A stretch of 52,677 nucleotides of DNA from Microcystis aeruginosa Ma_SC_T_19800800_S464. GTDB lineage: Bacteria; Cyanobacteriota; Cyanobacteriia; Cyanobacteriales; Microcystaceae. The notes beneath the pieces are model-generated. The model worked only from the letters and a program-made list of their open reading frames with translations. It ran no database searches and was not told the origin of the DNA. Location: NCBI GenBank assembly GCA_007095785.1, contig SFBL01000178.1, positions 1 through 52,677 of the forward strand, read 5' to 3'. Both the position numbers and the translations under genes were made by a program. Of this stretch, positions 1 through 52,677 are shown in pieces; positions within the stretch are counted from its first letter, which is position 1; each line of letters starts with the position of its first letter.

Positions 1-72
1 ATCTCCCCATCTCCCCATCTCCCCATCTCCCCATCTCCCCATCTCCCCATCTCCCCATCTCCCCATCTCCCC
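1..72. repeat. 8-bp tandem repeat (ATCTCCCC)n
   Basis: Nine head-to-tail copies of ATCTCCCC fill the first 72 bases and may continue beyond the window edge. AT-rich repeats of the type AATTCATAATTCATA follow up to the O-antigen-ligase-like gene. This is one of many short tandem repeats between genes in this window. I see no coding potential in it. Confidence 0.9.
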
Positions 73-96
73 ACTTCCCAATTCATAATTTATAAT

Positions 97-1371
97 TCAT
101 AATTCATAATTCATCCTTTGACTGACCCCGGCAATGGCAGCCAAGAGAAACCAAACAATAGTATTAATCTTGACATCGGAGAGGGTGACATCGACGAGAT
201 TAAATAAAACACAAGCACCAAAGGCTACCAGATAGGTAAAGATAATTAACTCACCCCCGGCTTTTTGTTGCCGTAGAAAGATAAATAAACGCCACCCTTG
301 GGCATAAATCCAACCCACCCAAACAGACAATAAAATTAAGCCAATAATTCCCGTTTCTGCCATTAACATCAAATATAAATTATGGGGATGACCTAACCAT
401 AATCCCTGACTTTTTTCGTAGAGAGGTGTAAAACTGCGTAATCCCCAACCGAATAGGGGTCTTTCTTGGGTCATTTCGAGAGTAAAACGCCATTGAGTTG
501 ATCTGAGAGTCGCTAGAGGGCGATCAGGGAACATTTCATCGGATAATCGCGCCCAAATCGCCCTAGGAACCAAAAAACGCACACTATCCCTTAAAGGATT
601 TGGTCCCCAAGAAGCGAGGGAAATCACCCCCCCCAAGAGGATAAAACCGGCGACTAAGGCATTCCAACCCAGATAAAGGGCGAAAATTAGGCCTCCTAAA
701 AAGGCTAAGGCCCAAGCATTGCGAGAATTGCTTAAAAATAGCCCTACACCGTCGATCAATATGGTTAAAGTTAAAAACCCGACTTTGAGATTTAAAAGGG
801 TATTTCTTTGTCTGTGCCACTGCCGCAAAGTTAGAATTAATAAACCGATCGCTAAAATCAGAGTTATTAATAAATAAGCCCCCAAAAGATTAGCATACAT
901 AAAAACCGAAGACATCCGCCCGCTCGGTTCACCCCCCGCCCCGTAGGGCCAGGTAAAAATCCCTTTTAATGCTTCCGGTTTTTGCCAACCGAGAAAAATT
1001 TGTCCCCATCCCATCACCACTACCCAAACCGACGGAATAACCATCGCCCAAGCTAGTTGACGCAATTGAGAGGGTTTTTTAATTAATTGCCGAATATTGC
1101 TAAAAAAGAAGAAAAAAGGCAGGAAATTTCCTAAACCAATCCAAGCATCCCCCGGAGTTGGGGAAAGACTGGCACTAATCATCAACCAAAGAGTGACGAT
1201 ACCGAGACCTTGATTAAGACGTGACCGGATAATTGCCCGAAAATTGCCGGTAAAAACCCTAATTAAGACGATAATAATGCCGATACCCGCTAACTCCGGC
1301 AGCATCATGGCAATAAAAACTGAAAAAAGTATTAAATTCCACTCCCACCCTTGACAAAAAATCTTTTTCAT
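97..1371 (-). CDS. O-antigen ligase family membrane protein
   Basis: Multi-pass inner-membrane protein of about 424 residues, hydrophobic throughout, with roughly ten predicted membrane segments. The Wzy/WaaL-type signature is the periplasmic-loop region containing GWGLRSF and HPHNLYL, followed by a last cluster of membrane helices. Proteins of this family polymerise or ligate polysaccharide to a lipid carrier or glycolipid, and cyanobacterial members also include IctB-like proteins, so the substrate cannot be named. A start at 1371 (MKKIF) is preferred because the longer frame, to 1398, would overlap the upstream gene. With this start the ATG lies one base after the stop of the YaaW-like gene, so the two are probably translated from one message. 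Confidence 0.8.
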   Translation of the reverse strand: MKKIFCQGWEWNLILFSVFIAMMLPELAGIGIIIVLIRVFTGNFRAIIRSRLNQGLGIVTLWLMISASLSPTPGDAWIGLGNFLPFFFFFSNIRQLIKKPSQLRQLAWAMVIPSVWVVVMGWGQIFLGWQKPEALKGIFTWPYGAGGEPSGRMSSVFMYANLLGAYLLITLILAIGLLILTLRQWHRQRNTLLNLKVGFLTLTILIDGVGLFLSNSRNAWALAFLGGLIFALYLGWNALVAGFILLGGVISLASWGPNPLRDSVRFLVPRAIWARLSDEMFPDRPLATLRSTQWRFTLEMTQERPLFGWGLRSFTPLYEKSQGLWLGHPHNLYLMLMAETGIIGLILLSVWVGWIYAQGWRLFIFLRQQKAGGELIIFTYLVAFGACVLFNLVDVTLSDVKINTIVWFLLAAIAGVSQRMNYEL

Positions 1372-1372
1372 G

Positions 1373-2200
1373 TTACGCAGGTTGCCAACAATCGTCACGA
1401 GTCAGACGAATTTGGGCAAGGGCAAAAATAGTCGGGATAATCCGGCCGTAGTCAGTGGCGATCGCTTTCCAACCGAGATCAGCAATAAACCAACCCCATA
1501 GAGCCGGTCCTACCAAACTTAACACGGTTCTGACCGCTCCATAGCGGGCTGCCGCCCTAGTCATGCCCTGTTTAGCCGTTTGTAGGGCGATTTGATTAAC
1601 AATTGCCCCACCCTGGACTACGGCCGTTTTTGCCCCTTGATAGCGGACAAAATGAAGAGCGAACTGCCCGGCGATATGTTTGAGCAGAATCGGTTTCAGG
1701 ATAGAATTAATGGCGATGACGCTACTGCCTTTGAGGACTATATCGAGGGGATTGTGTTGTAGGTGAACCGGTAAGGGTTGGGGAGTGTGGGAATCCGCGA
1801 GCGCTTTTTGAATTTGAGTCGAGAGGGATTTTTGTTCCGATGGGGGGAGACGTTTCCAAGCTTTGTTAACGAGGTGAAGATAGATTTCCGCTTCAATTTC
1901 CGTTGTCGGCATTTTTTGGGAGTAGGGAACCTTGAGGAAATGACAGACACGGACTAGAATTTGACGATAACTAACTTTTTCGGTTTGACCTTTTAATACT
2001 GTCACACCATCGGCAGCCAGGTAACGAAAACGATCCTCGACACTATCTAACCAACTTTCCCAATCTTGACTTTGAACGGCGATTGCGTCCGGCGCTCGTA
2101 GATAATCGAGAGGGTTAAAACGACGGCAAAAGAGGATGTTAGTGATTTGCTGTAGTTCCTCCTCGGTGGCTAACTCCAAAGCTGTGCGTAATTCGTCCAA
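1373..2200 (-). CDS. YaaW-like family protein
   Basis: A 275-residue protein starting MDELRTALELATEEEL. It resembles the YaaW family, found in Escherichia coli and widely in cyanobacteria, whose function is unknown. The N-terminal half is charged and helical. The C-terminal half, roughly residues 150-260, is alanine- and glycine-rich and hydrophobic (SVIAINSILKPILLKHIAG, then repeated short hydrophobic helices), suggesting membrane association. No catalytic motif is visible. It is immediately followed on the same strand by the O-antigen-ligase-like gene with one base between them. Family assignment is from recognition of the sequence pattern and is fairly but not fully certain. Confidence 0.7.
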   Translation of the reverse strand: MDELRTALELATEEELQQITNILFCRRFNPLDYLRAPDAIAVQSQDWESWLDSVEDRFRYLAADGVTVLKGQTEKVSYRQILVRVCHFLKVPYSQKMPTTEIEAEIYLHLVNKAWKRLPPSEQKSLSTQIQKALADSHTPQPLPVHLQHNPLDIVLKGSSVIAINSILKPILLKHIAGQFALHFVRYQGAKTAVVQGGAIVNQIALQTAKQGMTRAAARYGAVRTVLSLVGPALWGWFIADLGWKAIATDYGRIIPTIFALAQIRLTRDDCWQPA

Positions 2201-2297
2201 TGTGGTTTGTCCTCCTGGTCCCCAATAATCAACTTAGTTTCGCTAGTGCCGATTACTACTAATATTAACTCAAGGGTTTACAGGATTAGGAAGGCTA

Positions 2298-3275
2298 GTG
2301 ACAAATTTTTCGATTAATGTTGGGATCATTGGCGCGGGTTTAGCCGGGTTAACCTGCGCTCGTCAGTTGTGCGATCGAGGTTATACTGTTAAGCTATTTG
2401 ATAAGTCTAGAGGCATTGGTGGTCGTTTAGCCACGCGACGGGTTAACCGAGCCAATCAAGAGATTGCTGTGGATCATGGCTTGCCTTTTTTGACTATTCA
2501 GGGCGAAAAAACGGCGGCTTTAATTGATAATCTACTGAGAGAGAATATAGTTACTTCTTGGTTTGATTCTAGCTATGTTGCTCCTTCTGGCATCAATAGC
2601 GTGGCGAAATTTTTAGCTAAAGATTTAGAAATTGAACGAGATTTTCTGGTTACTCGTCTGGAAAATCGTCAAGAAAAATGGGTTTTAAACAATAACGGCC
2701 AAATTCGGGGAGAGTTTCCGGTGATTGTCTTGGCTATTCCCGCCCCGCAAGCAGCGTTATTGTTAGAAAACTCTCACATAACTACTATGCCAGAATTGCG
2801 ATCGATCGTTTACGATCCCTGTTTAACGGTAATGGTGGGTTATGGCGATTCTTTACCCGCAGTTGCTCCCTCCACCGATATCGCTTGGTTAGGACTTGAT
2901 AGCAGTAAACGGCAATCATCCCCTGATTATGTCTTTGTTGTGCATAGTAGTGGAGATTTTGCGGTTAAATATCTCGATAGCGAGGATTTAGAAGCAGTTA
3001 AGCTAGATTTGCTCTCTCGTGCTTCTTTGCCTCTCCCCGATTGGTCCTGGATTCACCGTTGGCGTTATGCTTTAGTCCGTCAGGGTTTAGCTGTACCCTG
3101 TTTAAGTGTTAATAGTCCTTTGCCTCTAGTTGCCTGTGGTGATTGGTGTCAAGGGGGAGATTTATCGAGAAATTCTTCCCTAGAAACGGCCTTAACTTCC
3201 GGGATAGCGGCGGCTAATCAAGTTCAGCAGCTACTCTCTGAAGAATCTAGAGACAGGTTTAAATTCTTAGGTTAA
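2298..3275 (+). CDS. FAD-dependent oxidoreductase, renalase-like
   Basis: A 325-residue flavoprotein of the renalase/amine-oxidase-like group. The N-terminus carries the Rossmann dinucleotide-binding motif GIIGAGLAGLTCARQL (about residues 9-24), followed by the FAD-family motif around GIGGRLATRR (about 40-49). A C-terminal FAD-contact segment is seen near LPLVACGDWCQGG. Family members use FAD and often NAD(P)H, but the physiological substrate in cyanobacteria is not established. The start is a GTG at 2298, preceded by an AGGAAGG-like ribosome binding site. It is divergent from the YaaW-like gene, so the 97-base gap probably holds both promoters. Confidence 0.82.
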   Translation: MTNFSINVGIIGAGLAGLTCARQLCDRGYTVKLFDKSRGIGGRLATRRVNRANQEIAVDHGLPFLTIQGEKTAALIDNLLRENIVTSWFDSSYVAPSGINSVAKFLAKDLEIERDFLVTRLENRQEKWVLNNNGQIRGEFPVIVLAIPAPQAALLLENSHITTMPELRSIVYDPCLTVMVGYGDSLPAVAPSTDIAWLGLDSSKRQSSPDYVFVVHSSGDFAVKYLDSEDLEAVKLDLLSRASLPLPDWSWIHRWRYALVRQGLAVPCLSVNSPLPLVACGDWCQGGDLSRNSSLETALTSGIAAANQVQQLLSEESRDRFKFLG

Positions 3276-3340
3276 GCTTGGGTTAACAAAAGGTTAAATA
3301 TATAATAATGTAGGTATCCTATACTGGGGGGTCGGTCACA

Positions 3341-3595
3341 ATGGAAAAATTCAATTCTAAAGATAACTTTCTCTACCCTAAAACCAGCTACAGGGGTTTA
3401 TTCACGCCACAAAATTTAGTTTTTAACGCTAATTTGCAGGAATTCGCCCTGAGAGTCTCTTTTATCGCTGGTTTACACAGTGGGGGAAAGCTTACCTCCA
3501 CGGAAGCTTACGAGAAAATTAACCAGCTTTGGCAAGAGTTGAATACCAGTCAAAAATTCCTACTAGCTAATCATTTTGAGGATCACGGAGATTGA
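3341..3595 (+). CDS. Small conserved cyanobacterial protein (DUF7219-like)
   Basis: An 84-residue soluble protein beginning MEKFNSKDNFLYPKTSYRG. It contains a helical stretch with FALRVSFIAGLHSGGKLTSTEAYEKI and ends LLANHFEDHGD. I recognise it as a small protein recurring in cyanobacteria, probably the DUF7219 family, with no known function. No signal peptide, membrane segment or metal ligand cluster is visible. It lies 65 bases behind the FAD oxidoreductase on the same strand and may share its transcript. Confidence 0.65.
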   Translation: MEKFNSKDNFLYPKTSYRGLFTPQNLVFNANLQEFALRVSFIAGLHSGGKLTSTEAYEKINQLWQELNTSQKFLLANHFEDHGD

Positions 3596-3813
3596 GAGAT
3601 GGGGTTTTTCAGTGACCAGTAAACAGCATCTAGACTGCCACAGTAACAAAAGTGGGTCAAGTAGTTCTTAGTTATGTCAGAGCTTTCTGACCATAGCTGG
3701 CTTTCATCTTCTAGATAAAAATGTCAACAAAAGACAACAAGAGGTAATTCTGCCGCTACAATATGATAGCGAGTTGTCAAGAGAACAGTAAAAGAACCAC
3801 CAATTGGATGTAG

Positions 3814-5877
3814 ATGCCCCAATATACTACTAAACAAGCAACGGAAAACCCTGTGGTGTCCGACCAGTCCTCCAAGAATCCCTTTTCACTATTTGGTCAA
3901 TTTTGGGAAAGCCTAAAAATTGTCGCTCAACCCTATTGGTATCCAACGGAGTTAAATGGACGTGCCTTTGGAGATGTGATCATTTCTTGGGGAATGTCAG
4001 CTTTGATCCTTTTAAGTATCTTGGCAACAGTCGGGGTAGAAGCTTTTAGTAGCTACTGGAATCGTTATGTACTCGATATTATTATTGAAGATAGAGATCT
4101 TTCTAAATATCTAAATACGCTTTGGTTATCCAGTTTGTTGATTATAGGAACAACGGGGTTATTTGCTTTTTCTCAATTTATTCGTCGTCAAGTGGCATTG
4201 GATTGGTATAAGTGGTTAACCAAACAAACCGTTAAAAAATATCTCAATGATCGCGCTTATTATAACATTGATTTTACCTCAGCTTTAAAAAATCCCGATC
4301 AAAGATTATCTCAAGAAATTGAACCAATTACGACCATGACCCTAAGGTTATTAATCACCTTCATGGAAGAAGGGTTACAAATGATTACTTTTGCGATCAT
4401 TCTTTGGACAATTTCCCCACAAATTGCGGTTTATCTAATAATTTATACGATCGCAGGAAATTTAATAGCAATTTATCTAACTCAAGAATTAAACAAAATT
4501 AATCAATCGGAGCTTAATGATAAGGCGGATTATAGTTATGCTTTAACCCATGTGCGTAACCACGCCGAATCAATTGCTTTTTTTCAGGGAGAAGAGCAGG
4601 AAGAAAAAATCATTGAAGGTCGTTTTGAACGGCTTATTAAAAGCTCGGAAAAACTGATAAATTGGGAACGGTTTAATAATCTTTTTAATCGAGGTTATCA
4701 GTCAGCAATTAGTGTATTTTCAATGTTTATTTTGACCCCGATGTTTATTAAAAACGAAATCGATTATGGAGAAATTAGTCAAGCTAGTTTATGCTGTTTT
4801 CTTTTTTCTAATGCCTTGGGACAATTAATTACTGAATGGGGAACATCGGGTAAAGTTTCCAGTTATATTGAACGGTTAGCCACTTTGACAGATGCCTTAA
4901 AAGTTGCCAGTGAAGAGCCGAAAAACTTAAGTCGTATTATCACCCTGGAAGATAATCGTCTAGCTTTTGAAAATTTTACCCTACAAACTCCCGATTATGA
5001 AAAGGTAATTGTGGAAAATTTATCGGTTTCTGTCCCTTTGGGAGAAAGCTTACTGATTATTGGCCCCAGTGGTCGAGGAAAAAGTTCCTTGTTACGAGCA
5101 ATCGCCGGTTTATGGAAAGCAGGTAGCGGCCGTTTAGTGCGTCCTCCTTTAGCTAAAATGTTATTTTTACCCCAACGTCCTTATATTATCCTTGGCACTT
5201 TACGCCAGCAATTACTTTATCCCCATACCAATGAGCAGGTGAGCGATGAAGAATTAGAAAACATCTTAAAAAAAGTCAACCTGCAACATTTATTAACTGA
5301 CAAAAATACCTTAGATAAACAAGTCAACTGGGAACAGATTTTATCCCTCGGAGAACAGCAAAGATTAGCTTTTGCTCGACTATTAATCACTAAACCTACC
5401 TTTACTATCTTAGATGAAGCAACCAGCGCTTTAGATTTGGCCAATGAAGCCAGCTTATATCAGCAATTACAGGAAAGTGAAACCACTTTTATTAGTGTTG
5501 GTCATCGGGAAAGTTTATTTAATTATCATCGATGGGTCTTAGAGTTAACAGAAAATTCCCATTGGCAGCTGTCAACTGTAGAAGATTATCAGCGCAAAAA
5601 AGTTAATGACCTGGTCATGATGTCAAAAAAATTAGAAGATTTTTCGGCGGTAAAAATAGAGCCTTTGTTTGAGGTTAAAACTGAGCATGATGCGGAAATT
5701 GCCGGAGTTTCTGAAATAGCCGAAGGTTTGTCCCATCAACAAATGCAGTCCCTAACTGATTATTCTTTAAGTAACGTCCGGAGTCGTGCCAGTTTAGGTA
5801 AAATTATTACTGCCAAAGATGGTTTTAATTATCGTTACGATAAAGACCCAAAAACCTTAAAATGGGTGAGAATATAG
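3814..5877 (+). CDS. ABC transporter, fused permease-ATPase, SbmA/BacA-YddA type
   Basis: A 687-residue ABC half-transporter. The N-terminal transmembrane domain (about residues 55-340) has the SbmA/BacA-like pattern, with FSSYWNRYVLDIIIEDRDL after the first helix. The ATPase domain carries Walker A GPSGRGKSS (about 416-424), the signature LSLGEQQRLAFARL (about 511), Walker B with LDEATSALD (about 531-540) and the switch histidine in VGHRES. About 110 residues follow the ATPase core as a charged extension ending YRYDKDPKTLKWVRI. Family members move peptides, cobalamin-like compounds or long acyl-CoAs, so the substrate is open. It presumably works as a homodimer in the inner membrane. It appears monocistronic, with 218 bases upstream. 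Confidence 0.88.
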   Translation: MPQYTTKQATENPVVSDQSSKNPFSLFGQFWESLKIVAQPYWYPTELNGRAFGDVIISWGMSALILLSILATVGVEAFSSYWNRYVLDIIIEDRDLSKYLNTLWLSSLLIIGTTGLFAFSQFIRRQVALDWYKWLTKQTVKKYLNDRAYYNIDFTSALKNPDQRLSQEIEPITTMTLRLLITFMEEGLQMITFAIILWTISPQIAVYLIIYTIAGNLIAIYLTQELNKINQSELNDKADYSYALTHVRNHAESIAFFQGEEQEEKIIEGRFERLIKSSEKLINWERFNNLFNRGYQSAISVFSMFILTPMFIKNEIDYGEISQASLCCFLFSNALGQLITEWGTSGKVSSYIERLATLTDALKVASEEPKNLSRIITLEDNRLAFENFTLQTPDYEKVIVENLSVSVPLGESLLIIGPSGRGKSSLLRAIAGLWKAGSGRLVRPPLAKMLFLPQRPYIILGTLRQQLLYPHTNEQVSDEELENILKKVNLQHLLTDKNTLDKQVNWEQILSLGEQQRLAFARLLITKPTFTILDEATSALDLANEASLYQQLQESETTFISVGHRESLFNYHRWVLELTENSHWQLSTVEDYQRKKVNDLVMMSKKLEDFSAVKIEPLFEVKTEHDAEIAGVSEIAEGLSHQQMQSLTDYSLSNVRSRASLGKIITAKDGFNYRYDKDPKTLKWVRI

Positions 5878-5986
5878 CTAATGGGGTGACAAACAGATTG
5901 AAATTGAGACAGAGTATTCAGACTTTCCCCTCTCAGGAGAACTAGAGAATCAGGTTTTTGCTGGGTAAGTTGATTAACAAGCTACT

Positions 5987-6020
5987 AACTGATAACTGAT
6001 AACTGATAACTGATAACTGG
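5987..6020. repeat. Heptamer tandem repeat (AACTGAT)n
   Basis: Four perfect copies of AACTGAT and a partial fifth sit directly upstream of the ribosome binding site (TAGGAG) of the GNAT gene at 6038. Related heptamers occur near 11860, 45430 and 50300, so this is a genome-wide repeat type rather than a gene-specific operator. Confidence 0.85.
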
Positions 6021-6037
6021 TATAGGAGTTTTATCAA

Positions 6038-6571
6038 ATGAAAGCACTGGAAAAACTGGTGACGGAACGATTATATTTAGTCCCCTTCAAGCTTGAACTT
6101 CTCAAGGCCGCAATTATAGGTATCGATGAATTAGCAACAATTGTGGGGGTAAAAGTTGCAGCTGACTGGGCCGAACAAGAGTTGATTCAAGCTTTCCCTG
6201 ATATTGCCAATATTTTGCTGCAATTCCCCTTACAAAATGAGTGGGGGTGGGGGAGTTTAATTATTCATCAAGCAGACAATACTCTTATTGGTCATGTGAT
6301 GGTCAAAATTATTCCTGATGTCACAGGTTTACCCACAGATGCTGTAGAAATTGGCTATCAAGTAGCGCCGTTATATCGACGACAAGGCTACGCATCTGAG
6401 GCGACAAAAGCAATGATGGACTGGACACTTTCTCAACCTGGTATGCAAACAGTGACCGCTGGCTGCGCTCCCGATAATATAGCTTCAAAGCGAGTTTTAG
6501 AAAAAATCGGCATGAATCTCATAGAAGCACGAGAGAAAGTCTTGGTCTGGAAATTAAGTAGGGTTTGCTGA
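6038..6571 (+). CDS. GNAT family N-acetyltransferase
   Basis: A 177-residue acetyltransferase of the RimJ/RimL-like GNAT class. The N-terminal strand is LVTERLYLVPF. The acetyl-CoA-binding core includes VEIGYQVAPLYRRQGYASEA (R/Q-x-x-G-x-G/A-type loop), followed by AGCAPDNIASKRVLEKIGM. These enzymes transfer acetyl from acetyl-CoA to amines; the acceptor is unknown. The start has a clear AGGAG site ten bases upstream. The C-terminus is unusual: the last codons (R-V-C) and the TGA stop lie inside the terminal inverted repeat of a small mobile element starting at 6560. The original C-terminal residues may therefore have been replaced. Confidence 0.88.
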   Translation: MKALEKLVTERLYLVPFKLELLKAAIIGIDELATIVGVKVAADWAEQELIQAFPDIANILLQFPLQNEWGWGSLIIHQADNTLIGHVMVKIIPDVTGLPTDAVEIGYQVAPLYRRQGYASEATKAMMDWTLSQPGMQTVTAGCAPDNIASKRVLEKIGMNLIEAREKVLVWKLSRVC

Positions 6572-6595
6572 AAAAGTTTGTTGGTGGGGTTAACG
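6560..6595. mobile_element. Solo end of an AGGGTTTGCTGAA-type MITE
   Basis: The sequence AGGGTTTGCTGAAAAAGTTT, then GTTGGTGGGGTTA, matches the reverse complement of the right end of the element at 10092-10327 and the ends at 14181 and 47451. No matching opposite end is visible in the next few hundred bases, so it looks like an isolated or truncated copy. It overlaps the last four codons of the GNAT gene. Confidence 0.7.
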
Positions 6596-6636
6596 GATGG
6601 CCCTATTACTTCCCACTTGATCACTCAATCCAAGCT

Positions 6637-6697
6637 TTTGGGGGGTTCTACCCCCCAAACCCCCCGTTGGGGGCGTGGCGCCGCCCCCAAACCCCGG
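6637..6697. repeat. GC-rich palindromic repeat block
   Basis: TTTGGGGGGT and ACCCCCCAAA form a perfect 10-bp stem with a 3-base loop (6637-6659). CCCCC-GTT-GGGGG and a GGCGCC-centred palindrome follow. The block would form strong hairpins in either strand. Short open frames crossing it are low-complexity translations of the repeat and not genes. Confidence 0.8.
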
Positions 6698-6967
6698 AGC
6701 GCATTAGTTTTTCGGTGGGATGCTTACAGGCAGCCGAGGCACGCATCTGTAATAATTTAAGAGTCACTCCCCTTGCAGGAGTATCTCTCCTGATATGTAG
6801 CCTATACTGAACGGATTTAGTATGATCGACGAATTTGCGTTATTTCAGCCTCTATTTTCAAGTCAGTAGTCGAGGGGAATCGGAAGTCGGAGCCTCGTCT
6901 TGGTCCACAGATAAGAACTCATATTTGTCCTTGTGGTTGTGTTTTAGATAGAGATGAAAAGGCCGGT

Positions 6968-7068
6968 AAGCTGTTTTGAATCTAAATTGCATATTCGATT
7001 TTTCCTCCTGCCTCCTGCCCCCTGCCGACCGCCTGACCTCAACAAGCAATTTAAATTATGAACAGCTT
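6968..7068. mobile_element. MITE, about 101 bp, with AAGCTGTT ends
   Basis: The left end AAGCTGTTTTGAATCTAAAT pairs imperfectly with the right end, whose reverse complement reads AAGCTGTTCATAATTTAAAT. TA dinucleotides lie at both outer edges, as in IS630/mariner-type insertions. The interior is a polypyrimidine stretch rich in CCTCCTGC and has no gene. It abuts the next element. Confidence 0.65.
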
Positions 7069-7165
7069 ATAGCGGTATGCAGTCGAATGAGGTATACTGC
7101 AACAAGCTATAAGTCAGTCTAGGCAAGACGATGGTCTGTATCTCACTCAAGCGAATACCGCTATA
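7068..7165. mobile_element. MITE, about 98 bp, with TATAGCGGTAT ends
   Basis: TATAGCGGTAT at 7068 and its exact complement ATACCGCTATA at 7155-7165 bound the element. The similarity continues imperfectly for about 20 more bases inward (GAATGAGGTA against GAGTGAGATA). It shares the TA at its left edge with the preceding MITE, suggesting insertion of one next to or into the other. There is no coding capacity. Confidence 0.7.
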
Positions 7166-7397
7166 TCAACATCCTCGCACGCGCAAATACTGTCGGGCGG
7201 ACAGAAATTAAAGCCCTCAGACAGACTACCCACTGTCTATCGGGCGAAAGCTTGTTAGATAAGGTAACTGGATGATCAGGCAATCCCTTGCGCTTAGTGC
7301 GCTCGGATCGTCAAATTTGCTCAAAAGCTATCTGCTTGGCACTGAATTTTTGATGCGTCCCTGACGCATCCCACAGCTAAATATCGCCAATTTCCCA
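7166..7397. other. Gene-free interval with a palindrome
   Basis: No gene is visible here. The interval holds a perfect 8-bp stem, GATGCGTC-CCT-GACGCATC (7352-7370), and a GCGC-rich hairpin near 7290. Short stretches could be decayed insertion-sequence DNA, but I cannot identify the family. The interval lies just past the 3' end of hfq, which reads leftwards, so the palindrome at 7352 could help end that transcript. Confidence 0.5.
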
Positions 7398-7610
7398 CTA
7401 GGCCTTAGGTCTTAAATAAACTAGAGAATGTTGCCAAATTAAAGTGGGTTTATCGTAGTGATCAACCAAGTATAGACAGTTAGCATCTTGCCAAAGGATG
7501 CGACCAACGAGGAGATCATCGGTGCTTAACTTGATTTCTACTTCCTGTTTCTCTTGAATATAGCTCTGTACTTGTTTGATACTCGGTAGGCCAGGATCAA
7601 ATTGAGACAT
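7398..7610 (-). CDS. hfq: Cyanobacterial Hfq-like RNA-binding protein
   Basis: A 70-residue Sm-fold protein. The start MSQFDPGLPS at 7610 matches the length and N-terminus of cyanobacterial Hfq; a longer in-frame extension to 7691 would run into dapF on the opposite strand. The Sm1 region is VEIKLSTDDLLVGRILWQD and the Sm2 region ends LVYLRPK. Cyanobacterial Hfq is short and lacks several RNA-contact residues of the enterobacterial protein. From work on Synechocystis it is tied to type IV pilus function and motility. It is divergent from dapF with 61 bases between starts, an arrangement known in cyanobacteria. Confidence 0.88.
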   Translation of the reverse strand: MSQFDPGLPSIKQVQSYIQEKQEVEIKLSTDDLLVGRILWQDANCLYLVDHYDKPTLIWQHSLVYLRPKA

Positions 7611-7671
7611 AATGAGTTTATCAATGAGGTGTTCATCCTCTATTATTCCTGTTGAGTAGCTTTTATTGACG

Positions 7672-8517
7672 ATGAAAATCCCCTTCACCAAATATCAAGG
7701 CCTGGGCAATGATTTTATTTTGATAGATAACCGTCACAGTCCCGAACCCCTGATCACACCAGAAATAGCTGTAGCTATGTGCGATCGACATTTTGGTATC
7801 GGTGCCGATGGCGTGATTTTTGCGCTTCCTGGCCAAGCAGCAACCGACTACACCATGAGAATTTTTAACTCTGATGGTTCGGAACCGGAAATGTGTGGTA
7901 ACGGTATTCGCTGTCTAGCCCAATTTATCGCCCGTTTAGAGGCTAACAACAGCATTGGCCGCACCTATCGCATTCATACTCTAGCAGGAACGATTATTCC
8001 TCGTTTAGAGGCTAATGAACAGGTAACAGTCGATATGGGACCGCCGCAACTCCTCGGCAGTGAAATCCCCACCACTTTAGTGGAGGGGTCAGAAAAAGTC
8101 CTTGCGGTTCCCCTAGAGGTGGAGGGTAAAGATTGGTTAGTTACTTGCGTTAGTATGGGTAATCCCCACTGTGTCACTTTTGTGGATGATCTGACCTCTA
8201 TTCCCCTAGAAACTATCGGGCCAAAATTTGAGCATCATCCGGTTTTTCCCCAACGGACTAATGTGGAGTTTGTGGAAGTAGTCGCACCGGATTATATGAA
8301 GATGCGTGTCTGGGAAAGAGGTGCAGGAATTACTCTCGCTTGTGGGACTGGTGCTTGTGCTGTGGTGGTGGCAGCCCTGTTGACAGGCAAATGCGATCGC
8401 CGTTGTACCGTGGAACTCCCTGGTGGTTGTCTTCAGATTCACTGGTCTCAAGCTGATAACCGGGTTTACATGACGGGTCCTGCTAAAGCTGTTTTTGAGG
8501 GCATTTATTGGATCTAA
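7672..8517 (+). CDS. dapF: Diaminopimelate epimerase
   Basis: Converts LL- to meso-diaminopimelate for lysine and peptidoglycan synthesis. The 281-residue length is normal. Signature features are [13 protein letters not shown] at the N-terminus, the first catalytic cysteine in [11 protein letters not shown] and the second in [11 protein letters not shown], the two acting as the base pair of this PLP-independent racemase. GNPHCV and RTNVEFV are also present. The ATG at 7672 is chosen over an in-frame TTG at 7666. The gene is divergent from hfq and convergent with the high-light-inducible gene. Confidence 0.95.
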
Positions 8518-8522
8518 ACTAA

Positions 8523-8564
8523 CCCGTCTGGACGGGGACTGAACTCCCCGAACAGCGCGACGGG
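8523..8564. terminator. Nested stem-loop between dapF and hli
   Basis: CGGGGA and TCCCCG form an inner stem, and CCCGTC with GACGGG an outer one, between the stops of two convergent genes. There is no long U-run on either side, so it is at best a weak or non-canonical terminator. Confidence 0.4.
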
Positions 8565-8575
8565 ATTGTTAATTC

Positions 8576-8788
8576 TTAGAGACTGGTAATCCAAGCAATA
8601 ATTCCTTTACCGGTTAACAATTCAATGGCTAAAAGAGAGACAAAGCCAATCATAGCTAGTCTGCCATTCAATTTTTCAGCTTTTTTGGTAAAACCGAGAC
8701 CGCTAGAACTATCAACGTACATTTTCGGTTCGACAGCAAAATTATTCAGTCTTCCTTGTTCTTCGGTGGTGTAGCCGCGGGCAGTCAT
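8576..8788 (-). CDS. hli: High-light-inducible protein (one-helix chlorophyll-binding)
   Basis: A 70-residue single-helix member of the light-harvesting-like superfamily. The chlorophyll-binding motif is seen as [16 protein letters not shown] (about residues 36-51), followed by a hydrophobic segment [14 protein letters not shown]. Such proteins sit in the thylakoid membrane and bind chlorophyll during photosystem II assembly and photoprotection. The start MTARGYTT has an AAGGAGCC site just upstream. A longer frame to 8830 would read through the promoter and is not used. The longer N-terminus (about 35 residues before the helix) resembles HliA/B/C-type proteins, but the exact paralogue cannot be named. 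Confidence 0.92.
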
Positions 8789-8820
8789 GGGGAGGCTCCT
8801 TTTGTATGCTTGTGTTAAGA

Positions 8821-8850
8821 AGTGTAACACATTGTTAAGTTATGTTGCAA
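8821..8850 (-). promoter_or_regulatory. Candidate promoter of hli
   Basis: Read on the minus strand, TTGCAA (8850-8845) and TACACT (8826-8821) are separated by 18 bases and lie about 35 bases upstream of the hli start. Spacing is good but both hexamers are imperfect, as expected for a stress-induced gene. Confidence 0.4.
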
Positions 8851-8960
8851 ATTTTAACAAAAAATTTCTGGAGCCTCAGAAAACCTCGATCGGGTAGGCT
8901 GTCAGGGTAGTGCTATAGTTCTACCTTATCTGGGTTTATTGAGGAAATTTTGCCTTTTTC

Positions 8961-8989
8961 TTGACAAATTACTCAGGTTGTGGTATCAA
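8961..8989 (+). promoter_or_regulatory. Strong sigma-70-type promoter
   Basis: A consensus TTGACA (8961-8966) is followed after exactly 17 bases by TATCAA (8984-8989). Transcription would start near 8996, about 270 bases before the next coding start at 9265. This is the best-matching promoter I found in the window. Confidence 0.65.
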
Positions 8990-8995
8990 AGAGGT

Positions 8996-9200
8996 GTAAA
9001 CCTGATCGCCTAATCAGGGGAAAGACAAAAACTATCTTAAGGTCGCCAGAGGAGTCCCGTTAAACCGTACAGGAGTTAGCGGGGGAAGAATTGCCAAAAG
9101 GCGAACCCGACTCTAGGGAGTCAACTTGTCTTGATCGAAGATGCCCCGAATGGGTTAAGTGTGGGGAGAATAGGGAAAAACCACTAAGAAAAACCTGAAT
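8996..9200 (+). ncRNA. Candidate structured non-coding RNA or long leader
   Basis: The transcript predicted from the TTGACA/TATCAA promoter has no good open frame but several helices. GGGG-A-AAGACAA (9017-9029) can pair with TTGTCTT (9128-9134) and a downstream CCCC. GAGTC pairs with GACTC. CCCGTTA pairs with TAGCGGG. TTGCC-AAAA-GGCGA forms a small hairpin. The RNA ends are not defined. It could be a stand-alone small RNA or the 5' leader of the gene at 9265. It does not match tmRNA, RNase P RNA or SRP RNA signatures that I know; 6S RNA could not be excluded by eye. Confidence 0.5.
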
Positions 9201-9264
9201 AGAATCTTAATATATAGAGTGCCTAGTAGCCGTAACGATCGCGCTCACTGTTTTTGTAAATTCT

Positions 9265-9924
9265 ATGGCAGAGATTAGCCCAGAGATCAACCTGATGCAG
9301 ATAGCGACTATACTCAACCAATATCGATTTGAAATGAGAGGATATAAAGCGCAAGAATTAATCGAGCGCTGGTTGCCCACCTATTCGCTAAATTGGATTC
9401 GCATGGCGATTTTAGAGGCACTCTATCAGGGACGTTACAAAGTCATTTCGGTGGAGGAAATTCTCAAAATTTGGCACCGTCGCGGCCATCCTACCTTTCA
9501 TTTTACGGGGGAATTCGAGCGCTTGGTTTGTAAAAACTTGCCAGATTCCCAGTTAAATGGCAAAAAAACGGTATTTATCCCTAAACAGGAAAAGGTCAAT
9601 ATACTTTCTACCACCGTTGAGCGGCCTTATCCAGAGCCACGAGCGGAAGCCACAAGTGAAGATTCTCTACTAAACTTAGAAACTTCTCTTTTTAATGATC
9701 CTCGCAAGGGGATGAGTGATGTGGAGGAATTATTCTCGCAGTTAACCCCAGAAACGCCCAAATTCCCTGAATTAGAATTATTGCCTAAATCGCCCAACGG
9801 TCATGGAACTAGGGAGAATTTTTCGGCTAATTTTAAGCCAGTAATCGATGAGTTTATCCCTTTGTTAGACCCTTCGGAATTATATCCCAAATTAAAAGCT
9901 GTGGCTCGATCGCAGTATAAGTAG
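9265..9924 (+). CDS. Conserved cyanobacterial protein of unknown function
   Basis: A 219-residue protein. The first 100 residues form a compact helical domain (MQIATILNQYRFEMRGYKA, then WIRMAILEALYQGRYKVISV and ILKIWHRRGHPTFHF) that looks like a DNA-binding or adaptor winged-helix-like module. The rest is low-complexity and rich in proline and glutamate, ending in a conserved-looking SELYPKLKAVA. I recognise the N-terminal pattern from other cyanobacterial genomes but know no function. No ribosome binding site is clear. It lies downstream of the structured RNA and may be its cis target. Confidence 0.75.
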   Translation: MAEISPEINLMQIATILNQYRFEMRGYKAQELIERWLPTYSLNWIRMAILEALYQGRYKVISVEEILKIWHRRGHPTFHFTGEFERLVCKNLPDSQLNGKKTVFIPKQEKVNILSTTVERPYPEPRAEATSEDSLLNLETSLFNDPRKGMSDVEELFSQLTPETPKFPELELLPKSPNGHGTRENFSANFKPVIDEFIPLLDPSELYPKLKAVARSQYK

Positions 9925-10091
9925 GGAAGGAGACTCCGAGACAGGAGACTCCGAGACTCCGAGACAAATTCACCATACTTTTGCCTATTGCAAGAGTGCC
10001 TATTGCCGATGAATTCCCTGCGCTCAAGAAAAAAAAATCGCCCTGACGATTAGAATAGAGTTAACTTTCCCTCTCAAGGCTCTGCTCAATT

Positions 10092-10327
10092 AGGGTCTGC
10101 TGAATAATGGTAAAACCTTTTAAAAATAAGGCTTTTGACCTGTTAAAATCCGATGTTAGTGCTAGAAAATCGGATTGGGACCCTCAAAAACCTTGCATTA
10201 TTCTCCTTTTAGTACATAAATTAGTACAAAAAGAGAGGGCAAGAAAGCCTGAAACGACCGGCTACTGACTCCTGACTCCTGACGACCGACTCCTAACCCC
10301 ACCAACAAACTTTTTGCCGCAAACCCC
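10092..10327. mobile_element. MITE, 236 bp, AGGGTCTGCTGAA ends, AATT flanks
   Basis: The left end AGGGTCTGCTGAATAATGG and the right end, reverse complement GGGGTTTGCGGCAAAAAGTT, are related to the element ends at 14101 and 47237. AATT flanks it on both sides (10088-10091 and 10328-10331), consistent with a 4-bp target duplication. Inside are an AT-rich core and heptamers of the CTGACTC type. The right end is only 13 bases from the start codon of the TonB-like gene. Confidence 0.7.
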
Positions 10328-10340
10328 AATTAACTAGATT

Positions 10341-11855
10341 ATGACATCCTCCTATTTTGGTCTAGAAACCGAAGAAAATAAACTAATTAACTCTAATAAT
10401 CTCTCGTTCGCCGCATCTCTTGGTATTCATGGTCTAATTTTAGCGATTATCTTACCTAATTTCCTCAATAATCCAGCGCAGGAGCCAAAAAAGGAGTTAC
10501 GCAACGTCAATCTGATTGAATTGAACCCTCTAGAGCAGTCACGTCTTCCCAGTCTCGACTCCTCCCTGTCCAGCTTACCCGGACTGCCTAACCTCAATTC
10601 GTCTTCTTCCTCTTTGCCTCCTCTCCCCCCCATGGATGGTATCCATAACAGCACCTTACCTCCTTTACCCTCGGTTTCTTCCCTTCCCCCTTTACCTTCC
10701 TTACCTCCTTTACCTCCCCTCTCCTCCTTACCCTCCGTCAATGTCTATTCTCCTCCCGTGGCATCTATCCCCTCCCTGGGTAGATTACCGGTTCCTCGCA
10801 ATTTTCCCACTTCTACCCCCAGTTTACCCAGTCCTCCTTCTGTTCCCACCCTGCCAGAGAATAATAATCTGCCGAGGGGGACTAATAACCAGCAGCTCCA
10901 GCCTTACTTTGATCCCTACCAAGATAATCTAACTTTAGATAGATTGCGAAATTCGCCCCGTAGTGCATCGCAACAGGCACAGGAACAATTAAACAATTCC
11001 TTGGCCCGCACGTCGGAGCCGAATGGTCAATCGCCCATTGATGAACAGCGTCGTCAACAATTAATGTGGGAAATGCGGGAACGTTTGCGCGCCCTGGAGG
11101 CGGACAAAAGCAATACCAGTAACGAGGAGGCCATGAGAAATCAGGTGGATTGGCTGGCCAGAGTCCAAAAAACTAATCCTAACGCCTTAAATGAACTAAA
11201 TCAGCCCAATCAGGGCAGCAGCGGCATAACTACCGTCAATTTGACCGGTAATTATCCCGCTACGGCTTGTTCCCGTCAATTAGCGGGGACGGCGGTTTAT
11301 GGGGTGACGGTGGATGCTCAAGGCCGCCTCAGCAGTGAACCCCAGTTAATTAAAAGTGCAGGCTTCCCGATTTTCAATCAACAGGCGGCTAGGGAAGTAC
11401 GCTTAACTCGCTTTAATAATCCCACTGGTGAGTCGAGAATCTATCAGGTGCGAGTCAGTTTTGCCCCTAACCCGGAAGTGTGCCGAGGTGCGATCGCTAA
11501 TCCTCCGCCACCAGAGGGTAGTAACCTCAATACCCGTAACTCTCCCCCCGTAACGCCGGCAATTGAAACCCCGCTTCGTCCTAATCAACCGCCGCAGCCC
11601 GCCGTTAGTCCCCAACCGGATAACGTCAAGCCACCCGCAACCACCGGACCAAATCCGGCCACAACCCAGCAAGAACCGCCCAAAGAAGCGATAATCGAAG
11701 AAAAAGCCACGGAAACTCCTCCCCAAACCCCCGCTCTCAATCAGCCGGAGGTTTCCCCCGCTAGTCCCCCCACTAGCCAAAATCCTCAACCCCTGGGCGA
11801 GGAAGCTTTGCCCCCGGGTCCGCCGGCGGAAGCTAAAGTTGAACCAGAAAGTTAG
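10341..11855 (+). CDS. TonB-like energy-transducing protein, proline-rich
   Basis: A 504-residue protein with TonB architecture. A single membrane helix lies near residues 24-44 (AASLGIHGLILAIILPNFL). A long proline/serine-rich periplasmic spacer with SLPPLP-type repeats follows (about 55-180), then a TonB-C-like domain (about 305-380) with YPATACSRQLAGTAVYGVTV and the QGRL and FNQQAAREV elements. Unlike classical TonB it continues for over 110 residues as a second proline-rich tail. TonB proteins pass proton-motive force from ExbB/ExbD to outer-membrane receptors; none of these partners is in the window. A mobile element ends 13 bases before the ATG and no ribosome binding site is visible. 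Confidence 0.78.
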   Translation: MTSSYFGLETEENKLINSNNLSFAASLGIHGLILAIILPNFLNNPAQEPKKELRNVNLIELNPLEQSRLPSLDSSLSSLPGLPNLNSSSSSLPPLPPMDGIHNSTLPPLPSVSSLPPLPSLPPLPPLSSLPSVNVYSPPVASIPSLGRLPVPRNFPTSTPSLPSPPSVPTLPENNNLPRGTNNQQLQPYFDPYQDNLTLDRLRNSPRSASQQAQEQLNNSLARTSEPNGQSPIDEQRRQQLMWEMRERLRALEADKSNTSNEEAMRNQVDWLARVQKTNPNALNELNQPNQGSSGITTVNLTGNYPATACSRQLAGTAVYGVTVDAQGRLSSEPQLIKSAGFPIFNQQAAREVRLTRFNNPTGESRIYQVRVSFAPNPEVCRGAIANPPPPEGSNLNTRNSPPVTPAIETPLRPNQPPQPAVSPQPDNVKPPATTGPNPATTQQEPPKEAIIEEKATETPPQTPALNQPEVSPASPPTSQNPQPLGEEALPPGPPAEAKVEPES

Positions 11856-12100
11856 GCCTTTTCAGTTATCAGTAATCAGTAATCAGTTATCAGATGTGAG
11901 TTTTAAGTTCACTATACCCCCCGCACAAGTAAGTTATCGAGCTGCTATCGGGTCAAAATATCTAAAAGCTAAGATAAATTTGACATAATCTTAGGTTTTA
12001 TGGGTAGGATAGTTGTTTCTTGTCTTCTATCTCCTGTCTCCTATCTCCTGTCTCCTGAAAAGGAAAACTTCGTATCTCACCATTAAGATAACTGCTGCAA

Positions 12101-12730
12101 ATGATTTCCACTTCCCAAATCCCCGATTCTTTTGTCTCACCTTGCCGTCGCGCCTCGGTTAGTCGTACTACCAAAGAAACCGATGTAGAGGTGACGATCG
12201 ATCTTGATGGTAGCGGCAATTGTCGCGCCCAGACAGGAATTCCCTTTCTTGATCATATGTTGCAGCAAATCGCCTCCCACGCTGCGATCGATCTCGATGT
12301 GCGTGCCACTGGAGATCTAGAAATTGATGACCATCACACCAATGAAGACGTGGGAATCACCCTCGGACAAGCTTTACTGCAAGCTTTGGGGGACAAAAAA
12401 GGCATCGTCCGTTTCGGGCATTTTGTCGCCCCTCTCGATGAAGCTTTAGTGCAGGTTGCCCTCGATTTTTCCGGTCGTCCCCACCTCAGTTATGGTCTAG
12501 AAATTCCCACCCAAAGAGTGGGAACCTACGATACTCAGCTAGTGCGGGAATTTTTCGTTGCTTTGGTCAATCACAGTCAAATGACCCTACATATTCGCCA
12601 ATTAGACGGGATTAATTCCCATCATCTTATTGAGGCTACTTTTAAGGCTTTTGCCCGGGCGATGAGTATGGCCATAGCGATCGATCCCCGTCGCGCCGGT
12701 ATAATTCCCAGTTCTAAGGGAGTTTTATAG
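12101..12730 (+). CDS. hisB: Imidazoleglycerol-phosphate dehydratase
   Basis: Catalyses the sixth histidine-biosynthesis step, dehydrating imidazoleglycerol phosphate to imidazoleacetol phosphate. The 209-residue monofunctional form is usual for cyanobacteria. The two manganese-binding signatures are visible: [13 protein letters not shown] with [14 protein letters not shown] in the first half, and [16 protein letters not shown] in the second half. The gene is convergent with thrC, with 30 bases between stops, so the two are not co-transcribed. Confidence 0.96.
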
Positions 12731-12760
12731 AAGCGCTGCTTAACCCGAATTAACGTTAGC

Positions 12761-13870
12761 TTAAAAGCCCATAATTTGAGCCACTTGCGTTAATTCGGGC
12801 GCAATCCCAGATTTTAGTTGGTTATTGCTGTGTTTTACCGCCGAATCTGGGTCTTTTAGTCCATTTCCCGTTAAAACACACACTACGGTGGCCCCATCGG
12901 GAACCTGTTGATGCACTTTTAATAATCCTGCCACAGAAGCGGCGCTGGCCGGTTCACAGAAAACCCCCTCTTGGCCCCCTAAAATCCGATAGGCTGCCAA
13001 TATTTCCTCATCGCTGACCGCGTGAAATTGCCCCTGACTAGCGTGACTAGCGGCCCAGGCTTTTTCCCAGTTAGCAGGGTTGCCGATACGGATAGCCGTG
13101 GCTAGGGTTTCGGGATGGTCAACCGGTTGTTTGGAGATAAAAGGGGCAGCCCCGGCGGCCTGAAAACCCATCATCTTCGGCAGTCGGTCACATTTACCTA
13201 TCTGGTGATACTGACAGAATCCCATCCAATAGGCGCTAATATTGCCCGCGTTACCCACGGGAATACATAACCAGTCGGGGGCATTACCCAAGACATCGAC
13301 AATCTCGAAAGCGGCGGTTTTTTGACCCTCTAAACGGTAGGGATTGACGGAATTGACTAAAGTTACGGGATAATTTTCTGATAGTTGGCGGACAATCTTG
13401 AGGGCATCATCAAAGTTGCCATTAATAGCGATGACTTCGGCTCCGTACAATAAAGCTTGGGCTAACTTTCCTAAGGCCACATAACCGTCGGGGATAATCA
13501 CAAAGGCCCGCATCCCGGCCCTTCTTGCATAGGCTGCCGCCGCCGCCGAGGTGTTGCCGGTACTGGCACAAATCACCGCTTTTGCCCCTTCTTCTTTAGC
13601 TTTCGAGATGGCCATGGTCATGCCCCGGTCTTTAAAGCTGCCGGTGGGATTTAAACCATCATATTTGACAAAAACCTTGACATCGCGCCCGATTTGTGCT
13701 GAGAGATAGGGGGCGGGGATCAGGGGTGTATTGCCTTCTAGGAGGGTAATTACAGGGGTTTTGCTGCTTACGGGCAGAAATTGGCGATATTCTTCGATCA
13801 AACCGCGCCAGCCGCCGATAGACGAGGATTTAGTGGGTGATTGGGGGATCGATCGAGAAATAATTGTCAT
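12761..13870 (-). CDS. thrC: Threonine synthase
   Basis: PLP-dependent enzyme converting O-phosphohomoserine to threonine, here 369 residues, the short bacterial/cyanobacterial type. The PLP lysine lies in [11 protein letters not shown] (about residue 80), the phosphate-binding loop region is [16 protein letters not shown], and the C-terminal part has [14 protein letters not shown] and [14 protein letters not shown] short serine-rich N-terminal segment precedes the domain. Not obviously in an operon. Confidence 0.95.
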
Positions 13871-14100
13871 AGCCTTAAGGATACAGATTGGATTACATAG
13901 CCCAGTCTTCTATTTTATCCAATAAGCAGGCCAAAAAGTTAATCTCTGTCGCCTGATTCGGGGTTAGGGGTTAAAGTGAGAAGAGACGAGATACAGAGAC
14001 AATCACAGGATAAAAATGGGCTTATAGGTCAAAAAAAAGTTATTTTATTGATATAACTCTGATTTTTTGCCTTTTTTGTCTTTCAGAGGTTGATTTAATT

Positions 14101-14181
14101 AGGGTTTACTGAATAAATCTAAAAACCTTCTGAAAATCGGTAAAACCCCACACCCACCAAGAAACTTTTTCAGTAAACCCT
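14101..14181. mobile_element. MITE, 81 bp, AGGGTTTACTGAA ends, AATT flanks
   Basis: AGGGTTTACTGAA (14101-14113) and its exact complement TTCAGTAAACCCT (14169-14181) bound an 81-bp element, with AATT on both outer sides. The core contains CTAAAAACCTTCTGAAAATC and CCCCACACCCACC, also seen in the 47237 copy. It is too short to encode a transposase and must have been mobilised in trans. The rest of the 13871-14315 gap shows no gene. Confidence 0.75.
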
Positions 14182-14315
14182 AATTGGCAGTAGTGCCAGA
14201 TTAATTTCTTAGCTAGGATAGGCAAGAGGCAGCTGGAAAAAATTCTCCTGTCTTCTGTCACGGCTACTGGCAGTAAGTAATTTTGCCAACATCTGATATT
14301 CAAACTCAAGCAACT

Positions 14316-15086
14316 ATGTGTCAACTTCTAGGCATGAATTGTAATGTCCCCACGGATATCTGTTTTTCCTTCGAGGGATTTTGTGCGCGGGGGGGGAAAA
14401 CCGACGAACATCGAGACGGTTGGGGAATTGCTTTTTTTGAGGGTTTAGGATGTCGAACTTTTATTGATGTTAAACCCTCGATCGCTTCTCCGATTGCGGC
14501 ATTAATTAAAAACTATCCCATCCATTCTACCAATGTTATCGCCCATATTCGCAAAGCCACCCAAGGAGAAATTAAACTAGAAAACTGTCATCCTTTTCGG
14601 CGGGAATTGTGGGGAAGATATTGGGTTTTTGCCCATAATGGTCATTTAGAAAATTTCTCACCTCCTGCGGGGGATTTTTATCAACCGGTTGGAGACACAG
14701 ATTCGGAAAAAGCTTTCTGTTTAATTCTTAATACCCTGCGAGAGACTTTTCCCCAGGGCAAACCTTCCCTAGAACAACTTTATCAAGTCCTAAAAACTAT
14801 CACAAACTCTATCGCTTGTCAAGGAATTTTTAATTATCTTTTATCCGATGGTGAACATTTTTTTGCCCATTGTTCAACAAAATTAAGCTATATAATCCGT
14901 CAGTATCCTTTTGCCGCCGCTCATTTAATCGATGAAGATGTTAGCGTTGATTTTCAAGCTTTATCTCGTCCGAGCGATCAAGTAGCAATTATTGCCACTA
15001 CACCCTTAACTGATAATGAAGTTTGGACACCGATTAATGCAGGAGAATTATTAGTTTTTCAGGAGGGCGCACCAATTTTAAGTTAA
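14316..15086 (+). CDS. Class II glutamine amidotransferase (YafJ-like)
   Basis: A 256-residue Ntn-hydrolase-type amidotransferase domain. The start at 14316 places Cys directly after the initiator Met (MCQLLGMN), as required for the N-terminal nucleophile; a longer frame from 14283 would mask it and is rejected. RDGWGIAFF, HIRKATQGE, WVFAHNGHL and GDTDSEKAFC are glutaminase-site motifs of this family. It is a stand-alone domain, so the ammonia acceptor is unknown. Its stop is two bases from the stop of the convergent ABC ATPase gene. Confidence 0.9.
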   Translation: MCQLLGMNCNVPTDICFSFEGFCARGGKTDEHRDGWGIAFFEGLGCRTFIDVKPSIASPIAALIKNYPIHSTNVIAHIRKATQGEIKLENCHPFRRELWGRYWVFAHNGHLENFSPPAGDFYQPVGDTDSEKAFCLILNTLRETFPQGKPSLEQLYQVLKTITNSIACQGIFNYLLSDGEHFFAHCSTKLSYIIRQYPFAAAHLIDEDVSVDFQALSRPSDQVAIIATTPLTDNEVWTPINAGELLVFQEGAPILS

Positions 15087-15088
15087 TC

Positions 15089-15817
15089 TTACCAGTGGTC
15101 ACTTTGTCGAGATTTTTCTAAGTCAATTAACTGAGTTTTTAGCCCTAACCAATCTAATTGATTGGCGAGGCAATCTGATTTAATTTTTCCCGCTTCCAGA
15201 TAAATGACTCTCTCGGCAAATTCTTCTAAAAAATCCAGTTGATGATTGACCATAATTATCGTCATTGAACTTTGATGATTTAATACTTCTAATAACCTGC
15301 TAGCCGTGCCTGTATCTAGGGCAGAAGTGGGTTCATCTAATAACAGTATGCTCGGTTCTAACAGCAAAGCTCTGGTAATTGCCACTAATTGTCTTTGTCC
15401 TAAAGATAATTCTAACTCCCCGCGTTCAAACCACTGTTCGGGAATTTTTAATAGAGATGTCCAACGGTCAATTCTCTGATTAATTTCCGCAGGGTTAAGT
15501 TTTTTTAATTGTAGAGGATAAGCGAGAGCATCTCGAACATTCATCCCTAATAACTTTGACTCTTGGAGCAATAAAACTATCTGTTGTCGCAGGGAAATAA
15601 CTGGTATTTCCTTAATTGATTTACCTTGAAAATAAATATTTCCCGTGCTGGGTTCTTGCAAACGATTTAACAAGCGCAAAAGAGTCGTTTTTCCTGCCCC
15701 AGATGCTCCGACAATAGCTAACTTTTCTCCTTGTTTGATGCTAAAAGTAATATCTTCTAACAGATAAGTACTGCCCCGTCGGATAGCTAAATTTACTTGC
15801 TGTAGTTCTAAAATCAA
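15089..15817 (-). CDS. ABC transporter ATP-binding protein
   Basis: A 242-residue ATPase subunit. It has Walker A GASGAGKTTLL (about residues 37-47), a Q-loop in LLLQESKLLG, the signature LSLGQRQLVAITRAL (about 138), Walker B ILLLDEPTSALD (about 158-169) and the switch in VNHQLDF. The sequence resembles the FetA/YbbL-type or amino-acid importer ATPases. No permease or binding protein gene is adjacent, so its partner must be encoded elsewhere and its substrate cannot be assigned. Confidence 0.85.
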   Translation of the reverse strand: MILELQQVNLAIRRGSTYLLEDITFSIKQGEKLAIVGASGAGKTTLLRLLNRLQEPSTGNIYFQGKSIKEIPVISLRQQIVLLLQESKLLGMNVRDALAYPLQLKKLNPAEINQRIDRWTSLLKIPEQWFERGELELSLGQRQLVAITRALLLEPSILLLDEPTSALDTGTASRLLEVLNHQSSMTIIMVNHQLDFLEEFAERVIYLEAGKIKSDCLANQLDWLGLKTQLIDLEKSRQSDHW

Positions 15818-15892
15818 GATCGGTCTTTTCCTTACTTAGTTTAAAGTTATTATATAATGAAAATAGACCAATGATTTCGGCAGGTATTCCCC

Positions 15893-16624
15893 ATGGTTAG
15901 TCAAGTTAACAAAACCGAGATTATCTATCCTGAGAGCGACGGTAAACCGATGGCAGATAATACTAAACAATTTCACTGGATAGTAACGATTAAGCAGAAT
16001 CTCGACTGGTTATATATCGATGATCCCCAGGTATTTGTAGCGGGGGATCTGTTGTGGTATCCCGTGGAAGGCCAGCCCAAAATTGCCGCCGCTCCTGATA
16101 CGATGGTAGTATTTGGCAGACCGAAAGGCGATCGAGGTTCCTATAAACAATGGCAAGAAGATAATCTTGCTCCTCAAGTCGTCTTTGAAATTCTTTCTCC
16201 CAGTAATACCTCCATCGAAATGGCCAAAAAATTGCTATTTTATGATCGCTATGGAGTCCAAGAATACTACGTCTATGATCCCGATGATAATAGTCTAGAA
16301 GCTTGGCAGCGAATTGGTGACAGTTTAGACAGTGTTAGTGAGGTTAATAATTGGGTGAGTCCCCGTTTAGGCATTCGTTTTGACTTAACCGACGAGTTAA
16401 AAATTTATCGTCCTGATGGTACTCAATTCTTGTCCTACAGCGAAATTAATCAACTACTGGAACAGGAAAAGCAACGGGCTGAAAATGAACGCCAACGCGC
16501 AGAAAATGAACGACAACGGGCTGAAAATGAACGAAAACGTGCAGAACAGGCTAATCAGCAGTTATTAGAAATGGAGGCAAAACTGCAAAAATATCGTCAA
16601 CTTTTTGGAGAATTACCTAACTAA
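15893..16624 (+). CDS. Uma2 family (DUF820) nuclease-like protein with coiled-coil tail
   Basis: A 243-residue protein of the Uma2 family, abundant in cyanobacteria and built on a PD-(D/E)XK-like fold. Core motifs are APDTMVVFG and VVFEILSPSNT followed by KKLLFYDRYGVQEYYVYDP. The physiological role of the family is unsettled. The C-terminus (about residues 195-235) is a charged coiled coil made of near-perfect RAENERQ heptads encoded by a 21-base tandem repeat. TATAAT at 15853-15858 may be its -10 element. Confidence 0.88.
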   Translation: MVSQVNKTEIIYPESDGKPMADNTKQFHWIVTIKQNLDWLYIDDPQVFVAGDLLWYPVEGQPKIAAAPDTMVVFGRPKGDRGSYKQWQEDNLAPQVVFEILSPSNTSIEMAKKLLFYDRYGVQEYYVYDPDDNSLEAWQRIGDSLDSVSEVNNWVSPRLGIRFDLTDELKIYRPDGTQFLSYSEINQLLEQEKQRAENERQRAENERQRAENERKRAEQANQQLLEMEAKLQKYRQLFGELPN

Positions 16625-16656
16625 AATCTGAACTAGCGACGGGAGTATAACGAAAA

Positions 16657-16678
16657 AAGAGGACTGGTTAGTCCTCTT
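16657..16678 (-). terminator. Intrinsic terminator of psaC
   Basis: AAGAGGACT and AGTCCTCTT form a perfect 9-bp stem around GGTT. On the minus strand the stem is followed by a run of six T, the classic intrinsic terminator form, 49 bases past the psaC stop. It may also slow transcripts leaving the Uma2 gene from the other side. Confidence 0.85.
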
Positions 16679-16726
16679 AACAAGATTAGTTTTCGCCAAA
16701 TGTTAAACACAGAATGATTGCCAGGC

Positions 16727-17005
<279 letters not shown>

Positions 17006-17222
17006 TTAAATTTCGGGTTTATCGGTTAGTTTACCTTACAGCGATCTGTTCATCGCTCGATCGGTGACATAACTTTAAACTCTGTAACACTTGGGCAAAA
17101 TTGCGATCGCTAGTTGGGGATCGAGTAATCCTAAAATAGCCTTAAAGAATTGCTTGCCAAGGTTACGGGGGGAACCGAAAAAGGTAATCTGGATCGCAAG
17201 ATAATTTATTTCGTTTGCCAGT

Positions 17223-19193
17223 ATGACAGAAATAGCGATCGAATCGATCCTACAGGAAAATCGGCTGTTTCCTCCCAGTGCCGAATTTGCTCAGAATGCC
17301 ACCATTAAAAGCTTTGAAGAATACCAGCAACTCTACGCCAAAGCCAAGGCCGATCCCCCGGCTTTTTGGGCCCAATTAGCCGAAAAAGAACTACATTGGT
17401 TTGAAAAATGGTCAGAGGTTCTTGACTGGCAGCCCCCCTTTGCTAAATGGTTCGTCAACGGCAAGATTAATATTTGTTACAACTGTATTGACAGACATCT
17501 CACCACCTGGAGACGTAATAAAGCCGCCATCATCTGGGAAGGAGAACCGGGAGACAGTCGCACCATTACCTACGAACAGCTACACCGAGAAGTCTGTCAA
17601 TTTGCCAACGCTTTAAAGGAATTAGGCGTAAAAAAAGGCGATGTGGTCGGAATTTATATGCCGATGATTCCCGAAGCAGCCATCGCCATGTTAGCCTGTG
17701 CCAGAATTGGTGCGCCCCACAGTGTCGTTTTTGGGGGATTTAGTGCCGATGCTTTGCGCGAGCGTCTTAATGATGCGACCGCTAAGGTGGTAATCACTGC
17801 CGATGGTGGTTTCCGCAAGGATAAAGTCGTTGCTCTCAAGGAACAGGTGGATCTGGCCCTAGCCGATAATAGCGCCCCCAGTGTGGAAAAAGTTCTCGTT
17901 GTCCAGCGCAGCAAGGAACCCATCAATATGGTTGCCGATCGCGATTACTGGTGGCATGATCTACAAAAACAGGTATCTGCTAACTGTCCGGCCGAACCGA
18001 TGGATAGCGAAGATATGTTATTTATCCTCTACACCAGTGGTTCCACCGGCAAACCGAAAGGAGTCGTCCACACCACCGGCGGTTATAATCTCTACACCCA
18101 TATCACCAGCAAATGGATTTTTGACCTGAAAGACACCGATGTTTACTGGTGTACTGCCGATGTGGGTTGGATTACTGGCCATAGTTATATCGTTTACGGA
18201 CCTCTCTCCAATGGTGCAACCACGGTAATGTATGAAGGGGTTCCCCGTCCCTCTAATTTAGGCTGTTTTTGGGATGTAATTGAGAAATATCGCGTTAATA
18301 TCTTTTATACTGCCCCCACTGCTATCCGCGCTTTTATCAAAATGGGTGAAGATATCCCCAATAGCCGGGATTTATCCTCTTTGCGCTTACTGGGAACCGT
18401 GGGAGAACCGATTAACCCAGAAGCGTGGATGTGGTATCACCGGGTTATCGGTAAGGAAAAATGTCCGATTGTCGATACTTGGTGGCAAACGGAAACCGGG
18501 GGAATTATGATTACTCCCTTACCCGGGGCAATTGCCACCAAACCGGGGTCAGCAACCCTCCCTTTTCCAGGTATTATCGCCGCAGTGGTGGACCTAGAGG
18601 GCAATCCCACCCAAGCGAATGAGGGGGGTTATCTGGTGGTCAAACATCCCTGGCCCGGTATGATGCGAACAGTCTATAAAAATCCTGATCGCTTCCGTAA
18701 TACCTACTGGGAACAGATCGCCCCCAAAGATGGCCAATATCTCTATTTTGCTGGGGATGGTAGTCGTCAGGACGAGGACGGTTATTTCTGGGTAATGGGG
18801 CGCGTTGATGACGTGATTAGCGTTTCTGGCCACCGTTTAGGGACAATGGAGATCGAATCAGCTTTAGTATCTCATCCCGCAGTAGCAGAGGCGGCTGTGG
18901 TGGGACGACCGGATGAAATTAAGGGGGAAGAGGTCTATGCTTTTGTGACTCTCGAGGGACATTATGAAGCGAGTCAGGAGTTAGCGCAAGCATTAAAGGA
19001 TCACGTTGTCAAGGAAATTGGCATTATTGCTCGACCGGGAGAAATCCGTTTTACCGATGTGCTGCCAAAAACGCGATCGGGTAAAATTATGCGTCGTCTC
19101 TTGCGAACTTTAGCATCAGGTCAAGAGATTTCCGGTGATACTTCTACTCTAGAAGATCGATCGGTTTTGGATAAATTGCGGCAAGATGCCTAA
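17223..19193 (+). CDS. acs: Acetyl-CoA synthetase
   Basis: Activates acetate with ATP and CoA to acetyl-CoA through acetyl-AMP. The 656-residue length is standard. Motifs include the P-loop-like [14 protein letters not shown] (about residues 269-282), [10 protein letters not shown] (about 419), [20 protein letters not shown] and the C-terminal [14 protein letters not shown], whose lysine is the usual acetylation-control site in the family. The gene is divergent from psaC, with 250 bases between starts. Confidence 0.97.
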
Positions 19194-19528
19194 TTTAATT
19201 GCTGGTTTTTCCTAGTAGTTAGGGTGAGGAATAAGAGTTAATCTTATCTCACTCTAACGGGAGTGATTCTCGGTGAACATATTTGCTCAAGCAGCAAAGC
19301 TAAGTAGTTGGACAAAAGTAAAGTTAACTGTGGGGTAAGGATTCAGGATTCAGGATTCAGGAGTCAGTAAGAATTGCGGCAATTTACATTTCTTAAGATA
19401 GACAACAGATTTTATGTACGACTACTTATAACTAATAATAAATCCTGTTTAAAAGGTATAGGGGGAAGTGGGAAGTGGGAAAAAACAATCCATAACTTGG
19501 GAGTTAATCACACGATTAAAAACGGATT
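19194..19528. other. Gene-free interval with short repeats
   Basis: No gene is visible. It contains three copies of an ATTCAGG-type heptamer (about 19340-19365) and is otherwise AT-rich. TATCTCACTC near 19240 and an ACTCTAACGG stretch are unexplained. The downstream edge carries the promoter of the coiled-coil gene. Confidence 0.6.
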
Positions 19529-19537
19529 TGATATAAT
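19529..19537 (+). promoter_or_regulatory. Candidate extended -10 promoter
   Basis: TGATATAAT is an extended -10 element (TG-N-TATAAT) 42 bases upstream of the coiled-coil gene start. There is no good -35 hexamer, which is common with an extended -10. Confidence 0.45.
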
Positions 19538-19578
19538 GATAAAGATAAGAGCCAAGGGAAATTATAGGAGTTTAATTA

Positions 19579-20091
19579 ATGACCACCACCACTACTACGG
19601 ATAATGATTTAAAAAGACTAGAAGATTTAATCCTCAATGGACAGAAGATAATCGAACATCGATTCAACGAAATCGACAATCGACTCACTACCATGGACAA
19701 TCGACTCACTACCATGGACAATCGACTCACTACCATGGACAATCGACTCACTACCATGGAAACTCGACTCATTGAGGTGGACAATCGACTCACTACCGTG
19801 GAAACTCGACTGATTGAGGTGGACAATCGATTGAAGGTGATTGAGAATGGACAAGCGGAAATGAAAGCTGATGTCAAAACTATTCAAAAAGATACTACCG
19901 ATTTAAAGATTGAACTCACGGAAGTTAAAGGTGATATTAAAACTCTTGATAGTAAATTTGATGACATGAATAAACGCTTAGAGAAAGTCGAAGGAACCCA
20001 AAATAATCAAATTTGGACATTGATAACTGTCTTAAGTGGTTCCTTACTAGCTGTGGGATTTAGAAGTTTTTTTATCAACAATAATCCCTAA
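19579..20091 (+). CDS. Repeat-built coiled-coil protein with C-terminal membrane helix
   Basis: A 170-residue protein. Residues 30-85 are seven-residue repeats of the pattern DNRLTTM, or TRLIEV, coded by 21-base tandem repeats, and make an uninterrupted coiled coil. A second helical part, to about residue 140 (ADVKTIQKDTTDLKIELTEV), continues the heptads. A C-terminal hydrophobic segment, WTLITVLSGSLLAVGF, is likely a membrane anchor. No enzymatic motif is present. The start has AGGAG eight bases upstream. Function is unknown; a surface- or membrane-tethered spacer or scaffold is plausible. Confidence 0.8.
   Translation: MTTTTTTDNDLKRLEDLILNGQKIIEHRFNEIDNRLTTMDNRLTTMDNRLTTMDNRLTTMETRLIEVDNRLTTVETRLIEVDNRLKVIENGQAEMKADVKTIQKDTTDLKIELTEVKGDIKTLDSKFDDMNKRLEKVEGTQNNQIWTLITVLSGSLLAVGFRSFFINNNP
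19675..19836. repeat. 21-bp in-frame tandem repeat
   Basis: Four perfect copies of a 21-base unit starting GACAATCGACTCACTACC occupy 19675-19758. Degenerate copies follow to about 19836. Because the unit is a multiple of three, gain or loss of copies changes coiled-coil length without a frameshift. Confidence 0.92.
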
Positions 20092-20130
20092 TCTCAGCAA
20101 GAGAATTGCTATAATTTGCTCAGTCAAACA

Positions 20131-20655
20131 ATGAAAAGCGAGCGCCTAATTCTCCGTCCTTGGCAACTCCCCGCAGACAAAGAGTCTTTTTTTCAGATCT
20201 ATCAAAATTCCGAAGTCACTTATTTTTTACCTAGAATTCGTCAGTTAGCCACGGATATTGAGAGTTTAAATGCCCATTTTTCCGAAAGATTACCAACTAT
20301 TCGTAATCAGGGTAATGGCAGCGATTGGTGGGCAATGATCGATCGAAAAAATAATCAGATTATCGGTTCGATAATTTTACAGAATTTACCCGATAACTAC
20401 GGTTATCCTACCCCAGATATTGAAATTGGTTGGCATTTACGGCGCGATTCTTGGGGACAAGGATATATAACCGAAGCGGCTAAAGTTATTCTAGAATACG
20501 GCTTAATCACCTTACAATTGCCGATTATCTACGCGGTGGTTAATCCCGATAATTATCGCTCAATTCGTGTCACCGAAAGACTAGGAATGCAATCAATGGG
20601 ATTAACGAATAAATACTACGACATTGAAGCACTTTTATTCTCGATCGTAGCTTAA
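20131..20655 (+). CDS. GNAT family N-acetyltransferase (RimJ/RimL-like)
   Basis: A 174-residue acetyltransferase. The N-terminal strand is SERLILRPWQL. The acetyl-CoA core is IEIGWHLRRDSWGQGYITEA, followed by AVVNPDNYRSIRVTERLGM, both typical of the RimJ/RimL group. The ATG at 20131 is preferred over an in-frame TTG at 20116. It is about 40 bases downstream of the coiled-coil gene. The acceptor is unknown. It is only distantly similar to the GNAT gene at 6038. Confidence 0.87.
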   Translation: MKSERLILRPWQLPADKESFFQIYQNSEVTYFLPRIRQLATDIESLNAHFSERLPTIRNQGNGSDWWAMIDRKNNQIIGSIILQNLPDNYGYPTPDIEIGWHLRRDSWGQGYITEAAKVILEYGLITLQLPIIYAVVNPDNYRSIRVTERLGMQSMGLTNKYYDIEALLFSIVA

Positions 20656-20826
20656 AGTTCATTAATAATTATTGATTGTTTCTTATTTTATACCATTTTT
20701 CTTTATTTGCGTCACAACGAATGAAGGTTTGGCAAGCATTCGAGCGTGGATGTCTGTCATGGATTTAGAAATTTGGTATTATAGCTGCTGTGGTTGTCAT
20801 GCTAAACCCATTCTTGATCAAAAAGT

Positions 20827-20851
20827 AAAAAGGGAAATATATTCCCTTTTT
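20827..20851. terminator. Bidirectional intrinsic terminator
   Basis: AAAAAGGGAA and TTCCCTTTTT form a perfect 10-bp stem with a 5-base loop between two convergent genes. The A/T tracts give a T-run on each strand, so it can end the GNAT transcript and the DUF1269 transcript alike. Confidence 0.85.
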
Positions 20852-20873
20852 CTGGCTTTTATGGACCCATATG

Positions 20874-21380
20874 CTAAACGATTTCGGGTTTAACACCTCT
20901 TTGGTCGAGAACTTTCTGTAATTCAGCTTCGTCGGTTTTGGTCAAAGAAGTGCGTAACACTTTACCTCCGTAGGGGGCCACTTCATCGAGGACCTTATCG
21001 GGGGTAACTTTTTGGACGAGAACAAAGAGAGCAGAGGTACTGGGCTGCAGGGTTTCTCCCAATTCCCGCATAAAATTGTCATCCACACCGATATCACTTA
21101 AAGCACCTCCCAAAGCGCCACCAGCAGCACCGAGGACAGCCCCTAATAAAGGGGATAAAAAGAGCATTCCGATTAATAATCCCCAGAAACTGCCACTTGC
21201 CGCTCCTGCTGCCGTTAAATTGACTGCTTGCTTGAGTTTAATCTGGCCATCTTTGTTTTTAACCACTACAGCAGCATCTTCTAATTCGATGAGATGTTCC
21301 TGTTGCAGTTTAGCCAAAGTTAAACGAACTTCTTCTGCTTTAAATTCGTCCTCATAGGCGATGACAAATAGATCAGCCAT
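20874..21380 (-). CDS. DUF1269 family membrane protein
   Basis: A 168-residue protein. An N-terminal ferredoxin-like region (MADLFVIAYEDEFKAEEVR) is followed by a glycine/alanine-rich hydrophobic hairpin (about residues 55-95, including FWGLLIGMLFLSPLLGA and LGAAGGALGGALSDIGV). The C-terminal part has SALFVLVQK and GGKVLRTSL. This is the DUF1269 pattern; the function of the family is unknown, with reports of stress association. It follows the CBS-CP12 gene on the same strand after about 97 bases. Confidence 0.85.
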   Translation of the reverse strand: MADLFVIAYEDEFKAEEVRLTLAKLQQEHLIELEDAAVVVKNKDGQIKLKQAVNLTAAGAASGSFWGLLIGMLFLSPLLGAVLGAAGGALGGALSDIGVDDNFMRELGETLQPSTSALFVLVQKVTPDKVLDEVAPYGGKVLRTSLTKTDEAELQKVLDQRGVKPEIV

Positions 21381-21477
21381 AGTTTTTCCTCGATTATTAG
21401 CAAATAAAACCTTTATACACTACTTTTGCCGGATTAAAAAGTTTGAGGTATCGGAGAATACCCAAAAACCATGAAGA

Positions 21478-22095
21478 TTAGGTGTCATAAATACGCGCTT
21501 CAAAAGCATCGGGATTTTCTTGACAGTATTCCTCAAAATAGGTTTTTTCTGGTTTTTTAGCGCGTTGGTGTGCCAATTCTGCCTGTAATTCCTCAACAAC
21601 ATCCCAAGCTGCGGCACAATCGGGAGAATTTCCCCCTTTTTCCGCACAGACTGCCCGGGCAATATCTCTAGCTTTGATAATCTCCGCTTCTAAATCAAGA
21701 CTGCGGGGCTTTTCGACAGCGTTACCTTTATGGAGGATGTCACTAACAGAGATAACACCGAGCAAACCGCCTTTAATTACCGGTGCGAAACGAATACCGG
21801 TATTAGCAAATAAGCGGGCCACATATTCAACCCCGAGGTCGGGATTAATCACGATGCAGGGTTTGCTCATCACTTCATAGACGCGCACTTTTTGCGGATC
21901 TTGACCGAAAGCGACGACTTTATAGACAATATCGGTTTCAGTGATGATTCCGTAGGCATCTTCATCGTGACGGCGATCAACAATGAGAGTTCTAATGTTC
22001 TTTTCTCTCATTAATTGTACCGCTTTGGCAACGGTTTCAGAACCTTTAATCTTGGCCACCTCCGTGGTCATAATTTCAGCTGCTTTCATAGTCAT
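21478..22095 (-). CDS. CBS-CP12 fusion protein
   Basis: A 205-residue protein joining two CBS motifs (AEIMTTEVAKIKGSETVAKA, about residues 5-60, and VYEVMSKPCIVINPDLG, about 75-125) to a CP12 domain (about 138-205). CP12 regulates the Calvin cycle by redox-controlled binding of GAPDH and phosphoribulokinase. Here the N-terminal cysteine pair (AVCAEKGGNSPDCAAAW) and the AWDVVEELQAE core are present. The C-terminal segment YCQENPDAFEARIYDT has only one cysteine: Ala stands where the second Cys of the usual C-terminal pair would be. CBS pairs bind adenine nucleotides such as AMP. This fusion is known from cyanobacteria including Microcystis, where it can act as an adenylate- and redox-responsive regulator. 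Confidence 0.93.
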   Translation of the reverse strand: MTMKAAEIMTTEVAKIKGSETVAKAVQLMREKNIRTLIVDRRHDEDAYGIITETDIVYKVVAFGQDPQKVRVYEVMSKPCIVINPDLGVEYVARLFANTGIRFAPVIKGGLLGVISVSDILHKGNAVEKPRSLDLEAEIIKARDIARAVCAEKGGNSPDCAAAWDVVEELQAELAHQRAKKPEKTYFEEYCQENPDAFEARIYDT

Positions 22096-22185
22096 ATTTG
22101 GAGAAGTTAAGTTGTGCCTTTGTTATTTTAAGACATAAACTGACCCCCAATACTGACGGCTGACGGCTAAAAAACCGCTCCCTGA

Positions 22186-23376
22186 TTAACGCCATTCCAC
22201 CAGTTGTCGTTCTTGGACGACCAAACCATATACTGTCTCGGTTTGACGGGCTAAATTCGCCCAATGAAAGCGTTTTTCTAGGTCTTCGTAGGCGTTATTA
22301 ACTAATTCGTGGGCGTATTCGGGATGATTTAAAACCTCCAAAATGCCCCAAGCGAGGGAATCGGGATTATTGGCCCGGGTGACAATTCCCGTTTGACCAT
22401 GACGGACAACTTCGGGAAAACCGCAGGTATCGGAAACTACCACGGGAACCCTAGCGGCGAAACTTTCCAGGGCGACGATGCCAAAAGGTTCGTAAAGACT
22501 GGGAAAAACGGCACAATCGGCCACGGTTTGGAAGCGATCGAGGTTTTCATCGGACATAAAGCCCGTAAAATAACAATGATGCCAGATACCGAGATGCCAG
22601 GCCTGTTGTTTGAGTTTATCGGTATTGCCGCCACCGATAATAACAAATTTAGTTTTAGCCTCGGTCTGAGCGAGGACTTTTGGGGCAGCGTTGAGTAACA
22701 CCGAAACCCCCTTTTCAAAGGTCATGCGCCCGACGTAATAGACGATTTTTTCGTGATCTTCGGCATATTGACGACGAAAAGCTCGGTAATCAAAGTTAAG
22801 GTCTCTTTGCTTTTTCTCGGCCCGAATACCGTTATAAACCACATCGATCTTATCCCAGGGTGCGCCCAAAGCTCGATGGACTTCATGACGCATATAGCCG
22901 GTACAGACGATGACGCGCCAAGCATTATAGACGAGGGTTCCCTCTTTGCTGGCGATATAGCGTTGGGTGTCGGTGTGCAGTCCGTTATAACGTCCGTATT
23001 CCGTGGCGTGAATCGTGGCAATCAGGGGTATTTTAAAGAGATGTTTCAAGGCGATGGCTGCATCCCCTACTAACCAATCGTGGGCGTGAACAAGGTCAAA
23101 TTTTCCGTATTCGGCGATTATTTTGCCGCCTTGTTGTCCCATGCTGTTATTCATGTTGACCACCCAATGGAAAAAGTCATTGCCGGGGGGTACGGGGACG
23201 CGGTGGATGTGAATACCTTCTACCAGTTCGTAACTGGGGGCCTGACCGAATTCGATCGTGATTAAATGGACTTCATGACCGAGTTTGACGATTTCGGGAT
23301 AGAGTTCAGCGACATGACGGGCGATACCGCCCACTAATCGCGGTGGAAATTCCCACGCTAACACTAAAATCCTCAT
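22186..23376 (-). CDS. Glycosyltransferase family 4 protein
   Basis: A 396-residue GT-B enzyme. The N-terminal domain opens MRILVLAWEFPPRLVGGIARH, with the glycine-rich loop of family 4, and has LVHAHDWLVGDAAIAL. The C-terminal nucleotide-sugar domain has YVGRMTFEKGVSVLL and SLYEPFGIVALESFAARVPVVV, with the EPFGIVALE motif of the family. It resembles starch-synthase-like GT4 proteins common in cyanobacteria, but donor and acceptor cannot be read from sequence. It is downstream of the RimI-like gene, with 38 bases between. Confidence 0.9.
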   Translation of the reverse strand: MRILVLAWEFPPRLVGGIARHVAELYPEIVKLGHEVHLITIEFGQAPSYELVEGIHIHRVPVPPGNDFFHWVVNMNNSMGQQGGKIIAEYGKFDLVHAHDWLVGDAAIALKHLFKIPLIATIHATEYGRYNGLHTDTQRYIASKEGTLVYNAWRVIVCTGYMRHEVHRALGAPWDKIDVVYNGIRAEKKQRDLNFDYRAFRRQYAEDHEKIVYYVGRMTFEKGVSVLLNAAPKVLAQTEAKTKFVIIGGGNTDKLKQQAWHLGIWHHCYFTGFMSDENLDRFQTVADCAVFPSLYEPFGIVALESFAARVPVVVSDTCGFPEVVRHGQTGIVTRANNPDSLAWGILEVLNHPEYAHELVNNAYEDLEKRFHWANLARQTETVYGLVVQERQLVEWR

Positions 23377-23414
23377 TTTTCCCTAACCTCGACCTGATTT
23401 AAGCTTGTAAGTAA

Positions 23415-23993
23415 TCATGACATCCCCATGGTATCTATTTTGGCTCTGGTTTCTTCCTCTAATTGCCACTCTCCCCGCGCCAGTCTGGAGAGGATATCTT
23501 GTCGCCACTTGTTTAATTGTTCCTGAAAAGCGGCCGTTTGTAGATCGTTGCGCCAGCAAATTAGGGCCGATTCGCCAGTTTGCGAATAATAATTTTTACG
23601 CTCTCCAGCGACGCGGAAGCCAAAATGCTCGTAGAGTGCGATCGCTGACTGGTTCGATACTGCCACCTCTAGGGTAGCCCTTTCCAGTTGTCTTTGTACA
23701 GCCTTTTCAAGCAGTTTGTAGAGAAGTAGTTTTCCTAATCCTTGTCTTTGATAGTCGGGATAAATTGCCAGAAGGGTAATATGCGCTTCTTCGAGAATTG
23801 CCCAAAAACAAGCCAATCCGATGATTGTTTCTGGATTGCTGGGTAGGGAGAGAATTAATAATTCACTGTTGGGGCTGTTTAATTCCCGTTCATAACCGGA
23901 TAGGGTCCAAATACCGCCGAGACTGGTGCGATCAAGTGCTACCATGGCGGCAAGATGTGCGAATTTTGGGGGTTTAATCTGTATTTTTGGCAT
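23415..23993 (-). CDS. rimI: Ribosomal-protein-alanine N-acetyltransferase (RimI-like)
   Basis: A 192-residue GNAT protein. The acetyl-CoA loop is ITLLAIYPDYQRQGLGKLLL (R/Q-x-x-G-x-G/A), followed by ATLEVAVSNQSAIALYEHFGF and an AGERKNYY element typical of RimI. RimI acetylates the N-terminal alanine of ribosomal protein S18. The protein is longer than E. coli RimI by about 40 residues, mostly at the C-terminus. It is probably co-transcribed with the glycosyltransferase gene. Confidence 0.82.
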   Translation of the reverse strand: MPKIQIKPPKFAHLAAMVALDRTSLGGIWTLSGYERELNSPNSELLILSLPSNPETIIGLACFWAILEEAHITLLAIYPDYQRQGLGKLLLYKLLEKAVQRQLERATLEVAVSNQSAIALYEHFGFRVAGERKNYYSQTGESALICWRNDLQTAAFQEQLNKWRQDILSRLARGEWQLEEETRAKIDTMGMS

Positions 23994-23995
23994 TT

Positions 23996-24136
23996 ATGGG
24001 GGATGGGGGATGGGGGATGGGGGATGGGGGATAGGGGAAGCGGGAATTATGAATTATGAAGTGGGGAGAACAAAGCTGCCTTCTGACTCCTGACTCCTAA
24101 CTCCTAACTCCTGACTCCTGACTCCTGACTCCTGAT
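23996..24136. repeat. ATGGGGG and ACTCCTG tandem repeats
   Basis: About five copies of ATGGGGG (23996-24033) and about seven copies of the ACTCCTG/ACTCCTA heptamer (24083-24136) fill the gap between rimI and pntA. The second array ends three bases before the pntA stop codon. These are spacer-less simple repeats, not a CRISPR array. Confidence 0.88.
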
Positions 24137-24138
24137 AG

Positions 24139-25287
24139 CTAAAAAGCGGATAACTGTTCACTGAGGGCGGATTTAATGCGTTGGTTGCGGATTTCGCCAG
24201 CGTGGGTGACACAGGCACTATCAATGATGTCATCGGCAAAATCGAGGTTTAAACTGCCCTCTTTGCTGACTAAAAGCTGTAGCAGCATTTGCAGGTTTTT
24301 GGCGTACATCTGGCTGGCATTGGTGGCCACTGTGGCAGGAAGATTAACGGCTCCGACGATTTTGACCCCATTAACGATGATTTCTCGTCCCGGTTGGGTG
24401 TAGGCGCAATTTCCGCCCTGTTCCGCCGCTAAATCAACGATTACCGACCCCGGTTTCATGGTGGCGATCATTTCTTTGGTGACTAGCAGCGGGGCCTGTT
24501 TCCCCGGTACTTGGGCGGTGGTAATCACCACATCGGCTCGCTTAATTGGTTCCGTTAGGGCTTGACAAATGCGCTCCTGTGTGCTAAGAGAAACCTCTTT
24601 GGCGTAACCGTTATCGGCGACGGTATCTTCTTCTAGGGGCATTTCAATAAATTTCGCCCCGACACTCTGCACTTCTTCTTTGACTTGGGGACGAATATCA
24701 AAAGCCTCCACCACTGCCCCCAAACGGCGGGCGGTAGCGCAAGCTTGCAATCCGGCAACTCCTGCCCCCAATACCAGCACTTTGGCTGGGGCGATCGTAC
24801 CGGCGGCGGTAGTCATCATCGGGAACATTTTCGGCAGCCCAACAGCGGCGAGGAGTACTGCTTTGTAACCGGCGAGGTTAGCCTGAGAGGAGAGGGCATC
24901 CATGCTCTGGGCGCGACTACTGCGGGGAATTAATTCCATGCTCAAAGCTGTGATCCCGCGCTCGGCTAATTTGGCAATGCGCCGGGGCTGACGCAGGGGA
25001 TCGAGAAAGCCGATGAGGATACCTCCACTTTTCAGGCGATCGATCTCGCTATCGCTAGGAGGGGCGACTTTGAGAATAATATCGGCAGTTTCATAGATAT
25101 ATTCGCTGTTTTCGCTCAGGGCGGCTCCCACGGCACTATAGGCACTATCGGCAAAGTTAGCGCTAATTCCCGCCGTATTTTGGACAATTACCTCAAATCC
25201 CGCCTTGACTAAACGGGCGACGGTATCTGGCACTAGCGCCACCCGCGCCTCGCCTTGGTCACTTTCTTTGATTATGCCGATTTTCAT
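24139..25287 (-). CDS. pntA: NAD(P) transhydrogenase alpha subunit
   Basis: A 382-residue soluble domain I subunit of the proton-translocating transhydrogenase, which interconverts NADH/NADP+ and NAD+/NADPH at the membrane. It starts MKIGIIKESDQGEARVALVP, has KAVLLAAVGLPKMFPMMTTA, the NAD-binding loop LVLGAGVAGLQACATARRLG (about residues 170-189) and KPGSVIVDLAAEQGGN. The membrane parts (the second alpha piece and pntB) are not downstream here; in cyanobacteria these genes can be separate. Its stop is next to a heptamer repeat array. Confidence 0.93.
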   Translation of the reverse strand: MKIGIIKESDQGEARVALVPDTVARLVKAGFEVIVQNTAGISANFADSAYSAVGAALSENSEYIYETADIILKVAPPSDSEIDRLKSGGILIGFLDPLRQPRRIAKLAERGITALSMELIPRSSRAQSMDALSSQANLAGYKAVLLAAVGLPKMFPMMTTAAGTIAPAKVLVLGAGVAGLQACATARRLGAVVEAFDIRPQVKEEVQSVGAKFIEMPLEEDTVADNGYAKEVSLSTQERICQALTEPIKRADVVITTAQVPGKQAPLLVTKEMIATMKPGSVIVDLAAEQGGNCAYTQPGREIIVNGVKIVGAVNLPATVATNASQMYAKNLQMLLQLLVSKEGSLNLDFADDIIDSACVTHAGEIRNQRIKSALSEQLSAF

Positions 25288-25718
25288 GGCTGGGTTTCTC
25301 CTTAATAAGTCCTTCTCTTGTCCTATGCTGTTAGGGTAAGGGTTTCGTTAAATGCGATCGATCCCTTGGGATAATTTCGAGTCAAAATTGCTTTTCACTT
25401 CCATCCTAGCTATCCTCACCTTTCTGGCTCTTTTTCGGGGTAAATCTTAGGATTATCTTCAGAATTAAAGGGTTTTGAGCGGCATTGCTAAGGATTTTTC
25501 CCTAGTAATGAGGTACAAATTTTTCGTTCTGGCGTTACCCAGAACGGTTAACATTAGCCGATCTTCGGTCGTAGATACCAGATTAGGTTATACTTCATCT
25601 TGATGAGAAAGGCTGTAAGCTATTTCTCAATTCTCCCTGACCGAGATTATAAACTAATAAATTGCCTCGATTCTTTCTGAGGTTTTGACAAAAAACTATT
25701 GTACTATCCATTAAGAAA
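25288..25718. other. Gene-free interval upstream of pntA
   Basis: No gene is seen in these 431 bases. It must contain the pntA promoter (minus strand). A short imperfect inverted repeat, CGTTCTGGCG-TTACC-CAGAACG, lies near 25530-25550, and ATCTTCGGTC follows. Nothing else is recognisable. Confidence 0.5.
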
Positions 25719-26282
25719 TTACCTTAAAGTTTCTAAAATTAATGACAAAGGTAAATCGAGGACTTGAGCAATTTGTTCGGCAGTTAGCCCTACTTGCACC
25801 AGTCTGGGAACGGTTTCTAGTTTTGCTTCTTTGAATTTTTCTTCAATCATCAAGTTTTCGGTTTCAATTATATCAGAATTATCCATCGCTAAGTTTTCAG
25901 GAGATTGAGGAGAGTTGTGACAAAAGTTAAGTTTGTCAATTCGTCCAGAATTAACCAAGTTATTGCTACTATTAGTAATTATTAATCTTTCAATTGCCGA
26001 TCGAACATTTGATTTGTTTAAATCTTCGCCTAATGCTTCTGAGAGAATGTGCCAAAGTTCATAGGCTTTATCTCTAGCATGACCTTCACTGCATTTATAA
26101 TCTTGGGCGATTTGAGCATATTTATAACCATTAAAAACGCTTTTTAAAATACCCAATTGTAAAGTGTCTAAGTGTTTTCCTGTTTGCCTAAAAACTACCT
26201 CATCAATAAGTTTAAAAATCTCTTGATTATCCATGTTAATTACTAGTACGCTTTCAGCTAGATTACCGTTATTATCCGTCAT
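25719..26282 (-). CDS. HTH protein of the vWA-MoxR-associated type with Rpn-like C-tail
   Basis: A 187-residue protein. Residues about 17-90 (LDEVVFRQ-like start, then LDTLQLGILKSVFNGYKYA and IAQDYKCSEGHARDKAYELW) match the helix-turn-helix module found at the head of cyanobacterial vWA-MoxR-associated and NTPase-WD40 proteins. A polar linker follows. The last 35 residues (VPRLVQVGLTAEQIAQVLDL) look like the C-terminal helix pair of Rpn/PD-(D/E)XK transposase-like proteins. The usual ATPase or effector part is absent, so this is a small stand-alone or reduced form. The start could also be Met17 (26234). Confidence 0.6.
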   Translation of the reverse strand: MTDNNGNLAESVLVINMDNQEIFKLIDEVVFRQTGKHLDTLQLGILKSVFNGYKYAQIAQDYKCSEGHARDKAYELWHILSEALGEDLNKSNVRSAIERLIITNSSNNLVNSGRIDKLNFCHNSPQSPENLAMDNSDIIETENLMIEEKFKEAKLETVPRLVQVGLTAEQIAQVLDLPLSLILETLR

Positions 26283-26431
26283 TATCCGACTTTTGTAAAG
26301 AGACTTAATAAAACTTCCGACAATATCCGTTTTTTGCCGTCTTGAAAGAACTTAGAGTTATTAATTATAATTAAATTCAAACATCTAGATTAAATCACAT
26401 ATCCAGGTTAAGATAATTGGAGAGAACAATT

Positions 26432-26800
26432 ATGAAATTGATTTTCAAATTAGCGCCTGCTATTACATTCATCAGTTTGTCTATCGCTGGCACAGCAGAG
26501 GCTCAAATCACTTCCTCTCAACAAAACTATCCGTCCATACTTTTTATTAGTCAGTGTAGTCCTTTAGAAGCTAATACTACTGGTTGTACAGATGATGAGT
26601 CTCGCGGCAATAACCAATATCCTGGTGGCGGTGGCAATGACCAATATACTGGCAGCAGTGGCAATGACCAATATACTGGCAGCAGTGGCAATGACGATTT
26701 AAGTAATCAAGGTGGCAATTCAAGTAATAACGAGAATAGCAACGAAAAAATACCAAACATGAGAGGAGTTGATGGAGGTGCGAATGATCTAAGATATTAA
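26432..26800 (+). CDS. Secreted repeat protein, Gly/Asn-rich
   Basis: A 122-residue protein with a clear signal peptide (MKLIFKLAPAITFISLSIAG, cleavage likely after TAEA, about residue 24). The mature part is acidic and contains three near-identical NDQYTGSSG-type repeats (about residues 63-90) coded by a 27-base tandem repeat, then an Asn/Ser-rich tail. One cysteine pair lies upstream (SQCSPLEANTTGCTDD). The ATG at 26432 is used rather than a TTG at 26417. Function is unknown. It is divergent from the HTH protein gene. Confidence 0.72.
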   Translation: MKLIFKLAPAITFISLSIAGTAEAQITSSQQNYPSILFISQCSPLEANTTGCTDDESRGNNQYPGGGGNDQYTGSSGNDQYTGSSGNDDLSNQGGNSSNNENSNEKIPNMRGVDGGANDLRY

Positions 26801-26847
26801 AACTAAAATGCGACTTGATTAAAAAAACACCATGATTTTTGTCGTCT

Positions 26848-26872
26848 CGTTCCCAGATAGAATCTGGGAACG
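26848..26872. repeat. Palindromic REP-like element
   Basis: CGTTCCCAGAT and ATCTGGGAACG form a perfect 11-bp stem around AGA. The GTTCCCAG/CTGGGAAC family is a common dispersed palindrome in cyanobacteria. A shorter cousin lies at 27043. Confidence 0.8.
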
Positions 26873-27042
26873 CTTGATTTCAGGTTCTACTTGAAGGATA
26901 ATACATTGAAGTAAGGCAGAGCCGGCTCTTCTCGACTTTGTGTGATAATTTTTGCTTATGGAATCGTGAAATGCTTATCGGGCAAGACTTTTAGGGCTAT
27001 TTTGCGGATATTCTATCAGTATAGACCTCGTTTCCACACATA

Positions 27043-27063
27043 TTCCAAGGCTGAGCCTTGGAA
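27043..27063. repeat. Palindromic REP-like element
   Basis: TTCCAAGGCT and AGCCTTGGAA form a perfect 10-bp stem with a single-base loop, 22 bases upstream of the papain-like protease gene start. It resembles the element at 26848 and may cap the 5' region of that gene. Confidence 0.8.
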
Positions 27064-27085
27064 CAAGGTAAAAGGAAAAAAATTA

Positions 27086-27640
27086 ATGCCTTTAAGAGTT
27101 CATGAAGGAAAACTAATTACTTTAGCAGATGATATCCTAGGGCAAGCAACTAGAGTTAACAAAATATCTTGGATTAAACAAGAACAAACCCAATAGTGTT
27201 GAGCTGCTTCAATGCGGATGGTTTTTCAACAAAATGATGACATCACAACGCAGCAATGTAACCTTGCCAATGTTGCTTTTGAATTAACAGGTTGTTGCAG
27301 TTCACCCAATAGTTCATTATGCAATAAACCCTTGCCAATTCTTAATATTGCTCCTATGTGGGTAAGGTATAGTTTTAATCCAATTTATATTAATGGTTTG
27401 ATTGAATTTACCACCTTACAAACTGAACTTGATAATCAACGTGCAGTAGAAATCGGTTTTAAATGGAATGGAGGAGGGGGTCATGCAGTTTTAGCAGTCG
27501 GTTGGGATATAATTGATTCAGTTCCCCAGGTCATCATTTATGATCCTTGGCGAGGTGAAATAATTATTCCCTACGATCGAGTTAAAACTGCCTATGGCGA
27601 AGGTCAATGGCGATGGACATGGATTAATATTAGGAGATAA
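27086..27640 (+). pseudogene. Papain-like cysteine protease gene with two nonsense codons at the active site
   Basis: One reading frame from ATG 27086 to 27640, about 184 codons, interrupted only at 27194-27196 (TAG) and 27200-27202 (TGA). Between them is TGT (Cys), and after them GCT GCT TCA. Replacing both stops with Trp (TGG) gives W-C-W-A-A-S, the active-site signature of bacterial papain-like C39/C70-type proteases. The histidine site GGGGHAVLAVGWD and the YDPW segment are intact downstream. Each stop is one G-to-A change from TGG. The upstream part (MPLRVHEGKL) has a ribosome binding site, and the downstream frame could restart at ATG 27212 but would lack the catalytic Cys. The gene is therefore probably a recent pseudogene; sequencing error or readthrough are alternatives. 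Confidence 0.8.
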
Positions 27641-27646
27641 ACTAAA

Positions 27647-28228
27647 ATGGCACATTTTAAAACCTTACCCGATGACGTTTTAACTCAGTTACAAAGAAAA
27701 GTAGGTTTTAGCTTGTCTAGAATAACTGAGTCTCTCGGTGCAGTTTCCCCTGCTTTGCATGAAAGTGTAGATGTCTGGAATCTACCTGCAAATGCAGTGG
27801 TTGAACCAACCAACGATTTAACCCGTTTAGCTCATCCATCAGGGCAATGGCATCTGCAAGTAAAATCAGATAATACCCCGATCGCCTACGCTCGCTCTAG
27901 TAGCCTTGGCAGTGAACCTACAGATTGGTCTGTGGATGGAATTTTTCAATCGGAATTAGCAGAAAAATTCGATCAAGCTATTAGCTGGATTGATGAAAAT
28001 ATCCCCGAAGAAAATATCATAGTCAGATTATTAGTGATTCCAGCTTATCAAACCCATGCTTTATGGTTGATTGACGAAAGTAACATCAATAATCAAAAAA
28101 TTCTTGTTATTGATGCTCCTCTTGAATATGGCTTTAATTTACCGCCCAAGATCGATAAAACTCAAGAAATAGAGCAGTTTCTTAACCAACTACGCTCGGT
28201 TAAACACGCTGAAGGATTAACGGAATAG
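27647..28228 (+). CDS. Uncharacterised partner of the papain-like protease
   Basis: A 193-residue soluble protein starting MAHFKTLPDDVLTQLQRK. It contains TRLAHPSGQWHLQVKS (about residues 60-75) and a later segment RLLVIPAYQTHALWLID (about 125-141) that suggests a mixed alpha/beta fold. I recognise no family. It starts six bases after the protease frame, with an AGGAGA site inside that frame's end, so the two are translationally linked. It could be an adaptor, inhibitor or substrate of the protease (inference from position). Confidence 0.72.
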   Translation: MAHFKTLPDDVLTQLQRKVGFSLSRITESLGAVSPALHESVDVWNLPANAVVEPTNDLTRLAHPSGQWHLQVKSDNTPIAYARSSSLGSEPTDWSVDGIFQSELAEKFDQAISWIDENIPEENIIVRLLVIPAYQTHALWLIDESNINNQKILVIDAPLEYGFNLPPKIDKTQEIEQFLNQLRSVKHAEGLTE

Positions 28229-28253
28229 AGACGTACCATAGATGATACGTCTC
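28228..28253. terminator. Stem-loop between convergent genes
   Basis: GAGACGTA and TACGTCTC form an 8-bp stem starting at the last base of the partner gene's stop codon and before the Vipp1 stop. It lacks a T-run. It may stabilise or end both transcripts. Confidence 0.5.
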
Positions 28254-28268
28254 GACGCTCTCAAAGTT

Positions 28269-29042
28269 TTACAGTTCTTTTAACTTCGATCGCAATTCCT
28301 CTAATTCCGCATCCACTGCCGAATCCCTGACGGTGGTTGCTTGGGGTAAACTGGGTTGACTAGAAGCTGTACCGGGTAATGCTCCCCCGGACATTTGTGC
28401 TTTTAGCAGTGCTAATTCATCATCCACATCGCTGCCCGATTCTAGTGCAGCGAATTGACGTTCCATGTCGCTACCAGTGATTTCACCGATCGCTTGACTA
28501 CGGGCTTCTATCTGCATAACTTTTTCTTCCATGCGCTCAAAAGCGGACATGGAACTACTGGTATCGATACTGCCGAGGGTTTTTTGGATTTCTTCGTTGG
28601 CTTTTGCGGCTCTGGAGCGAGCTACTAACATATTTTTCTTAGTTTTTGCCTCAGAAATCTTACTTTCGAGCGCAATCAAGTTTTTTCTCAGACTTTCTAC
28701 CTGTACCGTTTGCTGATCCAGTTGATTTTTGAGAATGGCGGCGGTTTCCGTGAAATCTTTCTTGCGTTTAAGAGCTTCCCGGGCGAGGTTTTCATCCCCT
28801 TTAGAAAGGGCTAATTTGGCTCTTTGTTCCCATTTAACCGCTTCTGACTGGTCTTTGCTGTATTTTTGTTCTGTTTGTCGTTGTTCAGCGATCGCTCTTG
28901 CGACCGCTTGACGTACCTGTACTAGATCCTCTTGCATATCACTGACAGCTTGCTCCAGCATTTTTTCTGGATCTTCAGCCTTGCTCACCATATCATTGAG
29001 GTTAGCTCGGACAACTCGGCTAAGGCGATCGAATAAACCCAT
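28269..29042 (-). CDS. vipp1: Vipp1/IM30, ESCRT-III-like membrane protein
   Basis: A 257-residue PspA/IM30 family protein needed for thylakoid membrane formation and maintenance, assembling into rings and rods on membranes. The N-terminal amphipathic helix is MGLFDRLSRVVRANLNDMV, followed by EDPEKMLEQAVSDMQEDL and a long coiled coil. The C-terminal extension past the PspA core (about residue 220 on), ending VDAELEELRSKLKEL, is the Vipp1-specific tail. It lies about 250 bases downstream of a second family member on the same strand. Confidence 0.92.
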   Translation of the reverse strand: MGLFDRLSRVVRANLNDMVSKAEDPEKMLEQAVSDMQEDLVQVRQAVARAIAEQRQTEQKYSKDQSEAVKWEQRAKLALSKGDENLAREALKRKKDFTETAAILKNQLDQQTVQVESLRKNLIALESKISEAKTKKNMLVARSRAAKANEEIQKTLGSIDTSSSMSAFERMEEKVMQIEARSQAIGEITGSDMERQFAALESGSDVDDELALLKAQMSGGALPGTASSQPSLPQATTVRDSAVDAELEELRSKLKEL

Positions 29043-29164
29043 GACGCTCTTGTTCCTCTCGGTGTGTACTAAATCAGTTAACTGTTCTTAAAATTTCCTA
29101 TCTTGCCTAACGGCTTATTCTTTAATATAAACCACGGGAGCTAGGATAGGCGATAGGGTTTGGG

Positions 29165-29215
29165 GCATTTAGGGTATTAGGGTATTAGGGTTTTGGGGTT
29201 TTGGGGTTTTAGTTG
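29165..29215. repeat. TTAGGGTA/TTTTGGGG-type tandem repeat
   Basis: Short repeats of TTAGGGTA and GGGTTTTG lie between the vipp1 and pspA genes. They are similar to a stretch at 32515-32540. No gene is visible here. Confidence 0.75.
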
Positions 29216-29290
29216 ATATTTCCCCATCTTGCCCGCAACCCACAGGAAGTGTTCTCCCATCTCCCATCTCCCCACTTACCACTCCCCACA

Positions 29291-29947
29291 TCACTCATCC
29301 AAGTTTTCTTGTTTTAACTTGAGTAATTCCGCTTCAATTTGTTTTTGTCCCTCTAAATCTTGGAATTGTCGCTCTAAGGGGTCTTTATACCCGATTAAAT
29401 CGGCTTGGGATTCGGCTTCTAGGACTTTTGCTTCTAATTTCTCGAAAATAGTCCCCATCTGACTGCTGTTCAAACTGCCCATAATTTCTTGGGCTTTTTG
29501 GCTGGCGCTCGCTGATCGCAATCTGGCCAGATAAAGGCTTTTCTGTGCTTTCATCTCAGCATATTTGCGTTCAATTGTCAAGAGTTCTTTCTTTAACTTT
29601 TGTATAATAGCCGTCTGTTGTTGCAGGGAGGTTTGTAGGGGGGCGATCTGACTTTGATAGGTTTGCCATTGGCTGAGAGCTTGACGGGCGAGTTCCTCGT
29701 TACCGTGATGTAGGGCTAATTGGGCGCGTTCGTGCCAAGTTTGGGCGGCTTTTTCCTGTTGTTGTCGTTGGCGCTCGGTGCGTTTCTGGGTAGCGACGGC
29801 TGCCGCCAGGGCTTGTCGCATTTGGATCAATTCCCCTTCCATCTCCAAGATCGCTTTTTCCAGCAGTTTTTCTGGATCTTGATTTTCCTGAATCAGACTA
29901 TTGACTTGGGCGCGAATTGCTTGGCCCATGCGATCAAACAAACCCAT
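29291..29947 (-). CDS. pspA: PspA/IM30 family protein
   Basis: A 218-residue paralogue of Vipp1 without the C-terminal tail, so of PspA type. The N-terminal amphipathic helix MGLFDRMGQAIRAQVNSL is followed by QDPEKLLEKAILEMEGELIQ and a glutamine-rich coiled coil. PspA proteins bind stressed membranes and support envelope integrity. It is downstream of the proline-rich membrane protein gene by 22 bases, so these two, and possibly vipp1, may form one envelope-stress unit. Confidence 0.88.
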   Translation of the reverse strand: MGLFDRMGQAIRAQVNSLIQENQDPEKLLEKAILEMEGELIQMRQALAAAVATQKRTERQRQQQEKAAQTWHERAQLALHHGNEELARQALSQWQTYQSQIAPLQTSLQQQTAIIQKLKKELLTIERKYAEMKAQKSLYLARLRSASASQKAQEIMGSLNSSQMGTIFEKLEAKVLEAESQADLIGYKDPLERQFQDLEGQKQIEAELLKLKQENLDE

Positions 29948-29969
29948 TGCCGTCCTCCCGATACCAACC

Positions 29970-30860
29970 CTAATAGTTTACCGAAGTGCCGCTCCTATCA
30001 ATAATGATAGAACTAGGGACGGGGGACTGGGAGGGATCGGCTGTTTCTGAAGGTGGCGGACTGCTGGGAGAAGGGGATGCTTGTAATTCTGGCGGTAACT
30101 GTTTCATTAACTCCGTGGCATCCTGTCGGTTTTGATTAGCCAGACGACGGGCTTTTTCCCGTTGAAAAAAGGGTAAATTAGCGGGTGATTCTTCTCTTTG
30201 ACGCAATTCCTCTAACATTCGTTCGTTAATGACCGCGGTCGAGGGTGCGGGGGTGACTTGGGGCGGTGGTGGCGGTGGTGCGGAAACTAGGGAAGACACG
30301 GGCGGGGTATTGGGGTCCGGGGGGGCGACGGGTAAAGATTGCTTGATCTTACTGACGGGTAATTGATGGGCGGGTATGAGGGACAGTGGCGGATTCGGCG
30401 GTAAGAGGGTATTAGTCGGATTGATGGCGGTGGGGGGACTCTGAACCACGGGTGGGGCGGGAATATTAGCTATCGGGCTAGTTTTAACGGGAGCAGCGGG
30501 AATATTAGCGATCAGACTGGTTTGAGGCGTTTTCTCTACTGGACGAGCGATCGCTATCAATCGATCGAGGTGGCGGGAGTTATTTTTGTGCTGCCCCAGT
30601 AGGGAATTCTCAGCTTTCCCGGGGGTGGGGGTAGTATTGGTTAACCATTGATTGAGACTGAGGAGACTATTAGCAATTAAAAAGATCACCATTGCCCGGA
30701 TACCCCAAGGGGTAAAAAAGATATCTTTAGCCGGGGGATAGACGTTAATGACAGCAGCTTCTAGGTATTCTGGTTCCTGAGCGGGATCGATAGCTGAACT
30801 GGGTTGATGGACGATCGAGAGAGGCAAATCTTGGGAGGATGGGGATCGATCAGATTTCAT
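29970..30860 (-). CDS. Proline-rich single-pass membrane protein, unknown
   Basis: A 296-residue protein. One membrane helix (IRAMVIFLIANSLLSLNQWL, about residues 49-68) separates a short N-terminal part from a long proline-rich exposed region with repeated IPAAPVKTSPIANIPAPPV and PPPPPPQV stretches. The C-terminal part has a conserved-looking acidic/basic helix FQREKARRLANQNRQDATELM and ends IIIDRSGTSVNY. No known domain is recognised. Placed directly upstream of pspA, it may be a membrane partner (inference). Confidence 0.7.
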   Translation of the reverse strand: MKSDRSPSSQDLPLSIVHQPSSAIDPAQEPEYLEAAVINVYPPAKDIFFTPWGIRAMVIFLIANSLLSLNQWLTNTTPTPGKAENSLLGQHKNNSRHLDRLIAIARPVEKTPQTSLIANIPAAPVKTSPIANIPAPPVVQSPPTAINPTNTLLPPNPPLSLIPAHQLPVSKIKQSLPVAPPDPNTPPVSSLVSAPPPPPPQVTPAPSTAVINERMLEELRQREESPANLPFFQREKARRLANQNRQDATELMKQLPPELQASPSPSSPPPSETADPSQSPVPSSIIIDRSGTSVNY

Positions 30861-30935
30861 GGCAGATGACTAGGGCGGGGTTATTAAAGGTTATGCTGAA
30901 AGGTTAAGTAGGTAGGCGTTAAAAATTATCAGAAA

Positions 30936-31029
30936 CCCCCCTTATCAAGGGGGGACTAAGGGAGGATCGGCGCCCCCCTTATCAAGGGTAGATCCCCCCG
31001 CCTATCGGCGCCCCCCTTATCAAGGGGGG
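30936..31029. repeat. Three CCCCCCTTATCAAGGGGGG palindromes
   Basis: Perfect 8-bp stems around ATC at 30936-30954 and 31011-31029, with a degenerate copy at 30973-30988 between. They lie in the divergent region between the proline-rich protein gene and the DciA-like gene. This is a dispersed repeat family, similar in composition to the block at 6637. Confidence 0.85.
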
Positions 31030-31130
31030 AAGGGGGGATCGAACCTAAAATCCATTTTTGATTTAATTATAACCAGCTACTTAGGGGTTTTTTCGTCCTA
31101 GTCTAACGTGGTACTCTCTAGATTTTCCAG

Positions 31131-31679
31131 ATGTCTTTACATTCTCTTGACAAAATTTTGGCGGCTATTACTCAACAGGTGGGTTGGGAAGAATATCGCC
31201 AGTATGATCAAGTGCTGCAATTATGGCCAAAAATTATTAATCCCCGTCTGCTGGAGCAAACCCGGCCTTTTTCCCTCAATCGCGGGGTTTTATCGGTGGC
31301 TACCAGTAGCGCCGCTTTAGCCCAGGAATTGTCTTTACAACGCTATAGCTTATTAAAACGGCTTAATAGTCAGTTAGAGACTCCCTTGGGCGATATCCGC
31401 TTTTCTGCTGCCCGTTGGCAGCAAGATAGTCAGTTAATTCCTCCAGAAGCGATCGCACCTAAATCCCTGAGAGATCATCCTAGTTATGTCACCCCGGAAA
31501 AACCGACAGAAAATCCCCAGCAACCGGACAGTTTAGAGAGTTGGAGCCAGAAAATAGTTCATAGAACCCGATCTTGGCCGATTTGTCCTCGTTGTCAGTC
31601 TCCCAGTCCCTCCGGAGAGCTTGAGCGTTGGCAATGTTGTGCTTTTTGTTTTGCCCAGTCGGGCGGGGTAAAAGATTAA
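31131..31679 (+). CDS. DUF721/DciA-like protein with zinc ribbon
   Basis: A 182-residue protein. The N-terminal DUF721 domain (about residues 1-95) has WEEYRQYDQVLQLWPKII and LSVATSSAALAQELSLQR, the pattern of DciA, the helicase loader/operator of most bacteria outside the DnaC group. The C-terminus adds a zinc-ribbon-like module with CPRC (about residue 150) and CCAFC (about 172). The start at 31131 is used; a different-frame Met at 31108 is ignored. Cyanobacterial DUF721 proteins with such a tail are common, but helicase function in this lineage is inferred. Confidence 0.78.
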   Translation: MSLHSLDKILAAITQQVGWEEYRQYDQVLQLWPKIINPRLLEQTRPFSLNRGVLSVATSSAALAQELSLQRYSLLKRLNSQLETPLGDIRFSAARWQQDSQLIPPEAIAPKSLRDHPSYVTPEKPTENPQQPDSLESWSQKIVHRTRSWPICPRCQSPSPSGELERWQCCAFCFAQSGGVKD

Positions 31680-32067
31680 ATTTTTTTATAGTCTTGTGGA
31701 AAGAGTGCTTTTGAGTCGGGAATCAATTGGCCGATCTTTTCTGTCTTAATTGAACCTGTATTCATCAATTCTATTCGGCTAAGGCTTGATCCCCGCTTTG
31801 TTATCGCCGATACCAGAGCCGATAACCTCGGCCACAACTGAGTTTAACTCCTCTGTTTTGAGACAGTGCTGCTTTTTGCAAAGTAACTATTAAAAGATTC
31901 TAAAAACAAAATTTTTTTTGGGGATCACTAAAAACTATATGGCGTATCAGTCCTAGCTATGCTAGTCAGGAAAATACCCTTGGCACAGGGTAGGACAATA
32001 TTACACAGAGCCAAAAGAGAGTCATCCTTTGAGTTCCTTATAATCATCTTCCTTTTAAAGCCAACCC
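31680..32067. other. Gene-free interval, 388 bp
   Basis: No convincing gene. It contains CGCCGATACCAGAGCCGATAAC, whose halves repeat GCCGATA, and an A/T tract with eight T at about 31911. A promoter for the small gene at 32068 is expected but not clear. Confidence 0.45.
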
Positions 32068-32343
32068 ATGCAAGCCGCAAACTTTCTTACTTCTTCCTGT
32101 CGATACTGCCGATACTATCAAACCCAAGGTCGGCGCGGTGGCACTTGTCAACAACTAGATGTTCCCGTCGAAGCTCATTGGAAAGCCTGCGCTCTAGCGA
32201 TGCCTCCTTTTGGCACTGAATGGCAAGAACTCAATCGGGTGGTTAGTTTAGAACAGTCTCTAGAATTAACCTGTGCAGTGTCGCCCACTCCCGTAGTGGT
32301 TTCCCCTAGTCGTCATGCTCCCCGACAACCGATGGCGGTTTAG
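32068..32343 (+). CDS. Small cysteine-containing conserved cyanobacterial protein
   Basis: A 91-residue protein with SCRYCRYYQTQGRRGGTCQQL and HWKACALAMPPF, giving four cysteines (about residues 11, 14, 28 and 42) spaced like a small metal-binding or redox-active domain. I recognise the pattern as widespread in cyanobacteria, with no known role. The C-terminal third (VVVSPSRHAPRQPM) is basic and probably flexible. Confidence 0.68.
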   Translation: MQAANFLTSSCRYCRYYQTQGRRGGTCQQLDVPVEAHWKACALAMPPFGTEWQELNRVVSLEQSLELTCAVSPTPVVVSPSRHAPRQPMAV

Positions 32344-32607
32344 AATGTCTAGGGCCTAAACAGGAGCAAAAAATTGGCGTTGCCCATTAAAAATATGAAT
32401 TCACCCTCCCACATCTTTCAGGGCGCTATTTTTGAGATAATAGATGAGTTGATTGCTAAGATAAAGCTGGGAAAAGCAGAATTGCTGTAGAAAGTATTCA
32501 GGAGTTGAGAGTTGGGGTTTTAGGGTTTTGGGGTATTAGTTGAAATTCCCCGATCTCCCCACACCCCACACCCCACACCCCACTTCCCGATAATTAATGT
32601 CGCCAGA
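32344..32607. repeat. Intergenic tract with CCCCACA repeats
   Basis: CACCCCA-type heptamers (about 32558-32582) and TTTTGGGG-type repeats (about 32513-32540) lie upstream of the biliverdin reductase gene. No gene or clear promoter is visible. Confidence 0.6.
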
Positions 32608-33606
32608 ATGCCCCTGATGACTTCTCATCGTCCCTTAAAAATTGGTATAGTTGGCACAGGGTTCGCCGCTCAACGTCGCGCTGAAAGCTTGCAAGCCGAC
32701 GATCGCGCCCAGCTTCTGTATTTTAGCGGTAATAGTCCCGAATCGATCGCTAATTTCTCGCAAAAATACCAAATTTCTGCCCTAGATTCGGCAGTAAGCC
32801 TGGCCAGCCATCCCGAGCTCGATCTGATTGTCATTGCCAACGCTAATCAGGCCCATGCCTCGATCGCCCGTACTGCTTTAAAATCCGGTAAGCACGTTAT
32901 CGTCGAGTATCCCCTGGCTTTCCACCAGGCAGCGGCAGCAGAATTAATCACCCTAGCCGAAACCGAGAAGAAATTACTGCACGTGGAACATATTGAACTG
33001 TTGGGAGGACTCCATCAAACCCAACAGCAGTATTTAGCCAGCCTCGGCAATATCCACCTAGCCCGTTATACCACGATCGCCCCCGGCAGACCAGCACCCC
33101 GGCGCTGGACATTTCATCGGGATTTATTCGGGTTTCCTTTGATTGCTGCCCTTTCTCGTATCCATCGCTTTACTAATTTATTTGGGGAAGTGGAGTCCGT
33201 ATCCTGTCATTGTCGTTATTGGAATGCCCCAGAATCTGATTATTTTCTGGCCTGTTTGTGTGAGGCGCAGTTATTATTTAAAAATGGCTTAATTGCCGAA
33301 GTTACCTACGGTAAAGGCGAAGTTTTTTGGCAAAATGAGCGAACTTTCACTATTCATGGTGAGGCGGGCAGCTTAATTTTTGAAGGGGAAAAAGGGCAGT
33401 TAATTAATAGTGAAGGTAGCCAAGCTTTAGAAGTGGAAACCCGTCGCGGTCTTTTTGCCAAAGATACCGCCATGGTACTAGATTATCTGTTCGATCGGAT
33501 TCCCCTTTATGTTACTCCCCAAGCCAGTCTTTATGCCCTAGAAGTGGCCTACGCTGCCTATCAATCTTCTTTGTCGGGAAAAACAGTTTTTCTCTCGGCT
33601 AATTAA
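32608..33606 (+). CDS. bvdR: Biliverdin reductase, cyanobacterial BvdR type
   Basis: A 332-residue Gfo/Idh/MocA-fold oxidoreductase. The NAD(P)-binding motif is GIVGTGFAAQRRAESL (about residues 13-28). Along its length it follows the Synechocystis BvdR sequence as I know it: EYPLAFHQAAA, KLLHVEHIELLGGLHQ, PRRWTFHRDLFGFPLIAAL, YGKGEVFWQNER and RRGLFAKDTAMVLDYL. BvdR reduces biliverdin to bilirubin with NADPH and affects phycobilisome synthesis. It is convergent with the permease gene, six bases apart. Confidence 0.88.
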   Translation: MPLMTSHRPLKIGIVGTGFAAQRRAESLQADDRAQLLYFSGNSPESIANFSQKYQISALDSAVSLASHPELDLIVIANANQAHASIARTALKSGKHVIVEYPLAFHQAAAAELITLAETEKKLLHVEHIELLGGLHQTQQQYLASLGNIHLARYTTIAPGRPAPRRWTFHRDLFGFPLIAALSRIHRFTNLFGEVESVSCHCRYWNAPESDYFLACLCEAQLLFKNGLIAEVTYGKGEVFWQNERTFTIHGEAGSLIFEGEKGQLINSEGSQALEVETRRGLFAKDTAMVLDYLFDRIPLYVTPQASLYALEVAYAAYQSSLSGKTVFLSAN

Positions 33607-33612
33607 ACCGAA

Positions 33613-34563
33613 TTAGACTTTTTGAATTAACTTTCTGCCTAGTAAACCCTGGGGACGAACTAACAACATAATAAAGAGAATAGCAAAAGCGATCGCCTCT
33701 CGATAACCAGAATATTCTGCGGGAACAAAAGCTTCGGCAATACCTAATAATAAACCACCGATTACCGCTCCGGGGATACTTCCCAATCCCCCTAAAACGA
33801 TCACTCCTAAACCTTTTAATCCGAAAGCAATGCCGAAATAGGGACCGGCGATACTAACACTAGAACCGACTAAAGTTCCTGCTAAACCTGCCAAGGCACC
33901 ACTAATAAAAAAGGTAATCACGATAAATTTTTCGGGATTGATCCCCAACAAACTGGCAGTGGTGACATCTTCAGCTACCGCTTGTAAAGCTTTGCCCATT
34001 TTGGTAAAATTAACCCAATAAGTTAGTAAAGCTACCATAACTGCTGAAACCAGAAAAATAATAATCTGAATTGTGCGAATTGCCACGGGGCGATCATCTG
34101 TACCGAAATTAATTGCGGGGGGAAGATTGCCATAAATACCATCGGGAAAAGTATAAATTTCTGCCCCGAATAAGTATTGAATGACATTAACAATCACCAC
34201 GGCTGCCCCCAGGCTGGAAACCAAAGTTAAGAGAGAATCGGAACCCCTTACCCGGAGGGGTTTAAAGGCCAATCTTTCCAGAAGAACCGAGGTGAAACCT
34301 GAAAGGATACAGCCTAGGAAAAGTGCTAAAAAAAAGGGCAGGGAAAAGGGTAATTTGGCATTAGCTAATAAACCATTAAAACCGAAAACTCCCCCCGCTA
34401 GAGCGTAGGTAAAATAGGCGCCGAGGGTAAAAATTGCGCCATGGGCAAAATTGATAATCCCTAAAATGGAAAAAATCAAAGTGTAACCGAGGGCAAAAAT
34501 AGCATAGACACTACCGATCGATAAACCGTTTAAAACCTGTTGAAAAATCGTTACTAGATCCAT
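33613..34563 (-). CDS. Branched-chain amino acid ABC transporter permease, LivH/NatD type
   Basis: A 316-residue inner-membrane permease with about eight membrane segments. The LivH motifs are SIGSVYAIFALGYTLIFSIL near the N-terminus and GLAGTLVG with GLKGLGVIVLGGLGSIPGA near residue 250. In cyanobacteria the equivalent subunit is NatD of the neutral amino acid permease. The other subunits are not in the window. It starts 12 bases after the lgt stop, so the two are probably one operon. Confidence 0.92.
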   Translation of the reverse strand: MDLVTIFQQVLNGLSIGSVYAIFALGYTLIFSILGIINFAHGAIFTLGAYFTYALAGGVFGFNGLLANAKLPFSLPFFLALFLGCILSGFTSVLLERLAFKPLRVRGSDSLLTLVSSLGAAVVIVNVIQYLFGAEIYTFPDGIYGNLPPAINFGTDDRPVAIRTIQIIIFLVSAVMVALLTYWVNFTKMGKALQAVAEDVTTASLLGINPEKFIVITFFISGALAGLAGTLVGSSVSIAGPYFGIAFGLKGLGVIVLGGLGSIPGAVIGGLLLGIAEAFVPAEYSGYREAIAFAILFIMLLVRPQGLLGRKLIQKV

Positions 34564-34575
34564 TGTCAGGGTTAG

Positions 34576-35427
34576 CTAGGGTAACTTTTGATTATAACTG
34601 ACGGTCGCCACCACATCCGGTAAAGGACGCTGCAGTTTATATAACCAGAATAACCCGAAAATACCGATAGCGATCGCTCCTAAACTAATTATTTGCGCCA
34701 TTTTTAGAGGCCCAAACATTAAACTATCGGTGCGTAGCCCCTCGATCCAGAATCTACCTAGACTGTAGGCGATAAAATAGACTAGGGTAAGGGTGCCAAT
34801 TTTTAATTTACCCGGGTGTTTTAAACCCCAGAAAAATAGATAGATGAGTAGGGCAAAAACTGCCAGATTCCAGAGAGATTCGTAGAGAAAGGTGGGGTGA
34901 AAATAATCGACGGCGATATATTCTAAAGGACGACTAGCCGGAGGAATAAACAACTTCCAAGGTAAATTAGTCGGACTGCCAAAAGCTTCCGAATTAAAAA
35001 AGTTACCCCAACGTCCAATCGCTTGACCGAGAATAACTGAAGGGACCACCAGATCGAGTAATTGCCAAAGAGAAACCCGATTAATGCGGGCAAAGATTAG
35101 GGCTGCCAGCAACCCCCCGATAATTGCCCCGTGAATAGCGATACCTCCCTTCCAAATGGCGATAATATCGGCAGGATTTTGCGCGTATTCTTGCCACTGA
35201 AAGAGAACATAGTACAGACGGGCTGCAGGTATAGCCCCCACTACTAACCAAATGGCCAAATCAGCGATTAAATCCGGATTGATCGCTCTTTTTTGGGCGA
35301 GGTACTGGGAGAGGGTGACACCCAATAATACCGCCATAGCGATGAGAAATCCATACCAGCGCACCGAAATTGGTCCGATCTCCCAGAGGACGGGGCCGGG
35401 AGACTGAAAGACAAAACCTAAGAGCAT
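34576..35427 (-). CDS. lgt: Prolipoprotein diacylglyceryl transferase
   Basis: A 283-residue inner-membrane enzyme that transfers diacylglycerol from phosphatidylglycerol to the lipobox cysteine of prolipoproteins. The Lgt signature [13 protein letters not shown] (about residues 137-149) is present, as are HGAIIGGL and the later [11 protein letters not shown]. About seven membrane helices are visible. It is first of a two-gene unit with the LivH-type permease. Confidence 0.95.
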
Positions 35428-35500
35428 AAAATTATTAAGAATAAAAAATTTTATCTTTCCTATAGTATCTTATGCTATGATGAAATACGGTGACATATTT

Positions 35501-35581
35501 GCGGATGTGGCGGAATTGGTAGACGCGCTAGATTTAGGTTCTAGTGTCTTTGATGTGTGGGTTCGAGTCCCTCCATCCGCA
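35501..35581 (+). tRNA. trnL: tRNA-Leu (UAG)
   Basis: The acceptor stem GCGGATG (35501-35507) pairs with CATCCGC (35574-35580), followed by discriminator A. The anticodon stem CTAGA/TCTAG encloses the loop TTTAGGT, with anticodon TAG at 35535-35537. The long variable arm (GTCTTTGATGTG region) and the GGTTCGAGTCC T-arm are those of a class II leucine tRNA. CCA is not encoded. Confidence 0.95.
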
Positions 35582-36192
35582 TTAACCCTGGGGTCGATGA
35601 AGTGTAACCTAATTTGGCGTTGACGACCGACGACCCAAAAGGAAAACTTATTAATTTCCATTTTTGAGACTCAGACTCAGGAGAGAGGAGATTTCTCGGG
35701 TTAGCAAATTCAGGCATTTTGTTCGATAAATAAGGATTCTTTCAGTTCAAAAACTCTTTGGTTTGTATTTTTTCCTTTTGACGGCTGACTCAGACAATGC
35801 TGACTCAACCAGAGGTTTTTAAATTTTTTAGAGGAAGTCTAATATCATTTTGCCAAAGTAATGACAATTTTTGATGGTTCAAAAATGAGAAAAATAGGCA
35901 TAAAATTGCATAAAATCACTAAATAGAGCATTTAATTGATTATTATTCATTCTTAATTCTCCTGACTACTGACGACCGGCTACTGACTCCTAACCCTCAC
36001 AACAATTTTTGATTTTTGCAAGAGGTGTATTCTAAGGCGCAATTACGCTCTGAGAGAAGAATTGGGCTTGCAGATGTCAGTCACGACTATTGAAATTGGT
36101 ATAACGTCCCTTAAATGAGTTACACCAAATAAGTGACCTAGATCGTGTGACTGGTAAGAGGGAGAGGAACAATCTATCCTAAACAGTAATAG
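35582..36192. other. Gene-free AT-rich interval
   Basis: About 600 bases with no gene. It has a heptamer-like stretch, CTGACTACTGACGACC with TACTGACTCC (about 35960-35990), also present inside the MITE at 10092, and A/T-rich DNA. The right part leads into the structured leader of the gene cluster at 36361. A promoter is expected near 36000-36150 but no consensus pair stands out. Confidence 0.5.
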
Positions 36193-36303
36193 AGAGCTAG
36201 ATAGCAGAGTACTCCTTAGCAAGATACCGCTCTAGCTCTTAATCTCAAACCAAGTGAAATAGGATTCGACAGACAAGGTTAGGTCAGACCTAATTCCGTC
36301 GAA
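36193..36303 (+). promoter_or_regulatory. Structured leader with two stem-loops upstream of the cluster
   Basis: AGAGCTAGA (36193-36201) pairs perfectly with TCTAGCTCT (36231-36239). TTCGAC (36265-36270) pairs with GTCGAA (36298-36303), enclosing a second perfect stem TTAGGTC-A-GACCTAA (36279-36293). The helices lie 58-168 bases before the first start codon and are not followed by T-runs, so they look regulatory or stabilising rather than terminating. They may also be operator palindromes for the LuxR-type regulator of this region. Confidence 0.5.
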
Positions 36304-36360
36304 ATTGTTCTTAATTTTATCGACATTTTAGCGACTACTTGCGCTCAGGAAGGGACTTAT

Positions 36361-37413
36361 ATGGATCAGCCTTTTGAAAGTGATGTTATGGAGGACTTAG
36401 CCGCTAATTCCTCCTTTGCCGATGAGGGAGCCTTCGATGCTTGGGAAGGTATGGAAAGCGAAGGTTTTGAAGGATTTGAAGCCGAAGACAGTTTTGGCGA
36501 AGAGCAATTAGGATGGGAAGATCTGGGAGGAGAGGGCTTTTTGGAAGAAGACGACTACGAGGCAGAATTAGGGGAAGATTTCGGCGATGATTACTTCAGC
36601 GATAGCGAAGCCAATGATTGGGATGCCCTAGAAGAAGCCGTTGCCGATGCCCTAGATGCGGAAGACAGCGATGAATTTTTCCGACAATTATTAGGAGGAA
36701 TTAGCCGGGTGGCGGGGGCGGCCCGTCGGGGAGCCACCACTGCGGGCCGGGTAGCTCGGGGGGTGGGACGGGCAGCCCAAACCGCCGGCAGGGTAGCTGG
36801 ACAAGCGCGACGGGTAGCCGGACAAGTGCAGAGAGTGGCTGGACAAGTGCAGCGAGTGGCGGGACGTGCCGGACGCGCTGCCAATCCCTTAGCCAGCATT
36901 TTGGGGCAAGTAGCGCCGCTGCTGCAACAGTATGCCGCCCAGGGCTTTGATGAATTGGATGCCCTAGAAGACTTAGCTGATTTATTTGCCGATGAGGAGC
37001 TAGATGAGGCTTTACCTGTAATAGCTGGTATAGCAGCCCGCACTATGGTTAGACCAGTGCTGCGCCGTGCCGCCCTCAGTAGTCCTCTCCGTCGTCAGAT
37101 CGTTCACAGTACCACCCAAGTGGCTCGAAATCTAGTCCGCCGTCAGGGACCGGCTGCCCTGCGAGCTTTGCCGAGGATAGCTCAGAGTGTCGGACAAACC
37201 GCCGCTCGTCGTCGTTTATCCCCCAGTCGCTTACCGCAAGCTATCCGACAAACCGGGGCGAGAGTGGCGGCGCAACCCCGTTTAGTGGGGCAGTTATCCC
37301 GTCCCGCCCCGGGGATGAGAAGAACTTCTGTTCGCCCCGGTCGTGGTCGCGGTGGTCTGCCCCAGCGCCTAAGACTACAGGGGCCCGTGGAAATTATGAT
37401 CACGCGCCTATAG
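36361..37413 (+). CDS. Lysine-free acidic/arginine-rich two-part protein A
   Basis: A 350-residue protein of no family I can name. Residues 1-107 hold 42 Asp/Glu and not one Lys or Arg. From residue 108 (after DSDEFF) the chain turns arginine-rich, with RVAGQVQ-type repeats coded by 21-base units. A short acidic block (DALEDLADLFADEELDEA, about 201-218) interrupts before the basic C-terminal half, which ends RLQGPVEIMITRL. There is no lysine anywhere. The paralogue at 37448 shares the N-terminal FE-S/T-DVM-E/D-DL motif, the DEFFR switch point, the RQGPAA region and the C-terminal GPV-T/E-I. The start has AGGAAGGG upstream. A precursor whose acidic segment neutralises a cationic domain is an inference. 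Confidence 0.8.
   Translation: MDQPFESDVMEDLAANSSFADEGAFDAWEGMESEGFEGFEAEDSFGEEQLGWEDLGGEGFLEEDDYEAELGEDFGDDYFSDSEANDWDALEEAVADALDAEDSDEFFRQLLGGISRVAGAARRGATTAGRVARGVGRAAQTAGRVAGQARRVAGQVQRVAGQVQRVAGRAGRAANPLASILGQVAPLLQQYAAQGFDELDALEDLADLFADEELDEALPVIAGIAARTMVRPVLRRAALSSPLRRQIVHSTTQVARNLVRRQGPAALRALPRIAQSVGQTAARRRLSPSRLPQAIRQTGARVAAQPRLVGQLSRPAPGMRRTSVRPGRGRGGLPQRLRLQGPVEIMITRL
36799..36861. repeat. 21-bp tandem repeat coding for GQVQRVA-type units
   Basis: Three copies of a 21-base unit starting GGACAAG lie in frame in gene A of the cluster and encode near-identical arginine/glutamine/valine heptads. Copy number may vary without disturbing the frame. Confidence 0.8.
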
Positions 37414-37447
37414 CTATTTCTGCCCTTGCAATTAGGAGAGAAAAATC

Positions 37448-38395
37448 ATGTATCAAGCCTTTGAAACCGATGTCATGGATGACTTGTTTTACGATCAAGT
37501 GGAAGGCCCTGCCCAACGGGGCGACTATTACGATAGCTACGATGCCGGGGATGAATTCGGGGAATACGATCTGGCCGAAGCCGATGATGATGCCTTTGTC
37601 GGTGGTTTAATTCGCAGTGGTCAGGGATTTGACGAGATGGAAGACTGGGGAGAACAGGGCTACGATTCGGGTTTTGATGCCTTGGAGGATGCCCTGGCCG
37701 ATGCCCTGGCCGAGGAGGACACGGACGAGTTTTTCCGACGCTTGGGACGCATCGCTCGCAGAGTGGGACGCAGAGTCGGACAAGTTGCTGGACGGGTGCG
37801 CCGGGGAATCGGTTCCGTGGCCCGAGTGGTCGGGCCGATCGCCAGGATGATCCCCATACCGCAAGCGCAATTAATCGGACGTATTGCCAACGTGGCTGGA
37901 AGACTTTTAGCCGATGAGGCCGATGAGTTTGAGGCTTTGGAGGACTTATTTGACCTGGCCGAGACCGAAGATGCGATCGATGCGGCCGCTCCCTTTGTTT
38001 CCGCCGTTGCCCTGCGGACCGCTATGCCCAATATCTCGCGACTACCCCGGCAAACTCGCCGGGAATTGGTCAGTAGTGTCAGCCAAGCGACACGCACCCT
38101 CGCCCATCGTCAGGGTCCAGCCGCCGCTAGAGCCGTACCTCGTATTGTCCGGGGGGTTAGTCGTACCGTTGCCCAAAGAGGTTTACCCGCCCGGTCTGTG
38201 GCCCCTGCCGTGCGTCGTGCCGCCGCCCGAGTCGCCCAAAGTCCTCGCACCGTGCGCCGTTTAGCCCGTCCGCTCACGACCACATCCCGCCCTGGTTCGC
38301 GATCGATGTCTGGGGGACGACCTTGCCCCACCTGTGGCCGCAGCCATAGCTATCGTCTGCGCGGACCGGTAACGATTCAGATTCAAGGCAGTTAG
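37448..38395 (+). CDS. Lysine-free acidic/arginine-rich two-part protein B
   Basis: A 315-residue paralogue of the preceding protein, 34 bases downstream, with its own AGGAGAG site. Residues 1-96 contain 32 Asp/Glu and two Arg. After DTDEFF (to residue 96) comes RRLGRIARRVGRRVGQVAGR. Like its neighbour it has no lysine. A mid acidic block (EADEFEALEDLFDLAETED, about 157-176) and HRQGPAAARAVPRIV are shared. Unique to it is a CPTCGRSH motif near the C-terminus (about residue 294), a possible single zinc knuckle, before YRLRGPVTIQIQGS. Function is unknown; it is probably part of the same assembly as protein A. Confidence 0.8.
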   Translation: MYQAFETDVMDDLFYDQVEGPAQRGDYYDSYDAGDEFGEYDLAEADDDAFVGGLIRSGQGFDEMEDWGEQGYDSGFDALEDALADALAEEDTDEFFRRLGRIARRVGRRVGQVAGRVRRGIGSVARVVGPIARMIPIPQAQLIGRIANVAGRLLADEADEFEALEDLFDLAETEDAIDAAAPFVSAVALRTAMPNISRLPRQTRRELVSSVSQATRTLAHRQGPAAARAVPRIVRGVSRTVAQRGLPARSVAPAVRRAAARVAQSPRTVRRLARPLTTTSRPGSRSMSGGRPCPTCGRSHSYRLRGPVTIQIQGS

Positions 38396-38419
38396 GCAAC
38401 CAACCGCAATGGGGGCAGT

Positions 38420-39703
38420 ATGGGAACGAGAGCTTTTCTACACAATAAAATTTTAGATCTAACGGCGCGAGCGCGTCGTCTAGTCAGGGTAAATTATGCT
38501 TCCGTGGGGATTCGCCCCCAAGATTTACCCTACGCTCCCTCTCCCGACCATTTTCGGGCAGCTAATCAACGTCTGGCTAAGATCGATCGACAAATTCAAC
38601 GTCGTCTTCAGCATCTACAAGGGACGTGGAACGAGTCACCGATAGAGCGAGTTTTGATTGATATAGCGCTGGTAGAACGGGAAATTGACCGCGCTCGCCG
38701 TAGTTTTGGGCTATTTTTTGAAATTTTTAGTCAAAGGGGTTCCTCTTTTGCCGCCGCTCTCGCCGCCCATGATCTGATCGCGATCGATTGTTATCGGGCC
38801 ATTCGCGAGTCCTCCCCGGGATTATTTCGCGGACCGATGCTAAAACCCTTGTGTTATATGGAACACGGTTTCTCGCCTGCTACCATGCGTCGTGGAGTTT
38901 TGCTGACTCGTCTTTTGGGAGAACCTAATCCCTTCCCGATTATCCGGATTCCTTGGGATCGAGATAATCCTTGGCAACCGGTCTTTATCCACGAAGTAGC
39001 CCACAATCTGCAAGCGGATCTGGGTATCTGGCAGGAAAATCGTCAAGCGGTGATCCGTCGCATTCTCGGCACCAGTGGCGACCCCAGTATTACTCGCATC
39101 TACGGACGCTGGCATAAGGAAGTTTTTGCCGATTTAGCGGCGATTTTATTAGCCGGTCCAGCCGCAGCCTGGGGAATGGCACTTTTTCTGGCTCATCCCG
39201 CTCCCCGTACCCTTACCTATCGTCCTGGAGGAGCGCACCCGACGGCATATCTGAGAATTTTGATCTTAGCGGAAATGTTGCGACGGATGGGATTTGGTCA
39301 AGAAGGCGATCGCCTACGCTCGGTTTGGCAGCAACTCTATAACCCTAATCGTTTTCACCGTCTGCCGGCACGTCTGTTAACCACCTCGGAATTATTGATT
39401 CCCCATCTGGTGGATGAAATTGCCTATCAAACCCGTCGCAATCTCGCCCAACAGGCCCTGGCGGATATTATTCCTTTTTCTGAAGATGATGAAAAAGCGA
39501 TTCAAGCCGGTGCTAGACAATTAGTTCAAGGAGGGGTTCCCCCCGATTTACCGCCGCGATTTCTGGTCAGCGCCGCTAGTTATGCCCTCGCTACTGGTCA
39601 AATTCCCGCCCGTCAGTTATCCAATCGGGTTATTAATCATCTTACCTCCCCTATTCCCCCATCTTCACCCAGTTTTAAAGAAATACAAGCCGCTTTGCTC
39701 TGA
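38420..39703 (+). CDS. Putative zinc metallopeptidase (HExxH)
   Basis: A 427-residue protein. HEVAH at residues 191-195, in VFIHEVAHNLQADLG, fits the zinc-binding HExxH helix. An aligned second part, WHKEVFADLAAILLAGPAA, offers Glu234 as a possible third ligand 39 residues on, as in gluzincins. A basic N-terminal 60 residues and a helical first third precede it. No signal peptide or membrane segment is visible, so it probably acts in the cytoplasm. It starts 24 bases after protein B. Processing or activation of proteins A and B is the obvious hypothesis. Family membership is inferred from motifs only. Confidence 0.68.
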   Translation: MGTRAFLHNKILDLTARARRLVRVNYASVGIRPQDLPYAPSPDHFRAANQRLAKIDRQIQRRLQHLQGTWNESPIERVLIDIALVEREIDRARRSFGLFFEIFSQRGSSFAAALAAHDLIAIDCYRAIRESSPGLFRGPMLKPLCYMEHGFSPATMRRGVLLTRLLGEPNPFPIIRIPWDRDNPWQPVFIHEVAHNLQADLGIWQENRQAVIRRILGTSGDPSITRIYGRWHKEVFADLAAILLAGPAAAWGMALFLAHPAPRTLTYRPGGAHPTAYLRILILAEMLRRMGFGQEGDRLRSVWQQLYNPNRFHRLPARLLTTSELLIPHLVDEIAYQTRRNLAQQALADIIPFSEDDEKAIQAGARQLVQGGVPPDLPPRFLVSAASYALATGQIPARQLSNRVINHLTSPIPPSSPSFKEIQAALL

Positions 39704-39768
39704 AAACTTAGGAATATAACTGATCACTGAAAAAAACCCAACACCTTTTTTCCTTGCCCTGATAAATT

Positions 39769-41709
39769 ATGAACACTTCATCTGGCAATCCGTTTAATTA
39801 TAGTAGTGCCATGGCCAAAAATAATGGCCTGATGCCCAGTAGTTCTCGTATGGCGTTGGATAATCTTCTGCGGCGAGAATTAAAAGTCAGCGATCCTAAT
39901 GATGCCAAACAGATAGCAGAGGCATTACTAAACCGCTATAAAAACAATCCTAGAGCAGTAGCTATCAACAAGGAGGCGGAGGGAGTTCCCTTTCTTTTGG
40001 CTTCTAGTGCACCGATGCCCCTGCAGCAAGCTCCCACATCCTCCGATGCAGAAATGCAGCAAGCGATCGATGATGTCAACCGTGATTTACAAGAATTAAC
40101 AACTAATACAATTCTCAAGGATCTCTCCTCGGAATTGGCGGGCTGGGCGATGGCGATCCGTTCTGCCATACAAGAGGGCTTTAATTCGGCTCGTTTTGCC
40201 CTGGATTCCCACTATCGGGATAAAACCTTCGGAATTCGTCGTAATTTAGGGGAATACGCCCGTCTCTCCCGTTTAGTCGGGGCTTTGAGTTCCCCGGTGG
40301 TTAATGTCAATTACCGCAATTTGGCTCAAAGTCTTGACGAAGTTACTTCCGTCCTCTTGGTGATGATGGGGGAAGCTTTAGCTAATGTCGGTTTTAACCG
40401 GAGTCGTTACCTGTTGCAAGTTCCCTACAGTGAATTGCAGGGACGACGAGATTCGGTGATTTATGCCCTACGCAACTTTATCGGTTCAACCCAAACTGCC
40501 TACGCTGCCAATGAGTGGCCCAGGGGTGTGGATGCTTATCGGCAACTGTACTCTTTTCTCGATAATCAGGGACAGAATGATCTTCGCTCCCTCTTGGTGG
40601 AAAATGAACTCTCCCGGGTGATGGATTCCCTGATTCATCGTGCTAGTCAGGGTAATGTGGAAGGGTTGCGTCATTTAGGGGCAACGGCTCAGTTAGATGT
40701 GCAACGCTTACGTCGATTAGTCCTGATTGGCAAGAATTTGCAAGAAGTCATGGCGGTTAATCCCGCTTCTCCCCCCCTCGATGCTTTTTTACAGGCACTT
40801 CAGTTATTTATCGATGGATTTGAAGGCTCTGGCGGTTTTCGCCTCTTACGTTTAGCACGACCACCGATTTTATTCTATGGATTGTACGGCTCCTCTGCTA
40901 ATGAGGAAACCACAGAAAATCAATTGGTAGAATTAGCTTTTCAGCGCAACCTACTGGCAGAATTATTAGATTGCTGGTTACAGTGTGGTTGTACTAGCGA
41001 TCGCTTACTGTGTCAGATTATTTTCGATAAAATTCTCTATGATGTGGACCGGGCGATCGATTTTTATGCTTTGGGAACCGCAGAAAATCGCGAACCAGAA
41101 TATCGATCTTTAGCCTATAGTTATCTGATTGATGTGGTGATTAATCCCGATGATAACGATGCTTGTCTTCCCCCAAACTCCACAGATAATCTGGTCAGTC
41201 GCATACGGAGAACGCTCACCAATATTCGCAACCTTCTTTATGTTACTGTCTTCTCATCTATTCGTGATGGGAAGTTACCTGCTATTCCTCCAGATCAGAA
41301 AAATATCAGAAAGCTAGTCGAGCAGGAATTACGCATTCAGGGAGACATGGAAAGTCATTGGCTCGATCTCGTCCAAACCATGGCTCCCTCTTGCCTACCT
41401 TTTGGCAATGGTAATAGTGATGGAGGCATATTTAACATTATGGCTAGGCTCATTCAAGATGCTTTAAATCGTGCTTTATCTTTATCCTTAAGTAGCAATA
41501 GCAATCCTACTAAATTCCGCATCGATCCCTCGACTTTGTTTAATACACCACCTCAGTACGAATTGAGTTTACGAGCCGAGGCCGACGCTTCTGCGATTGT
41601 TAATAATAACCTTGAAAATCTTAGTGAGTATCTTGAGACTATTGCCGAGAGTTTAACTGTTGATACTGGTGACAGACCCGATGACATAGATGATGATCTA
41701 GAGCAATAG
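39769..41709 (+). CDS. Large unknown protein of the cluster
   Basis: A 646-residue, mostly helical soluble protein with no family recognised. It has a polar N-terminus (SGNPFNYSSAMAKNNG), a mid segment with LYSFLDNQGQNDLRSLL, a cysteine-containing stretch LLDCWLQCGCTSDRLLC (about residues 403-420) and a strongly acidic C-terminal tail, RPDDIDDDLEQ. There are no membrane helices and no nucleotide-binding loop. It lies 65 bases after the metallopeptidase-like gene. A structural or scaffold role is possible but unsupported. Confidence 0.7.
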   Translation: MNTSSGNPFNYSSAMAKNNGLMPSSSRMALDNLLRRELKVSDPNDAKQIAEALLNRYKNNPRAVAINKEAEGVPFLLASSAPMPLQQAPTSSDAEMQQAIDDVNRDLQELTTNTILKDLSSELAGWAMAIRSAIQEGFNSARFALDSHYRDKTFGIRRNLGEYARLSRLVGALSSPVVNVNYRNLAQSLDEVTSVLLVMMGEALANVGFNRSRYLLQVPYSELQGRRDSVIYALRNFIGSTQTAYAANEWPRGVDAYRQLYSFLDNQGQNDLRSLLVENELSRVMDSLIHRASQGNVEGLRHLGATAQLDVQRLRRLVLIGKNLQEVMAVNPASPPLDAFLQALQLFIDGFEGSGGFRLLRLARPPILFYGLYGSSANEETTENQLVELAFQRNLLAELLDCWLQCGCTSDRLLCQIIFDKILYDVDRAIDFYALGTAENREPEYRSLAYSYLIDVVINPDDNDACLPPNSTDNLVSRIRRTLTNIRNLLYVTVFSSIRDGKLPAIPPDQKNIRKLVEQELRIQGDMESHWLDLVQTMAPSCLPFGNGNSDGGIFNIMARLIQDALNRALSLSLSSNSNPTKFRIDPSTLFNTPPQYELSLRAEADASAIVNNNLENLSEYLETIAESLTVDTGDRPDDIDDDLEQ

Positions 41710-41757
41710 ATGATGATAATAGTGAGCGATTTTGGCAGTAATCAAAGAGGTTCAAGT

Positions 41758-42204
41758 ATGAAAGAGGTGACAACAACAATAGCGACCCAACTAGCTGAAC
41801 TTAATGAGCATTTGGTGGCAATAATTGACTGTCTTCCCTGTGGTGACGAAGGTGATGATAGTTGTTCGGAAGAAATAGCTAAAATTCGGGAAAAATTGGC
41901 TGAAACAATAAGGACGGTAGGAGAAATAGAGGAGCAATTAGGGGGTATAGAAACAAGAGTTAAAAGACTAGAGGAATCGGTTATTTCTGGCGATTTTAGC
42001 AAGAGAAATGCTTTAATCAATGAAGTTCTTCTCTGCTTAAAAGAAGAAGATCGCCTTACCTTAGAAAAGTTATATGATTTGGCTTTTGGTGAAAGTAAAC
42101 CTGGCATTTTGTATGAAAAATTGCCTTCAGATACCGACCAAGTCAAACATCGAGAAACTTTAAATCAGTGTCGGCAAGCTCAAGCTCTCCCTCCTCGCCC
42201 ATAA
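41758..42204 (+). CDS. Small coiled-coil protein of the cluster
   Basis: A 148-residue protein. The ATG at 41758 is chosen because AGAGG lies just upstream; the frame could begin at 41710, directly after the previous stop, but without a ribosome binding site. It has an LPCGDEGDDSC segment (about residues 27-37) followed by a coiled coil of about 45 residues (EIEEQLGGIETRVKRLEES) and a C-terminal helical region, ending in a QALPPRP tail. No family is recognised. It is probably an oligomerising partner. Confidence 0.7.
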   Translation: MKEVTTTIATQLAELNEHLVAIIDCLPCGDEGDDSCSEEIAKIREKLAETIRTVGEIEEQLGGIETRVKRLEESVISGDFSKRNALINEVLLCLKEEDRLTLEKLYDLAFGESKPGILYEKLPSDTDQVKHRETLNQCRQAQALPPRP

Positions 42205-42246
42205 CAGCTAGATAGAGAAGAGGCCATTAAATAAAGGAATCCAACC

Positions 42247-43338
42247 ATGACCTACAACACCACAGAAACCATTCAACGCTTGTGGGCGACCTTTTTGAGA
42301 GATCAATTAGGAGCGATGCCACCGGAAGAGCGCCAACAGTACGAACAGCAACTCGAAGACCGTTTCGGTGAACTACTCAAGGGGGCTGCCGACGGTTCCA
42401 GTAGTCCCGATAGTTTCCTCGATTTAATCGGATTTGGACCCAAAGGACCGATTCCCTTCGAGAACGTTTCCTATCCCTATATCCAGCCGGATTTCGATGA
42501 TTCCGTCGTTCCTAGTCAACTGCACGCCGCTGCCGAACTGTACTATATCTACCAACACGAACGGATGAAAGTTTTTCAAGTCATCCAAGTGCTGCAGCGT
42601 CTGTTTAGAGAGGGACGGATGCGGATTCAACGGGGACCGGGGGCGCGAGGTCTATATTTACTTGACAAATGGAAACCTTTGCGCTATACGATCCGCGACC
42701 GGATGATGGCCTACCGTCGCGCCTTTAACTACGGTAATGCCCAACCAGCTTCGGGGGCGATCGTTAACCGCAATTTTCATCGGCAATTAGTCGGGTTTAT
42801 GGTGGCCGTTGCCCAATATTTCCGGGATTTATTGATCGGGGAAGTAATTCGCGGTGGCACTCTCATTGAACAGCGACCCTTTGGCAGTATCGGCACGGTT
42901 CAACGCATCGGCTTGGATCTGCGCTATGCTCTCGATCGCTCCACCTACGGTAACATTTTGGCCCTGACGATGGAAACTGGACATTATCTCAATACCGTTC
43001 TCAACCTTTTGGATGCAGCCGATATCAAAAAAGCCTTCGATGCTAATACCAAATGGGATGTAATCGAAATCGTCTCCAATCGCTATCTGGGGGGTGTTGC
43101 CGAACCCTCCCAACGGGCAAAAATGGCGGAAAGCGGTCGTCGGATTCTGCAATTTGTCGCCGATAACGACTTTAAAACCGCCCTCGACCCGATTTTATTC
43201 CAATCGGAACTCAGACCCATGGGTCCCCATTCGGAAGCTTGGTTAGCTGCCTATCGCATGACTCCCGAAGGCCGGGCCTTTCAGGGGGTAACTCCGGCGC
43301 TGCGCAGTGTTATCGGTTCGGGGTCTGCTGGGGTGTAA
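42247..43338 (+). CDS. Unknown protein of the cluster, 363 residues
   Basis: A soluble, mainly helical protein without a recognised family. The N-terminal part is rich in Gln and Glu (PPEERQQYEQQLEDRFGELL). The centre has aromatic, basic helices (AELYYIYQHERMKVFQVIQV and RMMAYRRAFNYGNAQ). The C-terminal 40 residues are glycine-, proline- and alanine-rich (GRAFQGVTPALRSVIGSGSA). There is no catalytic motif or membrane helix. It is 42 bases behind the coiled-coil gene and 24 bases before the next. Confidence 0.7.
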   Translation: MTYNTTETIQRLWATFLRDQLGAMPPEERQQYEQQLEDRFGELLKGAADGSSSPDSFLDLIGFGPKGPIPFENVSYPYIQPDFDDSVVPSQLHAAAELYYIYQHERMKVFQVIQVLQRLFREGRMRIQRGPGARGLYLLDKWKPLRYTIRDRMMAYRRAFNYGNAQPASGAIVNRNFHRQLVGFMVAVAQYFRDLLIGEVIRGGTLIEQRPFGSIGTVQRIGLDLRYALDRSTYGNILALTMETGHYLNTVLNLLDAADIKKAFDANTKWDVIEIVSNRYLGGVAEPSQRAKMAESGRRILQFVADNDFKTALDPILFQSELRPMGPHSEAWLAAYRMTPEGRAFQGVTPALRSVIGSGSAGV

Positions 43339-43362
43339 CGCTATTTTTTTAGAGGTGTCCCG

Positions 43363-44226
43363 ATGAGTGCCACTCTTTTGCCCGATTTCTCCATTAACCT
43401 AAATCAACGCCGTTGGTCTTGTGTCCTCGATCCCAACCTGGCCTTATCGGATTATGGTCTGCTCCTGGTCAAACAATTAGGACGATTTCTCGAATTATGG
43501 ATAGCGCGAGAATTTTGGCATCTAATTGATAATAGCGATGTTTTCGAGCGCTGGCGGCCTTGGCTAGAAGCGTCCCCAGAGAAGGGCAAATCCTCATCCC
43601 TTCTTACTCCGGAACTTTCTGCCCAAACCCGTCGCACTTTGCGGGAATGGGAAAGACTGCGACTAGAGACGGATTTAGGTAATCATCATCTATTTTGGAT
43701 CGGCGATGGTCTTGGTGAATCCCTTTTGCCCAAAGAAACCGACAGCAGTTTAGTCAGTCGTTGGGAATGGTTAGCCCGTAGTTTGGATAGACAAATTCAC
43801 ACCGATCTGCTCGGCTATGCTTTCCGAGATGCGATCGCTTTGAGTGCCGCCTTGGGGTCAGCCTTTATCCTAACCCATCGTTCCCCGGAAGATCGGGTCC
43901 GCAACCTGCCCCCGCTAATCTGTTCCACCCTAGAGAGTTGGGGCATCAACTGTCAGGAAATTGACCAACAAGATGCGATCGCTGCTTTGGAACGGGAACA
44001 ATTACGCCAGTTATTCATTCAGTCGGGAGTCTCCAAATTACTTTGGATGGGATTTCACCCAGTGGTTCTGCATTTAGTAGTTCCGGAAGCAATCAGGATC
44101 GATCCTCCTCCCAGTTGGTGCGAAGATATTTCTGCGAGCGAATTGGAATTAGAAGACTGGTCAGAAACTAGGGGAGAAAAATTTGATTTTTGGCGGGGAG
44201 CAAGGGGATTTTGGTATGAGATTTAA
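43363..44226 (+). CDS. Unknown protein of the cluster, 287 residues
   Basis: A tryptophan-rich soluble protein (at least twelve Trp), starting MSATLLPDFSINLNQRRWSC and ending WRGARGFWYEI. A hydrophobic helix, LSAALGSAFILTHRS (about residues 163-177), and SKLLWMGFHPVVLHLVV (about 226-242) suggest a compact alpha/beta fold. No family recognised. Its stop overlaps the next start by 11 bases, a sign of translational coupling. Confidence 0.7.
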   Translation: MSATLLPDFSINLNQRRWSCVLDPNLALSDYGLLLVKQLGRFLELWIAREFWHLIDNSDVFERWRPWLEASPEKGKSSSLLTPELSAQTRRTLREWERLRLETDLGNHHLFWIGDGLGESLLPKETDSSLVSRWEWLARSLDRQIHTDLLGYAFRDAIALSAALGSAFILTHRSPEDRVRNLPPLICSTLESWGINCQEIDQQDAIAALEREQLRQLFIQSGVSKLLWMGFHPVVLHLVVPEAIRIDPPPSWCEDISASELELEDWSETRGEKFDFWRGARGFWYEI

Positions 44227-44761
44227 CTTTTTAGAAAGAGGCATTCACGGTTACTATCCCTTTAATCGCCCCTTAAAAGATAGACTGAATTTAGCAGATG
44301 ATGGCGATGTTATTTATTTGCTCGAAGAAAGCGATCTAGATTGGGCTACTCCTCCGCCATTGACCCAGCGTCAGCAAGGTCTAACTCGAAGATTCCGGCA
44401 ACTGATCAACACCGCGAATCAACAACTGGCAAGGAATTTATCTGCTCTAACTAGCCAAGGGGCAAGACCATTATTAACCCCAAGAGAGCTAAGAGCAGCT
44501 ACTTACGTTCCAGCGGCCTTATATGGTAGAGCTTTGGAACGGTTGGTTGCTAGGAGGGTAAGAAATGATCCCATCTTATCTAAACATCTCAGATATACAG
44601 GTCAAGGTTCAGGACCGGATTTTCGGGGTAAACGAGGAAGTCATCTACAAGGGGTAAATTTTGAATTAACGACCCGTCGCGCTAGAGCAGATCATGTCCG
44701 TCGTCGCTATCCTAATACAAGGATCTATACCTACCGCAGACCCTCTCATCTAGGATTTTAA
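44216..44761 (+). CDS. Small basic protein with weak nuclease-like C-terminus
   Basis: A 181-residue protein. The ATG at 44216 is used because the longer frame start at 44183 lies deep in the previous gene. The N-terminal part reads NFLERGIHGYYPFNRPLKD. The C-terminal half is strongly basic and contains GSGPDFRGKRGSH (Asp135), then NFELTTRRARADH (Glu150) and YPNTRIYTYRRP. This acid-spacer-acid arrangement in a basic domain resembles PD-(D/E)XK-like or toxin nucleases, though the usual Lys after the Glu is replaced by Thr. It is the last plus-strand gene before the inverted Uma2 gene. Confidence 0.65.
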   Translation: MRFNFLERGIHGYYPFNRPLKDRLNLADDGDVIYLLEESDLDWATPPPLTQRQQGLTRRFRQLINTANQQLARNLSALTSQGARPLLTPRELRAATYVPAALYGRALERLVARRVRNDPILSKHLRYTGQGSGPDFRGKRGSHLQGVNFELTTRRARADHVRRRYPNTRIYTYRRPSHLGF

Positions 44762-44764
44762 CCC

Positions 44765-45418
44765 TCATTTTTTCAGCTGACTTCTGACCCAATTCCGAAA
44801 TGCTTTTACTAACTCTAGGTAATCTGTCTGGCCAGCTTGTTGTAAAAATATAGCAATTTCTAAGATGGGTAAATTAGGAAAAAACTGACTGGTTGGGGAG
44901 GTGATATAAGTGCCATTTTGTAATTGTTGGATGACCAGAGACTCCCCATTATAAACCCAAACCTCTGCCACGCCTAGATCTGCATAAACCTGAAGGCGAT
45001 TTTGGGAACTGCTGGTGACATCAACTTCTATGACTAAATCTGGTGCAGGGTCTTCATTGAATTCCAGTCGCTTTTTCCCCCGAACCGCCTCAATATTATC
45101 AATGTAAAAACATTCATCCGGTTCTGCACCGCTTAATTGAGGGCGTTTAAAGGTGGTAGAACCAAGGGGATAAATCGGGACTACTGATTCTTCCGCTAGG
45201 GTTTCGACAAAGCGACCGATGAGGGTTTTACTAAATTCGTGTTCTGGGGAAGGAGCCATGATTTCTAAATTGCCGCGATTGTAGGTCAGCCGCAGACGGC
45301 GATCGCTCATTTCTTCTAGCAGCGTTTCGTAGGTTTCCCAGCTAATCCCGGACAGGTGAATTATTTCAGCCGGCGGTGCGAGCCGTGTTGCAGTCATAGA
45401 TTCAAGCAAAAATCCCAT
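44765..45418 (-). CDS. Uma2 family (DUF820) nuclease-like protein
   Basis: A 217-residue Uma2 protein. The family core is visible as APDLVIEVDVTSSSQNRL (about residues 110-127) and VYADLGVAEVWVYNGESLVI. An N-terminal region, SGISWETYETLLEEM, and the EIMAPSPEHE segment are also typical. It is on the opposite strand to all cluster neighbours, three bases from the previous stop and 31 bases from the next divergent start. It therefore probably inserted into the operon later (inference). Confidence 0.87.
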   Translation of the reverse strand: MGFLLESMTATRLAPPAEIIHLSGISWETYETLLEEMSDRRLRLTYNRGNLEIMAPSPEHEFSKTLIGRFVETLAEESVVPIYPLGSTTFKRPQLSGAEPDECFYIDNIEAVRGKKRLEFNEDPAPDLVIEVDVTSSSQNRLQVYADLGVAEVWVYNGESLVIQQLQNGTYITSPTSQFFPNLPILEIAIFLQQAGQTDYLELVKAFRNWVRSQLKK

Positions 45419-45449
45419 ACTTCCATTTTAGAATACTGATAACTGATAT

Positions 45450-46451
45450 ATGAATAATTCACGACCAGATAGTGCCAATTCTCTGCGTATTAACCAACCA
45501 GACTTAGTAATGGTGGCCGTTGCCGGTCAAATTGCCCATCCGGTCGGTCAGGCTAATCCCTATCGTATCGGTCATGATGGCATACCCCGAATCCTTCCGG
45601 CCACTGGGGGAATTGTCCTCAATCAACGGGTTGGCGATCGCTGCATCGGTTTAATGGGGGATCATATTGAGCCGGGGGTGGCTCTCCATAATAATAATCG
45701 GGAAATTATCGGCAGTCGTCGCGGCCCGAATCTCGCCCTGATTACCTATGCTTGTGTGGGCAATCGCGCTAGGGTGATTACCGGACCTGCCACGGGTCAA
45801 TCGGGTCTGGTGACGGGAAAACATGGCGGAGTGGACCATGTTTTGGTAGATTTTCCCCCTGCGGTTTTGCGTCGCTTACGGATCGGCGATCGAGTGCAAA
45901 TCTATAGTTATGGTTTGGGGTTAAAATTACTAGACTATCCTGATCTGCATTTATTCAACTGTTCCCCCGATTTCCTGCGACGTTGGGGTTTAATTCCCAC
46001 TGCTCGCGGTTTACAAGTCCCCGTGACTCATTTTATCCCCGCTGCCGCTATGGGTTCAGGATTGGGCAAAAATACGGTCTGGCGTGGTGATTACGATATT
46101 CAGCTATTCGATCCACAACTTCGCCGCCGCTATCGTCTCGATACTCTTCGATTCGGCGATTTGGTTGCCATTGGCTCGGCGGATACCCGTCACGGGCCTA
46201 GTTACCGTCAAGGTCGGATTACTTTCGGGATTATTGTCCATGGCGATAGTACGGTCAGTGGTCATGGTCCTGGGGTTACGCCTTTATTAACGGGTTGCTG
46301 CCAACGTTTACGACCTCTCTACGATAGCAGGGCTAATTTTGCCGCTCTGTTTAATTTGCGATCGCTACCTCCCGCCCAAGTCTATTCTCCTCTGGTCAAT
46401 TCTTCTAGAATTACCCCTCGGTCTAGGGAAGTTTCTGTTAGTCACTCTTAG
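45450..46451 (+). CDS. DUF4438 family protein
   Basis: A 333-residue protein of the DUF4438 family. Recognised blocks are NPYRIGHDGIPRILPATGG, GDHIEPGVALHN, ITYACVGNRARVITGPATG and the later GDLVAIGSADTRHGPSYRQG with GHGPGVTPLLTG. Structures exist for thermophile members, but no function is known; the many Gly-His and Asp motifs suggest metal or small-molecule binding. It is probably part of the cluster functionally, though the inverted Uma2 gene separates it from the others. Its start has no strong ribosome binding site. Confidence 0.82.
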   Translation: MNNSRPDSANSLRINQPDLVMVAVAGQIAHPVGQANPYRIGHDGIPRILPATGGIVLNQRVGDRCIGLMGDHIEPGVALHNNNREIIGSRRGPNLALITYACVGNRARVITGPATGQSGLVTGKHGGVDHVLVDFPPAVLRRLRIGDRVQIYSYGLGLKLLDYPDLHLFNCSPDFLRRWGLIPTARGLQVPVTHFIPAAAMGSGLGKNTVWRGDYDIQLFDPQLRRRYRLDTLRFGDLVAIGSADTRHGPSYRQGRITFGIIVHGDSTVSGHGPGVTPLLTGCCQRLRPLYDSRANFAALFNLRSLPPAQVYSPLVNSSRITPRSREVSVSHS

Positions 46452-46753
46452 TTTTTTATGGTTGAGCTAGAAACTCAATTATTGTTAAGTTTTTATAATT
46501 TCTTGGCAATTTTTTCTGGAAAATTTTACAATGATCGGTTATAGCAAATCGAGCTTCGTCTTCATTAAAACCTCGATTTTTTCCCTAATCTATATTCCCA
46601 AATTAAATGTTAAGATTAGCCCAATTATTGGCAGAAATATATTACTGTAATCTTGACAAGACCGTCTTGCACCTACTTTTATTGATTGTTTCCTATTTTT
46701 CAGATAGACGAAGCTTTTATTTAGCCAGAAAACAAGTTAGGAGAGAAAAGACA

Positions 46754-47230
46754 ATGAATAACCAGCATCAGCAAAATCTTGGCTCTTTGTTCACCGATGT
46801 GTCCTATCAAGTAGTTTCAGAAATTTATAAGCACGATCATCACTACTATATCATCCATCTAAAGGAAGATCAGGAAAAAAATTATTTAAAAGAATTAAAA
46901 AAATCTTTTGTTGAGGTGGATCAATTTGAAGTCAACGGTCAATATTTTATTATTCTCGATGTATCCGGTCAAATTAAATCTTCTGCCCAAGAAATCGCCC
47001 AACTTCTCTCGGAAAGAGAACTACAAATTGCCACCCTAGTGGCCTTGGGACAGGCTAATAAACAGATAGCCCATCGCTTACATATTAGTGAATGGACTGT
47101 TGCCAGCTATTTACGGCGAATTTTTGCCAAATTAGGGGTAGATAGTCGTGCTGCTATGGTCTATCGTTGTGCTGCTCTCATTCAACTGTTGCAATCAGAT
47201 TTCGATGTTCAGGAATTAGCAACTATTTGA
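46754..47230 (+). CDS. LuxR-family (FixJ-type HTH) transcriptional regulator
   Basis: A 158-residue regulator. The C-terminal helix-turn-helix is classic: LLSERELQIATLVALGQAN, NKQIAHRLHISEWTVASYL and RRIFAKLGVDSRAAMVYR (about residues 82-145). The N-terminal 75 residues contain no response-regulator aspartate pattern and look like a small alpha/beta sensor or dimer region (HDHHYYIIHLKEDQEKNYL). The start at 46754 has AGGAGAG upstream; a longer frame to 46607 lacks this. It may regulate the adjacent cluster, but the link rests on position only. Confidence 0.85.
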   Translation: MNNQHQQNLGSLFTDVSYQVVSEIYKHDHHYYIIHLKEDQEKNYLKELKKSFVEVDQFEVNGQYFIILDVSGQIKSSAQEIAQLLSERELQIATLVALGQANKQIAHRLHISEWTVASYLRRIFAKLGVDSRAAMVYRCAALIQLLQSDFDVQELATI

Positions 47231-47236
47231 TTAGCT

Positions 47237-47451
47237 AGGGCTTGCTGAGTAAATCTAAAAACCTTATCCAACAAGGTTTTTAGACTTTTTTGACCTCAAA
47301 AAGTGCCGAACTTTGGAGTGATTGGGGGGAAAATTCCTGGACTTTTTTCCTGAAAATTAGGTAATTGACCACCTGAAAATGAGTAAAACCCCACACCCCA
47401 CACCCCACACCCCACACCCTGCCACCGGGAAAAACTTTTTCAGCAGACCCT
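47237..47451. mobile_element. MITE, 215 bp, AGGGCTTGCTGAG ends
   Basis: The left end AGGGCTTGCTGAGTAAATC is related to the right end, reverse complement AGGGTCTGCTGAAAAAGTTT. The core has a hairpin AAACCTTATCCAACAAGGTTT and CACCCCA heptamers. The right end lies six bases from the clpB stop codon, so the element probably sits where clpB transcription should end. Confidence 0.7.
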
Positions 47452-47457
47452 ACTTAA

Positions 47458-50076
47458 TTAAGCAGTTACTACTTGGGAAGCTAACCGTTTAAAGGTCAAT
47501 CTTTCATCGGCCACATCGACAAAAATCGTGTCTCCCCCTTTGAATTCGCCGCGCAGAATTGCCTTAGCGATCGGAGTTTCCACATATCTTTGTACTGCCC
47601 GTTTTAAGGGTCGCGCACCGTACACTGGATCGTGACCAATTTCTGCTAGATAATCGAGAGCAATATCGGCAAGTTTCAGGGCTAATTTTTGTTCCATCAA
47701 GCGATCGCTGAGATTGGCTGTCTGTAGTTTGACAATCGATCGCAGTTGCGCTTTTTGTAAACTATGGAAAATGATCGTTTCATCGATACGATTGAGGAAT
47801 TCGGGACGGAAACTATTCCGCATTGCTTCCATCACCCGCGCCTGCATTTCCTCGTAACGAGACTCATCACCAGCCACGTCTAAAATGTATTGAGAACCGA
47901 TATTACTGGTCATAATAATGATGGTATTTTTGAAATCAACCAGATGACCTTGAGAGTCGGTTAAGCGCCCATCGTCAAGGATTTGTAACATAACGTTAAA
48001 AACGTCGGGATGGGCTTTTTCAATCTCATCAAAGAGGATGACAGAGTAGGGACGACGCCGGATTGCCTCGGTTAATTGTCCTCCTTCATCGTAGCCGACG
48101 TATCCCGGAGGCGCACCCATGAGACGGGAAACGCTGTGTTTTTCCATGTATTCCGACATATCGATGCGAACTAGAGCCTCTTCCGTGTCAAAGAGATTGC
48201 GCGCTAAAGCTTTCGCCAATTCTGTCTTACCAACACCCGTCGGACCGAGGAAAATAAAGCTGGCCGTGGGACGGTTGGGATCCGATAAACCGGCGCGGGA
48301 ACGTTGAATCGCTTCGGCCACGGCTGTGACCGCTTCCTCTTGACCGATGACACTTTCGTGTAATTCGTCTTCCAGATTGAGGAGTTTTTCTTTTTCCGAT
48401 TCGATTAATTTATTGAGAGGAATTCCCGTCCATTTCGAGATAATTTCGGCGATATCCGATTCGAGAACTTCTTCCCTTAATAAACTTTTACCGGTGGTTT
48501 GTTTGTCGGCCAATTGGGTTTCTAGGGCGGACATTTGCCGCTGCAGATCAGTTAATTTTCCGAACTTTAATTCGGCGGCGCGATTATAATCATAATCTCG
48601 TTCGGCCTGTTGAATTTCTAGATTAACTTGTTCGATCGCTTCTTTAACCCCACGAACTTTATCGATAATCTCTTTTTCCCCTTGCCATTGGGCATTTAAT
48701 CCCGATTGTTCTTCCTTGAGGTTAGCCAGTTCTTTTTCTAACTTTTCTAACCGTTCTCGCGAAGCTGGATCGTATTCCCGTTGTAGGGAAAGTTTTTCCA
48801 TTTCTAACTGGAGAATTTTGCGATCAATTTCATCGAGTTCTTCCGGTTTAGAGGTGATTTCCATCTTCAATTTGGCCGCCGCTTCATCAACTAAATCAAT
48901 GGCCTTATCGGGCAAAAAGCGATCGCTAATATAACGATTAGAAAGCAGTGCCGCCGCTACTAAAGCATTATCGGCAATTTTTACCCCATGATGCACCTCA
49001 TAACGTTCTTTAAGACCGCGAAGAATCGAAATAGTATCGACCACATTTGGTTCATCTACTAAAACCTCTTGGAAGCGTCTTTCTAACGCCGCATCTTTTT
49101 CGATATATTTGCGGTATTCATCGAGGGTAGTGGCTCCGATACAACGCAATTCACCCCGGGCTAACATTGGTTTTAATAAATTCCCCGCATCCATTGCCCC
49201 TTGAGTGGCTCCCGCACCGACAACGGTATGAATTTCATCAATAAACATGATGATATTGCCTTGGGAATCGGTGACTTCCTTGAGGACAGCTTTTAATCTT
49301 TCCTCAAACTCTCCGCGATATTTTGCTCCCGCAATTAAGCCACCTAAATCGAGAGAAATAAGAGTCCGATCTAACAGAGATTCTGGTACATCGCGGTTAA
49401 TAATCCGCTGGGCTAATCCTTCGACAATAGCCGTTTTTCCTACTCCCGGTTCCCCGATTAAAACTGGGTTATTTTTAGTTCTGCGAGAGAGAATTTGAAT
49501 CGTGCGACGGATTTCGTCATCCCGTCCAATTACGGGGTCTAATTTACCTTCCCGTGCCAATTGGGTGAGATCCCGTCCGTATTTTTCTAGGGCTTCATAT
49601 TTGCCTTCTGGATTCTGATCGGTCACTTTTTGACTACCTCTAACTTGTTGAATAATTTCTTTGAGTTTGTTTTCGGTAAGTCCGAATTCTTGAAAAATAT
49701 TTTTACCGAAGCGCTCATCTTTAGCGTAACCTAAAATTAAATGCTCGATCGAGATAAAGTCATCTCCAAATTCTCGGCGATAATTTTCCGCTCGATCGAG
49801 TAAACTATCTAAACTACGACCTAAATAAATCGAGTCGCCGGGGTTAGAGATTTTCGGTTGACGACGGATAAAGTCATCGGTTCGATCCCGCAAACGGGCT
49901 AGACTAATATTAGCTTTACTAAAAACACTGCCCGCTAATCCCTCCTGTTCAAGAAGGACTTTCATTAGATGTTCGCTTTCGATTTGTTGCTGGCTGTTCT
50001 GTTTGGCAATGTCCGGCGTTTTGACGATTGCCTCCCAAGCTTTTTCTGTAAATTGTTGTGGATTGGTTGGCTGCAT
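47458..50076 (-). CDS. clpB: ClpB disaggregase
   Basis: An 872-residue Hsp100 chaperone that, with DnaK, extracts and refolds aggregated proteins. The N-terminal Clp repeat domain ([17 protein letters not shown]) is followed by the first AAA+ domain with Walker [18 protein letters not shown] (about residues 205-221), a coiled-coil middle domain (about 410-530) and the second AAA+ domain with [17 protein letters not shown] (about 612-628) and [18 protein letters not shown]. It lacks the IGF loop of ClpA/ClpX, so it does not feed ClpP. Length is normal. Confidence 0.97.
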
Positions 50077-50294
50077 TTTCTATAAGAGATTACTTTTATA
50101 CCCTAGAGATTATTCTAGATTGACCGGTTTGTCGGCTCCTAGGGGCTTACCGTACCTAGTTCAGGGGGATTTCCCCTCAATTGTGCGATTTAAGTGGCTC
50201 AAGTTTATAAGTTGTAAGGGATTTAAACGGCTTCTGGGAAATTTTTAGTACAAATGTTCAAGCTCTCAAACAAGCTAAAATCTTAATTATTAAA

Positions 50295-50365
50295 GATGTT
50301 CACTGATGACTGATAACTGATGACTGCTCACTGATGACTGATTACTGTTCACTGTTCACTGTTTA
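50295..50365. repeat. CTGATGA/CTGATAA/CACTGTT heptamer array
   Basis: A run of CACTGATGACTGATAACTGA followed by GTTCACTGTTCACTG between clpB and the transketolase-like gene. The remaining part of the 50077-50386 gap is upstream DNA of clpB (minus strand) with no other feature recognised. Confidence 0.8.
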
Positions 50366-50386
50366 ACGCTCACTCCAAAATACTAT

Positions 50387-52288
50387 CTAAGCGATTAAAG
50401 ATTTAACTTTACTAATGATACCAGCTGGGTCGATACCTTGGTGGGGGAATTGTTCCCATAAACCGCCACAACCTTCATGGTGAGTACCGATGTAGGCGTA
50501 TTTAGGAGTTAAACCGCGTTCGAGTAACCAAGAACCATAACGGCTACCTAAACCCGTGCGACGGTTAAATGCTTCTACCACCAAAACAAAGGGAGAACTA
50601 CCAACTTTAGCGATAATTCCTTCATCCACTACATTGAGAGTCGGTTTATTAATTAAACCCACGTCAACACCTTCTTGTTTTAAGCGTTCCACTGCATCTA
50701 AAGCGCGGTATAAACCATCTCCAAAGCTGATGATATAACCAGCAGTGCCTTCTCGAATTACTTCATCTTTTCCAGAGACAAAGGTATAACCATCACCAAA
50801 GAAATTATGACCGTTAGTATCAAGAATATTGGGAGTTTTAGAACGAGTCGAGAAGATAAAACGTAGGCCGGGTTGATGGAAAGTTGCCTCGACACAAGCG
50901 GTCATTTGTGCCGCATCGGCTGGAAAATAAAGACGGGTTTCGTAACCGTCATCCAGTCCATTATCGGCAAAGAAATTATTCAAACCAAAGTGACAGGTAT
51001 TATCTGCCATGTCATCGATACCGGAATGGGAAAAATGACATAAAAGATTAGAATAATTCAAGCGGGCCATGGTGATTTCAGAAATACACATTTCTAGAAA
51101 AGCGGCAAAGGTGGCGAAAATTCCCTGTTTACCTTTTTCCATACCAAAACCTGCGGCCGCCGAAAGATTGCCCCGTTCCATAATACCGGAAGGAATAAAC
51201 ACTTCCGGATGTTTATCGTGGATAATTTTCAGACCGCAGGAACCCTCTAAATCGCTATCTACTACTAATACCTTAGCCTTGCGTTCTTCTTCGCTCATTT
51301 TGCCTAAAAGACTGACTACTGCTTCGCCAAAAACGTTGCGGTTAGAACCCCATTTATCCCCAGAACCGAGGAATTTATAGTCATTAGAAGGCTTCTTAAT
51401 ACTGTTGAGATATTCCACGGCGGCACTGTGTCCTTTTGCCTCTAAATATTTCAAAGCCAAGGGTACAGAAATCACATCATGACCGTGGTTAGAACCTTCT
51501 AAACCTTCAATTCCGGGACACATGGGACGTTTATTAATAATCGCAATCGGGCCGGGAGTATTAATTGCTTCACAGATATTGCGATACAAACTATCGATAT
51601 CTTCCCCATCTCCCACTAACACTTTTACGCCATGGCCGGTGAGAGTTTTGGCCACATCATAACCGGGTAAATATTTGGAAGGATTACCGGCAATGGTAAC
51701 ATCATTATCATCAATAATCAGCTTAACATTGATGTGTTGAGCTACGGCTAAACGGGCAGCTTCCGCATCATTGCCTTCCTGTTGAGAACCATCGGAACCT
51801 AAACAAAAAACGGTTTTTCCTGGGTTAGCTAAAGCGACACCGTTAACGTAGGGCCACATATGTCCTAAACGGCCAGAACTAAATTTGACGCCGGGGGTTA
51901 ATCCTAATTCCGGGTGTCCGGGGAGTTTAGAATTGGCCTCGCGGTAGTGCATTAATTGTTCTGGGGGTAAAGAACCTTCTAACGCAGACATGAGATATTG
52001 AGTACCGACGCGGTGTCCTGCTTCATCGAAGAAGATTGGTACAAATTGACTAGGTTGACTGCGGAAAAGAGCATCGAGAATCACCACTTCCGGGACGGTA
52101 TCGTAGGGGCCGCCAGTGTGTCCACCCACACCCCGGGCCGCACCCGTGGCAGTAAAAAAGATGATAGCATCGCGACAGAGTTGGATATTGGCTTTTAGGG
52201 CGCTTCTTTGGTCGTCGGTGAGGGTGGGGTTACTGGAGTCGAGACTGATGGGTTTATAGGCACTCAAATCGATGGGAAAGGTTGTCAT
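50387..52288 (-). CDS. Transketolase-like thiamine diphosphate enzyme
   Basis: A 633-residue ThDP-dependent enzyme of the transketolase superfamily. The N-terminal cofactor domain has GVGGHTGGPYDTVPEV (about residues 53-68), the GSDGSQQEGNDAEAARL motif (about 163-179) and IDDNDVTIAG. The pyrimidine domain has SCGLKII, IPSGIMERGNLSAAAGFGM and FLEMCISEITM, and a transketolase C-terminal domain follows. The sequence differs from the standard cyanobacterial Calvin-cycle transketolase as I know it, so this is probably a second, specialised member whose sugar substrate is unknown. Confidence 0.85.
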   Translation of the reverse strand: MTTFPIDLSAYKPISLDSSNPTLTDDQRSALKANIQLCRDAIIFFTATGAARGVGGHTGGPYDTVPEVVILDALFRSQPSQFVPIFFDEAGHRVGTQYLMSALEGSLPPEQLMHYREANSKLPGHPELGLTPGVKFSSGRLGHMWPYVNGVALANPGKTVFCLGSDGSQQEGNDAEAARLAVAQHINVKLIIDDNDVTIAGNPSKYLPGYDVAKTLTGHGVKVLVGDGEDIDSLYRNICEAINTPGPIAIINKRPMCPGIEGLEGSNHGHDVISVPLALKYLEAKGHSAAVEYLNSIKKPSNDYKFLGSGDKWGSNRNVFGEAVVSLLGKMSEEERKAKVLVVDSDLEGSCGLKIIHDKHPEVFIPSGIMERGNLSAAAGFGMEKGKQGIFATFAAFLEMCISEITMARLNYSNLLCHFSHSGIDDMADNTCHFGLNNFFADNGLDDGYETRLYFPADAAQMTACVEATFHQPGLRFIFSTRSKTPNILDTNGHNFFGDGYTFVSGKDEVIREGTAGYIISFGDGLYRALDAVERLKQEGVDVGLINKPTLNVVDEGIIAKVGSSPFVLVVEAFNRRTGLGSRYGSWLLERGLTPKYAYIGTHHEGCGGLWEQFPHQGIDPAGIISKVKSLIA

Positions 52289-52399
52289 CGTGGATTTTCC
52301 TTAATGTAGAGAAATAACTATAGTCAGGGAAATCATAGCCTAGAATGTCACCCGATCGATTGATTGAATAATTTCTTATCATTGATACCCCTAGAAAAA

Positions 52400-52426
52400 A
52401 ATCAATCGCTTTAATGGCGATTGATT
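52400..52426 (-). terminator. Intrinsic terminator (minus strand)
   Basis: AATCAATCGC and GCGATTGATT form a perfect 10-bp stem around a 7-base loop, followed on the minus strand by a run of T. It lies just past the stop of the peptidase fragment at the window's right edge and would end its transcript before the transketolase-like gene. Confidence 0.85.
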
Positions 52427-52446
52427 AATTGGAAGTGACAACGACC

Positions 52447-52581
52447 CTAATAATTCCATCGTGGTCCTTTTTGACCACTGGAGCACCAACCTTTGGCATT
52501 TCTCATGTCGAGATGAACAAATCCTTTTTTTGCTCCGTAGCCCAAAGCTCCGAACCAATAGACCTCCTGCAAAAGTCTTAT
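52447..52581 (-). pseudogene. C-terminal fragment of a possible M15-type peptidase
   Basis: On the minus strand a frame reads VYWFGALGYGAKKGFVHLDM, then RNAKGWCSSGQKGPRWNY and a stop at 52447. GFVHLDMR resembles the zinc-site end (F-V-H-x-D-x-R) of M15A/DUF882-type D-Ala-D-Ala carboxypeptidases. Upstream at 52582-52584 is an in-frame TGA and no start codon, so the gene is broken here or a frameshift lies near 52580. The rest would lie beyond the window. A perfect terminator follows it. Assignment is tentative. Confidence 0.45.
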
Positions 52582-52677
52582 TCAGCTACTTGATTATAGC
52601 CTAAAGCAAGTTCGTAGTTGTAAATGCCAGCGATTAAATTAAATCTCAGACCAAAACGTCGTCTCCGATTCCTGTAT

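What the first reader, a model, noticed from the sequence alone, without database searches (positions are those of the whole stretch)
36193..47230. Uncharacterised gene cluster built on paired charge-segregated proteins
Eight plus-strand genes from 36361 to 44761 are packed with gaps of 24-65 bases and one overlap, behind a structured leader. Two paralogous acidic/arginine-rich proteins and an HExxH metallopeptidase-like protein are followed by four proteins of no family I recognise and a small basic nuclease-like protein; a DUF4438 protein and a LuxR regulator follow beyond an inverted Uma2 gene. Seen: gene order, spacing, motifs. Inferred: that they form one system, perhaps one in which a protease releases cationic domains from acid-neutralised precursors, held on a scaffold of the large proteins.
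Basis: partly seen in the sequence, partly recalled or inferred. Interest (0 to 1): 0.85.

Follow-up and report, generated by a model that had tools for sequence, protein, structure and literature searches.

The report
Undescribed swappable-toxin operon in many bacteria
This cyanobacterial gene cluster is one copy of an operon, not found described in our searches, that recurs across several bacterial phyla: a fixed set of unfamiliar proteins travels with interchangeable wall-binding, wall-cutting, DNA-cutting and protein-cutting proteins that look like weapons against other cells, although delivery has not been shown.

Summary
The observation largely holds: eight tightly packed genes (36361-44761), two of them charge-split paralogues and one an HExxH protein (P3), with no Pfam or NCBIfam match over cut-off. 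The 'structured leader' does not hold.

The cluster is conserved. A P3 profile found 128 relatives; the 80 kept lie, by record title, in eight phyla (four phyla include isolates). In 56 of 64 loci with enough flank the set acidic/basic protein, P3, large protein (F2 or P4), P6 is kept, with LuxR near in 48.

Behind P6 lies a variable slot. Of 39 such proteins scanned, 21 match Pfam over cut-off: 12 wall-binding or wall-cutting, 2 nucleases, 5 proteases, 2 Het-C. Bodies are swapped behind shared N-termini: window P8 and its sister-strain counterpart share only a short N-terminus. In a group of mostly cyanobacterial loci, cargo and acidic proteins share an N-terminal tag.

Best reading: a polymorphic-toxin operon with a new carrier core. 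Conservation and cargo swapping are shown; assembly, delivery and the role of P3 are inferred. I recognised no immunity gene, but did not search for one systematically.

The parts
36361..37413 (+). A1, acidic/arginine-rich protein, 350 aa; putative carrier
   Evidence: charge; paralogue of A2
37448..38395 (+). A2, acidic/arginine-rich protein, 315 aa; putative carrier
38420..39703 (+). P3, HExxH...E protein, gluzincin-like by motif, 427 aa
   Evidence: invariant residues; model pLDDT 91.1; no PDB fold match at E <= 0.001
39769..41709 (+). P4, large protein, 646 aa; identical start but divergent remainder in strain G001
41710..42204 (+). P5, 164 aa; replaced by an unrelated 345-aa protein in strain G001
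42247..43338 (+). P6, helical core protein, 363 aa, most conserved between strains
43363..44226 (+). P7, 287 aa, found in the window-type subset and a few other loci
44216..44761 (+). P8, variable cargo (or from TTG 44183); short N-terminal part shared with the unrelated-bodied counterpart in strain G005
44765..45418 (-). Uma2-family gene, probably not part of the system
45450..46451 (+). DUF4438 protein, accessory
   Evidence: Pfam; TM1086 structures 3n99 and 3dcl
46607..47230 (+). LuxR-type regulator
   Evidence: Pfam GerE; near P3 in 48 of 64 loci
35605..47447 (.). Island of about 11.8 kb between tRNA-Leu/lgt and clpB; absent at the empty site of G002 and G009

Best explanation
It is a sporadically distributed polymorphic-toxin operon. 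Shown: a conserved core (acidic/basic proteins, P3, a large protein of type F2 or P4, P6), a LuxR regulator usually nearby, and a variable slot whose proteins combine shared N-termini with interchangeable bodies. Inferred: the acidic/basic proteins and P6 form a carrier complex; cargo joins it through its N-terminal leader; P3 trims leaders or carriers; the F2/P4 protein, which varies in size and sequence, sets the target or binds cargo; and the loaded complex, for which I recognise no signal peptide, ATPase or membrane channel, leaves by lysis or an unknown route and harms neighbouring cells.
For: Conserved set in 56 of 64 loci; joint occurrence of P3 and P6. Slot proteins: 21 of 39 scanned match Pfam over cut-off, 12 wall-binding or wall-cutting, 2 nucleases, 5 proteases, 2 Het-C. 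Body swaps: P8 against its G005 counterpart, L029 against L030 with 147 shared N-terminal residues at 73%, L104 against L033, L020 against L034 sharing the body but not the N-terminus. Tag [FLMW]FE[AILV]P in the first 25 residues: 8 of 44 cargo, 10 of 140 acidic/basic proteins, 0 of 540 controls, 1 of 5570 rejected ORFs. QWLFEAP DNA pattern: 8 places in 14 genomes, 0 in the reversed control, all consistent with the operon. Acidic/basic domains in the cargo slot of L027 and L088. Island with an empty site.
Against: No experiment; no immunity gene recognised (not searched systematically); 18 of 39 slot proteins have no Pfam match over cut-off, P8 among them; leader motifs were chosen after seeing the data and cover a minority of cargo; in L095 the QWLFEAP motif lies inside the called ORF, not at its start; the general acidity of cargo N-termini is only weakly above controls (p 0.02). 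The M20, amidohydrolase and DUF4438 partners are unexplained. No secretion route is visible.
Confidence: 0.55

Rival explanations
1. One reading: acid-neutralised cationic, membrane-active precursors (A1, A2) are cut by P3 to free antimicrobial domains; the large proteins scaffold this.
For: Charge split in A1/A2 and their relatives; protease-like P3 next to them.
Against: Does not explain the variable enzyme slot or the tag shared by cargo and acidic proteins.
Confidence: 0.12
2. Intracellular defence (abortive infection): P3 responds to phage and frees toxic bodies and membrane-active parts inside the producer.
For: Sporadic island beside a tRNA gene, variable toxic domains, no recognised immunity gene.
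Against: Many slot proteins are wall-directed (12 of 39 scanned), which suits action outside the cytoplasm; no PADLOC family matches A1-P8 better than E 0.02.
Confidence: 0.13
3. Cell-wall remodelling, development or nutrient operon of the producer: peptidases and wall enzymes serve the cell itself.
For: M20, amidohydrolase or DUF4438 partners in 36 of 64 loci; wall-directed cargo.
Against: Nucleases among cargo, swapping of bodies between close strains and sporadic presence, 3 of 12 same-genus genomes.
Confidence: 0.12
4. The slot encodes cargo of a contractile injection system (eCIS or T6SS) coded elsewhere in the genome.
For: Cargo types resemble those listed for PVC toxins, such as Tox-OmpA with PVC-metallopeptidase (passages of PMC3482391); 9 of 12 carrier genomes searched hold a sheath and/or gp25 match at E <= 0.001, in G430 on the order of 80 kb from the locus.
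Against: Neither family is found in G000, G162 or G066, the last a single contig listed as 100% complete; no core protein matches a contractile family.
Confidence: 0.05

Closest known systems
Polymorphic toxin systems (Zhang et al. 2012, PMC3482391; abstract start in a search listing and passages seen)
   Same: Shared N-termini with exchangeable C-terminal bodies; nuclease, peptidase and OmpA-type domains
   Different: No known trafficking domain recognised; leader tag shared with charge-split carriers; no immunity gene recognised
Extracellular contractile injection systems such as PVC (PMC11495950; abstract start in a search listing)
   Same: Diverse cargo with N-terminal signals; overlapping toxin types
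   Different: Sheath and gp25 both absent from 3 of 12 carrier genomes; no AAA ATPase recognised in the cluster
Glycine-zipper contact-dependent killing proteins of Caulobacter (Cdz; recalled, only a reference entry seen)
   Same: Paired proteins with a glycine-rich, membrane-prone stretch (seen by eye in relatives)
   Different: Much larger and charge-split, with a protease, large partners and enzyme cargo; no exporter seen

Membership tests
Polymorphic toxin system | Shared N-terminus with exchanged toxin body | tested here: met
Polymorphic toxin system | Toxin-type domains in the exchanged part | tested here: met
   21 of 39 slot proteins over Pfam cut-offs, 6 of them wall-binding domains only; toxicity itself not tested
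Polymorphic toxin system | Cognate immunity gene next to the toxin | not tested
   none recognised while reading loci; no systematic search
Polymorphic toxin system | Known trafficking domain (T5SS, T6SS, T7SS, PVC, MuF and others) | tested here: not met
   no Pfam match over cut-off in window A1-P8; none at E <= 0.01 in 10 core proteins of other loci
Contractile injection system (eCIS, T6SS) | Sheath (PF04984) and gp25 (PF04965) genes in the genome | tested here: not met
   neither in G000, G162, G066; at least one in the other 9 of 12
Gluzincin metallopeptidase | HExxH with a downstream glutamate | tested here: met
   H191, E192, H195, E234 invariant in 54 sequences
Gluzincin metallopeptidase | Zincin fold | tested here: inconclusive
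   confident model but no PDB match at E <= 0.001 by Foldseek
Phage or prophage module | Phage homologues | tested here: not met
   best PHROGs E for A1-P8 0.0043; no P3 relative in viral contigs; no P6 match in phages
PVC-metallopeptidase (DUF4157) carriers | DUF4157-type HExxH domain | tested here: not met
   P3 has no Pfam match at E <= 1, nor L042 P3 at E <= 0.01

The most novel reading that the evidence does not exclude
A new class of protein-only toxin delivery apparatus, spread over several bacterial phyla, in which charge-split carrier proteins and leader-tagged enzymes assemble with P3, P6 and a large targeting protein, without contractile, ATPase or channel parts.
Probability: 0.4. 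Interest if true: 0.95.

Novelty: categorically new. Interest (0 to 1): 0.82.

Why it matters
If right, a widespread way for bacteria to package and perhaps deliver toxins has gone unnamed, with a short leader that would let cargo be predicted and exchanged. It is testable at once: leader, carriers and cargo are few and small, and carriers occur in cyanobacteria and in soil Actinobacteria and Acidobacteria. Even if delivery is wrong, a conserved operon of protein families unknown to Pfam and NCBIfam over several phyla needs an explanation.

Tried and rejected
Structured leader upstream of A1: rejected (z -0.60). Phage origin: no match. Contractile-system cargo: disfavoured. P4 as homologue of F2: not shown (hhalign probability 0.4%, shallow P4 alignment), so they are treated only as positional counterparts. 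Known folds for P6 and P3: none at E <= 0.001; the ClyA row for P6 (E 0.6, TM 0.2) is treated as noise. P8 C-terminal part in plasmids: no match. General acidity of cargo N-termini: weak against controls (p 0.02). Literature: ten searches of open-access full texts listed no paper whose title or abstract start describes this operon; I opened passages of two papers only, and most subscription papers are not held.

Rows dropped: the slot list had 65 ORFs; I removed 21 by hand as flanking, accessory or badly called genes, leaving 44, of which 37 were scanned with Pfam (P8, 36); the L020 counterpart and the L026 protein were added, making 39. L026 is a divergent P3 locus without a recognised P6. 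Of 86 loci with P3, 64 had enough flank. ORFs were called by a simple script, so some high-GC starts and small ORFs are wrong. No tree was built; 'group' and 'type' are loose words here.
Full report
WHAT IS THERE. Eight + strand ORFs run from 36361 to 44761 with gaps of 34, 24, 65, 0, 42 and 24 bases and one overlap. I call them A1, A2, P3, P4, P5, P6, P7, P8. None of A1-P8 passes a curated cut-off in Pfam or NCBIfam; the best E-values in PHROGs and PADLOC are 0.0043 and 0.024, both for the coiled P5. A1 and A2 are paralogues with acidic N halves and arginine-rich C halves (-28/+15 and -18/+15) and no lysine. The upstream 'structured leader' folds no better than shuffles. Against two sister strains A1, A2, P3, P4, P6, P7, DUF4438 and LuxR show dN/dS of 0.04-0.31; P5 and P8 have too few changes to judge.

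GENOMIC SETTING. A search with A2 found the cluster in 3 of 12 same-genus genomes and in none of the 47 other genomes of family and order. The genus is probably Microcystis; that is my inference and no call names it. In G002 and G009 the left flank ends at 35604, just past tRNA-Leu, and the right flank resumes at 47448 with 78 bp between: an island of about 11.8 kb beside a tRNA gene. G007 and G008 also lack it but hold about 0.7 kb of other sequence there. In G005 the tRNA side is the same but clpB lies elsewhere.

DISTRIBUTION AND CONSERVATION. A P3 profile found 128 relatives in genome contigs. The 80 kept split by record title into 21 Cyanobacteria plus 1 Vampirovibrio, 24 Actinobacteria, 17 Acidobacteria, 8 Chloroflexi, 4 Proteobacteria, 2 Planctomycetes, 2 Verrucomicrobia and 1 Armatimonadetes (sorted by me). 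Many are metagenome bins that may be misassigned; isolates are among the cyanobacterial, actinobacterial, acidobacterial and proteobacterial ones, and a Paraburkholderia plasmid carries the set too. The viral collection gave none. Clustering ORFs of 88 loci gave a recurrent order: one or two acidic/basic proteins, P3, often a small protein, a large protein (F2, or P4 in the window type), P6, a variable region, with LuxR at one end. Of 64 loci with P3 and enough flank, 60 have an acidic/basic protein upstream (45 two or more), 59 F2 or P4, 62 P6, 56 all of these, 48 LuxR nearby and 36 an M20 peptidase, amidohydrolase or DUF4438 gene. In 386 cyanobacterial genomes P3 occurs in 7 and P6 in 7, together in 6; the odd ones, G146 and G223, hold divergent members. 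Ten core proteins from other loci match no Pfam family at E 0.01, and nine match no NCBIfam family.

THE VARIABLE SLOT. Behind P6 the genes differ from locus to locus. Of 39 such proteins scanned with Pfam (P8, 38; one, L026, lies behind a divergent P3 without recognised P6) 21 match over curated cut-offs: six with wall-cutting or related domains (M15 twice, M74, VanY, SLT, DUF2272), six with wall-binding domains only (PG_binding, OmpA; one also has DUF4056), two nucleases (Endonuclea_NS_2, GIY-YIG), five proteases (trypsin three times, M35 twice) and two Het-C. The other 18, P8 among them, have none. Replacement is visible between close strains. L020 (G005) keeps A1 to P7, DUF4438 and LuxR at 93.7-99.7% protein identity, but its P8 counterpart shares only residues 16-51 with P8 and continues into a PG_binding protein whose body is 57% identical to the end of the L034 cargo. 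L021 (G001) keeps P8 but has another P5 and a P4 that diverges after about 80 residues, with dS 1.40 against 0.02-0.18 in the other genes that have synonymous changes. Elsewhere L029 and L030 share 147 N-terminal residues at 73% before different bodies, and L104 and L033 share 92 residues before VanY or DUF2272 bodies.

LEADERS. In a group of mostly cyanobacterial loci (one contig is titled Acidobacteria) both cargo and acidic/basic proteins carry [FLMW]FE[AILV]P within 25 residues of the start: 8 of 44 cargo, 10 of 140 acidic/basic proteins (one of these, in L088, sits in the cargo slot), 0 of 540 control ORFs, 1 of 5570 rejected ORFs. A DNA pattern for QWLFEAP gave 8 places in 14 genomes and none in the reversed control; by coordinates seven fall at operon loci, and the eighth follows a P6 end on a separate short contig. 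Most of these had helped to define the motif; the new ones are L146 and L095, and in L095 the motif is inside the called ORF. A second motif covers 5 (strict) or 6 (loose) of 44 cargo and no control or rejected ORF, but 0 or 1 of 140 acidic/basic proteins. In the window genus the P8 leader pattern occurs once in each of the 3 carriers and in none of the 9 others. In L027 and L088 an acidic/basic domain itself sits in the cargo slot. The motifs were chosen after seeing the sequences, so the counts are descriptive.

CORE PROTEINS. P3 has invariant H191, E192, H195 and E234 in 54 aligned sequences and a confident model (pLDDT 91.1, pTM 0.88) without a PDB match at E <= 0.001. P6 is helical (pLDDT 78.7) with no match in PDB or viral models at E <= 0.001. 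Of ten large or neighbouring proteins scanned, five have weak, below-cut-off matches: transthyretin-like in three, Ig-like and CarboxypepD_reg in one (a neighbouring protein, not F2) and Tailspike_C in one, which hints at beta-sandwich modules. Hydropathy shows no clear membrane segment in A1, A2, P4, P5, P6 or P8; P7 reaches 1.51 and P3 1.97.

MECHANISM. Shown: conserved operon, variable enzyme cargo, shared N-termini, sporadic island. Inferred: carriers and P6 assemble, leaders load cargo, P3 processes, F2/P4 gives specificity, LuxR controls, and release is by lysis or an unknown route. Against it: no immunity gene recognised (not searched systematically), leaders covering a minority of cargo, unexplained M20, amidohydrolase and DUF4438 partners, no experiments.

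COMPARISON. It works like a polymorphic toxin system, but no core protein could be placed in a known trafficking system. Sheath and gp25 families are both absent from 3 of 12 carrier genomes, while the other 9 hold at least one of them, so contractile machinery is not needed for the operon to exist. I rate the core categorically new, while the cargo side is of a known kind. Ten literature searches (listed under Tried and rejected) listed no description; they cover open-access papers only.

Noticed in passing
L018:8605-18776; L019:3716-19456: Distant P6 relatives (21-26% identity) sit in a different cluster with S8 peptidases, a peptidoglycan-binding protein or amidase, and a repeated unknown family (f53), on a Tolypothrix plasmid and a Burkholderia pyrrocinia plasmid; perhaps a sister system.
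   Followed up: partly
L026:9943-15425: A divergent P3 lies before a 407-aa protein and an 865-aa protein with a trypsin domain and an acidic N-terminal region.
   Followed up: partly
L027:13783-14811; L088:10657-11949: Acidic/basic carrier-like domains occupy the cargo slot; the L088 protein carries QWLFEAP at its start and a similar QRDWLFEV stretch further in.
   Followed up: partly
L043:10737-13658; L080:1652-4687; L049:10375-13383: Some F2 proteins reach about 1000 aa through N-terminal stretches that look like repeated beta-sandwich modules (read by eye), perhaps a targeting part.
   Followed up: partly
window 47254-47284: A 12-pair terminator-like hairpin with a T run lies just behind the LuxR gene (the region as a whole has no more such sites than shuffles).
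   Followed up: no
window 44765-45418: An inverted Uma2-like gene sits between P8 and DUF4438; related genes lie near several other loci (L023, L025, L088, L095), so it may be a common neighbour.
   Followed up: no
window 35500-35604 and 47448: The island abuts a tRNA-Leu gene; empty sites in G002 and G009 have 78 bp between the flanks. No integrase was looked for.
   Followed up: partly
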